Shown: piece by piece, positions 1-64,000 of the stretch
Numbering within the stretch: position 1 is the stretch's first letter
How the letters are laid out: each line of letters begins with the position of its first letter
Assembly (NCBI RefSeq): GCF_900095885.1
Contig: NZ_LT615367.1
Span: forward strand, 2,232,001 to 2,296,000
Reading direction: 5' to 3'
Origin: Dickeya aquatica
GTDB taxonomy: Bacteria; Pseudomonadota; Gammaproteobacteria; Enterobacterales; Enterobacteriaceae
DNA length: 64,000 nucleotides
Notes under the pieces: generated by a model
Database searches by the model: none
What the model was told of the DNA's origin: nothing
Seen by the model: the letters and a program-made list of their open reading frames with translations, nothing else
Made by a program: the position numbers and the translations under genes

Positions 1-479
1 AAAACGCCAAAGGAGAAAGCACGTTTACATTAGCGTTGGATCTAACCGATCCGCTGCAAAAAGGCAGTCAGCCAACCAGTAACCTGTCAGATGAAGAAGC
101 CCTGATTCGCCAGTCGGTAAAAAGTCTGGACGCGCGCCTGAATGTACCGCTGGAGATGATAAGCGAAGCGATTGTGCAGGTCGCTCCTAAGGCCTCATCA
201 GATGAAGAGAAAAAACAGACAGCCCAAATGGCTCGTCAGCAGGCCCAGTTGATGGCAAACATCGGTCAGATGAGCCAATTGACGGTGACTAAAGATAACG
301 CCATAACCAGCCTGCTTCACTACAGCGATGGCGTGGTGACGTTCAACGATCAAAAAATTCCGCTCAGTAACTTTGTCGCGCCGCTGATTAATCAGCACAG
401 TGAAAGTGCGCCCGAAGAAGACGACGATGCACCATCAGGCCCGGTGGATACTCAGTCCGACCCATCAGTAAGCCCATAA
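1..479 (+). CDS. ydgA: YdgA family protein (DUF945), C-terminal part
   Basis: The reading frame is already open at base 3 (Asn-Ala-Lys-Gly-Glu) and runs to a TAA at 477-479, so only the last 159 residues are present and the start lies outside the window. The tail resembles the end of E. coli YdgA, a DUF945 protein of about 500 residues associated with the cell envelope and of unclear function; the pattern around SLLHYSDGVVTFNDQKIPL is the recognisable family ending. The last 25 residues are acidic and Pro/Ser-rich (EEDDDAPSGP), probably disordered. A TTG at 36 is internal and not a real start. In E. coli ydgA lies beside manA rather than add, so the local order differs. Confidence 0.8.
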   Translation, partial: NAKGESTFTLALDLTDPLQKGSQPTSNLSDEEALIRQSVKSLDARLNVPLEMISEAIVQVAPKASSDEEKKQTAQMARQQAQLMANIGQMSQLTVTKDNAITSLLHYSDGVVTFNDQKIPLSNFVAPLINQHSESAPEEDDDAPSGPVDTQSDPSVSP

Positions 480-511
480 TGGCGGGATGAGCGCGTCATA
501 TAAAACCTCAC

Positions 512-541
512 AACCGGGCACTGTTCGCCCGGTTTTTTTTA
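512..541 (+). terminator. Rho-independent terminator after ydgA
   Basis: A GC-rich stem (ACCGGGC...GCCCGGT) with a short loop is followed by eight T residues at 533-540. It sits 33 bases after the ydgA stop codon and ends that transcript before the add leader. Confidence 0.85.
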
Positions 542-692
542 TTCCGGGTTCAGCGTTATCGGCGCAAAACCGGTGTCACCGTCAGTCAGGTGGCGGCGGC
601 CTGCACTGTCTTTGCGGAAATCTTCAACTTTCTTTTGGCTATCAATGGCAAAACACCGACATTTATTTTTATACTGCGCGTTACGCTAATCA

Positions 693-733
693 GGCGAGGT
701 TCCCCGTAGGGTGAGTCGCCCGTTTTTGCGGGC
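693..733 (+). promoter_or_regulatory. Structured leader upstream of add, two competing hairpins
   Basis: GGCGA at 693-697 can pair with TCGCC at 716-720, closing a hairpin with an inner CCC/GGG pair. GCCCG at 718-722 can pair instead with CGGGC at 729-733. The two stems share bases 718-720 and so exclude each other. A TATACT at 669-674 could be the -10 box of the add promoter, placing the structure in the 5' leader. I do not see the conserved core of a purine riboswitch. Function is unknown. Confidence 0.35.
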
Positions 734-802
734 AAAAATACGCATCGATAATGAGGAACATGGCTTGAACTTACAGTTACTTTGCAAAGAAACGGGTAGA
801 AC

Positions 803-1819
803 ATGATTGATCCGCACATTCCGCTGACGGATATCCACCGCCATCTTGATGGCAATATCCGCCCTCAGACCATTCTTGAATTGGGTCGCCAATTCAATAT
901 CGCCCTGCCAGGACAGGATTTGGCCTCGTTGCTACCCCATGTCCAAATCATGGACAACGAACCGGATTTACTCAGTTTCTTACAAAAACTGGACTGGGGA
1001 GTTGCCGTACTAGGGTCTCTGGATGCCTGTCGCCGGGTCGCCTATGAGAATGTGGAGGACGCCATTCGTGCAGGGCTGGACTATACCGAACTGCGCTTTT
1101 CACCTTACTACATGGCGCAGGGTCATCGGTTACCGATGGCAGGTGTGGTAGAAGCCGTTATCGACGGTATCACCAGCGCCTGCCGCGACCACTCGCACCG
1201 GGTCATGGTACGACTGATAGGGATAATGAGCCGTACATTTGGCACTGAAGCCTGTCAGGAAGAGCTTGACGCATTATTACACAAAAAAGTGCGATTACCG
1301 CTATCGACCTTGCGGGTGACGAGCTCGGCTTTCCCGGCGGAACTGTTTACCGGCCACTTCAGCCGTGCGCGTGATGCAGGCTGGCGCATTACCGCCCATG
1401 CCGGCGAAGCCGCCGGGCCGGAAAGTATCTGGCACGCGATTCAGCAATTGGGTGCAGAGCGTATTGGGCACGGCGTTGCCGCCATTGTCGATCCTTCACT
1501 GATGGAATACATGGCCGAACATCAGATTGGCATTGAATCGTGTCTGACATCAAACCTGCAAACCAGTACGGTAAAATCGCTCGATGAACACCCACTGGTA
1601 CACTTTTTACATCATGGTATTCCGGCAACCATTAACACTGATGATCCTGCCGTTCAGGGCATCGACATTCGCCATGAGTATGAGGTCGCCGCACCGCTGG
1701 CCGGTCTGACACCGCAAGAGATTCGTCAGGCCCAGGAAAACGGTCTGCGCATGGCTTTCATTTCCGAACAGGAAAAACAGCAGTTGCGCCAGCAGGTACA
1801 ACAACGCGACGCCAAATAG
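803..1819 (+). CDS. add: Adenosine deaminase, with an internal out-of-frame segment
   Basis: Purine salvage enzyme that hydrolyses adenosine and deoxyadenosine to inosine and deoxyinosine in the cytoplasm; 338 residues against 333 in E. coli. The ATG at 803 gives the usual family opening. Metal ligands His12 and His14 (HRHLDG), the HAGE motif at 199-202 with catalytic Glu202, and Asp280-Asp281 (NTDDP) are all present. Residues 163-179 do not fit the family. The sequence [16 protein letters not shown], which does fit, is encoded in the same DNA two bases out of frame (1291-1338). One base missing in the A-run at 1283-1288 and one extra G near 1336-1340 would explain it. Either the protein has lost its conserved DLAGDE loop or the sequence carries two indel errors. 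Ribosome binding site weak. Confidence 0.9.
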
Positions 1820-1843
1820 ACTCACGGATAACGGCAGATAGCA

Positions 1844-1869
1844 AAAGCGGGCTCATGTGAGCCCGCTTT
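1844..1869. terminator. Hairpin between add and the next gene, bidirectional
   Basis: A perfect stem of nine pairs (AAAGCGGGC with GCCCGCTTT) around a CATGTGA-type loop lies 25 bases after the add stop. Short A and T tracts on both sides suggest it serves add on the plus strand and the convergent gene on the minus strand. Confidence 0.7.
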
Positions 1870-1908
1870 GGTCTTTCAATATGCTAAGTGCATAGTCCGT
1901 CTACTGTT

Positions 1909-2364
1909 TTATTTCGGCTGTACGGAGGAGTGATGACTGGTGATGAGCCACTGGCCGTTTTTAAACGCATAGGTATAAGTGTAACGGGCTTTGGCCTGTG
2001 ATTTGTCGCCGAAAGTAAAGGTGTAGTTACCGATATCCAGCGCCTCGTTACAGCCGATCTTAATCACCCGATTTATCAATTTTACCAACCGGTTTTTCAG
2101 CAGGAAATGTTCGAAGTAATCAATACGTTCCGCATCATTGGTGCGTATCTGGTCAGACAGCGTAGGCAACAGTACCGCATCGGTTGCGTAATTCGCGTTG
2201 ACCTTTTTAGCCTCCCCCGTCTGAAGAGACTGATTCCAGCGATCAAACAGACTGGCAATGGTTTTCTCATCGGTCTTGACGCAGGTTTGCGTGTCAGCAG
2301 CATAAGCCGAAGACGTGCCAGCCGCGACGAGTAAACCCAGCGATAACAATAACTTTTTATACAT
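1909..2364 (-). CDS. Exported SnoaL-like (SgcJ/EcaC-type) protein
   Basis: A 151-residue protein starting MYKKLLLSLG, with a signal peptide of about 22 residues ending SAYA-AD, so it should be exported to the periplasm. I chose the ATG at 2364 because GAGGG stands eight bases upstream; an in-frame start further out adds six unlikely residues. The mature part (DRWNQSLQTGEAKKVNANYATDAV... ending ITSHHSS) resembles small NTF2/SnoaL-fold proteins often labelled SgcJ/EcaC or calcium/calmodulin kinase II association domain. Two cysteines, one near the mature start and one in KIGCNEA, could form a disulfide. Substrate and role are unknown. It is a single gene converging on add. Confidence 0.75.
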   Translation of the reverse strand: MYKKLLLSLGLLVAAGTSSAYAADTQTCVKTDEKTIASLFDRWNQSLQTGEAKKVNANYATDAVLLPTLSDQIRTNDAERIDYFEHFLLKNRLVKLINRVIKIGCNEALDIGNYTFTFGDKSQAKARYTYTYAFKNGQWLITSHHSSVQPK

Positions 2365-2676
2365 TCTATCCCTCATGCACAATGATTGATTAACCTTTCC
2401 CTAACATCGTAAGCGCAAGGCGACAGCCTCAGCCGCTCGCCAGAACGGTATTGGTGCTCTCGCACTTGTCTCACCGATGATAACCATCATAAATCATTTC
2501 AAATTAAAATCATAACAATATGAAACTATAACTGTAATCGTTTCTACCAATGTCATCATTTTTTTGAAACGCTTTTTTATATCTCATTCCATCGCGTGCT
2601 GCACGGCTTTCATACACTTTTTTAGCACGCGATACTTTAGACACCCTTGAGTTTCAGTGCACGATGCCGCCACGTT
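2365..2676. other. Intergenic region, no gene seen
   Basis: The segment from about 2480 to 2600 is AT-rich (many A and T tracts, for example TTTTTTTGAAACGC) and lies upstream of the exported SnoaL-like gene, so it probably holds its promoter. No open frame with coding character and no clear terminator for the yfeH-like gene is visible here. Confidence 0.4.
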
Positions 2677-3672
2677 TTACACAACATCCTTCTGTAGCGC
2701 TTCAGGCTCGGTTCGCTTGGCATAACGCTGCGCCAGCGTGGCACACACCATCAACTGAATCTGGTGAAAAATCATCAACGGCAGCACCATCGCGCCAACC
2801 GCTGCCGCCGGGAACAGCACATTGGCCATCGGAATACCGTTGGCCAGGCTCTTTTTCGAGCCACAAAACACGATGGTAATCTCATCAGCAGTGCTGAACC
2901 CGAGTTTGCGAGCCGCAAACGTGGTACACACCAGCACCACCGCCAGCAACACCAGAGAGCAAATGACCACCGCCAGCAGTGACCAGCCATTAATCTGGTG
3001 CCAAATGCCCTGCACCACCGCTTCACTAAAAGCAACGTAGACCACCAACAGAATCGATGACCGGTCGGTGATATTAATCAGTTTACGGTGTTTATCTACC
3101 CAGCGACCAATCAGCGGTCGCGACAGATGCCCAATCACAAACGGCACCATTAATTGCATGATGATAGACCCGATGGCATGCAGCGTGTCGGTCTGGCCGC
3201 CCTGGGTATGCATCAGCAGCCCGACCAGTACCGGTGACAGAAACACCCCAAGAATACTGGATGCAGAGGCACTACACATCGCCGCAGCAACGTTGCCCCG
3301 CGCCATAGACGTAAACGCAATCGCCGACTGAACAGTGGCCGGCAGCGCACACAAATACAGAAAACCGAGATATAAGCCCGGCGTCAGCACCTGAGGCGAC
3401 AAAAACGCCATGCCGACACCGAGCAGCGGAAACAGCACAAAGGTGCTGGCAAACACCACCAGATGCAATCGCCAGTGACTCATACCGGCGGTAATCGCTT
3501 CACGCGATAACTTAGCGCCATGCATAAAAAACAGTAATGCAATCGCTGCCGTCGTCAGGTTCTCAAAAAAGACTTTGACCACCCCCTCACACGGAAAGAG
3601 CGAGGCGGTAATAACCACCGAAACCAAAACCAGCAAAAATTTATCAATCTTCAAGCGTTGTAACCATGCCAT
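2677..3672 (-). CDS. yfeH: Bile acid:sodium symporter family transporter, YfeH type
   Basis: A 331-residue inner-membrane protein matching E. coli YfeH (332 residues) along its length, including FFENLTTAAIALLFFMHGAKLSREAI, LPATVQSAIAFTSMARGNVAAA and DEITIVFCGSKKSLANGIPMAN. These belong to the BASS/SBF fold with about ten hydrophobic segments; the Gly/Ala-rich stretch near residues 120-150 and the FCGSKKSLANG stretch correspond to the two crossover regions. The real substrate of YfeH is not established, so a bile-acid role should not be assumed. The gene is transcribed alone on the minus strand, separated from ydgJ by a terminator. Confidence 0.88.
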   Translation of the reverse strand: MAWLQRLKIDKFLLVLVSVVITASLFPCEGVVKVFFENLTTAAIALLFFMHGAKLSREAITAGMSHWRLHLVVFASTFVLFPLLGVGMAFLSPQVLTPGLYLGFLYLCALPATVQSAIAFTSMARGNVAAAMCSASASSILGVFLSPVLVGLLMHTQGGQTDTLHAIGSIIMQLMVPFVIGHLSRPLIGRWVDKHRKLINITDRSSILLVVYVAFSEAVVQGIWHQINGWSLLAVVICSLVLLAVVLVCTTFAARKLGFSTADEITIVFCGSKKSLANGIPMANVLFPAAAVGAMVLPLMIFHQIQLMVCATLAQRYAKRTEPEALQKDVV

Positions 3673-3695
3673 AGCGTGTTGGTATCCTCAGACAT

Positions 3696-3726
3696 AAAAA
3701 AATACAGGCGACCCTAAGATCGCCTG
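3696..3726 (-). terminator. Terminator after ydgJ
   Basis: On the minus strand CAGGCGA and TCGCCTG form a seven-pair stem followed by TATTTTTTT. It lies 100 bases past the ydgJ stop codon and just upstream of the yfeH-like gene. Confidence 0.8.
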
Positions 3727-3826
3727 CTGACATCATGCCCCACTATCGGCAATACGCCTGCATATTGCAAGGCAGAAAACCGCCGGACAGACCGAGTTTT
3801 ACGTCACAAATCATGACGAAAGCCGA

Positions 3827-4876
3827 TCAGCCACTCTTCAGTGTCATCGCTTTTTTCTGTACGTGAGAAGTTACGCCCAGTTCAATGAGTTCCATGACAC
3901 TAATGGCCTGAGCGACGGGCACCGGATTCTCCGCACGCCCCAGCAAAGCCTCACGTATTCCGGCGTAATAGGACTGATAATGGCCGGGAATCGTCGGCAC
4001 CGTCTGCTGCGCCAGCTCACCTTCATGATGCAGTGTTAACACGCCGTCGCTGCTATCCAGCCCCCAGTCGCGGTGATCTTGTGGTTTCTCACCGCTTTTC
4101 AACCGCGCTTCTTGTGGGTCAAGCCCGAATTTCACATAACTGCCCTGAGTACCATGCACGGTATAGCGGGCGCTTTGTGCCGCCGCCAGCATCGAGGCAT
4201 GCAAGACAACACGACGCTGAGGATAAATAAGCGTGGCATGAAAATAGTCCGTGGCTTTACTGCCTGGGCGCAGTTGCGCCAAATCAGCCTGGATCGCCAC
4301 CGGCGGGCCAAACAGTTGTAATGCCTGGTCAATAAGGTGTGGAGCCAAATCAAACCAGATACCGCTGCCTTCGCCGCCTTCTTCGCGCCAGCGCTGGCGA
4401 ACCTGTGGCCGGTAGCGATCAAAATGCGACTCCAGATACACCACCTCGCCTAACACACCGGTTTTCAGCAGTTGTTTGAGGGTCAGGAAATCGCTATCCC
4501 AGCGGCGGTTATGAAAAACAGACAGCAGCTTACCGCGCTGTTCGGCCTGCTGCTGTAAATCACGCGCTTGTGACAACGTCACGGTAAAAGGTTTATCCAC
4601 CACCACATGTTTACCGGCAGCCAGTGCCTGCCTGGCCAGCGGGAAATGGGTATCATTCGGTGTGGGGATAACGATTAAGTCAATCGATGGGTCGTCAAAC
4701 AACGTTTGCGCGTCCGGGGTCACTCTCATTGATGGCCAGTCAGCCTGCACCTTGGTCGCGTCACTGCTGGAAACCGCTGCCAGCTTCATGCCGGAGGTGG
4801 CGCTAATCAGTGGCGCATGAAACGTTTTGCTGGCATACCCGTAACCCAGCAAACCAACACGGATGGTATCCGCCAT
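3827..4876 (-). CDS. ydgJ: Gfo/Idh/MocA family oxidoreductase YdgJ
   Basis: A 349-residue NAD(P)-dependent oxidoreductase closely matching E. coli YdgJ (346 residues). The Rossmann dinucleotide motif GLLGYGYASKTFHAPL is at residues 8-23; VIPTPNDTHFPLA and the EKP-equivalent VVDKPFTVT (about 90-98) mark the nucleotide site and the conserved Lys of the family. SVFHNRRWDSDFLTL and GSGIWFDLAPHLIDQAL belong to the C-terminal substrate domain. The physiological substrate is not known. The gene lies on the same strand downstream of araC with 145 bases between, so it may get some read-through, but in E. coli it is next to add and unrelated to arabinose. Confidence 0.92.
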   Translation of the reverse strand: MADTIRVGLLGYGYASKTFHAPLISATSGMKLAAVSSSDATKVQADWPSMRVTPDAQTLFDDPSIDLIVIPTPNDTHFPLARQALAAGKHVVVDKPFTVTLSQARDLQQQAEQRGKLLSVFHNRRWDSDFLTLKQLLKTGVLGEVVYLESHFDRYRPQVRQRWREEGGEGSGIWFDLAPHLIDQALQLFGPPVAIQADLAQLRPGSKATDYFHATLIYPQRRVVLHASMLAAAQSARYTVHGTQGSYVKFGLDPQEARLKSGEKPQDHRDWGLDSSDGVLTLHHEGELAQQTVPTIPGHYQSYYAGIREALLGRAENPVPVAQAISVMELIELGVTSHVQKKAMTLKSG

Positions 4877-5021
4877 ACTTATTTCCCCTCATTGATACGC
4901 GGCCCTGGGTCAGGACAGAGTATTCTCCTGTTGGAATTAAGCTGCACCGAATTAATAAGTGTGCAACATATTCCTTTAGTATAGCACCGGGAAAACAGCG
5001 ATTGACGGGTCGCCTGCACAA

Positions 5022-5972
5022 TCAGCGCGTTACACGCCAGAGATGAGGCGAATGCCGCGCACGATGAGCCACCTCCGGTGTGCTGGACGGCGGCAACACC
5101 GGATGATGAATTTCGCTGTTGCGACGACGAAAATCGCTCGGACTCACGCCGACCCGCTTGCGAAATACACGCGAGAAATAAAGCTGGTCGTCATAGCCCA
5201 CTACCCGGCCAACGGCGGCTATCGATTCCTGCGTCGTTTGCAGCAACAATTTGGCACGGATCACCCGCTGGTCTTCGCGCCAGCGCAAAATATTCACCCC
5301 CACCTGATCACGGAACAGGTGCGCCAGCCGGGACGGTGACAGGCAGACATGCCGCGCCACCTCATCAATACGTAATTCCCCGGCAAGATTACCGGTAATG
5401 AACTGGCACGCCTCGATAATTCTCGGATCCATGATGCGCTGCGGACTTTGGGGATCTTCTTCCATCGCACGTAAGAGCAGGCGCTCAAGCAAGTTCATTG
5501 CCAGCTCTTCGGCAAAGCGCCGACCCGAGAGGTGAGTCTGTTCAATCGAGGCAAACAGCGCATCAAACTCCTGAAGCAGGTCGGGGCTTGCCAGATGTAA
5601 GCGCCCGACATCATGCTCTTTGCTGTGCCATTCAAGCCAGTCGGCCCAATAGGCACGAGGGCGGAAATAAACCCAACGGTGATACCAGCAGTCACTGCCG
5701 GGGGCGCGACCATAATAGTGGCGCGAGCGCGGAGGAAACAGCAGCAGATCGCCGGAATGACAGAAAAAAGTCTCATCGCCATCCAGCACTTTTCCTTGCC
5801 CTTTGATGGTCAGGTTGATGATATACCCCTTCATGCCATCAGGTCTGTCGATAAAAAAATCCAGCGGCCCTCCGGCCAGAATCGGGGTAAGGCCAGCGAC
5901 CAGATAGGCGTTAAACGCATAACCGGGCAATAGCGGATTCGGCTGTGATTCATGCGACATGCGGTGATACAT
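5022..5972 (-). CDS. araC: Arabinose operon regulator AraC
   Basis: A 316-residue AraC protein. The N-terminal arabinose-binding and dimerisation domain carries [32 protein letters not shown] and [14 protein letters not shown]; the C-terminal part has two helix-turn-helix units, with [17 protein letters not shown] in the first and the [22 protein letters not shown] signature in the second. The ATG at 5972 is preceded by GGAGG seven bases upstream; a longer frame to 6080 overlaps araH and is unlikely. The tail is about 25 residues longer than in E. coli AraC (292). Position is unusual: it follows araH by 70 bases in the same direction instead of standing divergent from araB, so it is probably the fourth gene of an araFGH-araC transcript. 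Confidence 0.93.
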
Positions 5973-6042
5973 ACGTCCTCCAGAAAGGGACTCGCCTTTC
6001 CCAAAAGGGATGTTCGTCTGTCCTGCCTTACCCGCCAGGGCA

Positions 6043-7035
6043 TCAGGCCGTTTTCTTTGCCAGTTGTTTGTAGCGGTCAAAAATCACGGCGGCCAGCAGA
6101 ATAAGACCGCGCACCACATACTGCGCAAACGGCGAAATATTGAGTAAATTCATGGCATTTTCCACCGTTCCTAAAATCAATACCCCCGCCACCACATAAG
6201 ATATCTTGCCAATACCGCCTTTCAGTGAAACTCCGCCCAAAACACAGGCAGAAATGACGATCAGCTCATAACCCATTGAGGTCATGGGCTGGCCACTGGT
6301 CATGCGGGAAGCCAGAATGACCCCCGCCGCTGCGGAAACCAGGCCGGATAAGCCAAAAATGATAATCTTGGTGCGCACTACCGGCACCCCGGCAAGCCGG
6401 GCAGCCTCTTCGTTGCCACCAATGGCCAGCGTGTTACGGCCAAAGGTTGTTCTGTTGAGCAGTAATCCGAAGACTATCATGCAAAATACCGTCAGCCAGA
6501 TAGGCGCAGGCAAGCCGAACCAGTTCGCGTAACCCAGGGTAAAAAATCGCTCGTCCTCTATGCCGACCGCCTTGCCATCAGAAATGATGTAGGCCAGCCC
6601 ACGTACAATTTGCATGGTGGCAAGCGTGGTGATGAGGGCATTTATTTTCAGTCGGGCAATAACAAAACCATTGAGCAGACCAAATGCCACGCCCAGTAAT
6701 AAACCGGCTCCAACGCCAAGCCACAGGCTTGCACTCAGGTTAATCACCACAGCCGTAGTCACACCAGCACAGGCAATCACCGAGGCGACCGATAAATCAA
6801 AATCACCGGAGGCCAGGCAAAACAGCATACCGCAGGCCACCATACCGGACATGGAAATCGCAAGCCCCAGCCCTTTCATGTTCACAAAGGTGGCAAAATT
6901 CGGCACGAACAGTGCACAGGCCAGAAACAACGCGGCAAATACCACCAGCATGCCGTAGTTATCCCAGATACGGGATAAACGAAACCCCGGATGTTTATGT
7001 TTAGCCAACCGGGAAGGGGAAGTAACTGTAGACAT
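6043..7035 (-). CDS. araH: L-arabinose ABC transporter permease AraH
   Basis: The membrane subunit of the high-affinity arabinose importer, 330 residues (E. coli 328). It is almost all hydrophobic helices, with family stretches [38 protein letters not shown] and [18 protein letters not shown], the last being the cytoplasmic loop that contacts the ATPase. The partner proteins AraG and AraF are encoded immediately upstream; araG ends 18 bases before the araH start. The order araF-araG-araH is the same as in E. coli and implies a single arabinose-induced transcript. Confidence 0.95.
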
Positions 7036-7053
7036 TCATCGACTCCTTGGCGG

Positions 7054-8580
7054 TCAGGCAACCGCGTGTTCAGTGGTGGTCGTGGTTTTTAACATCGCCA
7101 GACTCAGGACGCTCTGCTCGCTGGCCTCATCGTGCAACAGTTCACCGGAAATCGCGCCCTCGCGCATCACGACAATACGATCGGCCAGCCCCAGCACTTC
7201 AGGCAGGTCGCTGGAGGCAAACAGCACCGCGATCCCCTGGTGCGCCAGCGCATAGATCACATGATAAATCTCATGTTTGGCCCCCACATCTATCCCTCTC
7301 GTCGGCTCATCAAGCAGGATGACCTTCATCTCCTCAGACAGCCAGCGACCAAGAATAGCCTTCTGCTGGTTACCACCGGATAAGTTCATGATGAGTTGCT
7401 GCGCCGACGGGGTTTTGATATTCAACGCAGCAATATGGTGCCCGGCGTTCTCCTGCTCCCAGGCTTCATTAATCAGAAAACCATACCGGACATGCTTACG
7501 CCGGGCGCTGATATTGATGTTATCGCGCACCGAGTGCACCGGGATAATGCCATCAGCTTTGCGGTCTTCCGGGCACAGCATCATGCCCTGACGAATGGCA
7601 TCGGCGGGCGTTCGCACCCGTAATGGCTTACCATCAAGCAGCACGTTTCCGGCGGTAATACCGGTCGCGCCAAACAGCGCCTTCATCAATTCGCTGCGCC
7701 CGGCTCCCACCAGACCAAACAGCCCGACAATTTCACCGCGCCGCACAGACAGCGACACCGGCTCCCTGACACCAATGGCTTTCACCTGCTGCAACGTTAG
7801 ACGCGGCTCCCCCAACGCTCGCGGTTGATAGCCATACACATCGCCCAGGTTACGCCCCACCATCGCCTGAACCAGTTGTGCATTATCCACCTGTTGCATA
7901 TCGGTAAAGGTTGTTACGTAGCGCCCATCTTTGAACACCGTGATGGCATCACTGAGGGCGAAAATCTCCTCCATACGGTGCGACACATACAAAATCACCC
8001 GCCCTTGCTCACGTAATTCACGGATAACCCGAAATAACTGCTCAATTTCCCGTGCCGACAGCGAGCTGGTCGGTTCGTCAAAGGCAATAATTTTGGCGTT
8101 ACGCGCCAGCGCTTTAGCGATTTCCACCATCTGCCACTGACCGATAGACAAGTATTTAAGCGGGGTGTCCGGGTCGATATCCAGCCCCAAATGCGCCAGT
8201 TGTAAACCCGCCTCGTAGCGCAGCAACGAGCGGTTTACCAGCCCGCCTTTGTGTGGCAGTTGCCCCAGATAGATATTCTCTGCCACCGTCATTTCCGCGA
8301 CCAAATGCAACTCTTGATAGATAATCGCCACGCCCGCGTTCAGTGCGCCCAGGGTGCTGTCAAAACGCACGGGTTGCCCCTTAATCTGAATCTCGCCCTG
8401 CGACGGCGTGTAGTTGCCACTCAGAATTTTTAATAATGTGGATTTCCCCGCGCCGTTCTCGCCCATCAACGCATGGATTTGTCCGGCATGGCAGTCAAAA
8501 CTGATGTCATCGAGCGCGGTGACGCCAGGAAAAACTTTGCTAATACCCCGGAAAGATAAATACGGTGACTGTTCAGTCAT
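7054..8580 (-). CDS. araG: L-arabinose ABC transporter ATP-binding protein AraG
   Basis: The double ATPase of the arabinose importer, 508 residues (E. coli 504). The first cassette has the Walker [10 protein letters not shown] near residue 40 and [15 protein letters not shown] as its signature; the second has the degenerate GLVGAGRSE and the signature [15 protein letters not shown] followed by the Walker [14 protein letters not shown] set the start at the ATG 8580 ([10 protein letters not shown]), which matches the E. coli N-terminus and has GAGGA upstream; the 17 extra residues of the longer frame are not family-like. It couples to AraH in the membrane. Confidence 0.95.
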
Positions 8581-8656
8581 TTCAGCATCCTCAGTGGTCT
8601 GCACGGGCCGTCTCCACCCGAGGCTTTTCAACGCTCAGGGAAGCCGGGCGGGCACA

Positions 8657-9640
8657 TTACATCAGGCCTTTTTTCTGTAATTCGACTTTGAAGTTATCGC
8701 GTGTAATCAGAACCACGTCGGTCACCTCAGTAAATGCTTGCGGCTCTACACCTTTAGTCACCCAGTCATGCAGCATCTGAATACTTTTGTAGCCGTGGAC
8801 ATCCGGGCTTGGCAGCAGTGAGCCATAGAAGCCGGTCGGTTGCGCCTTCGACAACTCACTGACTGCATCCACGCCATTAATGCCAATGCCAATCACGCTG
8901 ATGGCCTTAAAACCCTGACCTTCGGTTGCCCGCACGCCCCCGAGTACGGTGTTATCGTTCATGCCAACCACCAGCCAGTTCTTCACGCCAGGGTGCTGCA
9001 CTAACAGCGCGTTGGCCGCATCAAATGCGCCGGGGATGTCATTGGATTTGGTCGGCACCTGGTAGATCTGTTGTTCAGGGAAACCGGCGGCTTTCAGTGC
9101 CGCTATCGACCCACTGGTACGACGGCGCGCGGTATCAAGCTCATTGGCCGTAATCGCCATCACCGCGGTGTCTTGCCCTTTCCAGCCGCGCTTTTGCATC
9201 TCTTTCCATAACTCCTGCCCCTGACGCTCACCAATCTTGGTGGCGGCCATCATCACCAGCGGCACGCTGTCCATCGGTTGCCCCTTGGCATTAATAAACT
9301 GGTCATCCACGGCAATCACTTTCAGGTTATAGCTGCGTGCTTTAGCCACAATCGCTGGCCCCAATTTCGGGTCGGGCGTACAAATCACAAACCCTTTCGC
9401 GCCACTGGCCGCCAGACTATCAATGGCATTGAGGGTTTTCTCACCGTCCGGTACGGCAATTTTCATTACCTCAAATCCCAAATCCTTACCGGCTTTGTCG
9501 GCAAATCGCCACTCTGTCTGAAACCACGGCTCTTCCGGCTGTTTGACTAAAAAGCCCAGTTTCATGCTTTCCGCGATAGCGGATTGTGACATAACGGCAG
9601 CCAGGCCTATCGCCGCCATAACCCGAGTGAATTTATGCAT
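8657..9640 (-). CDS. araF: L-arabinose periplasmic binding protein AraF
   Basis: Periplasmic arabinose receptor, 327 residues. The signal peptide MHKFTRVMAAIGLAAVMSQS ends at about AIA-ES, followed by the mature start MKLGFLVKQPEEPWFQTEW as in E. coli AraF. The two-lobe sugar-binding fold is marked by VICTPDPKLGPAIV, DTARRRTSGS and VVGMNDNTVLGGVRA. It is the first gene of the araFGH transcript and is expected to be the most abundant product. The gene faces away from araB across a 382-base shared control region. Confidence 0.95.
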   Translation of the reverse strand: MHKFTRVMAAIGLAAVMSQSAIAESMKLGFLVKQPEEPWFQTEWRFADKAGKDLGFEVMKIAVPDGEKTLNAIDSLAASGAKGFVICTPDPKLGPAIVAKARSYNLKVIAVDDQFINAKGQPMDSVPLVMMAATKIGERQGQELWKEMQKRGWKGQDTAVMAITANELDTARRRTSGSIAALKAAGFPEQQIYQVPTKSNDIPGAFDAANALLVQHPGVKNWLVVGMNDNTVLGGVRATEGQGFKAISVIGIGINGVDAVSELSKAQPTGFYGSLLPSPDVHGYKSIQMLHDWVTKGVEPQAFTEVTDVVLITRDNFKVELQKKGLM

Positions 9641-9795
9641 GGTCTTCTCCGCTGATGATTGTCGTTAACACGCTGGCAACCGGGCTTGCCCTCCTGTGTG
9701 TATAACGCATTAGGCACACAGTCACTTCGGGGATAAATGGAAAAACAATAAGTTAGAAAAACTCCATCTTCCGGCCCGGTCAGACGCGTAAGTTG

Positions 9796-9812
9796 TAGCG
9801 GGTATTTTCACC
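9796..9812 (+). promoter_or_regulatory. Candidate AraC half-site
   Basis: TAGCGGGTATTTTCACC keeps the TAG, eight-base spacer and TCCA-like end of the E. coli araI1 half-site (TAG-N8-TCCATA), with three of six matches in the second block. This is a weak pattern match only. Confidence 0.3.
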
Positions 9813-9818
9813 ACGAAG

Positions 9819-9834
9819 AGAGAGCGCTATCACA
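9819..9834 (+). promoter_or_regulatory. Candidate CRP site
   Basis: AGAGA-N6-TCACA followed by TT agrees with the CRP consensus TGTGA-N6-TCACA perfectly in the right arm and three of five in the left arm. It lies next to the AraC-like half-site, as expected for a catabolite-controlled sugar operon. Confidence 0.35.
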
Positions 9835-10022
9835 TTCACAAACTACAGCCAATTCGTGCATAGATTCAGCAAATTTAACCTGCCGTTAACCTTTGAGCCG
9901 CATCACAAAACCCAGAAGAGCGACAGAAAAATGCATACTTCCAGCCAATCGCTCCTCACCGCCCGTTTTCGTGCTGTCTATCGTAAACAGCGTTATCCCT
10001 ATAACTAACAGGAGCAGCGACG

Positions 10023-11702
10023 ATGCGTGCGGATGCCATTACGCTCGGTCTTGACTTTGGCAGCGATTCCGTCCGTGCACTGGCGGTGGATTGCTTTACC
10101 GGTCAGGAATTGGACACAGAGGTGGTCTACTATTCGCGCTGGCAGCAAGGTCTTTATTGCTATCCATCCAGCAATCAGTTTCGCCACCACCCGCTCGATT
10201 ATATTGAGTCGATGGAGCGTGCCATTCAGGCGGTGACAATGCGACTGAGTGACAAACAGCGCCAGCAGATAGTGGGGATCGGCGTTGACAGCACCGGCTC
10301 AACCCCCGCGCCCATTGATGAACGCGGCCAGATACTGGCATTACGCCCCGAGTTTGCCGACAACCCGAATGCCATGTTTATTCTCTGGAAAGACCACACC
10401 GCGATTGAAGAAGCCGAAGCGATTAACCGGTTGTGTCACAGCGGCCAGTTCCCCGATTACACGCGTTACAGCGGCGGGGTTTACTCTTCAGAATGGTTTT
10501 GGGCCAAAATTCTCCATATCAGCCGCCATGATGCGGCCGTCTGTCAGTGCGCGGTTTCATGGGTAGAGTTATGTGACTGGGTACCCGCCTTACTGAGCGG
10601 CACCACCGCGCCTGATGCCCTTCGCCGGGGGCGATGCAGCGCAGGCCATAAATCCCTCTGGCACCCGGACTGGGGCGGCCTGCCTGCGCAGGCATTCTTA
10701 CACGCGCTTGACCCTTGCCTGACACACCGGCTGCACGCGCCCTTATTTACCGAAACCTGGACGGCCGACGTCCCGGTTGGAAAGATAACCGCAGAATGGG
10801 CACACCGTCTTGGCCTGCCTGCAACGGTGACGGTGTCTGGCGGTGCTTTTGACTGCCATATGGGCGCAGTCGGGGCCGGCGCACAACCCTACACGCTGGT
10901 TAAAGTCATCGGCACCTCCACCTGCGACATCCTGATAGCGGAGGCCGAGCGGGTTGGCAACCAGACGATTGCCGGGATCTGCGGTCAGGTTGATGGCAGT
11001 GTCATTCCTGGCTATATCGGTCTGGAAGCCGGGCAGTCTGCATTTGGCGATATCTATGCCTGGTTTGGCCGGGTGCTGGGATGGCCGCTCAAGCTGGCTG
11101 CCCGCGAGCACCCCGAGTGGTCAACCGCACTGGATCAATTGCAATCACAGTTACTGGCGCAGTTAACGCAAGCCTGGGCTGACGCCCCTTCCCTGGAACA
11201 CTTACCCGTGGTGCTCGATTGGTTCAATGGCCGCCGCACTCCCTACGCCGATCAGCGCCTGAAAGGGGTGATAACCGATCTCAATCTCGGTACTGATGCA
11301 CCGGCACTTTTCGGTGGGCTGATTGCCGCCACCGCATTTGGCGCGCGCGCCATCATGGCCTGCTTTGAATCGCAGCAGATCCCGGTAGACAACTTACTGG
11401 CGCTGGGAGGTATTGCGCGAAAATCGCCCACCATTATGCAGGTGTGCAGCGATGTCATGAACCGCCCGCTGCATATCGCCGCCTCCGATCAGTGCTGTGC
11501 GCTGGGGGCGGCGATTTTCGCCGCGGTCGCGGCCAACATTCACCCGGATATCCCTGGCGCACAACGGCATATGGCCTGTGGGGTTGAACGCACCCTGCTG
11601 CCTGACCCGATACGCGTCGCCCGTTATCAGTTGCTGTATCAGCGTTATCAGCAGTGGAGCCAACTGGCGCAGACCGCCTACACACCCATCAGTACGCGCT
11701 GA
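10023..11702 (+). CDS. araB: L-ribulokinase AraB
   Basis: Phosphorylates L-ribulose to L-ribulose 5-phosphate, the second intracellular step of arabinose breakdown. 559 residues (E. coli 566). FGGY-kinase features run in order: [16 protein letters not shown] (ATP/metal loop, residues 8-23), [13 protein letters not shown], the substrate motif [15 protein letters not shown] and the C-terminal [14 protein letters not shown] with [14 protein letters not shown]. The ATG at 10023 has AGGAG eight bases upstream. First gene of an araBA transcript; araA starts 66 bases after its stop. Confidence 0.96.
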
Positions 11703-11768
11703 GGTTAATCACGAGTCAGCCCCGTCACTCTATTGACATCCCTTTTGGGAACCCAAACAGGAGTTATC

Positions 11769-13280
11769 ATGGAACACTTTACGTCACTTGAAGTCTGGTT
11801 TGTGATTGGCAGCCAGCATCTGTATGGCCCGGAAACCTTGCGTCAGGTGAAAGAAAACGCCGAAAAGGTGGTCAACGGGCTTAACCGTGATGCCAGCCTG
11901 CCGGTGCGGCTGGTTCTCAAACCGCTGGTCAAGACCCCGGATGAAATTACCGCACTGTGCCGTGATGCCAACAATCAGGAACAGTGCATTGGCCTGCTGA
12001 CCTGGCTGCACACCTTCTCTCCGGCCAAAATGTGGATTGGCGGCCTGAGTATTCTGAATAAACCGCTCTTACAGTTTCATACCCAGTTTAATGCCGAGAT
12101 CCCGTGGGACAGCATGGATATGGATTTCATGAACCTGAACCAGACCGCTCACGGTGGCCGGGAGTTTGGTTTCATTGGCGCACGTATGCGTCTGGCGCAT
12201 CAGGTGGTGGCGGGCCACTGGCAGGATAGCAACGCGCAGGCGCGCATTGCCAAATGGATGCGCGTTGCCGCTGCACGCCAGGAAAGCCGCCAGCTGAAAA
12301 TCGCCCGCTTTGGTGACAACATGCGTGAAGTCGCGGTGACGGAAGGGGATAAGGTCGCGGCACAAATCCAGTTTGGTTACTCGGTGAGCGCCTGGGGGCC
12401 TGGTGACCTGGCCGGGGTGATAGACGATATCAGCCATGGCGAGGTCGATACCCTGATTGAAGAGTACGAAGCGAGTTATCAGTTAAGCGATGCCGTTAAA
12501 CTGCATGGGCCCAAACGCCAAAACCTGCTGGATGCAGCCCGCATTGAGCTGGGTCTGAAACGTTTTCTGCAACAGGGCAGCTTTCATGCCTTCACCACCA
12601 ATTTCGAAAACCTTCATGGCCTGAAACAACTGCCCGGCATCGCGGTACAACGCCTGATGCAGCAAGGCTACGGATTTGGTGCCGAAGGTGACTGGAAAAC
12701 CGCCGCGCTGCTGCGCTGCATGAAAGTCATGGCTCAAGGGTTGCCCGGCGGCACCTCGTTTATGGAAGATTACACCTACCATTTTTCCCCCGGCACACCG
12801 CTGGTGCTGGGGGCGCACATGCTGGAAGTCTGCCCCAGCATCGCCAGCGAAAACAAACCGTTGCTGGATGTGCAGTATCTGGGCATTGGCGGCAAGGCCG
12901 ACCCTGCAAGGCTGATTTTTTCAGCGCCAGCAGGCCCGGCGATAAATGCCAGCCTTATCGATCTCGGCGATCGTTTTCGTCTGCTGGTCAATCAGGTTGA
13001 TACCGTCGCGCCGCCCCATCCCCTGCCCAGATTGCCGGTCGCCAGGGCCGTATGGCACGCCCAACCGTCACTGGAAGTGGCCGCAGAAGCGTGGATAGTG
13101 GCCGGTGGTGCCCATCACACGGTATTTAGTCAGGCGCTGGATGTGGATTATCTGCGTTTGTACGCCGAGTTGCACAACATTGAACTGTCCGTGATTGACT
13201 CGCGCACCACGCTGCCCGAATTCCGCGACAGCCTGCGCTGGAATGCCCTGTACTACCGCCTTAACCAGGCCCAGGGGTAA
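11769..13280 (+). CDS. araA: L-arabinose isomerase AraA
   Basis: Converts L-arabinose to L-ribulose in the cytoplasm; 503 residues (E. coli 500). [19 protein letters not shown] near the start, [28 protein letters not shown] and [11 protein letters not shown] are family landmarks. Mn ligands fit Glu in the [23 protein letters not shown] region and His residues at [10 protein letters not shown] and [11 protein letters not shown] chose the ATG at 11769 because CAGGAG stands six bases upstream and the next residues match the family; the frame to 11733 adds 12 odd residues. No araD follows: the next gene is rhiE on the opposite strand. Confidence 0.96.
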
Positions 13281-13327
13281 AAGCAATGCGTTAAAGGCAA
13301 GGATGTAAACACCATTCAGACAGGCAT

Positions 13328-13373
13328 AAAAAACCCACCGAAACCCGGCTGTACTGGTCCAGGTTTCGGTGGG
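13328..13373 (-). terminator. Terminator after rhiE
   Basis: CCCACCGAAACC pairs perfectly with GGTTTCGGTGGG across a loop of about 16 bases. On the minus strand it is followed by TTTTTT, so it ends rhiE; on the plus strand it may also stop araBA, though no T run follows there. Confidence 0.85.
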
Positions 13374-13390
13374 ATGTTCTGCACCGCCCG

Positions 13391-15103
13391 CTACTTCGTC
13401 AGCGTAACAACATCATACATAAAGGTGCCACCGTTCAGCCGGAACGTAATGGTATTCGCGCCATCACGCAGCAGCCCACCGTCAATCGCAATGCGTTCAT
13501 AGTGGTATTTGCCGCTATTTAACGCCCCGCGATATATCGCTTTGTCATTGTCATACTGGATGTCTTTCACTTTGGTACCATTAACCAGTACCGATAATGA
13601 CGGCGTTGTCGGGTTTGTCATGCCCCGGTTACTGGCGGCAGCAAACGCCACATTCAGTACCCGAGCGCTGCCATCAGCCCGGTCAACATAGCTCACATTC
13701 CAGTCACCGGGGTTAGTCTGGGCGTAATACCAGTCTTGTGATGGGCTTGACTGGCCAATGGTGTAAGTCAGGCTGGCGGGCACATCATTCTGCCAGTGGT
13801 AATTACGTAGCTTATCGCCAAACCTGAATTCCCCTGCCAGACGGTCGCTATTACCGATAGACCACACCAGCGGCGCAGCCTGCGACAATGCAATCGCAGG
13901 CACCACCGTATTGGCGCTCACATCCACCACATCGCTATACAGCACGCCGGGGCGCGCACCGCCATTGGCATAAATGGTCAGGGTATATTTGCCTTTGCGC
14001 ACTTTGTCGAAACGGAAGTTACCCTGCGAATCCGTATTGGTGGTAAAGGCATAGCCCAGCGTTTGTACCTCTGAAGGCTCGTTCAACGACGAAGTGAGCG
14101 TAAGGTTCATCGGCTGCGTGGTATTGATACGCCCGCTGACGCTAACCCTGTCAACCGGGAAGCGCGTGTCATTCACCCAGTTATAAGGCCAGTCGGCTTT
14201 TTCCTGCTGGCTGCGCGCCAGTGCATCACGGTACATCTGATCTTCGGTGCCCGCATTGACATACAACAGCCACGGGCCGTAGAGCTTCTGCCAGCCGGGA
14301 GGCGCTATCAAATCAGGGGTGCCAAAATGCGAGCCGGTCATATACATGATTGCCAGACCGTCCTGATGCACCATCAAGTCCTGTTTGGTGTCATCGCCTG
14401 AAAAGAACTCCGAACTTCCCGGCACAATCCATGCACCAATGTTGTTACCGTACACGCCCCAGACCGGGGTTTTACGCAGATAACTGGAAAAGTCGTATTT
14501 GGAATAATAACTGCCATCCGGTAACTTCCAGGTTTCATCCTGAATTTTCTCAAACTTATCGAGTTGAGAATAAAGATAGGGCTTGGTGCTACGAATACCG
14601 TTAGAGATATTATCTAACAAGAAGGGATTAAAACGGTAGACGCCACGCAATTCACTCACAGTCAGGTTAGCGCTCGTGCCATTACGTGCAACGGCATAGC
14701 TGTAAACACCACTGACGCCACGTCTGATGATAAAATGATATTCCAGACTGAGGGCACTGGTTTCATTATCGATATACGCAATGTGTGCAGTGTCTTTAGT
14801 GTTTTCAATAACAGAAACCTGTTGCGGTTTAAATTTCAAAAATGCACCAGAATAATAGTCCAGATAGCCGGTACTGCTTTTTCCCAGCGCATTGACCTGG
14901 GCATTGGCTTTATCAATAAGATTTTGGCTACCATTCGACAATGTCCCAATGCTGCCATCGCTACCAATTGCCACTGACACCAGGCCATTATCCAACTGGG
15001 CTTTCATACCGGAAAGCGCCATACTGACATCCGCTGAGGTCGCGGCCTGTGCCAGCGAAGAGCACAACATACCGAATGCGATAAGATGTAATCTGCCTTG
15101 CAT
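13391..15103 (-). CDS. rhiE: Rhamnogalacturonate lyase, polysaccharide lyase family 4 (RhiE type)
   Basis: Secreted enzyme cleaving rhamnogalacturonan I, the branched part of plant pectin. 570 residues from the ATG at 15103, which has AAGGGA seven bases upstream (a GTG 18 bases further out lacks a site). The signal peptide of about 25 residues ends AQA-AT. The N-terminal catalytic domain (VSVAIGSDGSIGTLSN, ALSLEYHFIIRRGVSGVYSY, DFSSYLRKTPVWGVYGNN, PPGWQKLYGPWLLYVNAG) is followed by a fibronectin-like module (SVSGRINTTQPMNLTL to about residue 420) and a C-terminal carbohydrate-binding-like module beginning LVWSIGNSDRLAGEFRFGDK. This three-part build is that of PL4, and RhiE of Dickeya dadantii is known to leave through the Out type II system and to be induced by rhamnose through RhaS. 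Monocistronic here. Confidence 0.9.
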   Translation of the reverse strand: MQGRLHLIAFGMLCSSLAQAATSADVSMALSGMKAQLDNGLVSVAIGSDGSIGTLSNGSQNLIDKANAQVNALGKSSTGYLDYYSGAFLKFKPQQVSVIENTKDTAHIAYIDNETSALSLEYHFIIRRGVSGVYSYAVARNGTSANLTVSELRGVYRFNPFLLDNISNGIRSTKPYLYSQLDKFEKIQDETWKLPDGSYYSKYDFSSYLRKTPVWGVYGNNIGAWIVPGSSEFFSGDDTKQDLMVHQDGLAIMYMTGSHFGTPDLIAPPGWQKLYGPWLLYVNAGTEDQMYRDALARSQQEKADWPYNWVNDTRFPVDRVSVSGRINTTQPMNLTLTSSLNEPSEVQTLGYAFTTNTDSQGNFRFDKVRKGKYTLTIYANGGARPGVLYSDVVDVSANTVVPAIALSQAAPLVWSIGNSDRLAGEFRFGDKLRNYHWQNDVPASLTYTIGQSSPSQDWYYAQTNPGDWNVSYVDRADGSARVLNVAFAAASNRGMTNPTTPSLSVLVNGTKVKDIQYDNDKAIYRGALNSGKYHYERIAIDGGLLRDGANTITFRLNGGTFMYDVVTLTK

Positions 15104-15754
15104 ATGGTTTCCCTTATTCACCTTTATTATTCAGTTTGCAGGCCTGCTACAGCGCAATACGGCAAGCTTCTGGCTACCCGTTACCACAGGCATCAGCCCG
15201 CCCGCAAAATCAATGGCATACTGTTCAGATACCACACCAGTGTCTTTCCTGATATGCCTTGCGCCCGCTGGGCGTACCCCCATTTTGCTCAGTCGCACCG
15301 GACAACACCTTTTCGCCATTGCCCCTGCTGGCGATTTCATGGCAGAAAAACAAAGAACACCGTGGCGCTGTTCGCATTTTCAGTTAATAGGGGTAAACGT
15401 CTGAGCAGATTGCGAACAGCAGTAAACCTGCACCCGCTATTTTTTGCAGCCGCTCGCCCGGCTCATCATCATGCGCTGGCTGTAAATAGCGTATCGTCTC
15501 GGCACAATATGGGATATTGCGTCGGTAAAATTATATGGACTCTAATTAATTACCCTATCATTAGCAGGTAAAACAGGTTAATTCTCCCGGCAATATAATC
15601 ACGATACCCGTTGCCGCACCTGATTTGAGGAGAGTCATGCTATTTTTATTCAATAGCACGTTAATACCCCCCGTTTTTTAAATTCAACACTGGACAGATG
15701 TATCACGAAGAATATACTGAAACCCTTTTTCACTTTATTGCTGATTTTTTACGA
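15104..15754. other. Long intergenic region between rhiE and cnu
   Basis: It holds the divergent start regions of rhiE (minus strand) and cnu (plus strand). Apart from the small frame at 15637-15681 I see no coding sequence. I looked for a KdgR-like palindrome near rhiE and found no convincing one. The last 200 bases are AT-rich. Confidence 0.45.
15637..15681 (+). CDS. Possible 14-residue leader peptide upstream of cnu
   Basis: ATG at 15637 preceded by a very strong GAGGAGAG site four bases upstream opens a frame [14 protein letters not shown] that stops at TAA 15679-15681. It is hydrophobic and ends 73 bases before the cnu start. In E. coli the small membrane protein gene blr lies upstream of cnu, but this peptide is far too short and not similar to Blr. 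Whether it is translated is unknown; the ribosome binding site is the only real support. Confidence 0.35.
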
Positions 15755-15970
15755 ATGAGCGTCTACGAATATTTATTAAAATTCAGAAAGGTCAATACGG
15801 CTGACAGTCTGGAGAAATTGTTCGACCATCTCAATTATTCTCTGACTGACAACCATGAGATTATCAATATGTACCGTGCAGCCGATCATCGCCGGGCTGA
15901 ATTAGCCGCCGGCGGGAAGCTGTTTGATGTGGGGCGGGTGCCAAAAACCGTCTGGCATTTTGTCATTTAG
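15755..15970 (+). CDS. cnu: Hha/YmoA-family nucleoid regulator Cnu (YdgT)
   Basis: A 71-residue protein, the exact length of E. coli Cnu. [46 protein letters not shown] and VPKTVWHFV are the three conserved blocks of the Hha/Cnu family, small helical partners of H-NS that sharpen silencing of foreign genes; Cnu was also reported to bind an oriC sequence. I placed the start at the ATG 15755 by alignment, although no ribosome binding site is visible there. An in-frame ATG at 15698 with a weak GGACAG site would add 19 residues. It precedes rsx as in E. coli, but ydgK is absent. H-NS itself is encoded at 62253. Confidence 0.88.
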
Positions 15971-16061
15971 CCTGCCCGCATTATCGCCTGATGCTGTCAA
16001 ACGGCATGCTGACTCGGCGTAAATAAGCATCCGTGCAACAGGTCACATATCCCCTCCTGAA

Positions 16062-16106
16062 ACAGCACTGCCTGATACGGATATCACCAGGCACGCTGTT
16101 TTTTTA
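16062..16106 (+). terminator. Terminator after cnu
   Basis: ACAGC and GCCTG pair with CAGGC and GCTGT in an imperfect stem, followed by eight T residues at 16099-16106. It lies about 90 bases past the cnu stop and separates cnu from the rsx operon. Confidence 0.8.
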
Positions 16107-16217
16107 TGCCATTTTACCCCACGCAGGACGCTGCCACGCAATATCCCTACATTGGGTAAGTTGTCGAATGACAGACAATGCCGGATAATGCGTCGGTTTT
16201 GTTTTGTAGGCACTGTC

Positions 16218-16799
16218 ATGAGCGAATATGTTTTGTTGTTTGTTGGCACCATTCTGGTCAACAATTTTGTTTTGGTGAAATTCCTTGGCCTGTGCCCTTT
16301 TATGGGTGTGTCCAAAAAACTGGAAGCGGCCATCGGCATGGGGTTTGCCACGACGTTTGTAATGACGGTCGGGTCGGTATTTTCCTGGCTGGTCAACGCC
16401 TATGTGTTGTTGCCGTTTAACCTGCCCTACCTCAGAACACTGGCTTTTATCCTGGTGTTTGCTGTGGTCGTCCAGTTCACCGAGTTGGCTGTGCGTAAAA
16501 CCAGCCCGGTACTCTACCGGCTGCTGGGAATTTATCTACCGTTGATAACCACCAACTGCGCTGTACTCGGGGTCGCTTTACTGAGCGTGAACCAATCGCA
16601 TAACTTCCTGCAAGCGACCGTTTATGGCTTTAGCGCCGCTGCCGGGTTCTCACTGGTGCTGGTACTGTTTGCCGCCTTACGCGAGCGCCTTGCCGTCGCG
16701 GATGTGCCCGTACCGTTTCGCGGGGCCTCCATCGCACTGGTGACCGCCGGATTGATGTCGTTGGCCTTTATGGGCTTTACCGGATTGGTGAGATTCTGA
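16218..16799 (+). CDS. rsxA: Electron transport complex subunit RsxA
   Basis: Integral membrane subunit of the Rsx/Rnf-type complex, 193 residues, the same length as in E. coli. The complex couples electron flow from NADH to membrane potential and, in E. coli, keeps SoxR reduced. Six hydrophobic segments are evident; [21 protein letters not shown] near the start and [20 protein letters not shown] are conserved and each holds a Cys that can bind the intramembrane iron-sulfur centre. The ATG 16218 ([11 protein letters not shown]) fits the family start; the longer frame to 16152 does not. Its TGA overlaps the ATG of rsxB by one base. Confidence 0.95.
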
Positions 16800-17395
16800 T
16801 GACCGTTATCTGGATAGCGATTGTTGCACTTAGCGCGCTGGCGAGCGTTGCCGGGCTCATTCTGGGCTTCGCGTCACGCCGTTTTGAGGTTCAGGATGAT
16901 CCGGTAGCCGAGCAAATCGATGCCATGCTGCCACAAAGCCAGTGCGGTCAATGCGGCTACCCAGGGTGTCGCCCTTATGCACAAGCCATCGCGCTAAACG
17001 GTGAGCAGATCAATAAGTGTGTGCCCGGTGGTGAAGCGCTGATGCTAAAACTGGCCGAATGCCTGAACATAGAACCACAGCCGCTTTCTGAGGATGCGCC
17101 AGCCCAGCCGTTAGCGCAGGTTGCCTGGATTGACGAAAGCAATTGTATTGGCTGTACCAAGTGTATTCAGGCCTGCCCGGTCGATGCGATTGTCGGTAGC
17201 ACCCGTGCGGTACATACCGTTATCCATGACCTATGCACCGGCTGTAATCTGTGCGTGCCGCCATGCCCAACAGATTGTATCGACTTAAGGCCGATAGCGC
17301 CGACCCCGACTCACTGGAAATGGAACCTCGACGCCATTCCGGTTCATGTTATTCAGTCGCAATACCCTAATCCGGTGATAAACAACCATGTTTAA
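16799..17395 (+). CDS. rsxB: Electron transport complex subunit RsxB, iron-sulfur protein
   Basis: 198-residue ferredoxin-like subunit. An N-terminal membrane anchor (residues 2-26) is followed by the CGQCGYPGC cluster motif with its further Cys in NKCVPGGEA (the Fe4S4 domain typical of RnfB) and two bacterial ferredoxin motifs, [18 protein letters not shown] and [18 protein letters not shown]. It passes electrons within the complex. Start overlaps the rsxA stop (TGATG) and its own end overlaps rsxC by eight bases, so translation is coupled along the operon. Confidence 0.95.
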
Positions 17396-19544
17396 GCTGT
17401 TCGCCGCCTTCAGAAAAGACAGAATCTGGGACTTTAAAGGCGGGATCCACCCCCCGGAAATGAAAACCCAGTCCAGCCGGATACCGCTGCGTCAGGTTCC
17501 GCTGCCGGATTACTTTATTATTCCGCTCAAACAACATATTGGGCCACAAGGCGACGTGTGCGTTAACGTCGGCGATCGGGTCTTGCGCGGCCAGCCGCTG
17601 ACCCGTGGTACAGGCAAAATGTTGCCCGTACACGCGCCGACGTCCGGCACGGTTCATGCTATCCGCCATCATCTTAGCAATCACCCCTCGGGCTTAACGG
17701 AGCTGAGCATCATCCTGATGCCTGATGGTCAGGACAGTTGGTGTGAACGCCAGCCCCTTGATGATTACCGACAATGCTCGCCGTCACAACTGCTGGCACA
17801 TCTGCATCAGGCCGGTATTGCAGGCCTGGGTGGGGCCGGTTTTCCAACCGCTGCCAAATTACAAGGCGGATTACAGCGCATTGAAACGCTGATAATTAAT
17901 GCCGCCGAATGCGAACCCTACATCACCGCGGATGACCGCCTGATGCAAGAGTGCGCACAAGAGATAGCACAAGGTATTGATATTCTCGATAGCCTGCTGC
18001 AACCCAAACGCATTCTGCTGGGCATTGAGGATAACAAACCCGAGGCTATCGCGGCATTGCGTCAGGTCCTGGGCGATTTTCCACGTATCGCCATGCGGGT
18101 GATCCCAACCAAGTATCCCTCTGGCGGGGCTAAACAGCTCACGAAAATCCTGACGGGCAAAGAAGTGCCGTTCGGAAAACACTCCGCCGCCATCGGCGTA
18201 CTGATGCAGAACGTCGGTACGGCGTATGCCATTAAGCGCGCGGTCATCAACGGTGAGCCACTCACCGAACGTGTGGTGACGCTCACCGGTGATGCACTGC
18301 GCAATCCGGGTAATGTCTGGGCACGGCTGGGCACACCGGTGCGACATTTACTGCGCCACGCCGGTTATCATGTCACGACCACCCAGCCAATGGTCGTGAT
18401 GGGCGGGCCACTGATGGGGTTTAGCCTGCCTGCGCTCGATGTGCCGGTGATTAAAACCAGCAACTGTATTTTGGCCCCGGCGCGTGATGAAATTCAGCCG
18501 CCGGATGAAGAACAGGCGTGTATTCGCTGCGGGAAATGTGCAGATGCCTGCCCGGCGGGGTTGTTACCGCAACAGCTTTACTGGTTCAGCCGTGGCGATG
18601 AGCACGAAAAAGCCCGCCAGCACCATCTGTTTGATTGTATTGAGTGCGGAGCCTGTGCTTACGTCTGCCCCAGCAATATTCCGTTAGTACAGTATTACCG
18701 TCAGGAAAAAGCTGAAATTCAGGCATTAGACAGAGAAGCGCAGAAAGCCGCACAGGCCAAAGCGCGTTTTGATGCCCGTCAGGCAAGGCTTGAGCAGGAA
18801 AAACAGGCGCGCCAGTTACGTCATCAGCAGGCGGCGGCAACGGTGTCCGGCTCGGACAAGGCCGCCGTGATGGCAGCACTTGAACGCGTGCGCCACAAGC
18901 AGGCCGGAGCCATCCCGCCTGAACTGCGCATTGAGGGCGGCCAGTTGCCAGATAACCGGGCTGTCATCGCCGCCCGTGAAGCCCGCAAAGCACAGGCCCG
19001 TCAGCATCAGGCAGAAAAAGCACACAGCGCCGGGGATAATCAGGCAGGCATGGCGTTAACGCACAGCACGCCGCCCACGCACGACGAGGCTGCAACCGCA
19101 CAAGACCCGCGTAAAGCCGCCGTGGCGGCCGCGATTGCGCGCGCAAAAGCCCGCAGGCATGAAGCGCACGACGCGGCAACAACCGCGAGCCACCGCGCGC
19201 CGACAGCACCGGTCAGCCAGCAGGCAGACCCTCGTCAGGCGGCGGTTGCTGCCGCTATCGCCCGGGTGAAAGCACGCAAGGCGGCGCAATCAGGGCTGAG
19301 TGATAACGTGACACCGTCACAGCCTGACGGCGCGATGTCCTTGTCTGCCATACCCGCTCCCGCGGCAGGCAGCACAACGGTGGATGAGGCTAACACACCT
19401 GTTGCTGACGCTAACACATCGCCAGCATTGAGCGAGGCCGAGCCTCATCCCATCACTGACCCGCGCAAAGCCGCTGTGGCTGAAGCGATTGCCCGGGTTA
19501 AAGCACGCAAGGCTGCCGCTGCACTGGCAGCGCAAGAGGATTAA
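17388..19544 (+). CDS. rsxC: Electron transport complex subunit RsxC, NADH-binding
   Basis: 718-residue subunit (E. coli 740). The first 370 residues carry the NADH/FMN-binding domain ([42 protein letters not shown]). Two Fe4S4 motifs follow: [17 protein letters not shown] and [18 protein letters not shown]. The remaining 270 residues are a long Ala/Lys/Arg/Gln-rich helical tail containing three copies of a repeat, [22 protein letters not shown], starting at residues 573, 614 and 691. The tail is known to vary in length between enterobacteria. The protein sits on the cytoplasmic face with RsxB. Confidence 0.94.
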
Positions 19545-20597
19545 ATGGCTTTTAGAATCGCACCCTCACCGTTCACCCATAATCGCCAGTCAACACGCAC
19601 CATCATGCGATGGGTGCTGTTTGCCTGCGTGCCAGGCATCGCCGCACAGGCCTGGTTTTTTGGTTATGGCAACCTCATTCAAATTGCGCTGGCATGTATC
19701 ACCGCACTTATCGCCGAATCCGTGACACTGTCACTGAGAAAGCGTCCGGTGCTGGAAACCCTGCAAGATAATTCCGCCCTGCTCACCGCCGTCCTGCTTG
19801 GCGTGAGCCTGCCGCCGCTGACACCCTGGTGGATGGTGGTGCTCGGCACACTGTTTGCGATTATTGTTGCCAAACAGGTGTACGGTGGCCTCGGCCAGAA
19901 CCCGTTTAACCCGGCCATGATAGGTTACGTGGTGTTGCTTATCTCGTTTCCGGTGCAGATGACCAGTTGGTTGCCCGCCACCGGGCTACAGGCTGCCCCA
20001 TTCGGTTTCAGCGAGGCTCTCATGGCTATTTTTACCGGCCATGGCAGTAGCGGCCAGCCTGTGCAGCAGATGCTTCAGGCCGTGGACGGCATCAGCCAGG
20101 CAACACCGCTGGATGCCTTTAAAACCGGGTTACGCAGCGGGCACCCGGCCGAGGCGCTGGTGCCATCGTCATTATTCACAAACATGCACAGTGGCGCAGG
20201 CTGGCAGTGGGTCAACCTCGGCTTTTTAGCCGGTGGGGTGTTGATGCTGCTGGTGCGGGTCATTCACTGGCAGATCCCGCTCAGTTTCTTGCTGGTTTTG
20301 GCCTTAAGTTCACAGGCTGGGGTGTTTTTCCACCCCGAAATCAGCGCACCACCGCTGCTGCATCTGTTCTCCGGTGCCACCATGCTGGGGGCATTTTTTA
20401 TCGCCACCGATCCGGTCACCGCCTCAACCACTCCAAAAGGCCGGCTGATTTTCGGTGCCCTGATAGGTTTACTGGTATGGCTTATCCGAACCTATGGCGG
20501 CTATCCCGACGGGGTGGCTTTTGCCGTTTTGCTGGCCAACATCACGGTGCCGCTGATTGATTATTTCACCAAGCCACGCGCTTATGGGCACGCTTAA
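19545..20597 (+). CDS. rsxD: Electron transport complex subunit RsxD, covalent flavoprotein
   Basis: 350-residue membrane subunit (E. coli 352) whose ATG follows the rsxC stop without a gap. About ten hydrophobic segments; [23 protein letters not shown] and [21 protein letters not shown] are NqrB/RnfD family blocks. [10 protein letters not shown] places Thr187, the residue that carries covalently bound FMN in this family, at the same number as in E. coli. It forms the membrane core with RsxA, RsxE and RsxG. Confidence 0.95.
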
Positions 20598-20606
20598 GGA
20601 CAGGTT

Positions 20607-21239
20607 ATGTTGCTGACTACCATGCGCCGCCACGCGACCACGCTGGCGCTATTTGCTGCCATCACCACCGGCCTGACCGCGCTGGTCAACGCGCTGACGG
20701 AACACACCATCGCCCAGCAGGTCATTACCCAGCAACGCGCATTGCTGGCACAAGTGCTGCCTGCCGACCGTTACACCAACGACTTACTGGGGGAATGCTA
20801 TCAGATAACCGATGCGGCATTAGGCTCCGCCTCCACACATCGGGTTTATATCGCCCGCCGCGATGGTGAACCTGTCGCAGCCGCGCTGGAAAGCACCGCC
20901 CCCGACGGCTACTCCGGTGCCATACACCTGCTGATTGGCGCAGATTTTCAGGGCAATGTGCTGGGCGTGCGGGTGACCGAACATCATGAAACGCCGGGGC
21001 TGGGCGACAAAATCGACATTCGCATTTCTGAATGGATACGCCATTTTAGTGGTAAAACCGTGCAGGGGCCGAATGACAGTCGCTGGGCGGTGAAAAAAGA
21101 CGGGGGCCAGTTCGACCAGTTTACCGGGGCAACTATCACACCACGGGCCGTGGTCAATGCGGTAAAACGCGGCGCATTGTGGCTACACACGCTGCCACCA
21201 CAGTTATCACACCTGCAACCGTGTGGAGACAAGTCATGA
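20607..21239 (+). CDS. rsxG: Electron transport complex subunit RsxG, covalent flavoprotein
   Basis: 210 residues (E. coli 206). One N-terminal membrane helix (about 12-30) anchors a periplasmic domain. The flavin attachment motif is TGATI with Thr176, preceded by [20 protein letters not shown] is another family block. It starts nine bases after rsxD, and its TGA overlaps the ATG of rsxE (ATGA). Confidence 0.94.
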
Positions 21240-21940
21240 GTCAGACCAAAGAACTGATAATACAAGGATTGTGGAAAAACAACTCGGCGCTGGTGCAGTT
21301 GCTGGGCCTGTGTCCATTACTGGCGATCACCTCCACGGCAACCAACGCGCTCGGGTTGGGCTGGGCTACCACCCTGGTGTTAGCCTGCACCAACTTTGCC
21401 GTCTCGGCACTGCGCCGCTGGGTGCCCGGGGAAATCCGCATTCCGATTTACGTCATGCTGATAGCATCCGTGGTCACTATCGTACAGATGTTGATCAACG
21501 CCTATGCCTATGGCCTCTATCAATCACTGGGGATTTTTATTCCACTGATTGTGACAAACTGTATTGTGATTGGCCGGGCGGAAGCTTTCGCCTCAAAGAA
21601 CCCGGTTCTGCCCTCCACACTGGATGGCCTGTTTATGGGGTTAGGTGCCACCAGCGCGCTGTTTGTGCTCGGTGCCATGCGAGAGATACTGGGTAACGGC
21701 ACGCTGTTTGATGGAGCCGACCTGCTGCTGGGCAGTTGGGCACGCGTGCTGCGCGTTGAAATCATCCAGATGGATTCCCCTTTCCTCTTGATGATCCTGC
21801 CACCGGGCGCATTTATCGGGCTTGGCCTGCTGCTGGCGATAAAACATCTTATTGATGAACGGCTCAGGCAGCGGCGTACCCGTACTGTGCGCACCGCCTT
21901 ACCCTATTCGCCTCACTCTGCGGTGCAGCCTCATGAATAA
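21236..21940 (+). CDS. rsxE: Electron transport complex subunit RsxE
   Basis: 234-residue membrane subunit homologous to RsxA, with six hydrophobic segments. [29 protein letters not shown] and [22 protein letters not shown] mirror the two Cys-bearing segments of RsxA, consistent with the pseudosymmetric pair that binds one iron-sulfur centre between them. The ATG at 21236 overlaps the rsxG stop; the longer frame to 21179 is an extension inside rsxG. It ends eight bases inside nth. Confidence 0.94.
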
Positions 21941-22568
21941 AGAAAAGCGTACCGCTATTTTACGCCGCCTGCGGGAAAACAACCCACACCCGACGACAGA
22001 GCTGGTGTTCAGTTCACCATTTGAGTTACTGATTTCGGTGCTGCTCTCTGCACAGGCAACCGATGTCAGCGTCAATAAAGCCACCGCCAGGCTTTATCCT
22101 GTCGCTAACACCCCCGAGACTCTGCTGGCTCTGGGCGTTGAAGGCGTTAAAAGTTATATCAAAACCATCGCCTTTTTAACAGCAAAGCGGGAAAACATCA
22201 TCAAGACGTGTCGGATCCTGCTCGATAAACATCAGGGATGTGTACCGGAAGATCGTGCCGCGCTGGAAGCGTTACCGGGCGTCGGGCGTAAAACAGCCAA
22301 TGTGGTGCTCAATACCGCCTTCGGTTGGCCGACTATCGCCGTCGATACCCATATTTTCCGCGTCTGTAATCGCACCGGCTTTGCACCCGGTAAAACGGTA
22401 GAACAGGTGGAGGAGAAACTGCTGAAATCGGTGCCGGCCGAATTTAAAATTGACTGCCACCACTGGCTCATTCTGCATGGTCGCTACACCTGTGTTGCCC
22501 GTAAACCACGCTGCGGAGCCTGCCTGATTGAAGACCTGTGCGAGTTCAAAGAAAAGGTAGATATTTAA
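21933..22568 (+). CDS. nth: Endonuclease III, DNA glycosylase/AP lyase
   Basis: Base-excision repair enzyme for oxidised pyrimidines, 211 residues, the E. coli length. The helix-hairpin-helix [13 protein letters not shown] holds catalytic Lys120, and VDTHIFRV holds Asp138. Cys187, Cys194, Cys197 and Cys203 form the Fe4S4 site (C-x6-C-x2-C-x5-C). It is the last gene of the rsx operon, its start overlapping the rsxE end by eight bases, so it is co-translated with rsxE. In E. coli the dipeptide permease gene follows nth; here cysB does. Confidence 0.97.
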
Positions 22569-22600
22569 CGTCTCATCTGCCGGTAATGTCATCTACCACA

Positions 22601-22636
22601 TACGCTAAGGGCGGGGTTTCCCCCGCCCTTAGCGTA
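22601..22636. terminator. Perfect 16-bp inverted repeat between nth and cysB
   Basis: TACGCTAAGGGCGGGG and its exact complement flank a four-base loop. nth and cysB converge on it, so it probably blocks transcription or protects 3' ends from both sides, but neither side has a T run. Confidence 0.6.
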
Positions 22637-22678
22637 TCGATGGTGACGTTTACCTCAGCGGCGATTTGAATGCCAGTA

Positions 22679-23988
<1,310 letters not shown>

Positions 23989-26586
23989 TTAACGCTCACT
24001 TTCAACCCATTTACCGTCAACATAAAACGCAGACCAGCCCGTCGCTTTCCCCTCTTTTTCCGAAGAGATGTACTGCTGCTTGGTTTTTCGGCTAAAACGC
24101 ACCAGCGTTTTATTGCCCGCCGGGTCACTCACCGGAGCCTGCGCCAGATAACGCAATTTCTCTGGCAGCCGGTCTTGAAAACGCACCAGCTCTTCCACCA
24201 GCGGTGCACGGGTTTCACGCGATTTGGGGAAAGTGTTCGCAGCCAGAAAAACGCCTGCGGCACCATCACGTAGCACAAAATACGCCTCTGATTTTTCGCA
24301 CGGTAATTCCGGTAATGGCACCGGATCTTCTTTCGGTGGAGCCACCTCGCCATTGCGCAAAATTTTACGGGTATTGCCACAGCTCTCAAGGGTACAGGCC
24401 ATGTACTTACCAAAGCGCCCCATTTTCAGGTGCATATCGGAGCCGCATTTTTCGCACTCCACCACCGGGCCGTCATACCCTTTCAGACGAAATTCGCCCT
24501 GCTCGATTTCATAACCATCGCAGGATGGGTTGTTACCACACACATGCAATTTACGCTGGTTATCGATCAGGTAGCTGTCCATCGCCGTCCCACATTTGGC
24601 GCAACGACGACGGGCAAGCAGCGCGTTGGTTTCTGCCTCATCGCCTTCCAGCACATTCAGCACTTCCGCTTCCGGGATCAGGTTAATGGTGGTTTTGCAG
24701 CGCTCTTTCGGCGACAGTGCATAACCTGAGCAACCAAGAAAAACCCCGGTACTGGCCGTACGGATCCCCATTTTTCGGCCACAGGTCGGGCAATCGATAC
24801 TGGTGAGTATCATCTGATTTGGCTTCATGCCACCGGCCTCAGGATCCAGCCCGGCGGTTTCCAGTTGCTGGCTGAACTCAGCGAAAAACTCATCCAGCAC
24901 GGCTTTCCACTCCGCCTGATTATTCGCCACCAAATCCAGACTGTTTTCCATCCGAGCGGTGAAATCATAATTCATCAGCTCGCGGAAATTGTCCTCCAGA
25001 CGGTCGGTAACAATTTCGCCCATTTTCTCTGCATAGAAACGGCGATTCTCCACCCGAACATAACCACGATCCTGCACGGTGGAAATGATTGCAGCATAAG
25101 TAGACGGACGACCAATACCCCGTTTTTCCAGCTCTTTTACCAGTGACGCTTCGCTGTAGCGCGCAGGCGGTTTGGTAAAATGCTGGCTGGGAAGCAATTT
25201 ATCCAGCACCATCACCTGGCCAATCTCAATGGCTGGCAGCGTGCGGTCTTCATCGCTTTTGCGCAACGCCGGCATCACGCGCGTCCAGCCATCAAAACGC
25301 AAGGTGCGACCTTTGGCACGCAATTGGTAGTCAGCGGCACTGACCACCAGGGTGGTCGAATCATACTGTGCGGGTGTCATCTGGCAGGCCACGAACTGAC
25401 GCCAGATAAGCTGATACAGCTTCTGGGCATCCGCTTCCATGTCTTTAAGCCCCTCAGCCAGCACCTTCACATCCGATGGACGAATGGCTTCATGTGCTTC
25501 CTGAGAGTTTTCTTTACTGGTGTAAATGTTAGGCTCTTGCGGTAAATAGCGGTTGCCGAATTCGCTCTGGATATAGTCACGCGCCATACTGAGCGCATCC
25601 TGACTCAGGTTGGTGGAGTCAGTACGCATGTAGGTAATATGGCCCGCTTCATACAACCGTTGCGCCATCATCATGGTTTTCTTCACACCAAAGCCCAGGC
25701 GCGTACTGGCAGCCTGCTGCAAGGTGGAGGTAATAAAAGGCGCGCCCGGTTTGCTGCTGGTGGGTTTATCTTCTCGCTCGGTGACGGCATAACCGGCCTG
25801 CGAAAGCAGGCTGAGCGCCGCCTGAGTTTGCGCCTCATTGACCGGGCGAAATGGCTTGCCAAGGTGGTGAGTGACTTGCATCTGCAAGGGCACATCGCCC
25901 GCCTGCAAATCCGCATGCAATTCCCAATACTCTTGTGGCACAAACGCCTTAATTTCGCGTTCGCGCTCCACCACCAAACGCACGGCAACCGACTGCACCC
26001 GGCCAGCAGACAGGCCGCGCGCTATTTTTTTCCACAGCAGCGGGGAAACCATATACCCCACGACGCGATCCATAAATCGACGCGCCTGCTGCGCATTGAC
26101 ACGGCTAATGTTCAGTTCACCTGGGTGTTCAAATGCCTGACGAATGGCATTCTTGGTTATCTCATTGAACACCACACGACTAAAACGCGTTTCATCACCA
26201 CCGATAATTTCCCGCAGGTGCCAGGCAATGGCTTCCCCTTCGCGGTCAAGGTCGGTTGCGAGATAAACATGATCGGCACTTTCTGCCAGCGCTTTGAGCT
26301 CAGAGACAACCTTTTCTTTCCCCGGCAAAATCTCATAGTGCGCCTGCCAGTCATGGTACGGGTCAACCCCCATGCGGTTTACCAGCGCGGTGCGCTCATC
26401 TTTTTTAACCGCTTTTTTGGGTTTCTCCCCACTGGCATCGCTTTTCTTGCTCACGGCAGCCGAACCACTGGTGGGCAAGTCACGCACATGCCCCACGCTG
26501 GATTTCACCACGTAGTCATTGCCAAGGTACTTGTTAATCGTTTTGGCTTTAGCCGGGGACTCGACGATAACGAGAGCTTTACCCAT
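23989..26586 (-). CDS. topA: DNA topoisomerase I
   Basis: 865 residues, the same length as E. coli TopA; relaxes negative supercoils. The Toprim domain spans about residues 3-150 ([20 protein letters not shown] with its catalytic Glu, and [15 protein letters not shown] with the acidic triad). The active-site Tyr is in [12 protein letters not shown] near residue 319, in agreement with E. coli Tyr319. The C-terminal third has Cys4 zinc-binding repeats (CPTCGRKMG...C, CAKCG...C, CEKCGSDM...C) and ends in a basic tail. It is transcribed alone; the 441 bases upstream presumably hold several promoters as in E. coli. Confidence 0.97.
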
Positions 26587-27027
26587 AATATATTGTTACC
26601 TACTGAATTCTTTGAAAAAAGAAGAAATTTTTAGCAACTTGTTCTGCTTTTCCAGCCGCTGCTGCCTGAATCATCATGGTTGCAGGAAAATCATTATGTC
26701 TGTCGTGGTTCCTCGGTGCTCCGCACGACTCACCACGTTGCAACCCTATGATAATCCAGAATTATTCTTGCGCTGCCACATCACATCTAACCCGCTATTG
26801 GCACTCGGCGCAACGCATTTATTTCGCTTGACGATGCAAAATCCCACACTCTACCTGATAAATAACACCACGCAACCTAATTAGCATGTAAAACCGGTTT
26901 TCGCCAGCCTATGCCATTCAGCCATCAGGATTTAACGACGCTGAAAATCAGTGGGTTTGCGATATTTTCATCGACAGCGCTACAATAGCCCCCACCACTC
27001 AAAGGGTATTTTCCGGAGAAAAAAACC
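26587..27027. promoter_or_regulatory. Control region between topA and yciN
   Basis: The genes diverge from this segment, so it should hold the topA promoters (minus strand) and the yciN promoter (plus strand). Runs of A and T near 26600-26650 are topA-proximal. I could not pick individual promoters with confidence and see no gene. Confidence 0.5.
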
Positions 27028-27318
27028 ATGCCTGAGTCAACCCCTTCACAAGACCATGTGACAGACATCAACACAGAAAAAAAACCGATTACACGCCATG
27101 CGCTGCTGCTGGAAGCCAACGCGTTAATCAAAAGTCATGAAGCGTATCTCGCAGGTATGATGGCCGATGATGTCGTGCAAAAAAATGACGTACTGGTCTT
27201 TCGCGGCGACTATTTTCTCGATAAAGACGGGCTGCCCACCGTGAAAACCACGGCAGTATTCAACATGTTCAAACACCTCGCGCATGTGTTATCAGAGAAG
27301 TACCAACTGATTGATTAA
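27028..27318 (+). CDS. yciN: YciN family protein
   Basis: A 96-residue cytoplasmic protein matching E. coli YciN (83 residues) from [19 protein letters not shown] to the end, with the strongly conserved [12 protein letters not shown] and [20 protein letters not shown]. The N-terminal 15 residues are extra and polar. ATG at 27028 has a GGAGA site seven bases upstream, so this start is well supported. Function is not known; position next to topA is the same as in E. coli. Confidence 0.9.
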
Positions 27319-27374
27319 TCACGCCAGTCAGGCCTGGCATTCACGCCATGCGCCGCATCATCATCCTGAAGGCA

Positions 27375-27402
27375 CAAAAAAGCCCGTCGAAACGGGCTTT
27401 TT
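27375..27402. terminator. Bidirectional terminator between yciN and sohB
   Basis: AAAAAGCCCGT and ACGGGCTTTTT form a symmetric stem with A and T tracts on both sides, serving the convergent yciN and sohB. Confidence 0.9.
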
Positions 27403-27423
27403 GTCACTGACATGCACGGAACA

Positions 27424-28485
27424 TCATGGTAACGGATGATGACCACGCTGCCACCAGCGCAACATCACCCGTTCCAGCGCATCACCGGCGCTCCCCGTTA
27501 GCCTGTCCATCAGACGTTTACGGCGGGTATAACGCACGGCCAGCACCTCGTGGGTTTCCATTTCCGCAATCAGCAAATCGTCGCTGGTTCCAATTGCATC
27601 CACCAACCCCATCTCTTTTGCCTGTAAACCGAACCAATGCTCTCCGGTGGCAACAGACTCGATATCGAGCGAAGGCCGCATGTCACTGACAAACTGCTTA
27701 AATAGCTGATGGGTTTCATTTAACTCTTCACGAAACTTCTCCCGGCCTTCGTCGGTATTTTCACCAAACAACGTCAATGTCCGTTTATATTGCCCGGCGG
27801 TGTGCAACTCCACGTCAATCTCTTTGCTTTTCAGCAAGCGGTTAAAGTTCGGGATCTGCGCCACTACGCCGATTGACCCGACAATGGCAAAAGGCGCAGA
27901 CACAATACGGTCAGCGACACAGGCCATCATATAACCGCCGCTGGCCGCGACTTTATCTACCGCGACGGTCAGACGAATGCCACGCTGGCGAAAACGCTGA
28001 AGCTGCGAGGCCGCCAAACCATAGCCATGTACCACGCCACCGGGGCTTTCGAGCCGAAGCAGCACTTCATCTTCCGGGCGCGCGACAGCGAGGACGGCCG
28101 AAACTTCCTCACGCAGAGAACTCACCTCTCCCGCATCCATACTGCCGTTAAAATCGAGCACATACAGGCATGGTTTGGCTGATTTTTCTTCGCCACGCTT
28201 CGCGCGTTTTTTTTCCTGTTTGGCGGTTTCTTTCTCTTCTTTTTTCTGTTTTTTCTCCAGCAGGCTGCGCACCGCATCATTCATTGCAGCAGACTGTATC
28301 TCCTGCCGCATTTCACGGTATTGTTCGCCCAGATTAATTACCTGCAACTCGCCTTTACGGTGGCGTTTACGCTGCGTCATCCCGACGGTCAGCACCACCA
28401 GCGCGCCAATGGCAACGACAAGGGTGACGACTTTGGCCAGGAATAAACCATACTGAGAAAGTAATTCCACAAATACCGCCTTCAT
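27424..28485 (-). CDS. sohB: Inner-membrane S49 family peptidase SohB
   Basis: 353 residues (E. coli 349). An N-terminal membrane helix (about 12-35) is followed by a charged Lys/Glu coiled segment (75-105) and the S49/SppA-like protease domain with LESPGGVVHGYG and VDKVAASGGYMMACVADRI. Ser182 in ASGGY is the likely nucleophile and Lys234 in GQYKRTLTLF the general base of the Ser-Lys dyad. SohB was found in E. coli as a suppressor of a degP mutant; its substrates are poorly defined. Single gene, diverging from yciK. Confidence 0.94.
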   Translation of the reverse strand: MKAVFVELLSQYGLFLAKVVTLVVAIGALVVLTVGMTQRKRHRKGELQVINLGEQYREMRQEIQSAAMNDAVRSLLEKKQKKEEKETAKQEKKRAKRGEEKSAKPCLYVLDFNGSMDAGEVSSLREEVSAVLAVARPEDEVLLRLESPGGVVHGYGLAASQLQRFRQRGIRLTVAVDKVAASGGYMMACVADRIVSAPFAIVGSIGVVAQIPNFNRLLKSKEIDVELHTAGQYKRTLTLFGENTDEGREKFREELNETHQLFKQFVSDMRPSLDIESVATGEHWFGLQAKEMGLVDAIGTSDDLLIAEMETHEVLAVRYTRRKRLMDRLTGSAGDALERVMLRWWQRGHHPLP

Positions 28486-28749
28486 TGACTAATGTGAGAT
28501 ATAACGTTGATTCTTCAACAACGACTACGGCTACGGCGCGCGCCGTCAGTTCACTAAGCTAACGTATGACGAACGCGATGGCGATGATCTTCATACAGAA
28601 ATTGAACTTTCCGCTGCTTTTTCCCGCAACATCTGTGAGAAAGCCGGAGCCTCTGATTGAAAACACCTATTGTTTCAGGCATAACCCTGTGATGGTGGTT
28701 TTTCCCTGCGCCATTTTTCATGCCAGCCATACAGCCAGAGGACTCCATT

Positions 28750-29511
28750 TTGCACTACCAACCTAAACATGACCTGCTACAACACCGCATTATTCTGGTC
28801 ACCGGTGCCGGTGACGGTATCGGCCGCGAAGCCGCGCTGACCTACGCACGATACGGCGCACAACTGGTGTTATTAGGCCGAACCGAAAGCAAGCTGCACG
28901 AGGTGGCGCAGCGCATCCTGCAAACGGGGGGGACTCAAAGCCTGATAATCCCCTGTGACATGCTGACGGCCAGCCAGGAGGATTTTGCCCAACTGGCCAG
29001 ACAGATTGAGCACACGCTGCCGCACCTTGACGGCGTACTGCACAACGCAGGCTTACTGGGCGATGTGCGGCCAATGGCTGAACAATTGCCACAGCACTGG
29101 CATCAGGTGATGCAGGTGAACGTCAATGCCACCTTTATGCTGACACAGGTTTTGCTGCCGCTATTACTCAAGTCGGCCAGCCCGTCACTGGTGTTCACCA
29201 GTTCCAGCGTAGGCCGCCAGGGTCGCGCCAACTGGGGCGCTTACTCGGTATCGAAATTTGCAACCGAGGGTATGATGCAAGTGCTGGCTGAAGAGTATCG
29301 CCAGCGCAACCTGCGGGTTAACTGCATCAATCCCGGCGGCACTCGCACCGCCATGCGGGCTGCGGCCTTTCCCGATGAAGACCCGGCAAAGCTTAAAACT
29401 CCGGCTGATATCATGCCGCTCTACCTCTACTTGATGGGGGATGACAGCCGTCGCAAAACGGGGATGAGCTTTGATGCCCAGCCGGGTCGCAAACCCGGCC
29501 CAGCCGTCTAA
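28750..29511 (+). CDS. yciK: Short-chain dehydrogenase YciK
   Basis: 253-residue SDR-family oxidoreductase matching E. coli YciK (252). The cofactor motif TGAGDGIG is at residues 18-25, HNAGLLGD follows, and SSSVGRQGRANWGAYSVSKFA holds the catalytic Ser, Tyr and Lys. I favour a TTG start at 28750 because the protein then begins MHYQPKHDLL like E. coli and AGAGGA stands nine bases upstream; an ATG at 28720 would add ten residues and has no site. Substrate is unknown. It is followed after 27 bases by btuR on the same strand. Confidence 0.92.
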   Translation: MHYQPKHDLLQHRIILVTGAGDGIGREAALTYARYGAQLVLLGRTESKLHEVAQRILQTGGTQSLIIPCDMLTASQEDFAQLARQIEHTLPHLDGVLHNAGLLGDVRPMAEQLPQHWHQVMQVNVNATFMLTQVLLPLLLKSASPSLVFTSSSVGRQGRANWGAYSVSKFATEGMMQVLAEEYRQRNLRVNCINPGGTRTAMRAAAFPDEDPAKLKTPADIMPLYLYLMGDDSRRKTGMSFDAQPGRKPGPAV

Positions 29512-29538
29512 CCCGCACGTTTTAGGGAGATAACAGTA

Positions 29539-30129
29539 ATGAGTGACGATCGCCACCAACAGCGCCAGCAGCGCCTCAAAGAGCACGTCGATGCCCGTAT
29601 CGCGGCGGCTACCGAGCAGCGCGGGATCCTGATGGTCTTTACCGGCAATGGCAAAGGCAAAACCACGGCCGCCTTCGGCACCGTCACGCGCGCCGTCGGC
29701 CACGGATTACGCGCAGGCGTCATCCAATTTATTAAAGGGGAGTGGCCGAACGGCGAGAAAGCCCTGTTACAACAGCACGGTGTGGAATTTCAGGTTATGG
29801 CTACCGGCTTTACCTGGGAAACCCAGAGCCGCCAAACCGATACCGAGGCGGCATCACTCGTCTGGCAACACGGATTACGTATGCTGGCAGACCCGACGCT
29901 GGATCTCGTCGTGCTCGATGAACTGACCTATATGATAAGTTACGATTATTTGCCGCGTCAGGCCGTTATTGATGCATTAAAACAACGTCCGGCGCACCAG
30001 AGCGTGATTATTACTGGCCGGGGTTGCCATCGTGATTTACTGGAACTGGCCGATACCGTGACGGAAATGCGGGCGCAAAAACATGCCTTTGATGCCGGAA
30101 TTCAGGCACAGCAAGGTATTGACTGGTAA
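29539..30129 (+). CDS. btuR: Cob(I)alamin/corrinoid adenosyltransferase BtuR
   Basis: 196 residues, the E. coli length. It transfers the adenosyl group from ATP to reduced corrinoids in adenosylcobalamin synthesis and salvage. The P-loop GNGKGKTTA is at residues 36-44; IQFIKGEWPNGEK, VVLDELTYMISYDYL and ITGRGCHRDLLELADTVTEM are family blocks. AGGGAG upstream gives a good ribosome binding site. Likely co-transcribed with yciK, an arrangement also seen in E. coli. Confidence 0.95.
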   Translation: MSDDRHQQRQQRLKEHVDARIAAATEQRGILMVFTGNGKGKTTAAFGTVTRAVGHGLRAGVIQFIKGEWPNGEKALLQQHGVEFQVMATGFTWETQSRQTDTEAASLVWQHGLRMLADPTLDLVVLDELTYMISYDYLPRQAVIDALKQRPAHQSVIITGRGCHRDLLELADTVTEMRAQKHAFDAGIQAQQGIDW

Positions 30130-30140
30130 AAGACCCATAA

Positions 30141-30167
30141 AAAAACCCTCACTACTGTGAGGGTTTG
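30141..30167. terminator. Bidirectional terminator between btuR and rluB
   Basis: AAACCCTCAC and GTGAGGGTTT form a stem with four-base loop. Seven A residues on the left give a T run for the minus-strand rluB; btuR ends only a few bases to the left. Confidence 0.85.
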
Positions 30168-30215
30168 CGTCACAACCATCAGGCAACAGGCCATCATGCC
30201 TGCAATTACCGCGGT

Positions 30216-31106
30216 TTAACCGTTACGTTTTGGCGCGCTGCGGCGGCCAGCCGCCGGGCGATGGGTCGCCCCAACCTGGCTGTGGCGTTTAACCGCACGG
30301 CGGATTTGATTGGCCTTCACACGGCGACGTTCACGTTCGACCGGCAATTTACTCACCGTCTCCGGTGACAGTTGCACCAGCTCACGCAGGTAGTTCACAT
30401 CCGTCAGGTTCATTTCCATCCAGCCGCCACGCGGCAGACCTTTCGGCAGGTGGATATCACCGTAACGTACCCGGATAAGGCGGCTAACCTGCACCTCAAC
30501 CGCTTCCCACAGGCGGCGCACTTCACGATTACGGCCCTCAGTAAGCGTGACGTTATACCACTGGTTAAGCCCTTCGCCGCCCTGATAGCGAATGGAACGG
30601 AAAGCGGCAGGGCCATCTTCCAGTTGCACCCCTTTGCTGAGCTGGCGAACTTTATCATCGCCAACTTCACCAAACACGCGTACCGCATACTCGCGTTCCA
30701 CCTCACGGCTTGGGTGCATCAGGCGGTTAGCCAGCTCACCATCGGTGGTGAACAGTAATAATCCGGAGGTGTTCACATCCAGTCGCCCAACAGCAACCCA
30801 GCGTGAACCCTGAATGCGCGGCAATCGGTCAAAGACCGTTGGCCGCCCTTCCGGGTCGCTGCGGGTGCACAATTCACCTTCGGGTTTGTAATACATTAAT
30901 ACGCGACAGACATTTTCTTCGCTTTCACGCACCGAAACCACATGGCCGTCGATACGGATTTTGGTCGCACGGGTCACTTCAACGCGGTCACCCAGTGTCG
31001 CTATTTTACCGTCAACGCTGATGCGCCCGGCTTCAATCATACTTTCAATTTCGCGGCGAGAACCGTGACCTGCACGCGCCAGCACTTTTTGCAATTTTTC
31101 GCTCAT
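30216..31106 (-). CDS. rluB: 23S rRNA pseudouridine(2605) synthase RluB
   Basis: 296 residues (E. coli 291). An S4 RNA-binding domain (residues 3-60, [21 protein letters not shown]) precedes the RsuA/RluB-type catalytic domain with [17 protein letters not shown], in which Asp110 is the nucleophile, and [14 protein letters not shown]. The tail is basic and variable ([16 protein letters not shown]). Start at ATG 31106 with AGAGG upstream; 21 more residues in the longer frame are not family-like. It modifies U2605 of 23S rRNA. Confidence 0.94.
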
Positions 31107-31228
31107 CGAGCAGCCTCTGAGTGTCGCCTTCCCAGGCGTCGGTAGGATGCCAGCGTGACTGGAAATCACGCCAACTCATCTTAAAATAAATCTATCTAAA
31201 AATAAGCAGTTACAACGCTGTCGCGCAT

Positions 31229-31249
31229 TATAGCCCGAACCGGGCTATT
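31229..31249. terminator. Small hairpin between yciO and rluB
   Basis: ATAGCCCG and CGGGCTAT pair across a three-base loop, with TTTG on one side. It may end yciO on the minus strand; the T run there is weak. Confidence 0.45.
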
Positions 31250-31267
31250 TGTATGCCAAATGTTACG

Positions 31268-31888
31268 TTACAGAAACGGGGTCACATCACCGGTGCCTTC
31301 GCGCACCACCACCGGTGCCGATTCGGTTAAATCGATAACGGTTGTCGGCTGCTGGCCAAGAAAACCACCGTGAATCACCAGATCGACCAGTTTGCCAAGG
31401 CGATCCTGAATTTCTTCCGGGTCAGACTCCGCAAAATCATTGCCCGGCAGCATCAAAGTAGTGGACATCAGCGGCTCATTGAGCGCGGCCAGCAAAGCCA
31501 GGGCTATCGGGTTGGATGGCACACGCATACCAATGGTTTTGCGTTTGTCATTCATCAACCGACGCGGAACCTCTTTGGTGGCTTTGAGAATGAAGGTGTA
31601 ATTACCCGGCGTATTGTTTTTCATCAGCCGAAACGCCGTGTTATCGACATAGGCATAGGACGACAGCTCCGACAGATCGCGGCACATCAGCGTAAAATGG
31701 TGGTTTTGATCGAGCTGACGAATGCGGCAGATGCGCTCCATCGCTGACTTATCTTCCAGCTTACACCCCAACGCATACCCGGAATCCGTCGGATAGACAA
31801 TCACCCCGCCTTTATTGAGGATCTCCACACTCTGGGTTATCAAGCGTGGTTGTGGATTCTGCGGGTGAATATAGAAAAACTGACTCAT
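31268..31888 (-). CDS. yciO: YciO, Sua5/YrdC-fold protein
   Basis: 206 residues, as in E. coli YciO. The Sua5/YrdC/YciO fold is marked by IVYPTDSGYALGCKLEDK, the RIRQLDQNHHFTLMCRDL block and KTIGMRVPSNPIALALL. Relatives make threonylcarbamoyl-adenylate for tRNA t6A, but E. coli YciO does not replace YrdC well and its role is not settled. It lies downstream of rnm on the same strand with 116 bases between and upstream of rluB. Confidence 0.92.
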   Translation of the reverse strand: MSQFFYIHPQNPQPRLITQSVEILNKGGVIVYPTDSGYALGCKLEDKSAMERICRIRQLDQNHHFTLMCRDLSELSSYAYVDNTAFRLMKNNTPGNYTFILKATKEVPRRLMNDKRKTIGMRVPSNPIALALLAALNEPLMSTTLMLPGNDFAESDPEEIQDRLGKLVDLVIHGGFLGQQPTTVIDLTESAPVVVREGTGDVTPFL

Positions 31889-32004
31889 GCTACATCCTCT
31901 GCCTCATGAAAACACACCGCACATTGGCGGCGCGTAACGCCAGCGGGCTCTGTTCTAACAGCATTGAACAGCATTATTTAACCGTTGCCTTTCACTGCGG
32001 TGGT

Positions 32005-32877
32005 TTAGCCTGCCAGCGCCGGATGCTGCCAGACCGGCTCGACACCGCCCGGCAGCCACAGCTTGCGCCCTAATTCAATCCAGGCACAAGGTTGGTGAAA
32101 ATCAGACCCTTGTGAGGCCAATAACTGGTAGTCCTGCGCATAACGCGCCAGTTGTGAACGCTCATCCGGTGCCTGCTGACACTGGGCGACTTCCATCGCC
32201 TCTCCGCCACACTCGGCAAACACCCCAAGCAAACGCCTGAGCCATTTGGCGCTTAAATCGTAACGCCCCGGGTGGGCCAGTACCGCCACACCGTCTGACT
32301 GGCGAATCGCATTCACGGCGTCGGGTATTGTACACCACTGCGGCGGCACATAGCCGATTTTCCCTTTCGCCAGGTATTTTTTAAACACCTGTGCCACCGT
32401 TTGTGCTTTGCCCTGTTCAACCAGATAACGGGCAAAATGCCCCCGGGTTATCATCCCGCCCTGCGCCAGCCTTAATGCCCCGGCCAGCGCACCGGGAACC
32501 TGCGATTTATCAAGCCGCTGTGCGATAAGTTCGGCACGTTGCCAGCGATAGTGCATTTGTGTCAGCAGCAGTGACGTCAACGCCGGGTGCTGGCAATCGC
32601 ATCCCAAACCGACAATGTGAATCTCATGGTTTTCCCACAGCGTGGAGATTTCAACCCCCGCAACCAGCCGTAGCGCGAGCGCATCGCGGGCAATGGTGCT
32701 CCGGGCCTCTTCAAGCCCCGCGACCGTGTCGTGATCGGTAATCGCCAGTACGTTAACGCCCATCGCCACCGCACGTTGAACCAGTGCTGTCGGCGACAGT
32801 AAACCATCCGAAGCAGTGGTATGGCTGTGCAAGTCATATAAAGTACAAGCCGGTAATGGCAGTGAAATGTCAGACAC
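32005..32877 (-). CDS. rnm: 5'-3' exoribonuclease Rnm (RNase AM, YciV), PHP domain
   Basis: 290 residues. The PHP-type metal site is visible as DLHSHTTASDG (residues 15-25), AITDHDTVAG, GVEIST, VLAHPGRY and GSDFHQP. E. coli Rnm (YciV, also called Trph) was shown to trim 5' ends of rRNAs and to act on pAp-type phosphates. ATG 32877 fits the family opening. It diverges from the trp operon, the same arrangement as in E. coli. Confidence 0.92.
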   Translation of the reverse strand: MSDISLPLPACTLYDLHSHTTASDGLLSPTALVQRAVAMGVNVLAITDHDTVAGLEEARSTIARDALALRLVAGVEISTLWENHEIHIVGLGCDCQHPALTSLLLTQMHYRWQRAELIAQRLDKSQVPGALAGALRLAQGGMITRGHFARYLVEQGKAQTVAQVFKKYLAKGKIGYVPPQWCTIPDAVNAIRQSDGVAVLAHPGRYDLSAKWLRRLLGVFAECGGEAMEVAQCQQAPDERSQLARYAQDYQLLASQGSDFHQPCAWIELGRKLWLPGGVEPVWQHPALAG

Positions 32878-33035
32878 GGTGATTTCTCATGCAGGGTGAT
32901 GAATGTCAGCGCGGCATGATGCCATCAACCCGGCGAAAAGGGAAAACAGAACGCGGGCGGCCAACCGCTATACGAGTCTTCCTGCATTGTTTTGTTTGGT
33001 GAGAGAAGAAATCACTCGCCTTGTATGAAATATTG

Positions 33036-33071
33036 TTGACTTCCCTTCCGCGTTCCAGTTAACTAGTACAC
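33036..33071 (+). promoter_or_regulatory. trp promoter and TrpR operator
   Basis: -35 TTGACT (33036-33041), a 17-base spacer and -10 TTAACT (33059-33064) reproduce the E. coli trp promoter. GTTAACTAGTACACAAG around the -10 is nearly identical to the E. coli TrpR operator core, so repression by tryptophan-bound TrpR is expected. Transcription should start near 33072. Confidence 0.88.
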
Positions 33072-33106
33072 AAGTTCAGATACTGAAGCCAGTAAGGAAA
33101 ATAGCC

Positions 33107-33169
33107 ATGCAAATCATCATGCTCCTGACACAGAAAAAAGAGACAGGTTGGTGGCGCTTCTCCCTGTAA
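33107..33169 (+). CDS. trpL: trp operon leader peptide
   Basis: A 20-residue peptide, MQIIMLLTQKKETGWWRFSL, with AAGGAA about ten bases upstream and two adjacent Trp codons (TGG at 33149 and 33152). It is longer than E. coli TrpL (14 residues) but ends the same way (GWWR...S). Ribosome stalling at the Trp codons would free the segment after it to form the antiterminator. Confidence 0.9.
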   Translation: MQIIMLLTQKKETGWWRFSL

Positions 33170-33213
33170 CGGGCGAAGTGATGTGCATAGCCATTTTCTG
33201 ACATGCTTATCCT

Positions 33214-33239
33214 AAAGCCCGCTGTAGCGGGCTTTTTTA
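33214..33239 (+). terminator. trp attenuator terminator
   Basis: AAAGCCCGCT and AGCGGGCTTT form the terminator stem followed by six T residues. ACGGGC just after the trpL stop (33168-33173) can pair with GCCCGCT as the antiterminator, and GCGCTTC in trpL with GAAGTG behind it as the protective 1:2 stem. Confidence 0.88.
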
Positions 33240-33262
33240 TGGACAAAATACGAGTAAATATC

Positions 33263-34825
33263 ATGCAAACACCACAACCCGAGCTCGAACTGCTCAAGGC
33301 CGATGCGCAATACCGCAACGACCCCAGCGCGATGTTTCATCAGTTGTGCGCTAACCGCCCGGCCACCTTGTTGCTGGAATCAGCGGAAATTGACAGCAAG
33401 CAAAACCTGCAAAGCCTGCTGATTGTCGATAGCGCACTGCGCATAACCGCGCTGGGCCAACAGGTTTCCATCGATGCCCTGACCGCCAATGGCGCATCGC
33501 TGCTGCCGCTGCTGGACAAGGCGCTGCCTGCCACCGTACAGGTAGATGCGCGCCCAAACGGCCGTGAGCTGACATTTCCTGCCACCGACATCATGCAAGA
33601 CGAAGATACGCGCTTACAGGCATTATCCGTGTTTGATGCGCTGCGCCAGCTTTTGAAGCTGGTCGTCTGCCCGGCAAACGAGCGTGAAGCGATGTTTCTG
33701 GGCGGGCTGTTTGCCTACGATCTGGTGGCGGGTTTTGAAAGCCTGCCGCCCCTCACGCAACAACAGCGCTGCCCGGATTACTGTTTTTATCTGGCCGAAA
33801 CGCTGCTGGTGGTTGACCACCAACAACGCTGCACCCATTTGCAGGCGAGCCTGTTTACACCCGACGACGCAGAGCGTCAGCGCCTGCAACAGCGCCTTGA
33901 ACAGTTGCAATACCAGTTAACCCAGCCAGCGCCCGCGCTGCCGCACCAGACGCTCGACACCATGACGCTCACCTGTAATCAAAGTGATGAAGACTACGGT
34001 GCAGTCGTCAGCCAGATGCAGCAAGCCATTCGTATCGGTGAGATTTTTCAGGTTGTGCCCTCGCGGCGCTTCTCATTACCCTGCCCCTCGCCGCTGGCAG
34101 CCTACCAAACGCTTAAAGACAGCAACCCCAGCCCTTACATGTTCTACATGCAAGATAAGGACTTCACGCTGTTTGGAGCCTCACCCGAAAGCTCCCTCAA
34201 GTACGATGCGGCGACTCGCCAGATAGAAATTTACCCGATAGCCGGGACTCGCCCGCGCGGCCGCCATGCTGATGGCTCACTGGACCGCGATCTTGACAGC
34301 CGCATTGAGCTGGAAATGCGCACCGATCACAAAGAGCTGGCAGAACATCTGATGCTGGTAGATCTGGCGCGTAACGATCTGGCGCGGATTTGCGAGCCCG
34401 GCAGCCGTTACGTTGCTGACCTGACCAAAGTCGATCGCTACTCGTTTGTGATGCATCTGGTTTCCCGCGTGGTCGGGACTCTGCGCGCCGACCTCGATGT
34501 GCTGCACGCCTATTGCGCCTGCATGAACATGGGCACACTGAGCGGCGCACCGAAAGTGCGCGCCATGCAGCTTATCGCCGAAAGCGAGAAAACCCGCCGA
34601 GGCAGCTACGGTGGTGCAGTGGGTTACTTCACCGCTCGCGGCGATCTGGATACCTGTATTGTCATTCGCTCGGCCTATGTTGAAGACGGCATCGCCACCG
34701 TGCAGGCCGGAGCCGGTGTGGTGCTGGACTCCCAGCCACAGGCTGAAGCCGATGAAACCCGAAATAAAGCCCGCGCGGTGCTGCGCGCGATTGCCAGTGC
34801 GCATCACGCCCGGGAGGTGTTCTGA
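33263..34825 (+). CDS. trpE: Anthranilate synthase component I
   Basis: Converts chorismate to anthranilate using ammonia from TrpG. 520 residues, the E. coli length. LLLES with Ser40 is the tryptophan feedback site; the catalytic part shows [62 protein letters not shown] and [10 protein letters not shown]. Position 418 is Cys (AYCACMNMG) where the relatives I know have Arg (AYRAC), a single C-to-T change. Start ATG 33263 follows the attenuator by 24 bases; TGA overlaps trpG by one base. Confidence 0.97.
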
Positions 34826-35403
34826 TGGCGGATATCCTGTTACTCGATAATATCGACTCCTTTACCTACAACCTGGTCGATCAACTGCGCGCCAGCGGTC
34901 ATCAGGTGGTCGTGTACCGTAATCAATTACCGGCCGATGTCATCATCAGCCGCTTACGGCAGATGGAAAAACCGGTACTGATGCTCTCCCCCGGCCCCGG
35001 CACCCCATCAGAAGCAGGCTGTATGCCGGTGTTACTGCAACGCCTGCGCGGCCAGTTGCCGATTATCGGTATTTGCCTTGGTCATCAGGCGATTGTGGAA
35101 GCTTACGGCGGCCATGTCGGCCAGGCGGGTGAAATTCTGCACGGTAAAGCCTCCAGCATTGAACACGATGCCAGCGCCATGTTCACCGGCCTGCCTAATC
35201 CACTGCCGGTGGCGCGCTATCACTCGCTGGTGGGCAGCAATATCCCTGACGAGCTGGTGGTGAATGCCCGCTTTAACGGTATGGTGATGGCCGTTCGCCA
35301 TGAGAAACACCGCGTTTGCGGGTTTCAGTTCCACCCCGAATCGATTCTGACCACGCAGGGTGCGCGTTTGCTAAATCAAACGCTCGACTGGGCACTGGCT
35401 TAA
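34825..35403 (+). CDS. trpG: Anthranilate synthase glutamine amidotransferase, stand-alone
   Basis: 192-residue class I amidotransferase supplying ammonia to TrpE. Catalytic Cys84 is in GICLGHQ, and His170 and Glu172 are in [20 protein letters not shown] is the oxyanion region. In E. coli this domain is fused to TrpD; here a TAA ends it and trpD begins 17 bases later with its own GGGAG site. Start overlaps the trpE stop (TGATG), so TrpE and TrpG are co-translated. Confidence 0.97.
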
Positions 35404-35419
35404 ACACGGGAGAAAAAAC

Positions 35420-36418
35420 ATGCAACCGATTCTTGAAAAGCTCTACCGTGCCGAGGTGCTCACGCAGGCAGAAAGCCAGCAGCTGTTTGCCACTATCATT
35501 CAGGGGCAACTTGAGCCCACCCAACTGGCCGCGGCCCTTATCAGCATGAAGGTGCGGGGCGAACACCCGGATGAAATCGCGGGTGCGGCACGCGCGCTGT
35601 TAGACGATGCTAAAGCCTTTCCTCGCCCGGATTACCCGTTTGCCGATATCGTCGGCACCGGCGGAGATGGCACCAACAGCATCAATATTTCCACCGCCAG
35701 CGCCTTTGTTGCCGCCGCCTGCGGTTTGAAAGTCGCCAAACACGGCAACCGCAGCGTTTCCAGCCGCTCCGGCTCGTCTGATTTGTTATCCGCCTTCGGT
35801 ATCAAACTGGATATGACACCGGAAACCTCACGTCAGGCGCTGGACTCGCTCGGGGTGTGCTTTTTGTTCGCGCCGCAATACCACACCGGCTTTCGCCATG
35901 CCATGCCGGTACGCCAGCAGCTCAAAACGCGCACGGTATTCAATGTGCTTGGGCCTTTAATCAACCCGGCTCGCCCGCCGCTGGCACTGATTGGCGTTTA
36001 TCACCCGGCGCTGGTTGAGCCGATTGCCAAAACATTGCATGTGCTGGGGTATCAGCGCGCGGCGGTCGTGCACGGCGGCGGCATGGATGAAGTGGCTATT
36101 CATGCACCCACCACGGTTGCCGAACTGCGAGACGGCGACATTGAGACTTATCAGTTAACGCCACAGGATTTCGGGCTGGACACCTTCGCGCTGCGTGATT
36201 TACAAGGCGGCACGCCGGAAGAAAATCGTGACATTCTGGCACGCTTGCTTCAGGGTAAAGGCGAACGCGCACACGAGGCAGCCGTCGCGGCCAACGTCGC
36301 CTTGCTGATGAAATTATTCGGGCAGGAAGACCTGCGGCACAATGCCCGACAGGCGCTGGATAGCATTCATAGCGGGCAGGCTTATCAGCGTGTGCTGGAT
36401 CTCGCTGCCAGAGGTTAA
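35420..36418 (+). CDS. trpD: Anthranilate phosphoribosyltransferase, stand-alone
   Basis: 332 residues. Joins anthranilate to phosphoribosyl pyrophosphate. The PRPP loop [35 protein letters not shown] and [18 protein letters not shown] are the family motifs, followed by [12 protein letters not shown] and [11 protein letters not shown]. The first residues MQPILEKLY match the sequence that follows the linker in the fused E. coli TrpGD, so this is the same domain cut free. Confidence 0.97.
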
Positions 36419-36435
36419 AGAAAGGACAGGACAAC

Positions 36436-37821
36436 ATGCAGGAAACCGTATTGACCAGAATTGTGCGCGATAAAGCACAATGGATTGCCGAACGACAGCA
36501 GCAGCAGCCGCTCGACAGCTTTCTGCCGCAGGTGGTGCCCAGTCACCGTGCGTTCTATCAGGTGCTAAAACAGGCCTCACCCGCCTTTATTCTGGAATGT
36601 AAAAAGGCCTCGCCCTCCAAAGGGCTGATTCGTGCCGATTTCGACCCGGTGGCAATAGCGCAGGTTTATCAGGATTATGCTTCTGCCATTTCCGTGCTGA
36701 CCGATGAGAAATATTTTCAGGGTGATTTCGCATTTTTGTCACTCGTGAGCGCCGCTGTGCCGCAACCGGTGCTGTGCAAAGACTTTATTATCGACCCCTA
36801 CCAGATTTATCTGGCGCGTTACTACCAGGCCGATGCCATCCTGCTGATGCTTTCGGTGCTGAATGATGATCAATACCGGGCGCTGGCCGAGGTCGCCCAT
36901 AGCCTGAACATGGGCATATTGACCGAAGTGAGCAACGACGACGAGCGCCAGCGCGCCATTGCGCTCGGTGCCCGCGTGGTCGGGATCAACAACCGTGACC
37001 TGCGCGATCTCTCCATCGACCTCAATCGCACCCGTCTGCTCTCGCGTGACCTTTCGGATGAAGTGACGGTGATAAGCGAATCCGGCATTAGCCAGTACGC
37101 CCAGATTCAGCAACTGAGCCAGTATGCTAACGGCTTTTTGATTGGCAGTTCGCTGATGGAACAAGAAAATCTGACGCTGGCCGTGCGCCAGGTCATTCTC
37201 GGCGACAACAAAGTTTGCGGGCTGACGCGCCCGGAAGATGCCGCTGCCGCCTATCAGGCTGGCGCGGTCTATGGCGGACTGATTTTCGTGCCGCAATCAC
37301 CGCGTTATGTGACAACGTCACAGGCGCGTCGGGTGATGGCCGCCGCGCCGTTACGTTATGTTGGTGTCTTTCGTGATGCGCCACCGAACGAAATTGTCGC
37401 CACCGTCACCTCACTTGGGCTTGCCGTGGTGCAGTTGCACGGCAAAGAAGATGCCGCATTTATCGCCGCGCTTCGCCAGCAGTTGCCTGCGCAGTGCCAG
37501 ATTTGGCAAGCGCAAAGCGTCGGCGACACGCTGCCGCCTCTCACGGCGGCGCACGTTGATCGCGTGTTGCTGGATAACGCTCAGGGCGGCAGCGGCCAGC
37601 CCTTCGACTGGTCACGGCTGGCAGGCCATACGCTTAGTCAGGTGATGCTGGCAGGCGGTATCTCACCGCACAATGTGGCGCTCGCCGCTCGCCTTGGCTG
37701 CGCCGGGGTGGATGTCAACTCCAGCGTTGAATCACAACCAGGTATAAAAGACGCGCAAAAAATTGCCGCCGTCTTTCAGGCACTGCGCACCATACCGGCG
37801 CGCCACCTCTTTCATGCATAA
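36436..37821 (+). CDS. trpCF: Fused indole-3-glycerol-phosphate synthase / phosphoribosylanthranilate isomerase
   Basis: 461 residues, two TIM barrels. The TrpC half (1-255) shows FILECKKASPSKG, SVLTDEKYFQG, CKDFIIDPYQIYLAR, GINNRDLRDLSIDLNRT and ISESGI. The TrpF half (256-461) begins NKVCGLTRPEDA, with catalytic Cys in that motif, and has VQLHGKEDAAF, DNAQGGSGQPFDW and AGGISPHNV. Fusion is as in E. coli. It starts 17 bases after trpD. Confidence 0.97.
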   Translation: MQETVLTRIVRDKAQWIAERQQQQPLDSFLPQVVPSHRAFYQVLKQASPAFILECKKASPSKGLIRADFDPVAIAQVYQDYASAISVLTDEKYFQGDFAFLSLVSAAVPQPVLCKDFIIDPYQIYLARYYQADAILLMLSVLNDDQYRALAEVAHSLNMGILTEVSNDDERQRAIALGARVVGINNRDLRDLSIDLNRTRLLSRDLSDEVTVISESGISQYAQIQQLSQYANGFLIGSSLMEQENLTLAVRQVILGDNKVCGLTRPEDAAAAYQAGAVYGGLIFVPQSPRYVTTSQARRVMAAAPLRYVGVFRDAPPNEIVATVTSLGLAVVQLHGKEDAAFIAALRQQLPAQCQIWQAQSVGDTLPPLTAAHVDRVLLDNAQGGSGQPFDWSRLAGHTLSQVMLAGGISPHNVALAARLGCAGVDVNSSVESQPGIKDAQKIAAVFQALRTIPARHLFHA

Positions 37822-37839
37822 CATTAGACAGGTTTGACG

Positions 37840-39030
37840 ATGACGTTACTTAATCCCTACTTTGGTGAATTTGGTGGCCAATACGTGCCACAAATCCTGA
37901 TGCCTGCACTGCGTCAGTTAGAAGAGGCCTTTGTCAGTGCGCAGCGTGACCCGGCCTTTCAGGCACAATTCAGTGACCTGTTGAAAAATTATGCTGGCCG
38001 ACCGACGGCGCTCACCCGTTGCCAAAACCTGACCGCCGGTACGCGTACCAGGCTCTATCTCAAACGTGAAGATCTGCTGCATGGCGGCGCGCATAAAACC
38101 AATCAGGTTCTGGGGCAGGCGCTGCTCGCCAAGCGGATGGGCAAAAGTGAAATTATTGCCGAAACCGGTGCCGGCCAGCATGGTGTTGCCACGGCGCTGG
38201 CCTGCGCGCTGCTGGGGCTAAAATGCCGGGTGTACATGGGTGCGAAGGACGTAGAGCGTCAGTCGCCCAACGTATTTCGTATGCGCCTGATGGGGGCCGA
38301 AGTGATCCCGGTGCACAGCGGTTCATCCACGCTAAAAGATGCCTGCAACGAAGCACTGCGCGACTGGTCTGGCAGCTACGAAAAGGCGCATTATCTGCTG
38401 GGTACGGCCGCAGGCCCGCACCCTTACCCCACCATCGTGCGTGAATTCCAGCGCATGATTGGCGAGGAAACCAAGGCGCAAATAAAAGAACAGGAAGGCC
38501 GCCTGCCTGATGCGGTGCTGGCGTGCGTCGGCGGCGGCTCCAACGCGATTGGCATGTTTGCGGATTTTATTGATGAACCCGCGGTAAAACTGATTGGCAT
38601 TGAGCCTGCCGGATTAGGTATTAAGTCCGGCCATCATGGCGCGCCACTCAAACATGGCCGGGTCGGCATCTATTTTGGTATGAAATCGCCAATGATGCAG
38701 ACCGGTGATGGCCAGATTGAGGAGTCCTACTCCATTTCGGCCGGGCTTGATTTCCCCTCTGTCGGCCCCCAGCATGCACACCTTAGCAGCATTGGCCGCG
38801 CCGATTATGTCTCCATTACCGATGACGAAGCGCTGGATGCCTTCCGCGCGCTGTCACGCCATGAGGGGATTATTCCCGCACTCGAATCCTCTCACGCTCT
38901 GGCCCATGCCCTGAAAATGATTAAGGCTGACCCTGAAAAAGAGCAAATTCTGGTGGTTAACCTGTCAGGCCGCGGTGATAAAGACATCTTTACCGTTCAC
39001 GATATTTTGACATCCCGGGGAGAAATCTGA
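37840..39030 (+). CDS. trpB: Tryptophan synthase beta chain
   Basis: 396 residues. Pyridoxal-phosphate enzyme condensing indole with serine. [14 protein letters not shown] carries Lys86, the cofactor Lys; [24 protein letters not shown] (phosphate loop) and [15 protein letters not shown] are conserved. I prefer the ATG 37840 ([18 protein letters not shown]); a TTG six bases earlier is in frame but unlikely. Its TGA overlaps the trpA ATG by one base. Confidence 0.97.
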
Positions 39031-39839
39031 TGGAACGCTACCACGCACTGTTTAAGGCACTGTCGGCAAAACAGGAAGGTGCCTTCGTCCCCTTTGTCAC
39101 GCTGGGTGACCCGTCCCCTGAACTGTCATTACAAATTATTGATGCGCTGGTGGCCGCCGGTGCCGATGCGCTGGAATTGGGCATCCCGTTTTCCGATCCG
39201 CTGGCCGATGGGCCGACCATCCAGAATGCCACCCTGCGCGCCTTTGCCGCCGGAGTGACGCCCGCACAATGCTTTGAGCTGCTTGCCCGCGTGCGCCAGA
39301 AATACCCCTCGCTGCCAATAGGTTTGCTGATGTATGCCAATCTGGTGTTCAGCAACGGGATTGATGCGTTTTACCAGCGTTGTGCCGAAACCGGCGTTGA
39401 TTCGGTACTGGTCGCTGACGTGCCGCTGGAAGAGTCGGCCCCGTTCCGTCAGGCAGCCATGAAACACGGTATTGCGCCTATTTTCATCTGCCCGCCCAAT
39501 GCTAACGACGATTTGCTGCGTGAAATTGCCTCATTTGGCCGTGGCTATACGTATCTGCTCTCGCGTGCGGGCGTTACCGGCTCAGAAACCCGCGCGCAGT
39601 TACCGCTCAACCACCTGCTGGAGAAATTGCAGGAGTACCACGCTGCGCCTGCGCTACTCGGTTTCGGTATCTCGGAGCCTGGACAAGTGAGTGACGCACT
39701 GGCCTGCGGCGCGGCAGGGGCCATTTCCGGCTCAGCCATCGTCAAAATCATTGAGCAATACCACACCACACCCGATGAGATGCTCACCCGGCTGACGGCG
39801 TTTGTCAGCGAGATGAAAGCAGCCACCCGCGCCCGCTAA
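39030..39839 (+). CDS. trpA: Tryptophan synthase alpha chain
   Basis: 269 residues (E. coli 268). Cleaves indole-3-glycerol phosphate and channels indole to Trp[22 protein letters not shown] contains the catalytic Glu49 and Asp60; [31 protein letters not shown] and AISGSAIVK form the phosphate site. Last gene of the operon, followed directly by a strong terminator. Confidence 0.97.
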
Positions 39840-39855
39840 TTCTTCCCCTTCCGTT

Positions 39856-39889
39856 AACGCCATCACCGCTCTGGTGATGGCGTTTTTTT
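39856..39889 (+). terminator. trp operon terminator
   Basis: AACGCCATCACC and GGTGATGGCGTT form a twelve-pair stem followed by TTTTTTTA, 17 bases after the trpA stop. Confidence 0.95.
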
Positions 39890-40143
39890 ATTGCCTGCGA
39901 GTCCATATCCACGACAACGACGCTAACGGGCCATTATCCAGGTGTCGTTATGCATCAAAAACCGGGGCCACGTCACAAAATGAAAAACCTGCTCACAACT
40001 ATGTGGCAAATGTGTGGTCAAAAAGAGCATGAAAGAGAACGATGGGAATCGTCAACTCAACAAACAAATCATTTAAATAGATTTATTTTTGTAAAAAAGT
40101 GATTCATACGGGCGAATTCAGACAACGAATATCATATTATTTT

Positions 40144-40162
40144 ATTGAAACACCGTTTTATT
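40144..40162 (+). promoter_or_regulatory. KdgR-like operator 1
   Basis: ATTGAAACACCGTTTTATT agrees with the KdgR consensus as I remember it (AATRAAAYRYYRTTTYAWT) at 18 of 19 positions. KdgR represses pectin catabolism genes until pectin breakdown products appear. Confidence 0.7.
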
Positions 40163-40207
40163 CCCTCAGACACAGTTTGGTGAGGCTGTAAATGACAGCC
40201 GTCACAC

Positions 40208-40226
40208 TATGAAACTGCTTTTCATT
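40208..40226 (+). promoter_or_regulatory. KdgR-like operator 2
   Basis: TATGAAACTGCTTTTCATT agrees with the same KdgR consensus at about 15 of 19 positions and lies 64 bases (six helical turns) from operator 1. Two operators are also described for kdgM of Dickeya. Confidence 0.55.
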
Positions 40227-40358
40227 TTTTCGCATTTACTGTTCTCGATCACACATTTGTAAGCAGAGATAAATAAGAATGCACATGTGCCGCGTCGTTT
40301 CATGGTGCAACAACAAATAAAAATGATTTCTTAAATGATCTCTGAGAGGGTTATGACG

Positions 40359-41087
40359 ATGAAATTTAAAATTCTGACAGTGATGGTGGCGTCTTTAGTA
40401 AGTATGAGTTCAATGGCGGTGACGTTTGATTACCGTCATGAAATGAAAGATACCAAAAACGCCGATCATAAAGATCGCCTGTTGATTTCTCATCGCTTTG
40501 AGAATGGTTTTGGTTTATCTTCTGAAGCGTCATGGAAAAATGGCGAGCCATCTGGCCGTACCACGCCTAATAAACCATATCATGAGCAGGTAAGTAACGA
40601 GACTGAAATCATCGCAAGTTATCTGTACAACTTTAATAAGACGTACTCACTTGAGTCTGGCCTTTCTTATGTAACATCCTCGGGCAGCGCTAGCTATCGT
40701 CCTTATATTCGTGCCAAAGCGAATGTGATGGATGATCTGACCGTCTCTCTACGTTATCGCCCGTATTTTAAGCGCAATAGCAGCAATATTGGTCTTGCTG
40801 GCAAAGACACTAGCGAATCAGGTTATGTTTTCACTGGAAATATTGATTACACATTCCTGACAAGCTTCACTATTGGTTACGAGCTGGAATATGGCAAAAC
40901 AACGAAAGCTGGCTTTAATTACTATCGTTATGATAAAGACAGTGATAATTTCGATCATAACGTGAAGCTGTCTTACAAGTGGGACAAAAACTGGAAACCT
41001 TATCTTGAAGTAGGTAACGTAGCTGAAGATGGTGCGACGGATCACCGCCAGACTCGCTACCGTGTTGGTGTACAGTACAACTTCTAA
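40359..41087 (+). CDS. KdgM-family oligogalacturonate-specific porin
   Basis: 242 residues with a 20-residue signal peptide (MKFKILTVMVASLVSMSSMA). The mature protein opens VTFDYRHEMKDTKNADHKDRLLISHRFENG and closes TDHRQTRYRVGVQYNF, both hallmarks of the small monomeric KdgM/KdgN beta-barrels that let oligogalacturonates cross the outer membrane. Alternating aromatic and polar strands with a terminal Phe fit a 12-stranded barrel. Start 40359 is chosen over ATG 40353 because the GAGAGGG site is then properly spaced. KdgR-like boxes upstream tie it to pectin catabolism. Whether it equals KdgM, KdgN or a further paralogue cannot be told here. E. coli has yciGFE at this place. Confidence 0.9.
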   Translation: MKFKILTVMVASLVSMSSMAVTFDYRHEMKDTKNADHKDRLLISHRFENGFGLSSEASWKNGEPSGRTTPNKPYHEQVSNETEIIASYLYNFNKTYSLESGLSYVTSSGSASYRPYIRAKANVMDDLTVSLRYRPYFKRNSSNIGLAGKDTSESGYVFTGNIDYTFLTSFTIGYELEYGKTTKAGFNYYRYDKDSDNFDHNVKLSYKWDKNWKPYLEVGNVAEDGATDHRQTRYRVGVQYNF

Positions 41088-41110
41088 TTCTGTTTCATCA
41101 GCAGATGATA

Positions 41111-41144
41111 AAAAAGGCGGAACATCAGTTCCGCCTTTTCTTTT
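41111..41144. terminator. Bidirectional terminator between porin gene and ompW
   Basis: AAAAGGCGGAAC and GTTCCGCCTTTT-like arms form a stem with A and T tracts on both sides, ending both convergent genes. Confidence 0.88.
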
Positions 41145-41163
41145 GCTATTTTCGCTGTAGCTA

Positions 41164-41793
41164 TCAGAATTTATAGCCAAAACCAAACATAAACACCCAC
41201 GGGTCAAGACGGGTTTTCACGCTCTGATCCTGACCATTGGCTTTAAATTTCACGGTGGTGTCAATATCCATCCACCACACGGACATATTCAGCAGCCAGT
41301 TTTTATTCAGGTTGTAATCCAGACCCGCCTGAGCCGCCACACCCCAGGAGTTTTTCAGGCTGAGATCGGTCAGCGCGCCATCCAGATTTTGGGTAAATTT
41401 CTCACCAAAAAAGGTGGTGTAATTCAGGCCCGCACCAACGTAAGGGCGCAGCTTATCCGTACCTTCGCCGAAGTAGTACTGCGCCATTAACGTCGGCGGC
41501 AGGTGTTTTACCTTGGCAATATTGCCAAGCCCCGCTAATCCGACTTTATGCTGGAACGGCGTAGCCGCCAATAATTCCACACCGATGTTATCGGTGAACA
41601 TATAACCGGCAGTTAACCCCAACTGGGTATTGTTATTCACGCTAAAAGAGCCACTGCCCAGTACATCATCTGAACTTTCAACCGGGCGAACGGTTGCGGT
41701 ACCCGCACGGAAAATCACATCTCCCGCCTGGTGCGCCTGTGCCAGAGCAGGAATCATCGCAGCTGCTATCATCAATAAAGAAGACGTTTTCAT
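41164..41793 (-). CDS. ompW: Outer membrane protein OmpW
   Basis: 209 residues with a 20-residue signal peptide ending AQA-HQ. Mature blocks GDVIFRAGTATVRPVESSDDVLGSG, NNTQLGLTAGYMFTDNIGVELLAATPFQHKVG, LPPTLMAQYYFG, RPYVGAGLNYTTFF and the C-terminal DPWVFMFGFGYKF match the eight-stranded OmpW barrel. OmpW has been linked to passage of small hydrophobic molecules and to stress and oxygen adaptation. A perfect FNR-type box lies 146 bases upstream, in keeping with FNR control of ompW in E. coli. Confidence 0.95.
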   Translation of the reverse strand: MKTSSLLMIAAAMIPALAQAHQAGDVIFRAGTATVRPVESSDDVLGSGSFSVNNNTQLGLTAGYMFTDNIGVELLAATPFQHKVGLAGLGNIAKVKHLPPTLMAQYYFGEGTDKLRPYVGAGLNYTTFFGEKFTQNLDGALTDLSLKNSWGVAAQAGLDYNLNKNWLLNMSVWWMDIDTTVKFKANGQDQSVKTRLDPWVFMFGFGYKF

Positions 41794-41938
41794 TATCCAC
41801 TCCTTTTGTATGGTTAATATCCGGGCGAACTATACCCATCAAGTGGTATTTTTGTTTGAACGCAGATCACATCCTGACAGGTTTTCCTCACTATTATGGC
41901 ATTTATCAAAATGCCCTAAGTTCATAAAAAACAAAGAA

Positions 41939-41952
41939 TTGATCCAAATCAA
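41939..41952. promoter_or_regulatory. FNR box upstream of ompW
   Basis: TTGATCCAAATCAA is an exact match to the FNR consensus TTGAT-N4-ATCAA. It stands between ompW (minus strand) and the YkgJ-type gene (plus strand) and could serve either. Confidence 0.75.
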
Positions 41953-42074
41953 AAAGCACCCGAAAAGTGTTTTACATGCTTTGCCAAAAAAATTGCCCTT
42001 CATCGCTATTACGGCGTAAATTTTCTTTTTCTTCGCTGATATAACGCCGATTGAGGCCGGTGGGTAATCAAACC

Positions 42075-42437
42075 ATGAGCCATACCATTAACCCTTGCAT
42101 AACATGTGGCGCGTGCTGCGCGTATTTTCGGGTATCGTTTTACTGGTCAGAAGCGGATGACGGAGTTGGGGCTGTCCCTGTGACACTCACCGAGTCCATC
42201 AGCCCGCACCTGCGATGCATGGCTGGCACCAACACAAAACCTGCACGGTGCTGTGCGCTGAAAGGCGAGATTGGTCAAGCCGTGCACTGTCGGATTTATG
42301 CCAGTCGCCCTTCCCCTTGCCGTGAGTTTTCTCCTTCAGGAGAGAACGGGCAGCGTAACGAGGCGTGTGACCGCGCCCGGGCGGCCTACGGCCTGCCCGC
42401 ACTGACACCGGTGGTTAGCCACGAGCGTGAACGGTAA
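42075..42437 (+). CDS. YkgJ family cysteine cluster protein
   Basis: 120 residues. [19 protein letters not shown] at the start and [14 protein letters not shown] later give the CxxCGxCC...C pattern of the YkgJ/UPF0153 family, thought to bind a zinc or iron-sulfur centre; ten cysteines occur in all. [20 protein letters not shown] is another family block. The ATG 42075 begins [12 protein letters not shown]; the TTG 24 bases upstream is unlikely. Function is not known. It diverges from ompW. Confidence 0.85.
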
Positions 42438-42564
42438 CCGCAGGAAAAATAACCAGATAATCAGACGTGATGTCAGGGTGCCACGGTGATGCTGAACAGG
42501 TTACAATAGCGGGAGACACTTTCTGTGACCATGCCCTATTGTCAACCTTTGCCAAGGAGTTTTC

Positions 42565-43314
42565 ATGCCTATCACGGCCAGCAGGTTATACCGTGACACC
42601 TTGAATTTTACGCGTAATCAGTTCATTAGCATTTTAATGCTAGCGTTGCTCACCGCGTTGATAACTGTCGTACTCGGGCACTTACTGACTCCCGGATCAG
42701 AACAGTTACAACAATTAAGCAGCAGCCAGATCGATTTATCTTCCATTGATCAACCAAGCCTGAGCGATATCATTCAGCAGCTCTCCCCTGAGCAACAGAT
42801 GATCTTGCTGAAAGCCTCTGCCGCCGGAACACTGGCTACCCTGGTTGGCAATGCCCTGCTAACCGGCGGAGTGTTGATGTTAATCCAGCAGGTATCGGCC
42901 GGTTATCAAACCAGTGCCCTGCGCGCTGTCAGTGCCGCGCTACCGTTCTTACCCCGTCTGTTTATGCTGATTCTGGTCTGTACTCTGCTGATTCAGCTAG
43001 GCATGGTGCTGCTGGTCGTGCCCGGTATTTTGCTGTCAGTGGCACTCAGTCTGTCTCCGGTGATGGCCGTGACTGAACGCGTCGGGATATTTGCCGCCAT
43101 GCGCGCCAGCACCAAACTGGCGTTTGCTCATTTTCGCCAGACGGCTCCGGCTGTGCTGTTGTGGTTGCTGGCAAAAGTGGTGGTATTACTATTACTGGCG
43201 CGGCTGCCGGTGTCACCCACAGTCATGGCCGTGATGCTAAACGGCGTCAGCAACATGTTGTCCGCCCTGTTGCTCGTTTATGTCTTCCGCCTGTATATGC
43301 TGCTTAGACGCTAA
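42565..43314 (+). CDS. yciC: YciC, UPF0259 membrane protein
   Basis: 249 residues (E. coli 247). Six hydrophobic segments, with [25 protein letters not shown] at the start, [35 protein letters not shown] in the middle and [15 protein letters not shown] at the end, all family blocks. AAGGAG is seven bases upstream of the ATG. An inner-membrane protein of unknown function; the yciC-yciB-yciA order matches E. coli, suggesting a shared envelope-related role. Confidence 0.92.
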
Positions 43315-43486
43315 CCGGGTGGGTGGCGGGAGCCGGGTTTTATGGCCCCGCCCTGTGAGGGCGTTGATCGCACTCAACACCGGTCATGTTCTGCAAATTG
43401 TTACGATAAATTGGGAATCTCATCGCGCAAAACGCGATAATCATTCACAGTATGATGGGTTAGCGGGTCAGTGATGGATTGGAATA

Positions 43487-44047
43487 ATGAAACAACTAAT
43501 TGATTTTATACCTCTTATCGTCTTTTTTGTTTGCTACAAACTGTACGACATTTATGTCGCTTCCGGGGCGCTCATCGCCGCCACGGCGGCCGCATTACTG
43601 TTGAGCTGGGTGTTGTATCGAAAAATCGAAAAAATGATGCTGGTCACGTTCTTGATGGTCGCCATATTCGGTACCCTGACGCTGGTGTTTCACAACGATC
43701 AGTTCATCAAATGGAAAGTGACGATTATCTATTCGCTGTTTGCCATTGCATTATTATTCAGTCAGTTTGTTATGAAAAAACCGCTTATCCAACGTATGCT
43801 GGGTAAAGAACTGGTACTGCCGCAAGGGGTATGGGGCAAACTGAATATCGCCTGGGCACTGTTTTTCCTGCTGTGTGGCTGTGCCAATATTTATATTGCA
43901 TTCTGGCTGCCGCAAAGTGTCTGGGTTGATTTTAAAGTTTTCGGCCTTACCGGACTGACACTGGTTTTTACTCTGGTGTGTGGCATCTACATTTACCGTC
44001 ATTTACCGGCTGAGCCGGGAAAAACGGAAAACGAAAGCAAGAAATAA
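43487..44047 (+). CDS. yciB: YciB, septation/envelope protein A
   Basis: 186 residues (E. coli 179). Five membrane segments; the family stretches [42 protein letters not shown] and [25 protein letters not shown] are clear. YciB (also IspZ or intracellular septation protein A) interacts with cell elongation and division proteins in E. coli and affects envelope integrity. It starts 172 bases after yciC. Confidence 0.94.
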
Positions 44048-44141
44048 GCACCGGTACAACTACGCAAAGCCTGTTCCGACAAGAACACTGCGCAGGAACA
44101 GGCCTGATGACTGACTACCCACAAGTGGATTCGTTGACTTT

Positions 44142-44567
44142 ATGAGCAAACAAGACGCACTGCCTCATGGCGAACTGGTACTGAGAACCCTGGCGATGCC
44201 TGCTGACACTAACGCTAACGGGGATATCTTTGGTGGCTGGCTGATGTCGCAGATGGACATCGGCGGCGCAATTCAGGCGAAAGAAATCGCCGAAGGGCGT
44301 GTGGTGACCGTACGTGTTGACGGTATGACGTTTCTAAAACCGGTGGCGGTTGGTGATGTGGTTTGCTGTTACGCCCGCTGTGTTCGTACCGGACGGAGTT
44401 CGATGACCATTAATGTGGAAGTGTGGGTGAAAAAAGTCTCCACCGATCCTATCGGGCAACGTTATCGGGCCACCGAAGCCTTGTTTACCTATGTAGCGGT
44501 GGATGAGAATGGCAGGCCACGCGATCTGCCTGACGGAAAAGGCCACTTTGCGCCTGAGCCCGCGTGA
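44142..44567 (+). CDS. yciA: Acyl-CoA thioesterase YciA
   Basis: 141 residues (E. coli 132). A hot-dog fold acyl-CoA hydrolase; LRTLAMPADTNANGDIFGGWLMSQMDIGGAI includes the catalytic Asp region, and VVTVRVDGMTFLKPVAVGDVVCCYARCVRTGRSSMTI is conserved. Hydrolyses a range of acyl-CoAs in the cytoplasm. The last 10 residues extend beyond the E. coli protein. A terminator follows immediately. Confidence 0.95.
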   Translation: MSKQDALPHGELVLRTLAMPADTNANGDIFGGWLMSQMDIGGAIQAKEIAEGRVVTVRVDGMTFLKPVAVGDVVCCYARCVRTGRSSMTINVEVWVKKVSTDPIGQRYRATEALFTYVAVDENGRPRDLPDGKGHFAPEPA

Positions 44568-44570
44568 TGA

Positions 44571-44606
44571 AAAACAGGCACCCCAAAAAAGGTGCCTGTT
44601 TTTTTA
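44571..44606. terminator. Terminator between yciA and tonB
   Basis: AACAGGCACC and GGTGCCTGTT form a ten-pair stem followed by seven T residues on the plus strand; the A run on the left also allows use by tonB on the minus strand. Confidence 0.92.
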
Positions 44607-44636
44607 CCGGTATGATGGATGTCAGTGTGGTTAACG

Positions 44637-45389
44637 CTACTCCATCGCCGCACCACCATTAATTCTGAAGATAATCGTTACCACCAGGTCTTTCCCCGGC
44701 TTATTCTCTTCATAACGCCATTTACGCATCGCCTGTCGAATGTCACGTTCAAACATATTTTGTGGCTCTGCCGACAGCACGCGCACATTATCAACGCGCC
44801 CGGAAGAATCGACATCGAACTGTACTTTGACCCGCCCTTCGATGTGTAACGCAAAAGCACGCGCCGGATATTCCGGTTGTACACGACTTAGGGCTTTCGG
44901 CCCTGAGGATTGTACCGGTGCCTGGCTGACGGGCGCGGGCTGAGGGCTGAGGGCCGGGGCTGGCGGTGCAGCAGCCACAGACGGCGACACAGGGGTATCA
45001 GGCGGTGTTTCTCTCACCACTTCCCGTTTTTTCACCGGCTTGGGCTTGGGCTCAGGTTTCGGCTTTGGCTTCGGCTTTGGTGCCGGCTCGGGTAAAGGCA
45101 GTGCAACCGGCTCCGGTAAAGGCGGTGGCTCGGGCTGTACATCAGGCGGTGTAGCGGGTTCCGGCTCTGGCTGTACCGGCGGCGGCGGTGCGGCAACAAT
45201 CGGTGGGGCCACCTCTTGTGGTGCAGCGTTAACCATCATCACCTGAATAGGCTCTGGCATCGGGGGCTGTTTGACTGACGAATCCAGCGAGGCAAAGAGT
45301 AACCCGGCAATCAATGAGCCATGAAACCCCACGGATGCCAGCATAGGCCAGGCATAGCGATGGGGAAGAAAAAATGTTTTCTGCGGCAT
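44637..45389 (-). CDS. tonB: TonB energy transducer
   Basis: 250 residues. The N-terminal membrane anchor (15-34) has the S-x3-H motif (Ser19, His23) needed to contact ExbB/ExbD. A long periplasmic Pro-rich part follows, with Glu-Pro and then Lys-Pro repeats near residues 100-120. The C-terminal domain (about 165-250) holds SRVQPEYPARAFALHIEGRVKVQFDV and MRKWRYE, the parts that meet TonB boxes of outer-membrane receptors. It energises siderophore and vitamin B12 uptake. ATG 45389 gives the family start, though the GAGGA site is about 13 bases away; a GTG seven codons upstream lacks any site. A Fur-like box is upstream. Confidence 0.95.
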   Translation of the reverse strand: MPQKTFFLPHRYAWPMLASVGFHGSLIAGLLFASLDSSVKQPPMPEPIQVMMVNAAPQEVAPPIVAAPPPPVQPEPEPATPPDVQPEPPPLPEPVALPLPEPAPKPKPKPKPEPKPKPVKKREVVRETPPDTPVSPSVAAAPPAPALSPQPAPVSQAPVQSSGPKALSRVQPEYPARAFALHIEGRVKVQFDVDSSGRVDNVRVLSAEPQNMFERDIRQAMRKWRYEENKPGKDLVVTIIFRINGGAAME

Positions 45390-45425
45390 AGTTATATGAT
45401 GTCCTCTCACGGCCCAAGTTTAAAT

Positions 45426-45444
45426 GCAAATGACAATCATATTC
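45426..45444. promoter_or_regulatory. Fur-like box upstream of tonB
   Basis: GCAAATGACAATCATATTC matches the Fur consensus GATAATGATAATCATTATC at 14 of 19 positions. It lies about 40-55 bases upstream of tonB, in keeping with iron control of that gene. Confidence 0.65.
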
Positions 45445-45600
45445 AATAGCAGCCGTTCAATTACACCTATCACCTCATTACCATGCGGTTTTTTCTGTCG
45501 CTGAGTATGCAACAGATTACGTCACGATATGCATCGCGTATCATGATACTCCCACTTTATTTATTGCTGTCGGCAAACGCACGACAGAGCGAGGTTGATG

Positions 45601-45897
45601 ATGTTGTATGTGATTTATGCTACCGATGTCCCTGGCACACTGGAGCAGCGCCTGGCAGCCCGCCCCGCCCACCTTGCCCGGTTACAAAGCCTGCGCGATC
45701 AAGGTCGCCTGCTTACCGCCGGAGCGTTACCCGCAATTGATAGTGAAGACCCAGGCAGCGCCGGGTTTACCGGCTCGGTAGTGATTGCTGAGTTTCCCTC
45801 TCAGCTAGCCGCACAGCACTGGGCGCAAGAAGACCCGTATGTCAGCGCAGGGGTTTACGAGACGGTCAATATCAAACCTTTCCGCAGAGCGTTTTAA
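45601..45897 (+). CDS. yciI: YciI family protein
   Basis: 98 residues, the E. coli length. [29 protein letters not shown] contains the conserved His of the dimeric alpha+beta YciI fold, with TAGALPAID and [10 protein letters not shown] following. Relatives include muconolactone isomerase-like proteins, but YciI itself has no defined activity. GAGG stands six bases before ATG 45601; ATG 45598 is also possible. It diverges from tonB as in E. coli. Confidence 0.93.
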
Positions 45898-46024
45898 GCT
45901 AAAAAACGATTATGGCGGTATTTTTAGTTGAAAAAGCCGCCATTCCCTTATTGTTTATCTGAAATATTTTAGTCATTTACTGATGTTATGTTGGCGGCAG
46001 TGTCTTTTCAGAGAGTCTGCCACC

Positions 46025-47785
46025 ATGTCTATACCCGCATCCGCCCTGCCACTATCCACCCCGGCACCTGCCGGTATTTTCGGCAGGTTTCGCCGCTACC
46101 GCCTGAGCTTTCTTTCAGGCTTGTTGTTAATCATCGGTTCCTTTTCCCTGCTCCAGTTATTATCCGTCGCCATGATCTCCTCGGCCATGCATGAGGTACG
46201 TCAAGACAGCGCCGCCAATGAAGCGCTGCAACAACAGCAGGCATTGATGGATCACGCCCGGATGGAGGTGATGAATGCCAGTGACAAGCTAAATCGGGCG
46301 GGCATCTACCTGATGTTTGATAAAGAAACCGGTTCGGTAGGCAGCTGGAATAGCCTGATGTCAGAAGCCGAAACATCACTAAAAAATGCCCAGTCGTATT
46401 ACCAAAAGCTGGAACAGTTTTCCGCCAATGCCCATCATGATGCCACCTTCAACGACCTCAAAAGCAGTTACCAGCAGTTGTATACCGGGTTGCTCGAACT
46501 GGCAGACGGCATAAAAAAAACCAATCAGATTGATATTTTCTTTGCTGTCCCCATTCAAGCCTATCAGACACAATTTACCCAAAAATATGCCCGGTACTTG
46601 CAGGAAAACGACACCCAGCAAAAGCAGCACGCCCAACAGTTGCTGAATAATCTGGATGCCACACACACCTTGTTTATCGTGGTATTGGGGCTGTTACTGG
46701 CAATTTCACTGCTGGTCTGGATGGGGGTTAACAAAGTGATTATCCACCCGCTCAAGCGTATTACCGCACACCTGAGCCTGATTGCCGGTGGTGATTTATC
46801 ACATCACATCGATGTGGAAAAGCGGGCTACCCGCGAAATCAGCGTGTTAAACGACAGCGTGATGCAAATGCAAAGCGGACTGGTAAGGTTAATTCTTCAG
46901 GTGCGTCAGGGTATGGAAACCATGATGCAACAAGTCAGCCATGTTGCCGCGGACAACCACCAGCTTTCTGAGCAGGCACATCATCAATCTGAAGAGTTGA
47001 AAATAGCCACTGACCATATTGTGCAATTGAGCGAGCACCTTGAGCGCAATACGCGCTACACCCAACAAGCCAGCCATCATGCCCAAGAAACCAGTCACAT
47101 TGCCGAGCAGGGTGAAAGCATGATGAATGACGTCAGGCTGGCCATGCAAAATATCTCCGGGCGCAGTCGTGAAATGACAGAAGTCATCTCGCTTATCGAA
47201 AACGTCGCCTTCCAGACGCATATTCTCTCGCTCAATGCCGCTATCGAGGCCGCACGCGCAGGCGAAATGGGTAAAGGCTTCTCGGTGGTGGCCCGTGAGG
47301 TAGGCGTTCTGGCATCACAAAGCAGCCACTCGGCACAGAACATCAATGGCCTTATCCGGGAATCGGACAACAGCGTGGCAACCGGAGCCAAACGGGTCAA
47401 CAGCCTGAATGAAAGCCTACAGGAAATCATTCAGGCAGCGAGGGAGACGAGCACGTTTCTTAATGAAATTAATGAAATATCACATCATCAAACCCAAAGT
47501 ATTCATGAAGTGACTCATCGCATCAGTTCCCTTAATGACACCGTGAAACAAAACGCCACACAGGTGGCCACCTCCGCCACCACCTGTGAGCAAATGCTGC
47601 AACAGGCAGAACAACTTAACCAATCAGTTACGCTGTTTCGTCTGCCCGCTACGCAAGAGGAGCCTGCACAGGCTGTCAGCGACTCGGCCTCGATAGCTAA
47701 TACGGGAATGGCTATCAAAGCCGCAGCCTCAATACGCCCAGGCACGGTCAGCAACCTGCCCGCGATGATTGCGCCCGCCGGTTGA
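46025..47785 (+). CDS. Methyl-accepting chemotaxis protein
   Basis: 586 residues. TM1 at about 27-50, a periplasmic four-helix-bundle type sensor domain (about 50-213, with repeated DHARMEVMNASDKLNRAG-like helices), TM2 at about 215-237, a HAMP domain (about 238-290, NKVIIHPLKRITAHLSLIAGGDLSHHI) and a long cytoplasmic coiled coil. The signalling hairpin tip near residues 390-430 reads NVAFQTHILSLNAAIEAARAGEMGKGF, with His for the usual Asn and Met for Gln. There is no NWETF-like pentapeptide for CheR at the C-terminus. Ligand unknown. In E. coli the potassium channel gene kch occupies this place, so this is a lineage-specific gene. Confidence 0.92.
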   Translation: MSIPASALPLSTPAPAGIFGRFRRYRLSFLSGLLLIIGSFSLLQLLSVAMISSAMHEVRQDSAANEALQQQQALMDHARMEVMNASDKLNRAGIYLMFDKETGSVGSWNSLMSEAETSLKNAQSYYQKLEQFSANAHHDATFNDLKSSYQQLYTGLLELADGIKKTNQIDIFFAVPIQAYQTQFTQKYARYLQENDTQQKQHAQQLLNNLDATHTLFIVVLGLLLAISLLVWMGVNKVIIHPLKRITAHLSLIAGGDLSHHIDVEKRATREISVLNDSVMQMQSGLVRLILQVRQGMETMMQQVSHVAADNHQLSEQAHHQSEELKIATDHIVQLSEHLERNTRYTQQASHHAQETSHIAEQGESMMNDVRLAMQNISGRSREMTEVISLIENVAFQTHILSLNAAIEAARAGEMGKGFSVVAREVGVLASQSSHSAQNINGLIRESDNSVATGAKRVNSLNESLQEIIQAARETSTFLNEINEISHHQTQSIHEVTHRISSLNDTVKQNATQVATSATTCEQMLQQAEQLNQSVTLFRLPATQEEPAQAVSDSASIANTGMAIKAAASIRPGTVSNLPAMIAPAG

Positions 47786-47789
47786 GCAC

Positions 47790-47821
47790 AAAAAAGCCCA
47801 ACGATGCTAACACCGTTGGGC
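47790..47821 (-). terminator. Terminator after yciY
   Basis: GCCCAACG and CGTTGGGC form a stem; on the minus strand it is followed by TTTTTTG. It ends yciY and, less efficiently, may stop the chemoreceptor transcript coming from the left. Confidence 0.8.
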
Positions 47822-47841
47822 GGGTTCCGGGCGAATAACAC

Positions 47842-48018
47842 TCACCACTCGTAAGCGACCGCGTATAGCAAAGCGCGGCGCTGCTGTTTCTGGTGTAAGT
47901 AACGAACACGATGAATGTGGCGATAACCACGCGACTGGGCTTCAAGCCAGCGCGCGCGACGCCGTTGTGTCTGGCGTTGCATTCGCCAGCGGCTGACTTC
48001 ATTGCGGCTGCGTTTCAT
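47842..48018 (-). CDS. yciY: YciY family small basic protein
   Basis: 58 residues (E. coli YciY 57): MKRSRNEVSRWRMQRQTQRR then SRWLEAQSR-like RARWLEAQSRGYRHIHRVRYL and a hydrophobic end. Over a quarter of the residues are Arg or Lys. Start ATG 48018 fits the family and has GGAG just upstream; a longer frame exists but is not family-like. Function is not known. Location between the yciI region and clsA is the same as in E. coli. Confidence 0.85.
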   Translation of the reverse strand: MKRSRNEVSRWRMQRQTQRRRARWLEAQSRGYRHIHRVRYLHQKQQRRALLYAVAYEW

Positions 48019-48352
48019 AACTCCGACTCTTATCATCAACGAAAGTAAACCTGCCACAGCCTCATTGCGGTTGTCACGCATCAGTAACACATTAACGCGC
48101 AGACAACCTGACAACAGGCGCAAGCAAAAACGCCCCTATTATATTCCCTTACCCCTGTGCGCCAAGCGCCTTATGCGGATTTCCTCCCCCTTTCGGGGTA
48201 TTACCCGCTATAGTATCCAAAATCAATGAATTCAGACATAAAGCGTTTCCCCGGCAACAAACGCCTCATACACTGGTGAAGCGAAACGACTGACAAAGTG
48301 AAACGGTGTTACAAAACACAACCTTATCTGCGGGTTACTGTACAATTTTGTT
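48019..48352. other. Intergenic region between yciY and clsA
   Basis: Divergent promoter region of 334 bases. It contains no convincing gene. A TACAAT at 48341-48346 sits almost at the clsA start codon, so it is probably not the active -10 box. Confidence 0.4.
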
Positions 48353-49813
48353 ATGACAGCCTTTTATACCCTACTGAGTGGATTACTGGTTTTTAGCTAC
48401 TGGCTGCTGGTCGCCAGTATTACACTGCGTATCCTGATGAAGCGACGGGCGGTGCCTTCAGCTATGGCATGGCTACTGGTTATCTACATTCTGCCTCTGG
48501 TCGGTATCGTCGCTTACTTATTATTTGGTGAATTGCACCTCGGTAACCAGCGTGCAGAGCGGGCACGAAAAATGTGGCCGGTGACGGCGCAATGGTTACG
48601 CGAATTAACCCAATACCGGCGTATTTTCGCTACCGAAAACAGCGAAGTTGCGCGTTCATTATTTCAGCTCTGTGAGCATCGCCAGGGCATCAGCGGTATC
48701 AAAGGCAACCAATTACAGTTGCTCACCTCATGTGAAGATACCCTCAAAGCGCTGGTACGGGACATTGAGCTGGCACGCAACAATATCGAGATGGTGTTTT
48801 ATATCTGGCAGGCAGGCGGGCTGGTTGACCAGGTGATGGCTGCGCTGCTGGCTGCCGCCCGTCGAGGGGTAAAATGCAGAATTTTGCTCGATTCTGCCGG
48901 GAGTGTGCAATTCTTTCACAGCACTTATCCACACCTGATGCGCGAGGCCGGGATCAGCGTTGTTGAAGCCTTGCAGGTTAACCTGTTAAGGGCGTTTTTG
49001 CGCCGTATGGACCTGCGCCAGCACCGTAAAATGGTGCTGATTGACAACCGGATCGCCTATACCGGCAGCATGAACATGGTCGACCCGCGTTATTTTAAGC
49101 AAAGCTCCGGTGTTGGCCAATGGATTGACCTGATGGTGCGCATTGAAGGCCCGGTCAGTACCACGATGGGGATTGTGTATAGTCAGGATTGGGAAATGGA
49201 AACCGGCCAGCGCCTGCCGCCGCCGCCGCCGGATGTCAATATTATGCCCTTTGAGCAAGAGCTCGGGCACACGGTTCAAGTGATAGCCTCCGGTCCGGGT
49301 TATCCTGAAGAGATGATCCACCAGGCGCTGTTAACCGCGGTTTACTCCGCTCGTCAGCAGTTAATCATGACCACCCCCTATTTTGTGCCCAGCGACGATC
49401 TGCTACATGCCATCTGCACCGCGGCCCAGCGCGGTGTAGATGTCAGCATCATCGTGCCGTACAAAAATGACTCGGTGATGGTCGGTTGGGCCTGCAAAGC
49501 CTTTTTCAGCGAGCTACTGGCCGCGGGTGTCAATATTTACCTGTTTGAAGGCGGGTTGCTGCATACCAAGAGTGTACTGGTTGACGGGCAACTCAGCCTG
49601 GTCGGAACCGTGAATCTGGATATACGCAGCCTGTGGCTGAACTTCGAAATTACGCTGGCAATTGACGACGACGGTTTTGGCGGTGATTTAGCCTGTGTAC
49701 AGGAAGACTACATCTCACGCTCGCGGCTGCTCAACGCCAGCGACTGGCTCACCCGTCCTTACTGGCAGCGAATCGTTGAGCGCCTGTTTTACTTTTTCAG
49801 CCCGTTACTGTAA
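48353..49813 (+). CDS. clsA: Cardiolipin synthase A
   Basis: 486 residues, the E. coli length. Joins two phosphatidylglycerol molecules into cardiolipin at the inner membrane. Two N-terminal membrane helices (5-28 and 38-58) precede two phospholipase D domains, each with an HKD motif: HRKMVLIDN at His224 and HTKSVLVDG at His404. [16 protein letters not shown] and [16 protein letters not shown] follow the two motifs. Single gene followed by yciU. Confidence 0.97.
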
Positions 49814-49866
49814 TCACATCACCCTTCATGTTCTAATACACCATTATGTATTAACGGGAATGTGGT

Positions 49867-50190
49867 ATGGATTTAAATAATCGCCTGACAGAAGATGAAA
49901 CGCTGGAACAGGCTTATGATATTTTTCTGGAGCTGGCACCGGACAATCTCGACCCGGCTGATATTCTGCTGTTTAACCTGCAATTTGAAGAGCGTGGCGG
50001 TGCAGAGTTATACGACCCGGCTCCAGACTGGCAGGAGCATGTTGATGCTGACCTGAATCCAGACTTTTTCGCCGAAGTGGTGATTGGCCTCGCGGAACAA
50101 GATGGTGAAGAAATTAATGATATCTTCGCCCGCATTCTGATTTGCCGGGAGAAAGACCACAAACAGTGCCACATTTTGTGGAAAGAGTAA
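49867..50190 (+). CDS. yciU: Acidic YciU (HI1450 / DUF440) protein, DNA mimic-like
   Basis: 107 residues (E. coli 109). Very acidic, with about 27 Asp/Glu. [49 protein letters not shown] and [16 protein letters not shown] are nearly the same as in E. coli. The HI1450 family has been proposed to mimic double-stranded DNA and to bind HU, but the role is unproven. It starts 53 bases after clsA and is probably co-transcribed. Confidence 0.93.
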
Positions 50191-50252
50191 TCGTTGCGGA
50201 AAGGGTAATCGCAGGCTGAGAGTGAGCGCGAAAAACGCACTCACTCTTACTT

Positions 50253-50280
50253 GAAACGCCCCATTCGGGGCGTTTTTTAT
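50253..50280. terminator. Terminator between yciU and oppF
   Basis: AAACGCCCC and GGGGCGTTT pair across a short loop and are followed by six T residues on the plus strand; oppF converges on it. Confidence 0.9.
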
Positions 50281-50287
50281 GCCCGTG

Positions 50288-51292
50288 TTATGGCAGCGGA
50301 TCAACTTTCAGGCAAGAGACGGCATGGCGGAAACTGCCTTCTAGCACCGGGCGGGTTTTGGCGCATTCAGGCCCCACCACCGGACAACGGGTACAAAACA
50401 CACAGCCTACCGGCGGATTGATAGGCGAAGGAAGATCGCCTTCCAGCAGTTGGATTTGCTTATTACGTTCTTTATCCGGGTCAGGGATTGGTACGGCCGA
50501 CATCAACGCGCGCGTATAAGGATGCTGCGGGTTATGGTAAAGCTCATCATAAGTGCCAAGTTCTACCGCATGGCCCAGATACATTACCAGCACCCGATCG
50601 GAGATGTGTTTCACCACGGACAAGTCGTGGGCGATAAAAATCAGCGACAGCCCCATTTCGCGCTGCAATTGCTGCAACAGGTTAACCACCTGAGCCTGAA
50701 TCGACACATCCAGTGCGGAAACCGGTTCATCACAGATTATCAACTTCGGCTCCAGAATCAGCGCACGGGCGATACCGATTCGCTGACACTGCCCGCCTGA
50801 AAACTCATGGGGATAACGGTTGATAAGGTTAGGCAACAGGCCCACTTTCATCATCATCGCTTTAACGCGGTCTTTCACTTCCTGACGCGACATCTGCGGC
50901 TGATACGTCTTAAGCGGCTCAGCAATAATTTCACCGATAGTCATACGCGGGTTAAGCGAAGCGAGTGGATCCTGGAAAATCATCTGGATATCGCTGCGCA
51001 CTTCACGCCACTGCGTATCGCTCAAGCCAAGCAGGTCTTTGCCCAGCCAGCTAATACGCCCGCTGCTGGCTTTTACCAGCCCGATAATGGCACGAGCCAG
51101 CGTGGATTTACCACAACCAGACTCCCCCACTACCCCCAGTGTTTCGCCTTCATATAGCCTCAGCGTGACACCATCAACCGCCTTGAGCTTCTTGGCGGGC
51201 TGCCAGAACCACTGCTTGTCATCACGAATATCGAAGTGGACTTTGAGTTCGTCCACCTCCAGCAACACTTTTTTGTTTTCCAGCTCACTCAT
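50288..51292 (-). CDS. oppF: Oligopeptide ABC transporter ATPase OppF
   Basis: 334 residues, the E. coli length. Walker [10 protein letters not shown] at about 66-74, signature [15 protein letters not shown], Walker [13 protein letters not shown], and a C-terminal Cys cluster ([14 protein letters not shown]) that binds Fe4S4 or zinc in such ATPases. It forms a heterodimer with OppD to power peptide import. Start ATG 51292 overlaps the oppD stop (ATGA). Last gene of the opp operon. Confidence 0.96.
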
Positions 51293-52278
51293 ACTAATTC
51301 CCCCACGCTTCGGAAACAAGCTCGCAAACGCCCTTCGCCAAACGGCGTCAGTTCAGGTGACTGTTGGCAGATATCCTGGGCATAAGGGCAACGCGGCTGG
51401 AAGGGGCACCCTTTCGGCAAGCGCAGCAAGTTAGGTGGATTACCGGCAATGGTGGCCAGCGCCTCGTTCTCTTCATCCAGACGGGGAACCGCTTTTAACA
51501 GGCCGATAGAGTAAGGATGGGTCGGCTCATAGAAAATCTCGCGCGCACTGCCATACTCCATGGTGCGCCCGGCATACATGACCAGCACTTTGTCACAAAT
51601 ACCGGCCACTACACCCAAATCGTGGGTGATCATGATAATTGCGGTATTGAACTCACGCTTAAGCTCATTGAGCAACGTCATTATCTGGGCTTGTACCGTC
51701 ACATCCAGCGCGGTTGTGGGTTCATCGGCAATCAGCAACTTAGGGCGGCACAACAGCGCCATCGCAATCATGACACGCTGGCGCATACCACCAGAAAATT
51801 CATGAGGAAACATGCGCATACGTTTTCTGGCTTCCGGCATTTTGACCGCATCAAGCATCCGCACAGACTCTTCAAACGCCTCGCTTTTACCCAGCTTTTT
51901 ATGCAGCATCAGCACTTCCATCAGCTGCTCACCCACCCGCATGTACGGGTTAAGTGAGGTCATCGGGTCCTGGAAGATCATGGCAATCTCTTCTGCCCGC
52001 AAGCGGTTAAGCTCACGCTCCGGCAGGTTGAGAATCTCCCGGCCATTAAAACGGGCTGACCCACCAATACGACCGTTTGAAGCGAGCAACCCCATCAAGG
52101 CAAATGCCGTCTGAGATTTACCAGAGCCAGACTCACCAACAATTCCCAGCGTTTCACCGGCATTGAGCGAGAAGTTAAGGTCATTAACGGCGGTGACATC
52201 ACCATCCGGTGTAGCGAAAGTGACGCGCAAATCTTTAACACCGAGCAGCGCTTCGCGATTTTGTGACGAATTCATCAT
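51289..52278 (-). CDS. oppD: Oligopeptide ABC transporter ATPase OppD
   Basis: 329 residues (E. coli 337, with a shorter N-terminus here). Walker A GESGSGKS, signature [15 protein letters not shown], Walker [13 protein letters not shown] and the C-terminal [14 protein letters not shown] cluster. I set the start at the ATG 52278 because AAGGAGG lies about 11 bases upstream and the following residues fit; a long frame reaching 52476 lies over oppC and is spurious. It is preceded by oppC with a 16-base gap. Confidence 0.95.
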
Positions 52279-52294
52279 GGTATGAAGCGCCTCC

Positions 52295-53203
52295 TTAGCG
52301 ATCTTTCGGGTCGAGGGCATCACGCAGGCCATCGCCGATAAAGTTAAAACAAAACAGAGTGACCACCAGAAAACCGGCGGGATAGAGCAACAACCACGGG
52401 GCGACTTCCATCGAGTTAGCACCGTCATTGAGCAATGCCCCCCAACTGCTGAGTGGCTCCTGTGTGCCCAGGCCAAGGAAGCTCAAAAAGGATTCAAACA
52501 GGATCATGCTTGGCACCAGCAACGAGGCATACACCACCACCACGCCCAGCACGTTAGGCACGATATGGCGCAGCACAATATTGCGAGTCGATACCCCGCA
52601 CACCAGCGCCGCTTCAATAAACTCTTTGCGTTTTAAGCTCAGTGTCTGCCCACGCACAATACGTGCCATATCAAGCCAGGACACCATGCCGATAGCCACA
52701 AAGATAAGCAGAATGTTTTGACCAAACAGCGTGACCAGTAAAATGACGAAAAACATGAACGGGAACGAGTTGAGGATCTCCAGCAAACGCATCATCACCG
52801 AGTCAGCTTTACCGCCAAGATAACCAGACGCCGCACCGTATAACGTACCAACGATGACAGCGACCAAAGCCGCAGCAACCCCTACCATCAGTGAAATACG
52901 CCCGCCAATCGCCACACGAACCAGCAGGTCTCGCCCTGATGAGTCAGTACCAAAATAGTGTTTGGAAACCATATCCGGGGCGCTGGACATCATGTTCCAG
53001 TCGGTATCGGCATAGTTAAATGGCGCAAATATCGGGCCTAAAATCACAAACAGCGTAATCAGCACCAGCACAAACAGACTGGCCAGCGCCGCCCGGTTAT
53101 GCATAAAACGGCGGCGCGCATCCTGCCACAGGCTGCGGCCTTCCACGTCGAGTTTTTCACTGAAGCTATCGAGCGCTTCACGGTTACGTTTATTCAACAA
53201 CAT
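52295..53203 (-). CDS. oppC: Oligopeptide ABC transporter permease OppC
   Basis: 302 residues, the E. coli length, with six membrane helices. [27 protein letters not shown] and the EAA-type loop [27 protein letters not shown], which docks on the ATPases, are clear. The pair [23 protein letters not shown] is a family landmark. Spaced 12 bases from oppB. Confidence 0.96.
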
Positions 53204-53215
53204 CGGTGTCTTACC

Positions 53216-54139
53216 TTAGTAACGGATCTTCGGGTCGATGACCGCATACAGCACATCGATGATCGCATTAAACAGAATGGTCAACGCGCCTACCAAAATG
53301 GTAAGACTGAGCACCAGGGAATAGTCGCGGTTAAGCGCGCCATTCACAAATAACTGACCGATACCGGGCAAACCAAAAATCGTTTCAATGACCATCGAAC
53401 CGGTAATAATGCCCACAAACGCCGGGCCCATATACGACAACACAGGCAGCAGGGTCGGCTTTAACGCATGGCGTAAAATGATACGGCGCAGCGGCAGCCC
53501 TTTGGCACGCGCAGTGCGAATAAAGTTGGAGTGCAGCACTTCTATCATTGAACCGCGAGTGATACGGGCAATACTGGCGATATACGACAATGACAGCGCC
53601 ACCATCGGCAGAATGATGTACTGCGGTGCGCCACCGTTCCAGCCACCGCCAGGCAACCAACGCAAGGTAATCGAAAAGACCAGCACCAACAGCGGTGCAA
53701 CCACAAAGCTGCTTGGGATAACCACCCCCGTCATCGCAAAACCCATGACGGTATAGTCCCATTTACTGTTTTGATTCAGCGCAGCCACCACGCCAGAGGT
53801 CACCCCCAGCACAATCGCCAGCAAAAACGCAGCGGCACCCAATTTGGCAGAAACCGGGAACGCCCGCGCAACCAAATCGTTTACCGAATAATCTTTGTAT
53901 TTGAAAGACGGCCCAAAATCGCCCTGTATCAGTTGCAGCAGGTAGCTACCATACTGCTTGATAATTGGGTCATTAAGATGGTACTTGGCCTCAATATTCG
54001 CCATAACTTCAGGCGGAAGAGTGCGTTCTCCGGTAAACGGACTTCCCGGAGCCAACCGCATCATGAAAAACGAAATCGTAATCAGGATGAACAAGGTCGG
54101 GATTGCTTCCAGGCAACGACGAAAAATAAATTTTAACAT
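53216..54139 (-). CDS. oppB: Oligopeptide ABC transporter permease OppB
   Basis: 307 residues (E. coli 306). Six membrane helices; MLKFIFRRCLEAIPTLFILITISFFMMRLAPGSPF at the start and the EAA-type loop NFIRTARAKGLPLRRIILRHALKPTLLPVLSYMGP are family blocks. Forms the channel with OppC. It is separated from oppA by 131 bases that contain a strong hairpin. Confidence 0.96.
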   Translation of the reverse strand: MLKFIFRRCLEAIPTLFILITISFFMMRLAPGSPFTGERTLPPEVMANIEAKYHLNDPIIKQYGSYLLQLIQGDFGPSFKYKDYSVNDLVARAFPVSAKLGAAAFLLAIVLGVTSGVVAALNQNSKWDYTVMGFAMTGVVIPSSFVVAPLLVLVFSITLRWLPGGGWNGGAPQYIILPMVALSLSYIASIARITRGSMIEVLHSNFIRTARAKGLPLRRIILRHALKPTLLPVLSYMGPAFVGIITGSMVIETIFGLPGIGQLFVNGALNRDYSLVLSLTILVGALTILFNAIIDVLYAVIDPKIRY

Positions 54140-54233
54140 TGACCTTACCTATCAAACCGGTCTGAGATGTTCTCTTTTATTGTTTATTAAACATGTGTTT
54201 ATCAAACAATGGTCATTTATCACACAGACGACA

Positions 54234-54257
54234 GGGCCGCACGTTACCGTGCGGCCC
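54234..54257 (-). terminator. Strong hairpin between oppA and oppB
   Basis: GGGCCGCACG and CGTGCGGCCC form a perfect ten-pair stem with a four-base loop, 14 bases past the oppA stop. No T run follows, so it is more likely a partial terminator or an mRNA-end protector that lets oppA be expressed well above oppBCDF. Confidence 0.65.
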
Positions 54258-54270
54258 GGCATACTGCTAA

Positions 54271-55914
54271 TTAATGCTTGATAATATAGAGATTTTTAAC
54301 GTTGATGTTATCCAGCGGGTCTTTACCCGTCAGACCACCCACATACGGTTTAACCAGACGGGTATTGGCATAGTAGTAAACCGGAACCACTGCCGCATCT
54401 TTCTCCAGCAGTTGCTCAGCTTCTTTATACGCTGCCGCACGTTCACCTTCTGTTTTCGCTGTGAGTGCTTTAGCCATCAGCTTGTCAAAGTCAGCGTTCT
54501 TGTAGTGAGACGTGTTGCTGCTGCTGTTGGAAATCATAATGTTCAGGAAGGTGCTCGGTTCGTTATAGTCAGCACACCAGCCCGCACGAGCAACGTCATA
54601 CGTACCCTGATGGCGGCTATCGAGGAAGGTTTTCCATTCCTGATTTTCCAGCTTGGCGTCAACACCGATGTTGTTTTTCCAAATGGAAGACGCCGCAATC
54701 GCCAGTTTTTTGTGCAGATCGGACGTGTTGTATAGCAGGTTAAACGTCAGCGGTTTTTCCGCCGTGAAACCAGCTTCAGCCAACAGTTTCTTCGCTTCGG
54801 CATTGCGTTTTTCACGCGACCAGCTCACCCACTCCGGCGGTGTCAGCTTACCGTCCAACCCGTCAATATACGGTGGCGTAAAGCCGAATGCCGGGGTATC
54901 ACCCTGACCTTTCACCTTGTTCACCAGAATGTCCTGATCCAGACCCAGAATCAGTGCCTGACGAACGCGCGGGTCGGTAAACGGCGCTTTCTGATCGTTG
55001 ATTTCATAGTAGTAAGTACACAGATACGGATCCGCTTTGACTTCACCTGGGATCTCTTTTTTCAGCTTCTGGAACAACTCGATAGGCAGGTTGTTATACG
55101 TCATGTCTATCTCGCCGCTGCGATAGCGGTTCACGTCTGTCACTTCGGACGAAATAGGCAGATAGGTCACCTTGTTGATGACGGTATTAGCGTTATCCCA
55201 ATAATTCGGGTTGCGCTCCAGCACAATCTTCTCGTTGACGATCCACTCTTTCAGCTTGTAGGCACCGTTACCAACCCAGTTAGCGGGCTGCGTCCATTTA
55301 TCACCAAACTGTTCAACGACTTTTTTGTTCACCGGGAAGGTGGACGGGTGCACCAGCAGTTTATAGAAGTAAGGAACCGGCTCGCTCAGGGTCACTTCGA
55401 GGGTGTTGTCATCAAGCGCTTTCACACCCAGGGTGTCCGGTGTTTTTTTACCGGCGACAACATCATCAATATTCAGGATATGGCCAAATTGCAGGTAGCT
55501 TGCATAGGGAGATGCTGTTTTCGGGTCAGACACACGCTGCCAGCTATACACGAAATCCTTGGCCGTCACCGGATCGCCGTTAGACCACTTCGCGTTTTTA
55601 CGCAGATGGAAAGTCCAGACTTTAAAGTCTTTATTATCCCAGCTCTCGGCAACACCCGGTGCCGGATGGCCATCAGGGCTGATAACTAACAAACCTTCGA
55701 GCAGGTCACGCGAAATGTTAGATTCCGGCACGCCTTCAATTTTATGCGGGTCTAACGAGGCAACCTCGGAACCATTGTTGCGCACCAGTTCCTGTTTTTC
55801 AGCCAACTGAACACCGGCTGGTACATTTGCAGACCAGGCAGAGACACTGGCAGACGCTGTGATTGCAGCGAGAATGCTGATAGCCAGTCTTTTTTTAATT
55901 GTGTTGTTCACCAT
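54271..55914 (-). CDS. oppA: Oligopeptide periplasmic binding protein OppA
   Basis: 547 residues (E. coli 543). The signal peptide of about 29 residues ends SAWSA-N. EKQELVRNNGSEVASLDPHKIEGVPESNISRDLLEGLL is the family opening, with ESWDNKDFKVWTFHLRKNAKWSNGDPVTAKDF and CTYYYEINDQKAPFTDPRVRQALILGLD following. It delivers peptides of two to five residues to OppBC. AAGG lies seven bases upstream of ATG 55914. First gene of the operon, with a long upstream region suited to post-transcriptional control such as GcvB, which acts on oppA in E. coli; I could not verify a GcvB site. Confidence 0.96.
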   Translation of the reverse strand: MVNNTIKKRLAISILAAITASASVSAWSANVPAGVQLAEKQELVRNNGSEVASLDPHKIEGVPESNISRDLLEGLLVISPDGHPAPGVAESWDNKDFKVWTFHLRKNAKWSNGDPVTAKDFVYSWQRVSDPKTASPYASYLQFGHILNIDDVVAGKKTPDTLGVKALDDNTLEVTLSEPVPYFYKLLVHPSTFPVNKKVVEQFGDKWTQPANWVGNGAYKLKEWIVNEKIVLERNPNYWDNANTVINKVTYLPISSEVTDVNRYRSGEIDMTYNNLPIELFQKLKKEIPGEVKADPYLCTYYYEINDQKAPFTDPRVRQALILGLDQDILVNKVKGQGDTPAFGFTPPYIDGLDGKLTPPEWVSWSREKRNAEAKKLLAEAGFTAEKPLTFNLLYNTSDLHKKLAIAASSIWKNNIGVDAKLENQEWKTFLDSRHQGTYDVARAGWCADYNEPSTFLNIMISNSSSNTSHYKNADFDKLMAKALTAKTEGERAAAYKEAEQLLEKDAAVVPVYYYANTRLVKPYVGGLTGKDPLDNINVKNLYIIKH

Positions 55915-56804
55915 TATTTACCTTGCTCCTGTTTTACTGTTATTGCACCCAGTCAGGCACATAACTTTATTCGTATGCGTCAAACAAGCAGACACCCTCG
56001 CTACCAGAGGAACGGTTCTGGTGATGTCTGCCGATGAATCGCGGCAAAACGGTTTATCCTTGAGGCCAACCCTTATATTAGAAAAACCAATATAGCGAGT
56101 GTGCCCACGCCAACGTGTTGTAAAAATCAACGCAGATAAGAACAGCACATTTCGGCAACCCAAAAACTGCCGTCGTCCTGTCCCAGACACGGCAGCCTGT
56201 AGCCATTTACTCTCTTCCCTGATGTCACGTTATTTCATTCTGCAACGACCTGAATAAGCTTCTAATAAATTTAACTTATCCATAACAGCGCCAGAAAATA
56301 ACGTGATGCCGAACGTATCAGAAGAATCCGGCTTCGCCAACAGATTTTGTAGCCTGTTACTTAAATTTCTTTTCCAGCGTATAACACCGGAAAATAACCT
56401 TAATAAAAAGATGGATATAAAAGCACCGCCAGCAGGTTCTTTCCTAATCAAATCACCATAAGACAGAGGAATGTCCAATATGATGTCAGTATGAAAGAAT
56501 TAACCGTAGCTATGGGCAATAAGCACGCGATAAAACACTTCTTAAGCAAGATGATGATGTTGTCATCATCATTGCGTCAGGTGTGAATAAATTAACAACG
56601 CCATCCGACATTATACCGGCGCATCCAGGCGCACCGCTTGACCACGATGCATTAGCTTATCTAAGGCATAATGAGAGAAATAAAAAAAAGTTATATCAAA
56701 AGAAAGCCTGCGTCATTTTCACTGATGCTGTTACGCGAGCGCGCCTCGCGCGACAGCATCAGAAAAGCTGGCGGGTATAAATAAGAGTGTAGTCAGCACC
56801 GGTG
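55915..56804. other. Long region between oppA and ychE with no firm gene
   Basis: 890 AT-rich bases. The left part should hold the oppA promoter and leader; CTGCCGT and ACGGCAG arms at about 56169-56191 can form a hairpin. At 56491 a 31-codon frame (MKELTVAMGNKHAIKHFLSK...) stops at a TGA that overlaps a GTG opening a 65-codon frame (56583-56780) of low-complexity Lys-rich sequence. At 56723-56761 GATGCTGT and ACAGCATC enclose a second GC-rich stem. None of these frames has a family I recognise. Confidence 0.4.
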
Positions 56805-57449
56805 TTACATCAAGCCGGGGAACAATGTGCGGATTCCGTTCACAATAAACTCAATGCCCAGCGACATCAGCAACAGCCCCATAATACGGGTCACAACATT
56901 GATACCGGTTTGCCCCAACAAACGCACTAATGCCGGGGCGGCACGAAACAGGACCCAACAGCAGAAAGCAAACACCGCAATAGCCGCAGACAGCCCCAGC
57001 AAATTCTGCCAACCGTGATAACGAGAACTCCAGACTATTGTCGAACTGATAGCCCCCGGCCCGGCCATCAGGGGCAATGCCAGCGGCACAACACCAATAC
57101 TCTCGCGGTTCGCCGTTTCCGTTTTTTCCTGTTTGTTCTGCTTATCTTCCCCAAGCTTGCCACTTATCATCGACATGGCGATGGTGACAATCAGAATGCC
57201 ACCGGCAATGCGAAATGAGTCGATAGAAATCCCAAACAACCGTAAGATGCTGTCACCCAAAAACAGCGCGACCCACAGAATAATCACGACAGACACATTG
57301 GCCGTCAGGTTGGTTCTCGCCCTCCCCTCATTCCCCTGATAATTGGTCATACTAATAAAAATAGGCAAGATACCCACCGGGTTTATCAGCGCAAACAGCC
57401 CGACAAAGAACTTAATGTACCCCGACAAATCGAGAACTGGCTGAATCAC
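56805..57449 (-). CDS. ychE: MarC-family membrane protein YchE
   Basis: 214 residues (E. coli 215). Six membrane helices; KFFVGLFALINPVGILPIFISMTNYQ, DSFRIAGGILIVTIAMSMISGKLGEDKQNKQEKTET, VPLALPLMAGPGAISSTIV and GINVVTRIMGLLLMSLGIEFIV are conserved. The family was once labelled NAAT transporters or multiple antibiotic resistance proteins, but its function is not established. Single gene between opp and adhE, as in E. coli. Confidence 0.93.
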   Translation of the reverse strand: MIQPVLDLSGYIKFFVGLFALINPVGILPIFISMTNYQGNEGRARTNLTANVSVVIILWVALFLGDSILRLFGISIDSFRIAGGILIVTIAMSMISGKLGEDKQNKQEKTETANRESIGVVPLALPLMAGPGAISSTIVWSSRYHGWQNLLGLSAAIAVFAFCCWVLFRAAPALVRLLGQTGINVVTRIMGLLLMSLGIEFIVNGIRTLFPGLM

Positions 57450-57987
57450 ACATCACCCCTGAAAATTATTGTCAACCCACGTCAGCGGCTACGCACCGCT
57501 CGTTCCTGCCCATAGGACTATTTCAGTAAACCCTAAGGCACCTTTGTTTACCTTTTATGTCGTGACGCTCAGGCCACTACGCTGTTATCGACACATTTTT
57601 GCATCGCTTTGCCGATAAGTTGGTGATTTATTTTTTACAAATCGCACGGTATCGATAATCGTTATCATCAGCACCATGCTGAATGGTGTCAGCATTAAGT
57701 TTTATAGAGCCGGATCACAAAAAAAAGATCAGCGAAGGCGTATTCTGCGGGCATAGCAGGAAAGGCAGCGAACTGGCAAGGTTTTGTTATTAAAAATAGG
57801 TTAACAGGCTATTGAGAAACTAAAGTTTCCAGGATTGTCTTTCCACCTTGCTGACCTGAGCCTTTTGAGTCAATGGATAAAATCCAGATAGTCATTGTCA
57901 CACACGCTATCAGGCAGGCGTTATCTATACTGTGTATTCGCCGGACTGACCATTGACTGAAAAAGCTTAACATTACAGGAGAGCATT
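57450..57987. promoter_or_regulatory. Long adhE upstream region
   Basis: 538 bases with no gene. It must hold the adhE promoter and leader (plus strand) and the ychE start (minus strand). In E. coli adhE also has a long leader and is controlled by Cra, Fis, NarL and RNase III processing. A palindrome GATAATCGTTATC at 57654-57666, within a Fur-like 19-mer, is the only clear site-like element. CAGGAGAG stands six bases upstream of the start codon. Confidence 0.5.
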
Positions 57988-60681
57988 ATGGCCGTAACAA
58001 ACGTTGCTGAACTTAACGCTTTGGTCGAGCGCGTTAAAAAAGCGCAGCAGGAATTTGCCAATTTTAGTCAGGAACAGGTTGATCGCATCTTCCGTGCCGC
58101 CGCACTGGCAGCAGCAGACGCCCGCATCCCATTGGCGAAAATGGCCGTGGCCGAGTCTGGCATGGGGATAATCGAAGATAAAGTCATCAAAAACCACTTT
58201 GCTTCCGAGTACATCTATAACGCCTACAAAGATGAGCAGACCTGCGGTGTGTTGTCAGTCGATGATACCTTCGGCACCATCACTATTGCTGAACCGATTG
58301 GGATTATCTGCGGTATTGTGCCAACCACAAACCCCACTTCAACAGCCATCTTTAAGGCGCTGATCAGCCTGAAAACCCGTAACGGCATCATTTTTTCTCC
58401 GCATCCGCGTGCTAAAAATGCCACCAACAAAGCGGCAGATATCGTTTTACAGGCCGCCATCGCCGCTGGCGCACCGAAAGACATTATCGGCTGGATTGAC
58501 GAACCTTCGGTTGAGTTATCTAACCAGCTAATGCACCACCCTGACATTAATCTGATCCTGGCCACCGGCGGGCCGGGTATGGTGAAAGCGGCTTACAGTT
58601 CCGGTAAGCCCGCTATTGGCGTGGGGGCCGGTAACACCCCTGTGGTGGTGGATGAAACGGCGGATATCAAGCGTGCTGTTGCCTCAATTCTGATGTCTAA
58701 AACCTTTGATAACGGTGTTATCTGTGCTTCCGAGCAATCGGTTATCGTGGTTGATGAAGTCTACGATGCCATGCGTGAGCGTTTCTCCACTCACGGTGGC
58801 TACCTGCTCAAAGGCAAGGAACTCCAGGCTGTTCAGGCTATTATCCTGAAAAACGGGGCCTTGAATGCAGCGATTGTTGGGCAACCGGCGATCAAAATTG
58901 CAGAAATGGCAGGCATCAGCGTACCGGCCAGCACCAAAGTGCTGATTGGTGAAGTTATTAATGCGGATGAATCCGAACCTTTCGCTCATGAAAAATTGTC
59001 GCCAACCCTTGCAATGTACCGGGCCAAAGACTTTGAAGACGCGGTCAGCAAAGCAGAAAAACTGGTTGCCATGGGCGGGATTGGCCACACCTCTTGCTTG
59101 TATACCGATCAAGATAACCAGCCTCGCCGCGTCAACCATTTCGGCGATAAGATGAAAACAGCGCGTATCCTTATCAACACCCCTGCATCTCAGGGTGGGA
59201 TTGGCGATCTGTACAACTTTAAACTGGCACCGTCACTGACGCTGGGTTGCGGTTCATGGGGGGGCAACTCTATCTCCGAAAACGTCGGGCCAAAACACCT
59301 GATCAACCGCAAAACGGTGGCTAAGCGAGCAGAAAACATGCTGTGGCACAAACTTCCGAAATCCATCTATTTCCGTCGTGGCTCATTGCCTATCGCACTG
59401 GAAGAAGTGGCCACCGATGGTGCAAAACGTGCGTTTATCGTCACTGACCGCTTCTTGTTTAATAATGGCTACGTTGACCAGATTACTTCGGTGCTGAAAC
59501 AGCATGGCCTGGACACCGATGTATTCTTTGAAGTCGAAGCCGACCCGACACTCAGTATTGTGCGCAAGGGTGCCGAGCAGATGAACGCCTTCAAACCGGA
59601 TGTGATTATCGCGCTCGGCGGTGGTTCGCCGATGGATGCGGCCAAAATCATGTGGGTGATGTATGAACACCCTGACACCCACTTCGAAGAACTGGCATTG
59701 CGGTTTATGGATATCCGTAAACGTATTCATAAATTCCCGAAAATGGGTGTGAAAGCGAAACTTATCGCCGTGACAACAACCTCGGGAACCGGCTCTGAAG
59801 TGACACCGTTTGCGGTGGTAACTGATGATGCAACCGGGCAGAAATACCCGCTGGCCGACTATGCGCTGACCCCGGACATGGCAATTGTCGATGCCAATCT
59901 GGTGATGAATATGCCTAAATCGCTGTGCGCCTTCGGTGGCCTTGATGCCGTCACCCACGCACTGGAAGCGTATGTTTCTGTATTAGCGAACGAATATTCT
60001 GATGGGCAGGCCCTTCAGGCGCTGAAACTGTTAAAAGAGAACCTGCCCACCAGTTACCGTGAAGGCGCGAAAAACCCGGTAGCCCGTGAACGCGTACACA
60101 ACGCAGCCACTATTGCCGGTATCGCTTTTGCCAACGCCTTCCTCGGGGTTTGTCACTCGATGGCGCATAAACTGGGTTCTGAATTCCATATTCCGCACGG
60201 TTTGGCTAATGCATTATTAATCAGCAACGTTATTCGCTATAACGCTAACGACAACCCGACCAAGCAAACGGCATTCAGTCAGTATGATCGCCCACAGGCT
60301 CGCCGTCGTTACGCCGAAGTGGCCGACCATTTGGGTCTCGGTGCACCCGGTGATCGTACCGCGCAGAAAATTGAAAAATTGCTGGCGTGGCTTGATGAGA
60401 TTAAGAAAGATCTGGGTATTCCTGCTTCTATTCGCGAAGCAGGCGTGCAGGAAGCCGATTTCCTGGCCCGGGTGGATAAACTGTCTGAAGATGCTTTTGA
60501 CGACCAGTGTACCGGTGCAAACCCGCGCTATCCGCTCATTGCTGAACTCAAACAGATCCTGTTGGATTCGTTCTACGGTCGCCCGTTCGTCGAACATCAG
60601 GTTAACGAGAAAAAAGCCGATACCGCCGTCGTCAATGCGCCGGTAAAAAGCGAAAAGAAAGAAAAAAAAGCCGTTAGTTGA
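57988..60681 (+). CDS. adhE: Bifunctional acetaldehyde-CoA / alcohol dehydrogenase AdhE
   Basis: 897 residues (E. coli 891). The N-terminal aldehyde dehydrogenase (1-440) reduces acetyl-CoA to acetaldehyde, with catalytic Cys246 in VICASEQ. A linker leads to the iron-dependent alcohol dehydrogenase (450-870), which makes ethanol: ALGGGSPMDAAKIMWVMYEHP binds NAD, and FGGLDAVTHALEAYVS plus CHSMAHKLGSEFHIPHGLANA hold the Asp and His metal ligands. The enzyme assembles into spirosomes. The last 25 residues are Lys/Glu-rich (KSEKKEKKAVS). Main fermentative NADH sink under anaerobiosis. Confidence 0.97.
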   Translation: MAVTNVAELNALVERVKKAQQEFANFSQEQVDRIFRAAALAAADARIPLAKMAVAESGMGIIEDKVIKNHFASEYIYNAYKDEQTCGVLSVDDTFGTITIAEPIGIICGIVPTTNPTSTAIFKALISLKTRNGIIFSPHPRAKNATNKAADIVLQAAIAAGAPKDIIGWIDEPSVELSNQLMHHPDINLILATGGPGMVKAAYSSGKPAIGVGAGNTPVVVDETADIKRAVASILMSKTFDNGVICASEQSVIVVDEVYDAMRERFSTHGGYLLKGKELQAVQAIILKNGALNAAIVGQPAIKIAEMAGISVPASTKVLIGEVINADESEPFAHEKLSPTLAMYRAKDFEDAVSKAEKLVAMGGIGHTSCLYTDQDNQPRRVNHFGDKMKTARILINTPASQGGIGDLYNFKLAPSLTLGCGSWGGNSISENVGPKHLINRKTVAKRAENMLWHKLPKSIYFRRGSLPIALEEVATDGAKRAFIVTDRFLFNNGYVDQITSVLKQHGLDTDVFFEVEADPTLSIVRKGAEQMNAFKPDVIIALGGGSPMDAAKIMWVMYEHPDTHFEELALRFMDIRKRIHKFPKMGVKAKLIAVTTTSGTGSEVTPFAVVTDDATGQKYPLADYALTPDMAIVDANLVMNMPKSLCAFGGLDAVTHALEAYVSVLANEYSDGQALQALKLLKENLPTSYREGAKNPVARERVHNAATIAGIAFANAFLGVCHSMAHKLGSEFHIPHGLANALLISNVIRYNANDNPTKQTAFSQYDRPQARRRYAEVADHLGLGAPGDRTAQKIEKLLAWLDEIKKDLGIPASIREAGVQEADFLARVDKLSEDAFDDQCTGANPRYPLIAELKQILLDSFYGRPFVEHQVNEKKADTAVVNAPVKSEKKEKKAVS

Positions 60682-60708
60682 TAACCGCTGATTCATAAAA
60701 CTTTCAGC

Positions 60709-60738
60709 CAGCCCGGTGTCTGCCACCGGGCTTTTTTA
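60709..60738 (+). terminator. adhE terminator
   Basis: AGCCCGGTG and CACCGGGCT form a nine-pair stem followed by six T residues, about 30 bases past the adhE stop. Confidence 0.93.
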
Positions 60739-61272
60739 TTGCTGATTATGTATTGCGGATTATGCACTGCTGATAAAAAGCTCGCTCAGTAGGTGATCCC
60801 CTCAAAGCCCTGTCAGGACACCAGCGCGAGCTGGGCACAGATACCATCAGGTGCAGCAAAAGCGGCTATTCCCGTCTTTTCCAACGCGGCTGTATCCCCC
60901 AACAGACAATAACCCGCCGCGCAATGAGGGGCCGTTTTCACCCGTGTGTGCGGCATCCATCAGGTGGTGTCAGCCTGCAAACCAGATACACGGCTAATGG
61001 CTGAAAACACGGCCTGCGCTGAGCACTTAACGTATCAGGCAACGCACTGGCGGGCTGGCGCAGCGTAACAATACGATAAGCTGTTCGCTATTTACTTCGC
61101 ACCGCGTTAATAAGCCAGACTGAATACTTGGCCAATAGCCATTCCTTCCTGACAATGCCCTAAATACTCAGGCAAAACCGCACAGCCCACCCTCTGATTA
61201 ATACACACCCACAAGAGCCTACACGGCAGGCCTTCTCGGTTGCACCAATAATTATTTCAGATTATAGATAAA
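60739..61272. other. Region between adhE and tdk, possible gene remnants
   Basis: 534 bases. On the minus strand an ATG-started 47-codon frame (60813-60956, [20 protein letters not shown] then a moderately coding-like tail) and an overlapping frame upstream of it have codon use closer to coding than random, but no ribosome binding site and no family I recognise. E. coli carries the broken gene ychG at this place. The 200 bases next to tdk show nothing. Confidence 0.35.
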
Positions 61273-61872
61273 TTATTCTGATTCCGGGCGAGCCAACCCC
61301 AGCGCGATTTTATAATGTTTTCGGCATACCGAAACATAACTTTCATTCCCACCAATAACTACCTGAGCCCCTTCAATCATCGGCTTGCCATGTGCATTGA
61401 GACGTAAAACATGATTGGCTTTACGCCCACAATGACACACCGTTTTTAGCTCTATCAGTTTATCCGCCCAGGCTAATAAATAATGACTGCCACTAAACAA
61501 TTCCCCTTTGAAATCGGTTCTCAAACCATAACACAGCACTGGAATGTCTAATTGGTCAACAACGTCACATAAGGCCCACACCTGTTCACGAATCAGGAAC
61601 TGACTTTCATCAATTAACACACAGTGAATAGTTTGCTGGCGATGTGCTTGCTCAATTTCACGGAATAAATCAGTTTGTTCGTTAAACAATAAAGCAGGTG
61701 ATGACAAACCAATACGGGAACTGACGATACCGCTAACCCCTGAGCGGTTATCTATTTCAGCAGTGAATACAACCGTCCTCATTCCCCGTTCCTGATAGTT
61801 ATATGAAGACTGTAGCAACGCGGTGGATTTCCCTGCATTCATCGCGGAATAATAAAAATAAAGCTGCGCCAT
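61273..61872 (-). CDS. tdk: Thymidine kinase
   Basis: 199 residues (E. coli 205). Phosphorylates thymidine for salvage. P-loop SAMNAGKST at 9-17, catalytic Glu89 in [32 protein letters not shown] and a zinc site formed by CHCGRKA and a later Cys near VCRKHY. Type II (TK1-like) kinase. Same order adhE-tdk-hns-galU as in E. coli. Confidence 0.96.
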
Positions 61873-62252
61873 GGCCCCTCATCGACGGCGTTTGCCGGTT
61901 AGTTATCATTAAATTTATTGTAACATAGGCACGAGAAGTGACGAAGATTTAACGCCAGCCACCCGTTTTCTGTTTCATATCATGAAACACTTTGTCGCTT
62001 TGCCATATAAAAAATCGCCATAAAATTGCAGTGAAACACAGCAATAGTCAGGCTTGGTTATTTGCATGACGATTCACGTCAGGGGAATGTATTAGCGAAC
62101 TTGTTTAAAGTTTATATTGCCAGTTAGCTCGTGACACCCGCTTAAATTTACTAAATTTTAGCAACCTGACAATTTTCCCTATTGCAGAAAATAAAACAGC
62201 AATCTATTATCTCTGTACTGTCACCAATTATATTTATTCCGAGATTAATCCA
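61873..62252. promoter_or_regulatory. Divergent control region of tdk and hns
   Basis: 380 AT-rich bases with many A and T tracts, typical of the curved, self-regulated hns promoter region. No gene is visible. The hns leader near 62220-62250 has a GAG site about nine bases before the start. Confidence 0.55.
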
Positions 62253-62660
62253 ATGAGCGAAGCACTTAAGATTCTAAACAACATCCGTACCCTGCGCGCC
62301 CAGGCCAGAGAATGCACCCTGGAAACGCTGGAAGAAATGCTGGAAAAACTGGAAGTCGTGGTTAATGAACGCCGCGAAGAAGAAAGTCAGGCACAGGCGG
62401 AAATCGAAGAGCGCACACGCAAATTACAGCAGTATCGTGAAATGTTAATTGCTGACGGCATCGACCCTAACGAATTGTTACAGTCTGCTGGCGCAAGCAA
62501 AGTTGTTGGTAAAGCCAAGCGCGCAGCTCGTCCGGCCAAATACCAATACACCGACGAAAATGGCGAAGTGAAAACCTGGACAGGCCAGGGCCGTACGCCT
62601 GCCGTTATTAAGAAAGCGATTGAAGAACAGGGCAAGGCTCTGGAAGATTTTCTGCTTTAA
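62253..62660 (+). CDS. hns: Nucleoid-associated silencer H-NS
   Basis: 135 residues (E. coli 137). Residues 1-80 form the dimerisation and higher-order coiled coil ([20 protein letters not shown], then [18 protein letters not shown]). A basic linker ([17 protein letters not shown]) leads to the C-terminal DNA-binding part with the minor-groove motif QGR at 112-114 in [12 protein letters not shown]. It binds AT-rich DNA and silences foreign genes, with Cnu (15755) as a possible partner. Own promoter and terminator. Confidence 0.97.
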
Positions 62661-62678
62661 TTTACGCGGATTCATGTG

Positions 62679-62712
62679 TAAAAAAACACCCCTTCCTGGG
62701 GTGTTTTTTTTA
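62679..62712 (+). terminator. hns terminator
   Basis: AACACCCC and GGGGTGTT form a stem followed by eight T residues, about 20 bases past the hns stop. An A run on the left could also serve galU on the minus strand. Confidence 0.92.
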
Positions 62713-62785
62713 TCTGCACACAATATTCACGCTCAAGAAATGCTCCCATGCTCATTTACCATTGTGATGAGCATGGGTAACTCGA

Positions 62786-63697
62786 TTAATGCGCTTCTTG
62801 CTCTACGGCGTCTTTCAGCCACTGAGTGAAATCATCACCCAATGCATCGTGGCGAATACCATATTCTACAAATGCAGCCATGTATCCGAGCTTATTACCA
62901 CAGTCGTGACTGATCCCCTTCAGGTGATACGCCTCAACAGTCTGTGTTTCCATTAGCATTGCAATTGCATCAGTTAACTGAATTTCATTACCTGCACCGG
63001 GTTGCGTTTTCTTCAGCAGCTCCCAGATTTCAGCAGACAGCACATAACGGCCAACGACCGCTAAATTAGAAGGCGCTTCAGCAGCTTTCGGTTTTTCTAC
63101 TACACCAACCATGGGGGCGCTATCACCGGGTTTTAATTCCACGCCTTTACAATCAACCACACCGTAGCTGCTGACGTTCTCAACCGGCTCCACCATTATC
63201 TGACTATGGCCGGTACTATAAAAACGCTGCAACATTTCACTTAAATTGTCTTTCTTCAAATCGGATTCATATTCATCAATAATGACGTCAGGCAAAATAA
63301 CAGCGACAGGTTCATCCCCGACTAACGGATGCGCGCACAACACAGCATGCCCCAGCCCTTTTGCCAACCCCTGGCGCACCTGCATAATAGTCACATGCTC
63401 CGGGCAAATAGATTGCACTTCTTGCAATAACTGGCGCTGAACGCGTTTTTCCAGCACCGCTTCCAGTTCAAAACTGGTATCAAAATGGTTTTCAATGGAA
63501 TTTTTAGAAGAGTGTGTAACTAAAATAATCTCATTGATACCGGCGGCAATACATTCATTAACTACATATTGAATTAACGGTTTATCCACCAACGGCAGCA
63601 TTTCTTTGGGAATGGCTTTGGTAGCCGGCAACATGCGCGTTCCCAATCCAGCAACCGGGATGACCGCTTTTTTTACTTTTTTATTAACAGTTGACAT
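62786..63697 (-). CDS. galU: UTP-glucose-1-phosphate uridylyltransferase
   Basis: 303 residues (E. coli 302). Makes UDP-glucose for lipopolysaccharide, osmoregulated glucans and galactose metabolism. [30 protein letters not shown] is the nucleotide-binding start; [34 protein letters not shown] and VGVVEKPKA are catalytic-site blocks. I set the start at ATG 63697, which has GAGG seven bases upstream; the TTG two codons earlier is unlikely. Confidence 0.97.
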
Positions 63698-63897
63698 AAA
63701 CAACCTCGTATATATCGTTCAAATAATGAGCTTTATTTGGCCGGTGCATAAAACGGCGAAAGTATATCAGGTTCAATGCGAGATGCGCGCCCATTCTGGA
63801 AAGCAGCCTCAGGATCATCAGCGACATACTAGGGAATAAAAGAGAATAACGATAGCGCCCCCTTGCATGAAGTTTCGGGAAATGGCTCGCTATCAGA

Positions 63898-64000
63898 TTA
63901 GTCTGTAGAGAGCATCAAGCGTAAACGTCCTCCCTGCCCCCACACCAGGCATTCCCATGCACCACACGGGTAACTGAGCTGATTAATATAAGCCGCCTCC
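63898..64000 (-). CDS. rssB: RssB, regulator of RpoS degradation, last 33 codons
   Basis: The minus strand from the window edge reads EAAYINQLSYPCGAWECLVW then GQGGRLRLMLSTD and stops at TAA (63898-63900). This matches the end of E. coli RssB (YLNQISQQCDAWQCQIW...GGRLTLMLSAE). RssB is the response regulator that hands the sigma factor RpoS to the ClpXP protease. Only the extreme C-terminus is present; the receiver domain and the start lie outside. Its place upstream of galU is the same as in E. coli. Confidence 0.85.
   Translation of the reverse strand, partial: EAAYINQLSYPCGAWECLVWGQGGRLRLMLSTD

Follow-up and report, generated by a model that had tools for sequence, protein, structure and literature searches.

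Three genes of Dickeya aquatica 174/2, encoding a LysR-type regulator, ManA and adenosine deaminase (add), are each shifted out of frame and back again in the deposited genome, and these shifts are likely to mark a poorly assembled patch that is invisible to checks for open reading frames. Most probably, add is an ordinary gene in the strain itself, and it is the deposited sequence that is wrong at this place. The three genes span genome positions 2226135-2233819, or about 7.7 kb. The window (the whole stretch of 64,000 nucleotides that was analysed) corresponds to positions 2232001-2296000 of the genome (G000), a single contig of 4,501,560 bp, and holds the last part of the patch.

A compensated frameshift in add

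The add gene and the features within it are as follows, in window coordinates:

803-1819, + strand: add, adenosine deaminase; 338 aa with no internal stop (from the list of open reading frames)
1276-1279, + strand: first frame shift, one base short compared with relatives (from comparison with the database protein P0001; the DNA alignment with D. lacustris, G001, gives 1279)
1280-1339, + strand: out-of-frame stretch, codons 160-179, with the DLAGDE segment in the adjacent frame (from protein and DNA comparison)
1283-1288, + strand: six-A run, not the site of the first shift
1339-1340, + strand: second frame shift, one base extra compared with relatives, with the normal frame thereafter (the DNA alignment with G001 gives 1340)

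By family models, the product is recognised over its full length: it matches NF006846 with 565.9 bits (curated cut-off 459) at residues 1-334, and PF00962 with 355.2 bits (cut-off 27) at residues 7-334. A search of G000 for a second add copy found none, the window gene being the sole match at E <= 0.001. Columns H12, H14, H199, E202, H223, D280 and D281 are invariant between the window Add and seven relatives, and we take these to represent HxH, HAGE, HG and DD, the motifs of metal binding and catalysis. The deposited protein thus resembles enterobacterial Add in its full-length match above the curated cut-off and in its retention of HxH, HAGE and DD, but differs from it in having out-of-frame residues in place of the DLAGDE loop, so that the loop with its substrate-contacting glycine is not in frame. 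The initial annotation had assigned Gly184 of mouse adenosine deaminase to this loop, and this is borne out: counting on the alignment puts the glycine of DLAG at chain position 184 of the mammalian 9vlv_A, and Gly184 is ranked among the residues of greatest effect in the accessible part of a simulation study (PMC6239307). Structure models gave a mean pLDDT of 48.3 for the window Add (8 sequences) and 72.8 for P0001 (11 sequences), a gap that would suit a damaged protein, although the underlying alignments are shallow and different, which makes the comparison unfair.

The best database match to the window Add is P0001, which has three member sequences on two contigs (the longest of 4,306,477 bases), carries the normal DLAGDE segment and, judged by its sequence, appears to derive from the same species. 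The two proteins differ at 16 positions, all of them within residues 160-179, and are identical at 318 of 318 positions elsewhere; because every difference falls within this one interval, the out-of-frame reading is not a matter of chance. When G000 was searched with P0001, a separate second match was obtained at window positions 1270-1341 (P0001 residues 157-180), in agreement with the earlier proposal that the adjacent frame encodes the family segment. Residues 160-162 are TQK in P0001 and HKK in the window Add, which places the first shift upstream of the six-A run. Residues 163-179 had been described as unlike the family; the stretch is indeed out of frame, but it begins at residue 160. 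Similarly, the base gained near 1336-1340 is borne out by the second shift, whereas the loss of an A from the six-A run is ruled out, both by the TQK/HKK difference and by the DNA alignment with the nearest species. Neither of the two shift sites in add sits in a long homopolymer.

A normal Add could in principle still be made from the shifted gene if the ribosome or polymerase slipped at the A-run and slipped back near position 1339. The run does lie only 4 bases downstream of where the frame is first lost, and the adjacent frame still holds an intact family segment. However, two opposite slips 50-60 bases apart would be needed, slippage at the A-run would yield HKK and not the TQK of P0001, and in relatives no slip is needed to encode the segment. 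The manA and LysR genes described below would need slips too, in manA across 17 missing bases, and such recoding is therefore very hard to credit.

The DLAGDE segment was found in all 42 correctly read rows of the alignment of add relatives (a count in which the row pairs L006/L032 and L007/L031, each from contigs of equal length, probably represent one genome counted twice) and, with its strand corrected, in L013. It was also found in 119 of the best 120 of 5,843 database proteins, and the other one, P0014, reads DLAGNE and is in frame. Therefore, the shift is confined to the 174/2 sequence. It had been suggested that close relatives sharing the out-of-frame peptide would indicate an ancient variant; none of the aligned relatives shares it, and neither does any of the 120 listed database proteins. 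This restriction to a single sequence also argues against the possibility that 174/2 carries real, recent compensated frameshifts in add, manA and the LysR gene, which is considered unlikely, even though the source is a one-contig genome and none of the shifts occurs at a homopolymer run.

The same scar in manA and a LysR-type gene

Two neighbouring genes lie just outside the window:

Genome 2226135-2227043 (L059:14135-15043), - strand: LysR-type regulator, about 5.9-5.0 kb before window position 1
Genome 2229689-2230849, stop codon included (L059:17689-18849): manA, about 2.3-1.2 kb before window position 1

The LysR gene is one base short at three places and three bases short at a fourth, such that about 50 residues are out of frame before the frame is restored. 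Among the 44 listed relatives, the in-frame motif here is GFTSSAPFV in 41 and GFTSSAPFI in 3; an intact LysR copy of the same species was not found as a separate database entry. In manA, which is 1 and 17 bases short at its two shift sites, the frame is lost from residue 44 to about residue 135. The PF20511 match accordingly covers residues 1-44 of the deposited product versus residues 1-150 in D. lacustris, and the greater part of the catalytic domain of phosphomannose isomerase is missing from the product. In contrast, the near-identical manA on a contig of 5,866 bases (P0167) is in frame throughout, and outside the shifted stretch its product is equal to that of G000 at 292 of 294 positions, with residues 171 and 366 as the only differences. 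Each of the two shifted products also has a database entry of its own (P0121 for LysR and P0166 for manA), on one contig of 4,501,560 bases.

Since both the LysR gene and manA are compensated outside the window, the issue is a patch of 7.7 kb and not one gene. An error in the deposited sequence is favoured because these two neighbours bear the same scar as add, while near-identical copies of add and manA do not. Against those copies, the two genes together carry four frame-changing indels versus two amino-acid changes in 612 residues; an excess of indels over amino-acid changes would be typical of sequence error and speaks against real alleles. For real alleles, it can be said that the 17-base deletion in manA is plausible as a true mutation, and a shortfall of this size is no ordinary base-calling error. 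Additionally, the shifts in all three genes lie outside long homopolymers, which counts against error. However, the restored frames would gain the cell nothing, because what is lost includes the adenosine deaminase loop and the larger part of ManA's catalytic domain. Of the two origins put forward in the initial annotation, a homopolymer error or a real double mutation, error is thus preferred, although not as a slip in the six-A run.

In another database manA (P0176, on a contig of 1,827 bases), the residues surrounding QVHP and NHKPE seem to be read in the wrong frame, with a similar compensation. Therefore, such islands occur in other assemblies too.

Frame-shift scans of D. aquatica and other Dickeya genomes

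A region of 204 kb around the window was scanned for frame shifts with five references (G001, D. lacustris; G004, D. poaceiphila; G005; G006; and G008, D. chrysanthemi), each of which was also scanned as a subject, and about 110-140 genes were matched per reference. A 60% identity filter lost manA against the more distant species, and the gene was regained at 40%. With the support of at least three references, G000 has five events: three compensated ones and two uncompensated splits. The compensated events lie at 2226788 (LysR gene), 2229812 (manA) and 2233271 (add), and each was flagged by all five references. All three compensated genes thus fall in one patch of 7.7 kb, which is a further point against real alleles. 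With the same support, no compensated event was found in G001, G004, G005, G006 or G008 over the 204 kb; splits numbered three in G001 and one each in G004 and G006, and were absent from G005 and G008.

One of the two uncompensated splits in G000 is near 2296867, 0.87 kb beyond the window end, and lies within the first 31-49 residues of a protein of 338-356 aa. The second is near 2317566, and both are backed by several references.

When about 600 kb were compared with three references and at least two of them had to agree, G000 has the three compensated events and four splits, and three of these four splits are confined to the first 20-50 residues. Over a similar span (about 600 kb), D. lacustris has nine supported events, located at 222626-521776, all of which break genes internally. 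Judged from these positions, the supported events of G000 mostly leave long frames open, and those of G001 do not. Gene-breaking splits are more numerous in G001, with nine, than in either G004 or G006, with one apiece, and errors or pseudogenes may be present in the G001 assembly as well.

With G001 as the lone reference over about 600 kb, 9 compensated and 18 split events were obtained for G000, and 8 and 21, respectively, for G001. Of the 31 places flagged in G000, seven are backed by at least two of the three references; the other 24 were left unassigned, and they may include some genuine compensated events in other parts of the genome. DNA-level indels between G000 and G001 were also counted as a possible marker of the patch (432 over 93,932 aligned positions). 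This count was set aside as too noisy: 4-kb bins of the patch contain 10, 34 and 38 indels, but another bin elsewhere contains 42, and the patch is not unique by this measure.

Age of the shifts and openness of the alternative frames

Where the frame is shifted, most of the differences from D. lacustris occupy third positions of codons when the DNA is read in the other frame, the ancestral one: 8 of 10 in add (reference residues 161-178), 25 of 26 in the LysR gene, and 42 of 65 in manA, where the figure is rougher because the alignment has small gaps. This bias indicates that the shifts are very young and that, up to very recent times, the DNA of the shifted stretches was evolving like any normal coding sequence.

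All three genes have kept a full-length frame, which counts against error and in favour of real alleles, as it would be rare under random errors. In G000 genes, an alternative frame is open over 20, 52 and 93 codons at frequencies of about 0.42, 0.10 and 0.015 for one frame, and 0.31, 0.06 and 0.013 for the other; in G005, the corresponding values are 0.43, 0.11 and 0.03, and 0.49, 0.19 and 0.05. Among the five relatives, the +1 frame of the add stretch is stop-free in all five, the +2 frame of the LysR stretch in one, and the +1 frame of the manA stretch in none. The open stretch in add is therefore no surprise. Given the low frequencies for the longer stretches, however, random errors alone would rarely keep all three frames, and a filter is needed. 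Exactly this pattern would result from a screen that detects broken frames and lets compensated ones through.

Error in the deposited sequence as the best explanation

If the deposited sequence is in error, then the patch may have been poorly covered or poorly finished. Errors that broke a frame outright would have been spotted and resolved, or else would be absent from the patch, whereas those that cancel each other inside one gene would pass every open-frame check and remain. In the literature searched outside the strain's genome paper, no account of the sequencing of 174/2 was found.

Comparable cases are on record. In the accessible part of the report on the resequencing of Bacillus subtilis 168 (PMC2885750), compensating frameshifts in the first genome are described as fixed, having been undetectable by an earlier error screen. 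As in 174/2, gene boundaries stayed the same and the frame unbroken while a conserved internal motif was lost; in contrast to 174/2, which is known from the deposited sequence alone, the errors there were proven by resequencing. Similarly, according to the accessible part of a second report (PMC9306890), the vfmO frameshift of D. chrysanthemi CFBP 1270 in GenBank was gone after resequencing. Like that of add, it was a frameshift in a deposited Dickeya sequence, and in the case of vfmO it was not confirmed. It concerns another species and another gene, however, and that part of the report describes no compensated pair.

Implications for D. aquatica and its deposited proteins

If the shifts are nevertheless real, then the Add protein, with 20 replaced residues and its substrate-contacting loop lost, is probably inactive, and as read from the sequence alone, add and manA of 174/2 would probably provide neither adenosine deaminase nor mannose-6-phosphate isomerase activity. 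The patch would in that case have been hit by a burst of recent, cancelling indels, at least two per gene, that left every frame open. There is only a small chance of this, but a real burst would offer a natural example in which selection, or some mechanism, holds frames open despite lost function.

If, as preferred here, the deposited sequence is in error, then three proteins are wrongly given in a patch of the genome of the D. aquatica type strain. Automatic annotation is silent on this patch, since no frame is interrupted and the product of add still scores above the cut-off of the curated adenosine deaminase model. Out-of-frame islands of this kind also reach the protein databases, as they have done with the LysR and ManA entries.
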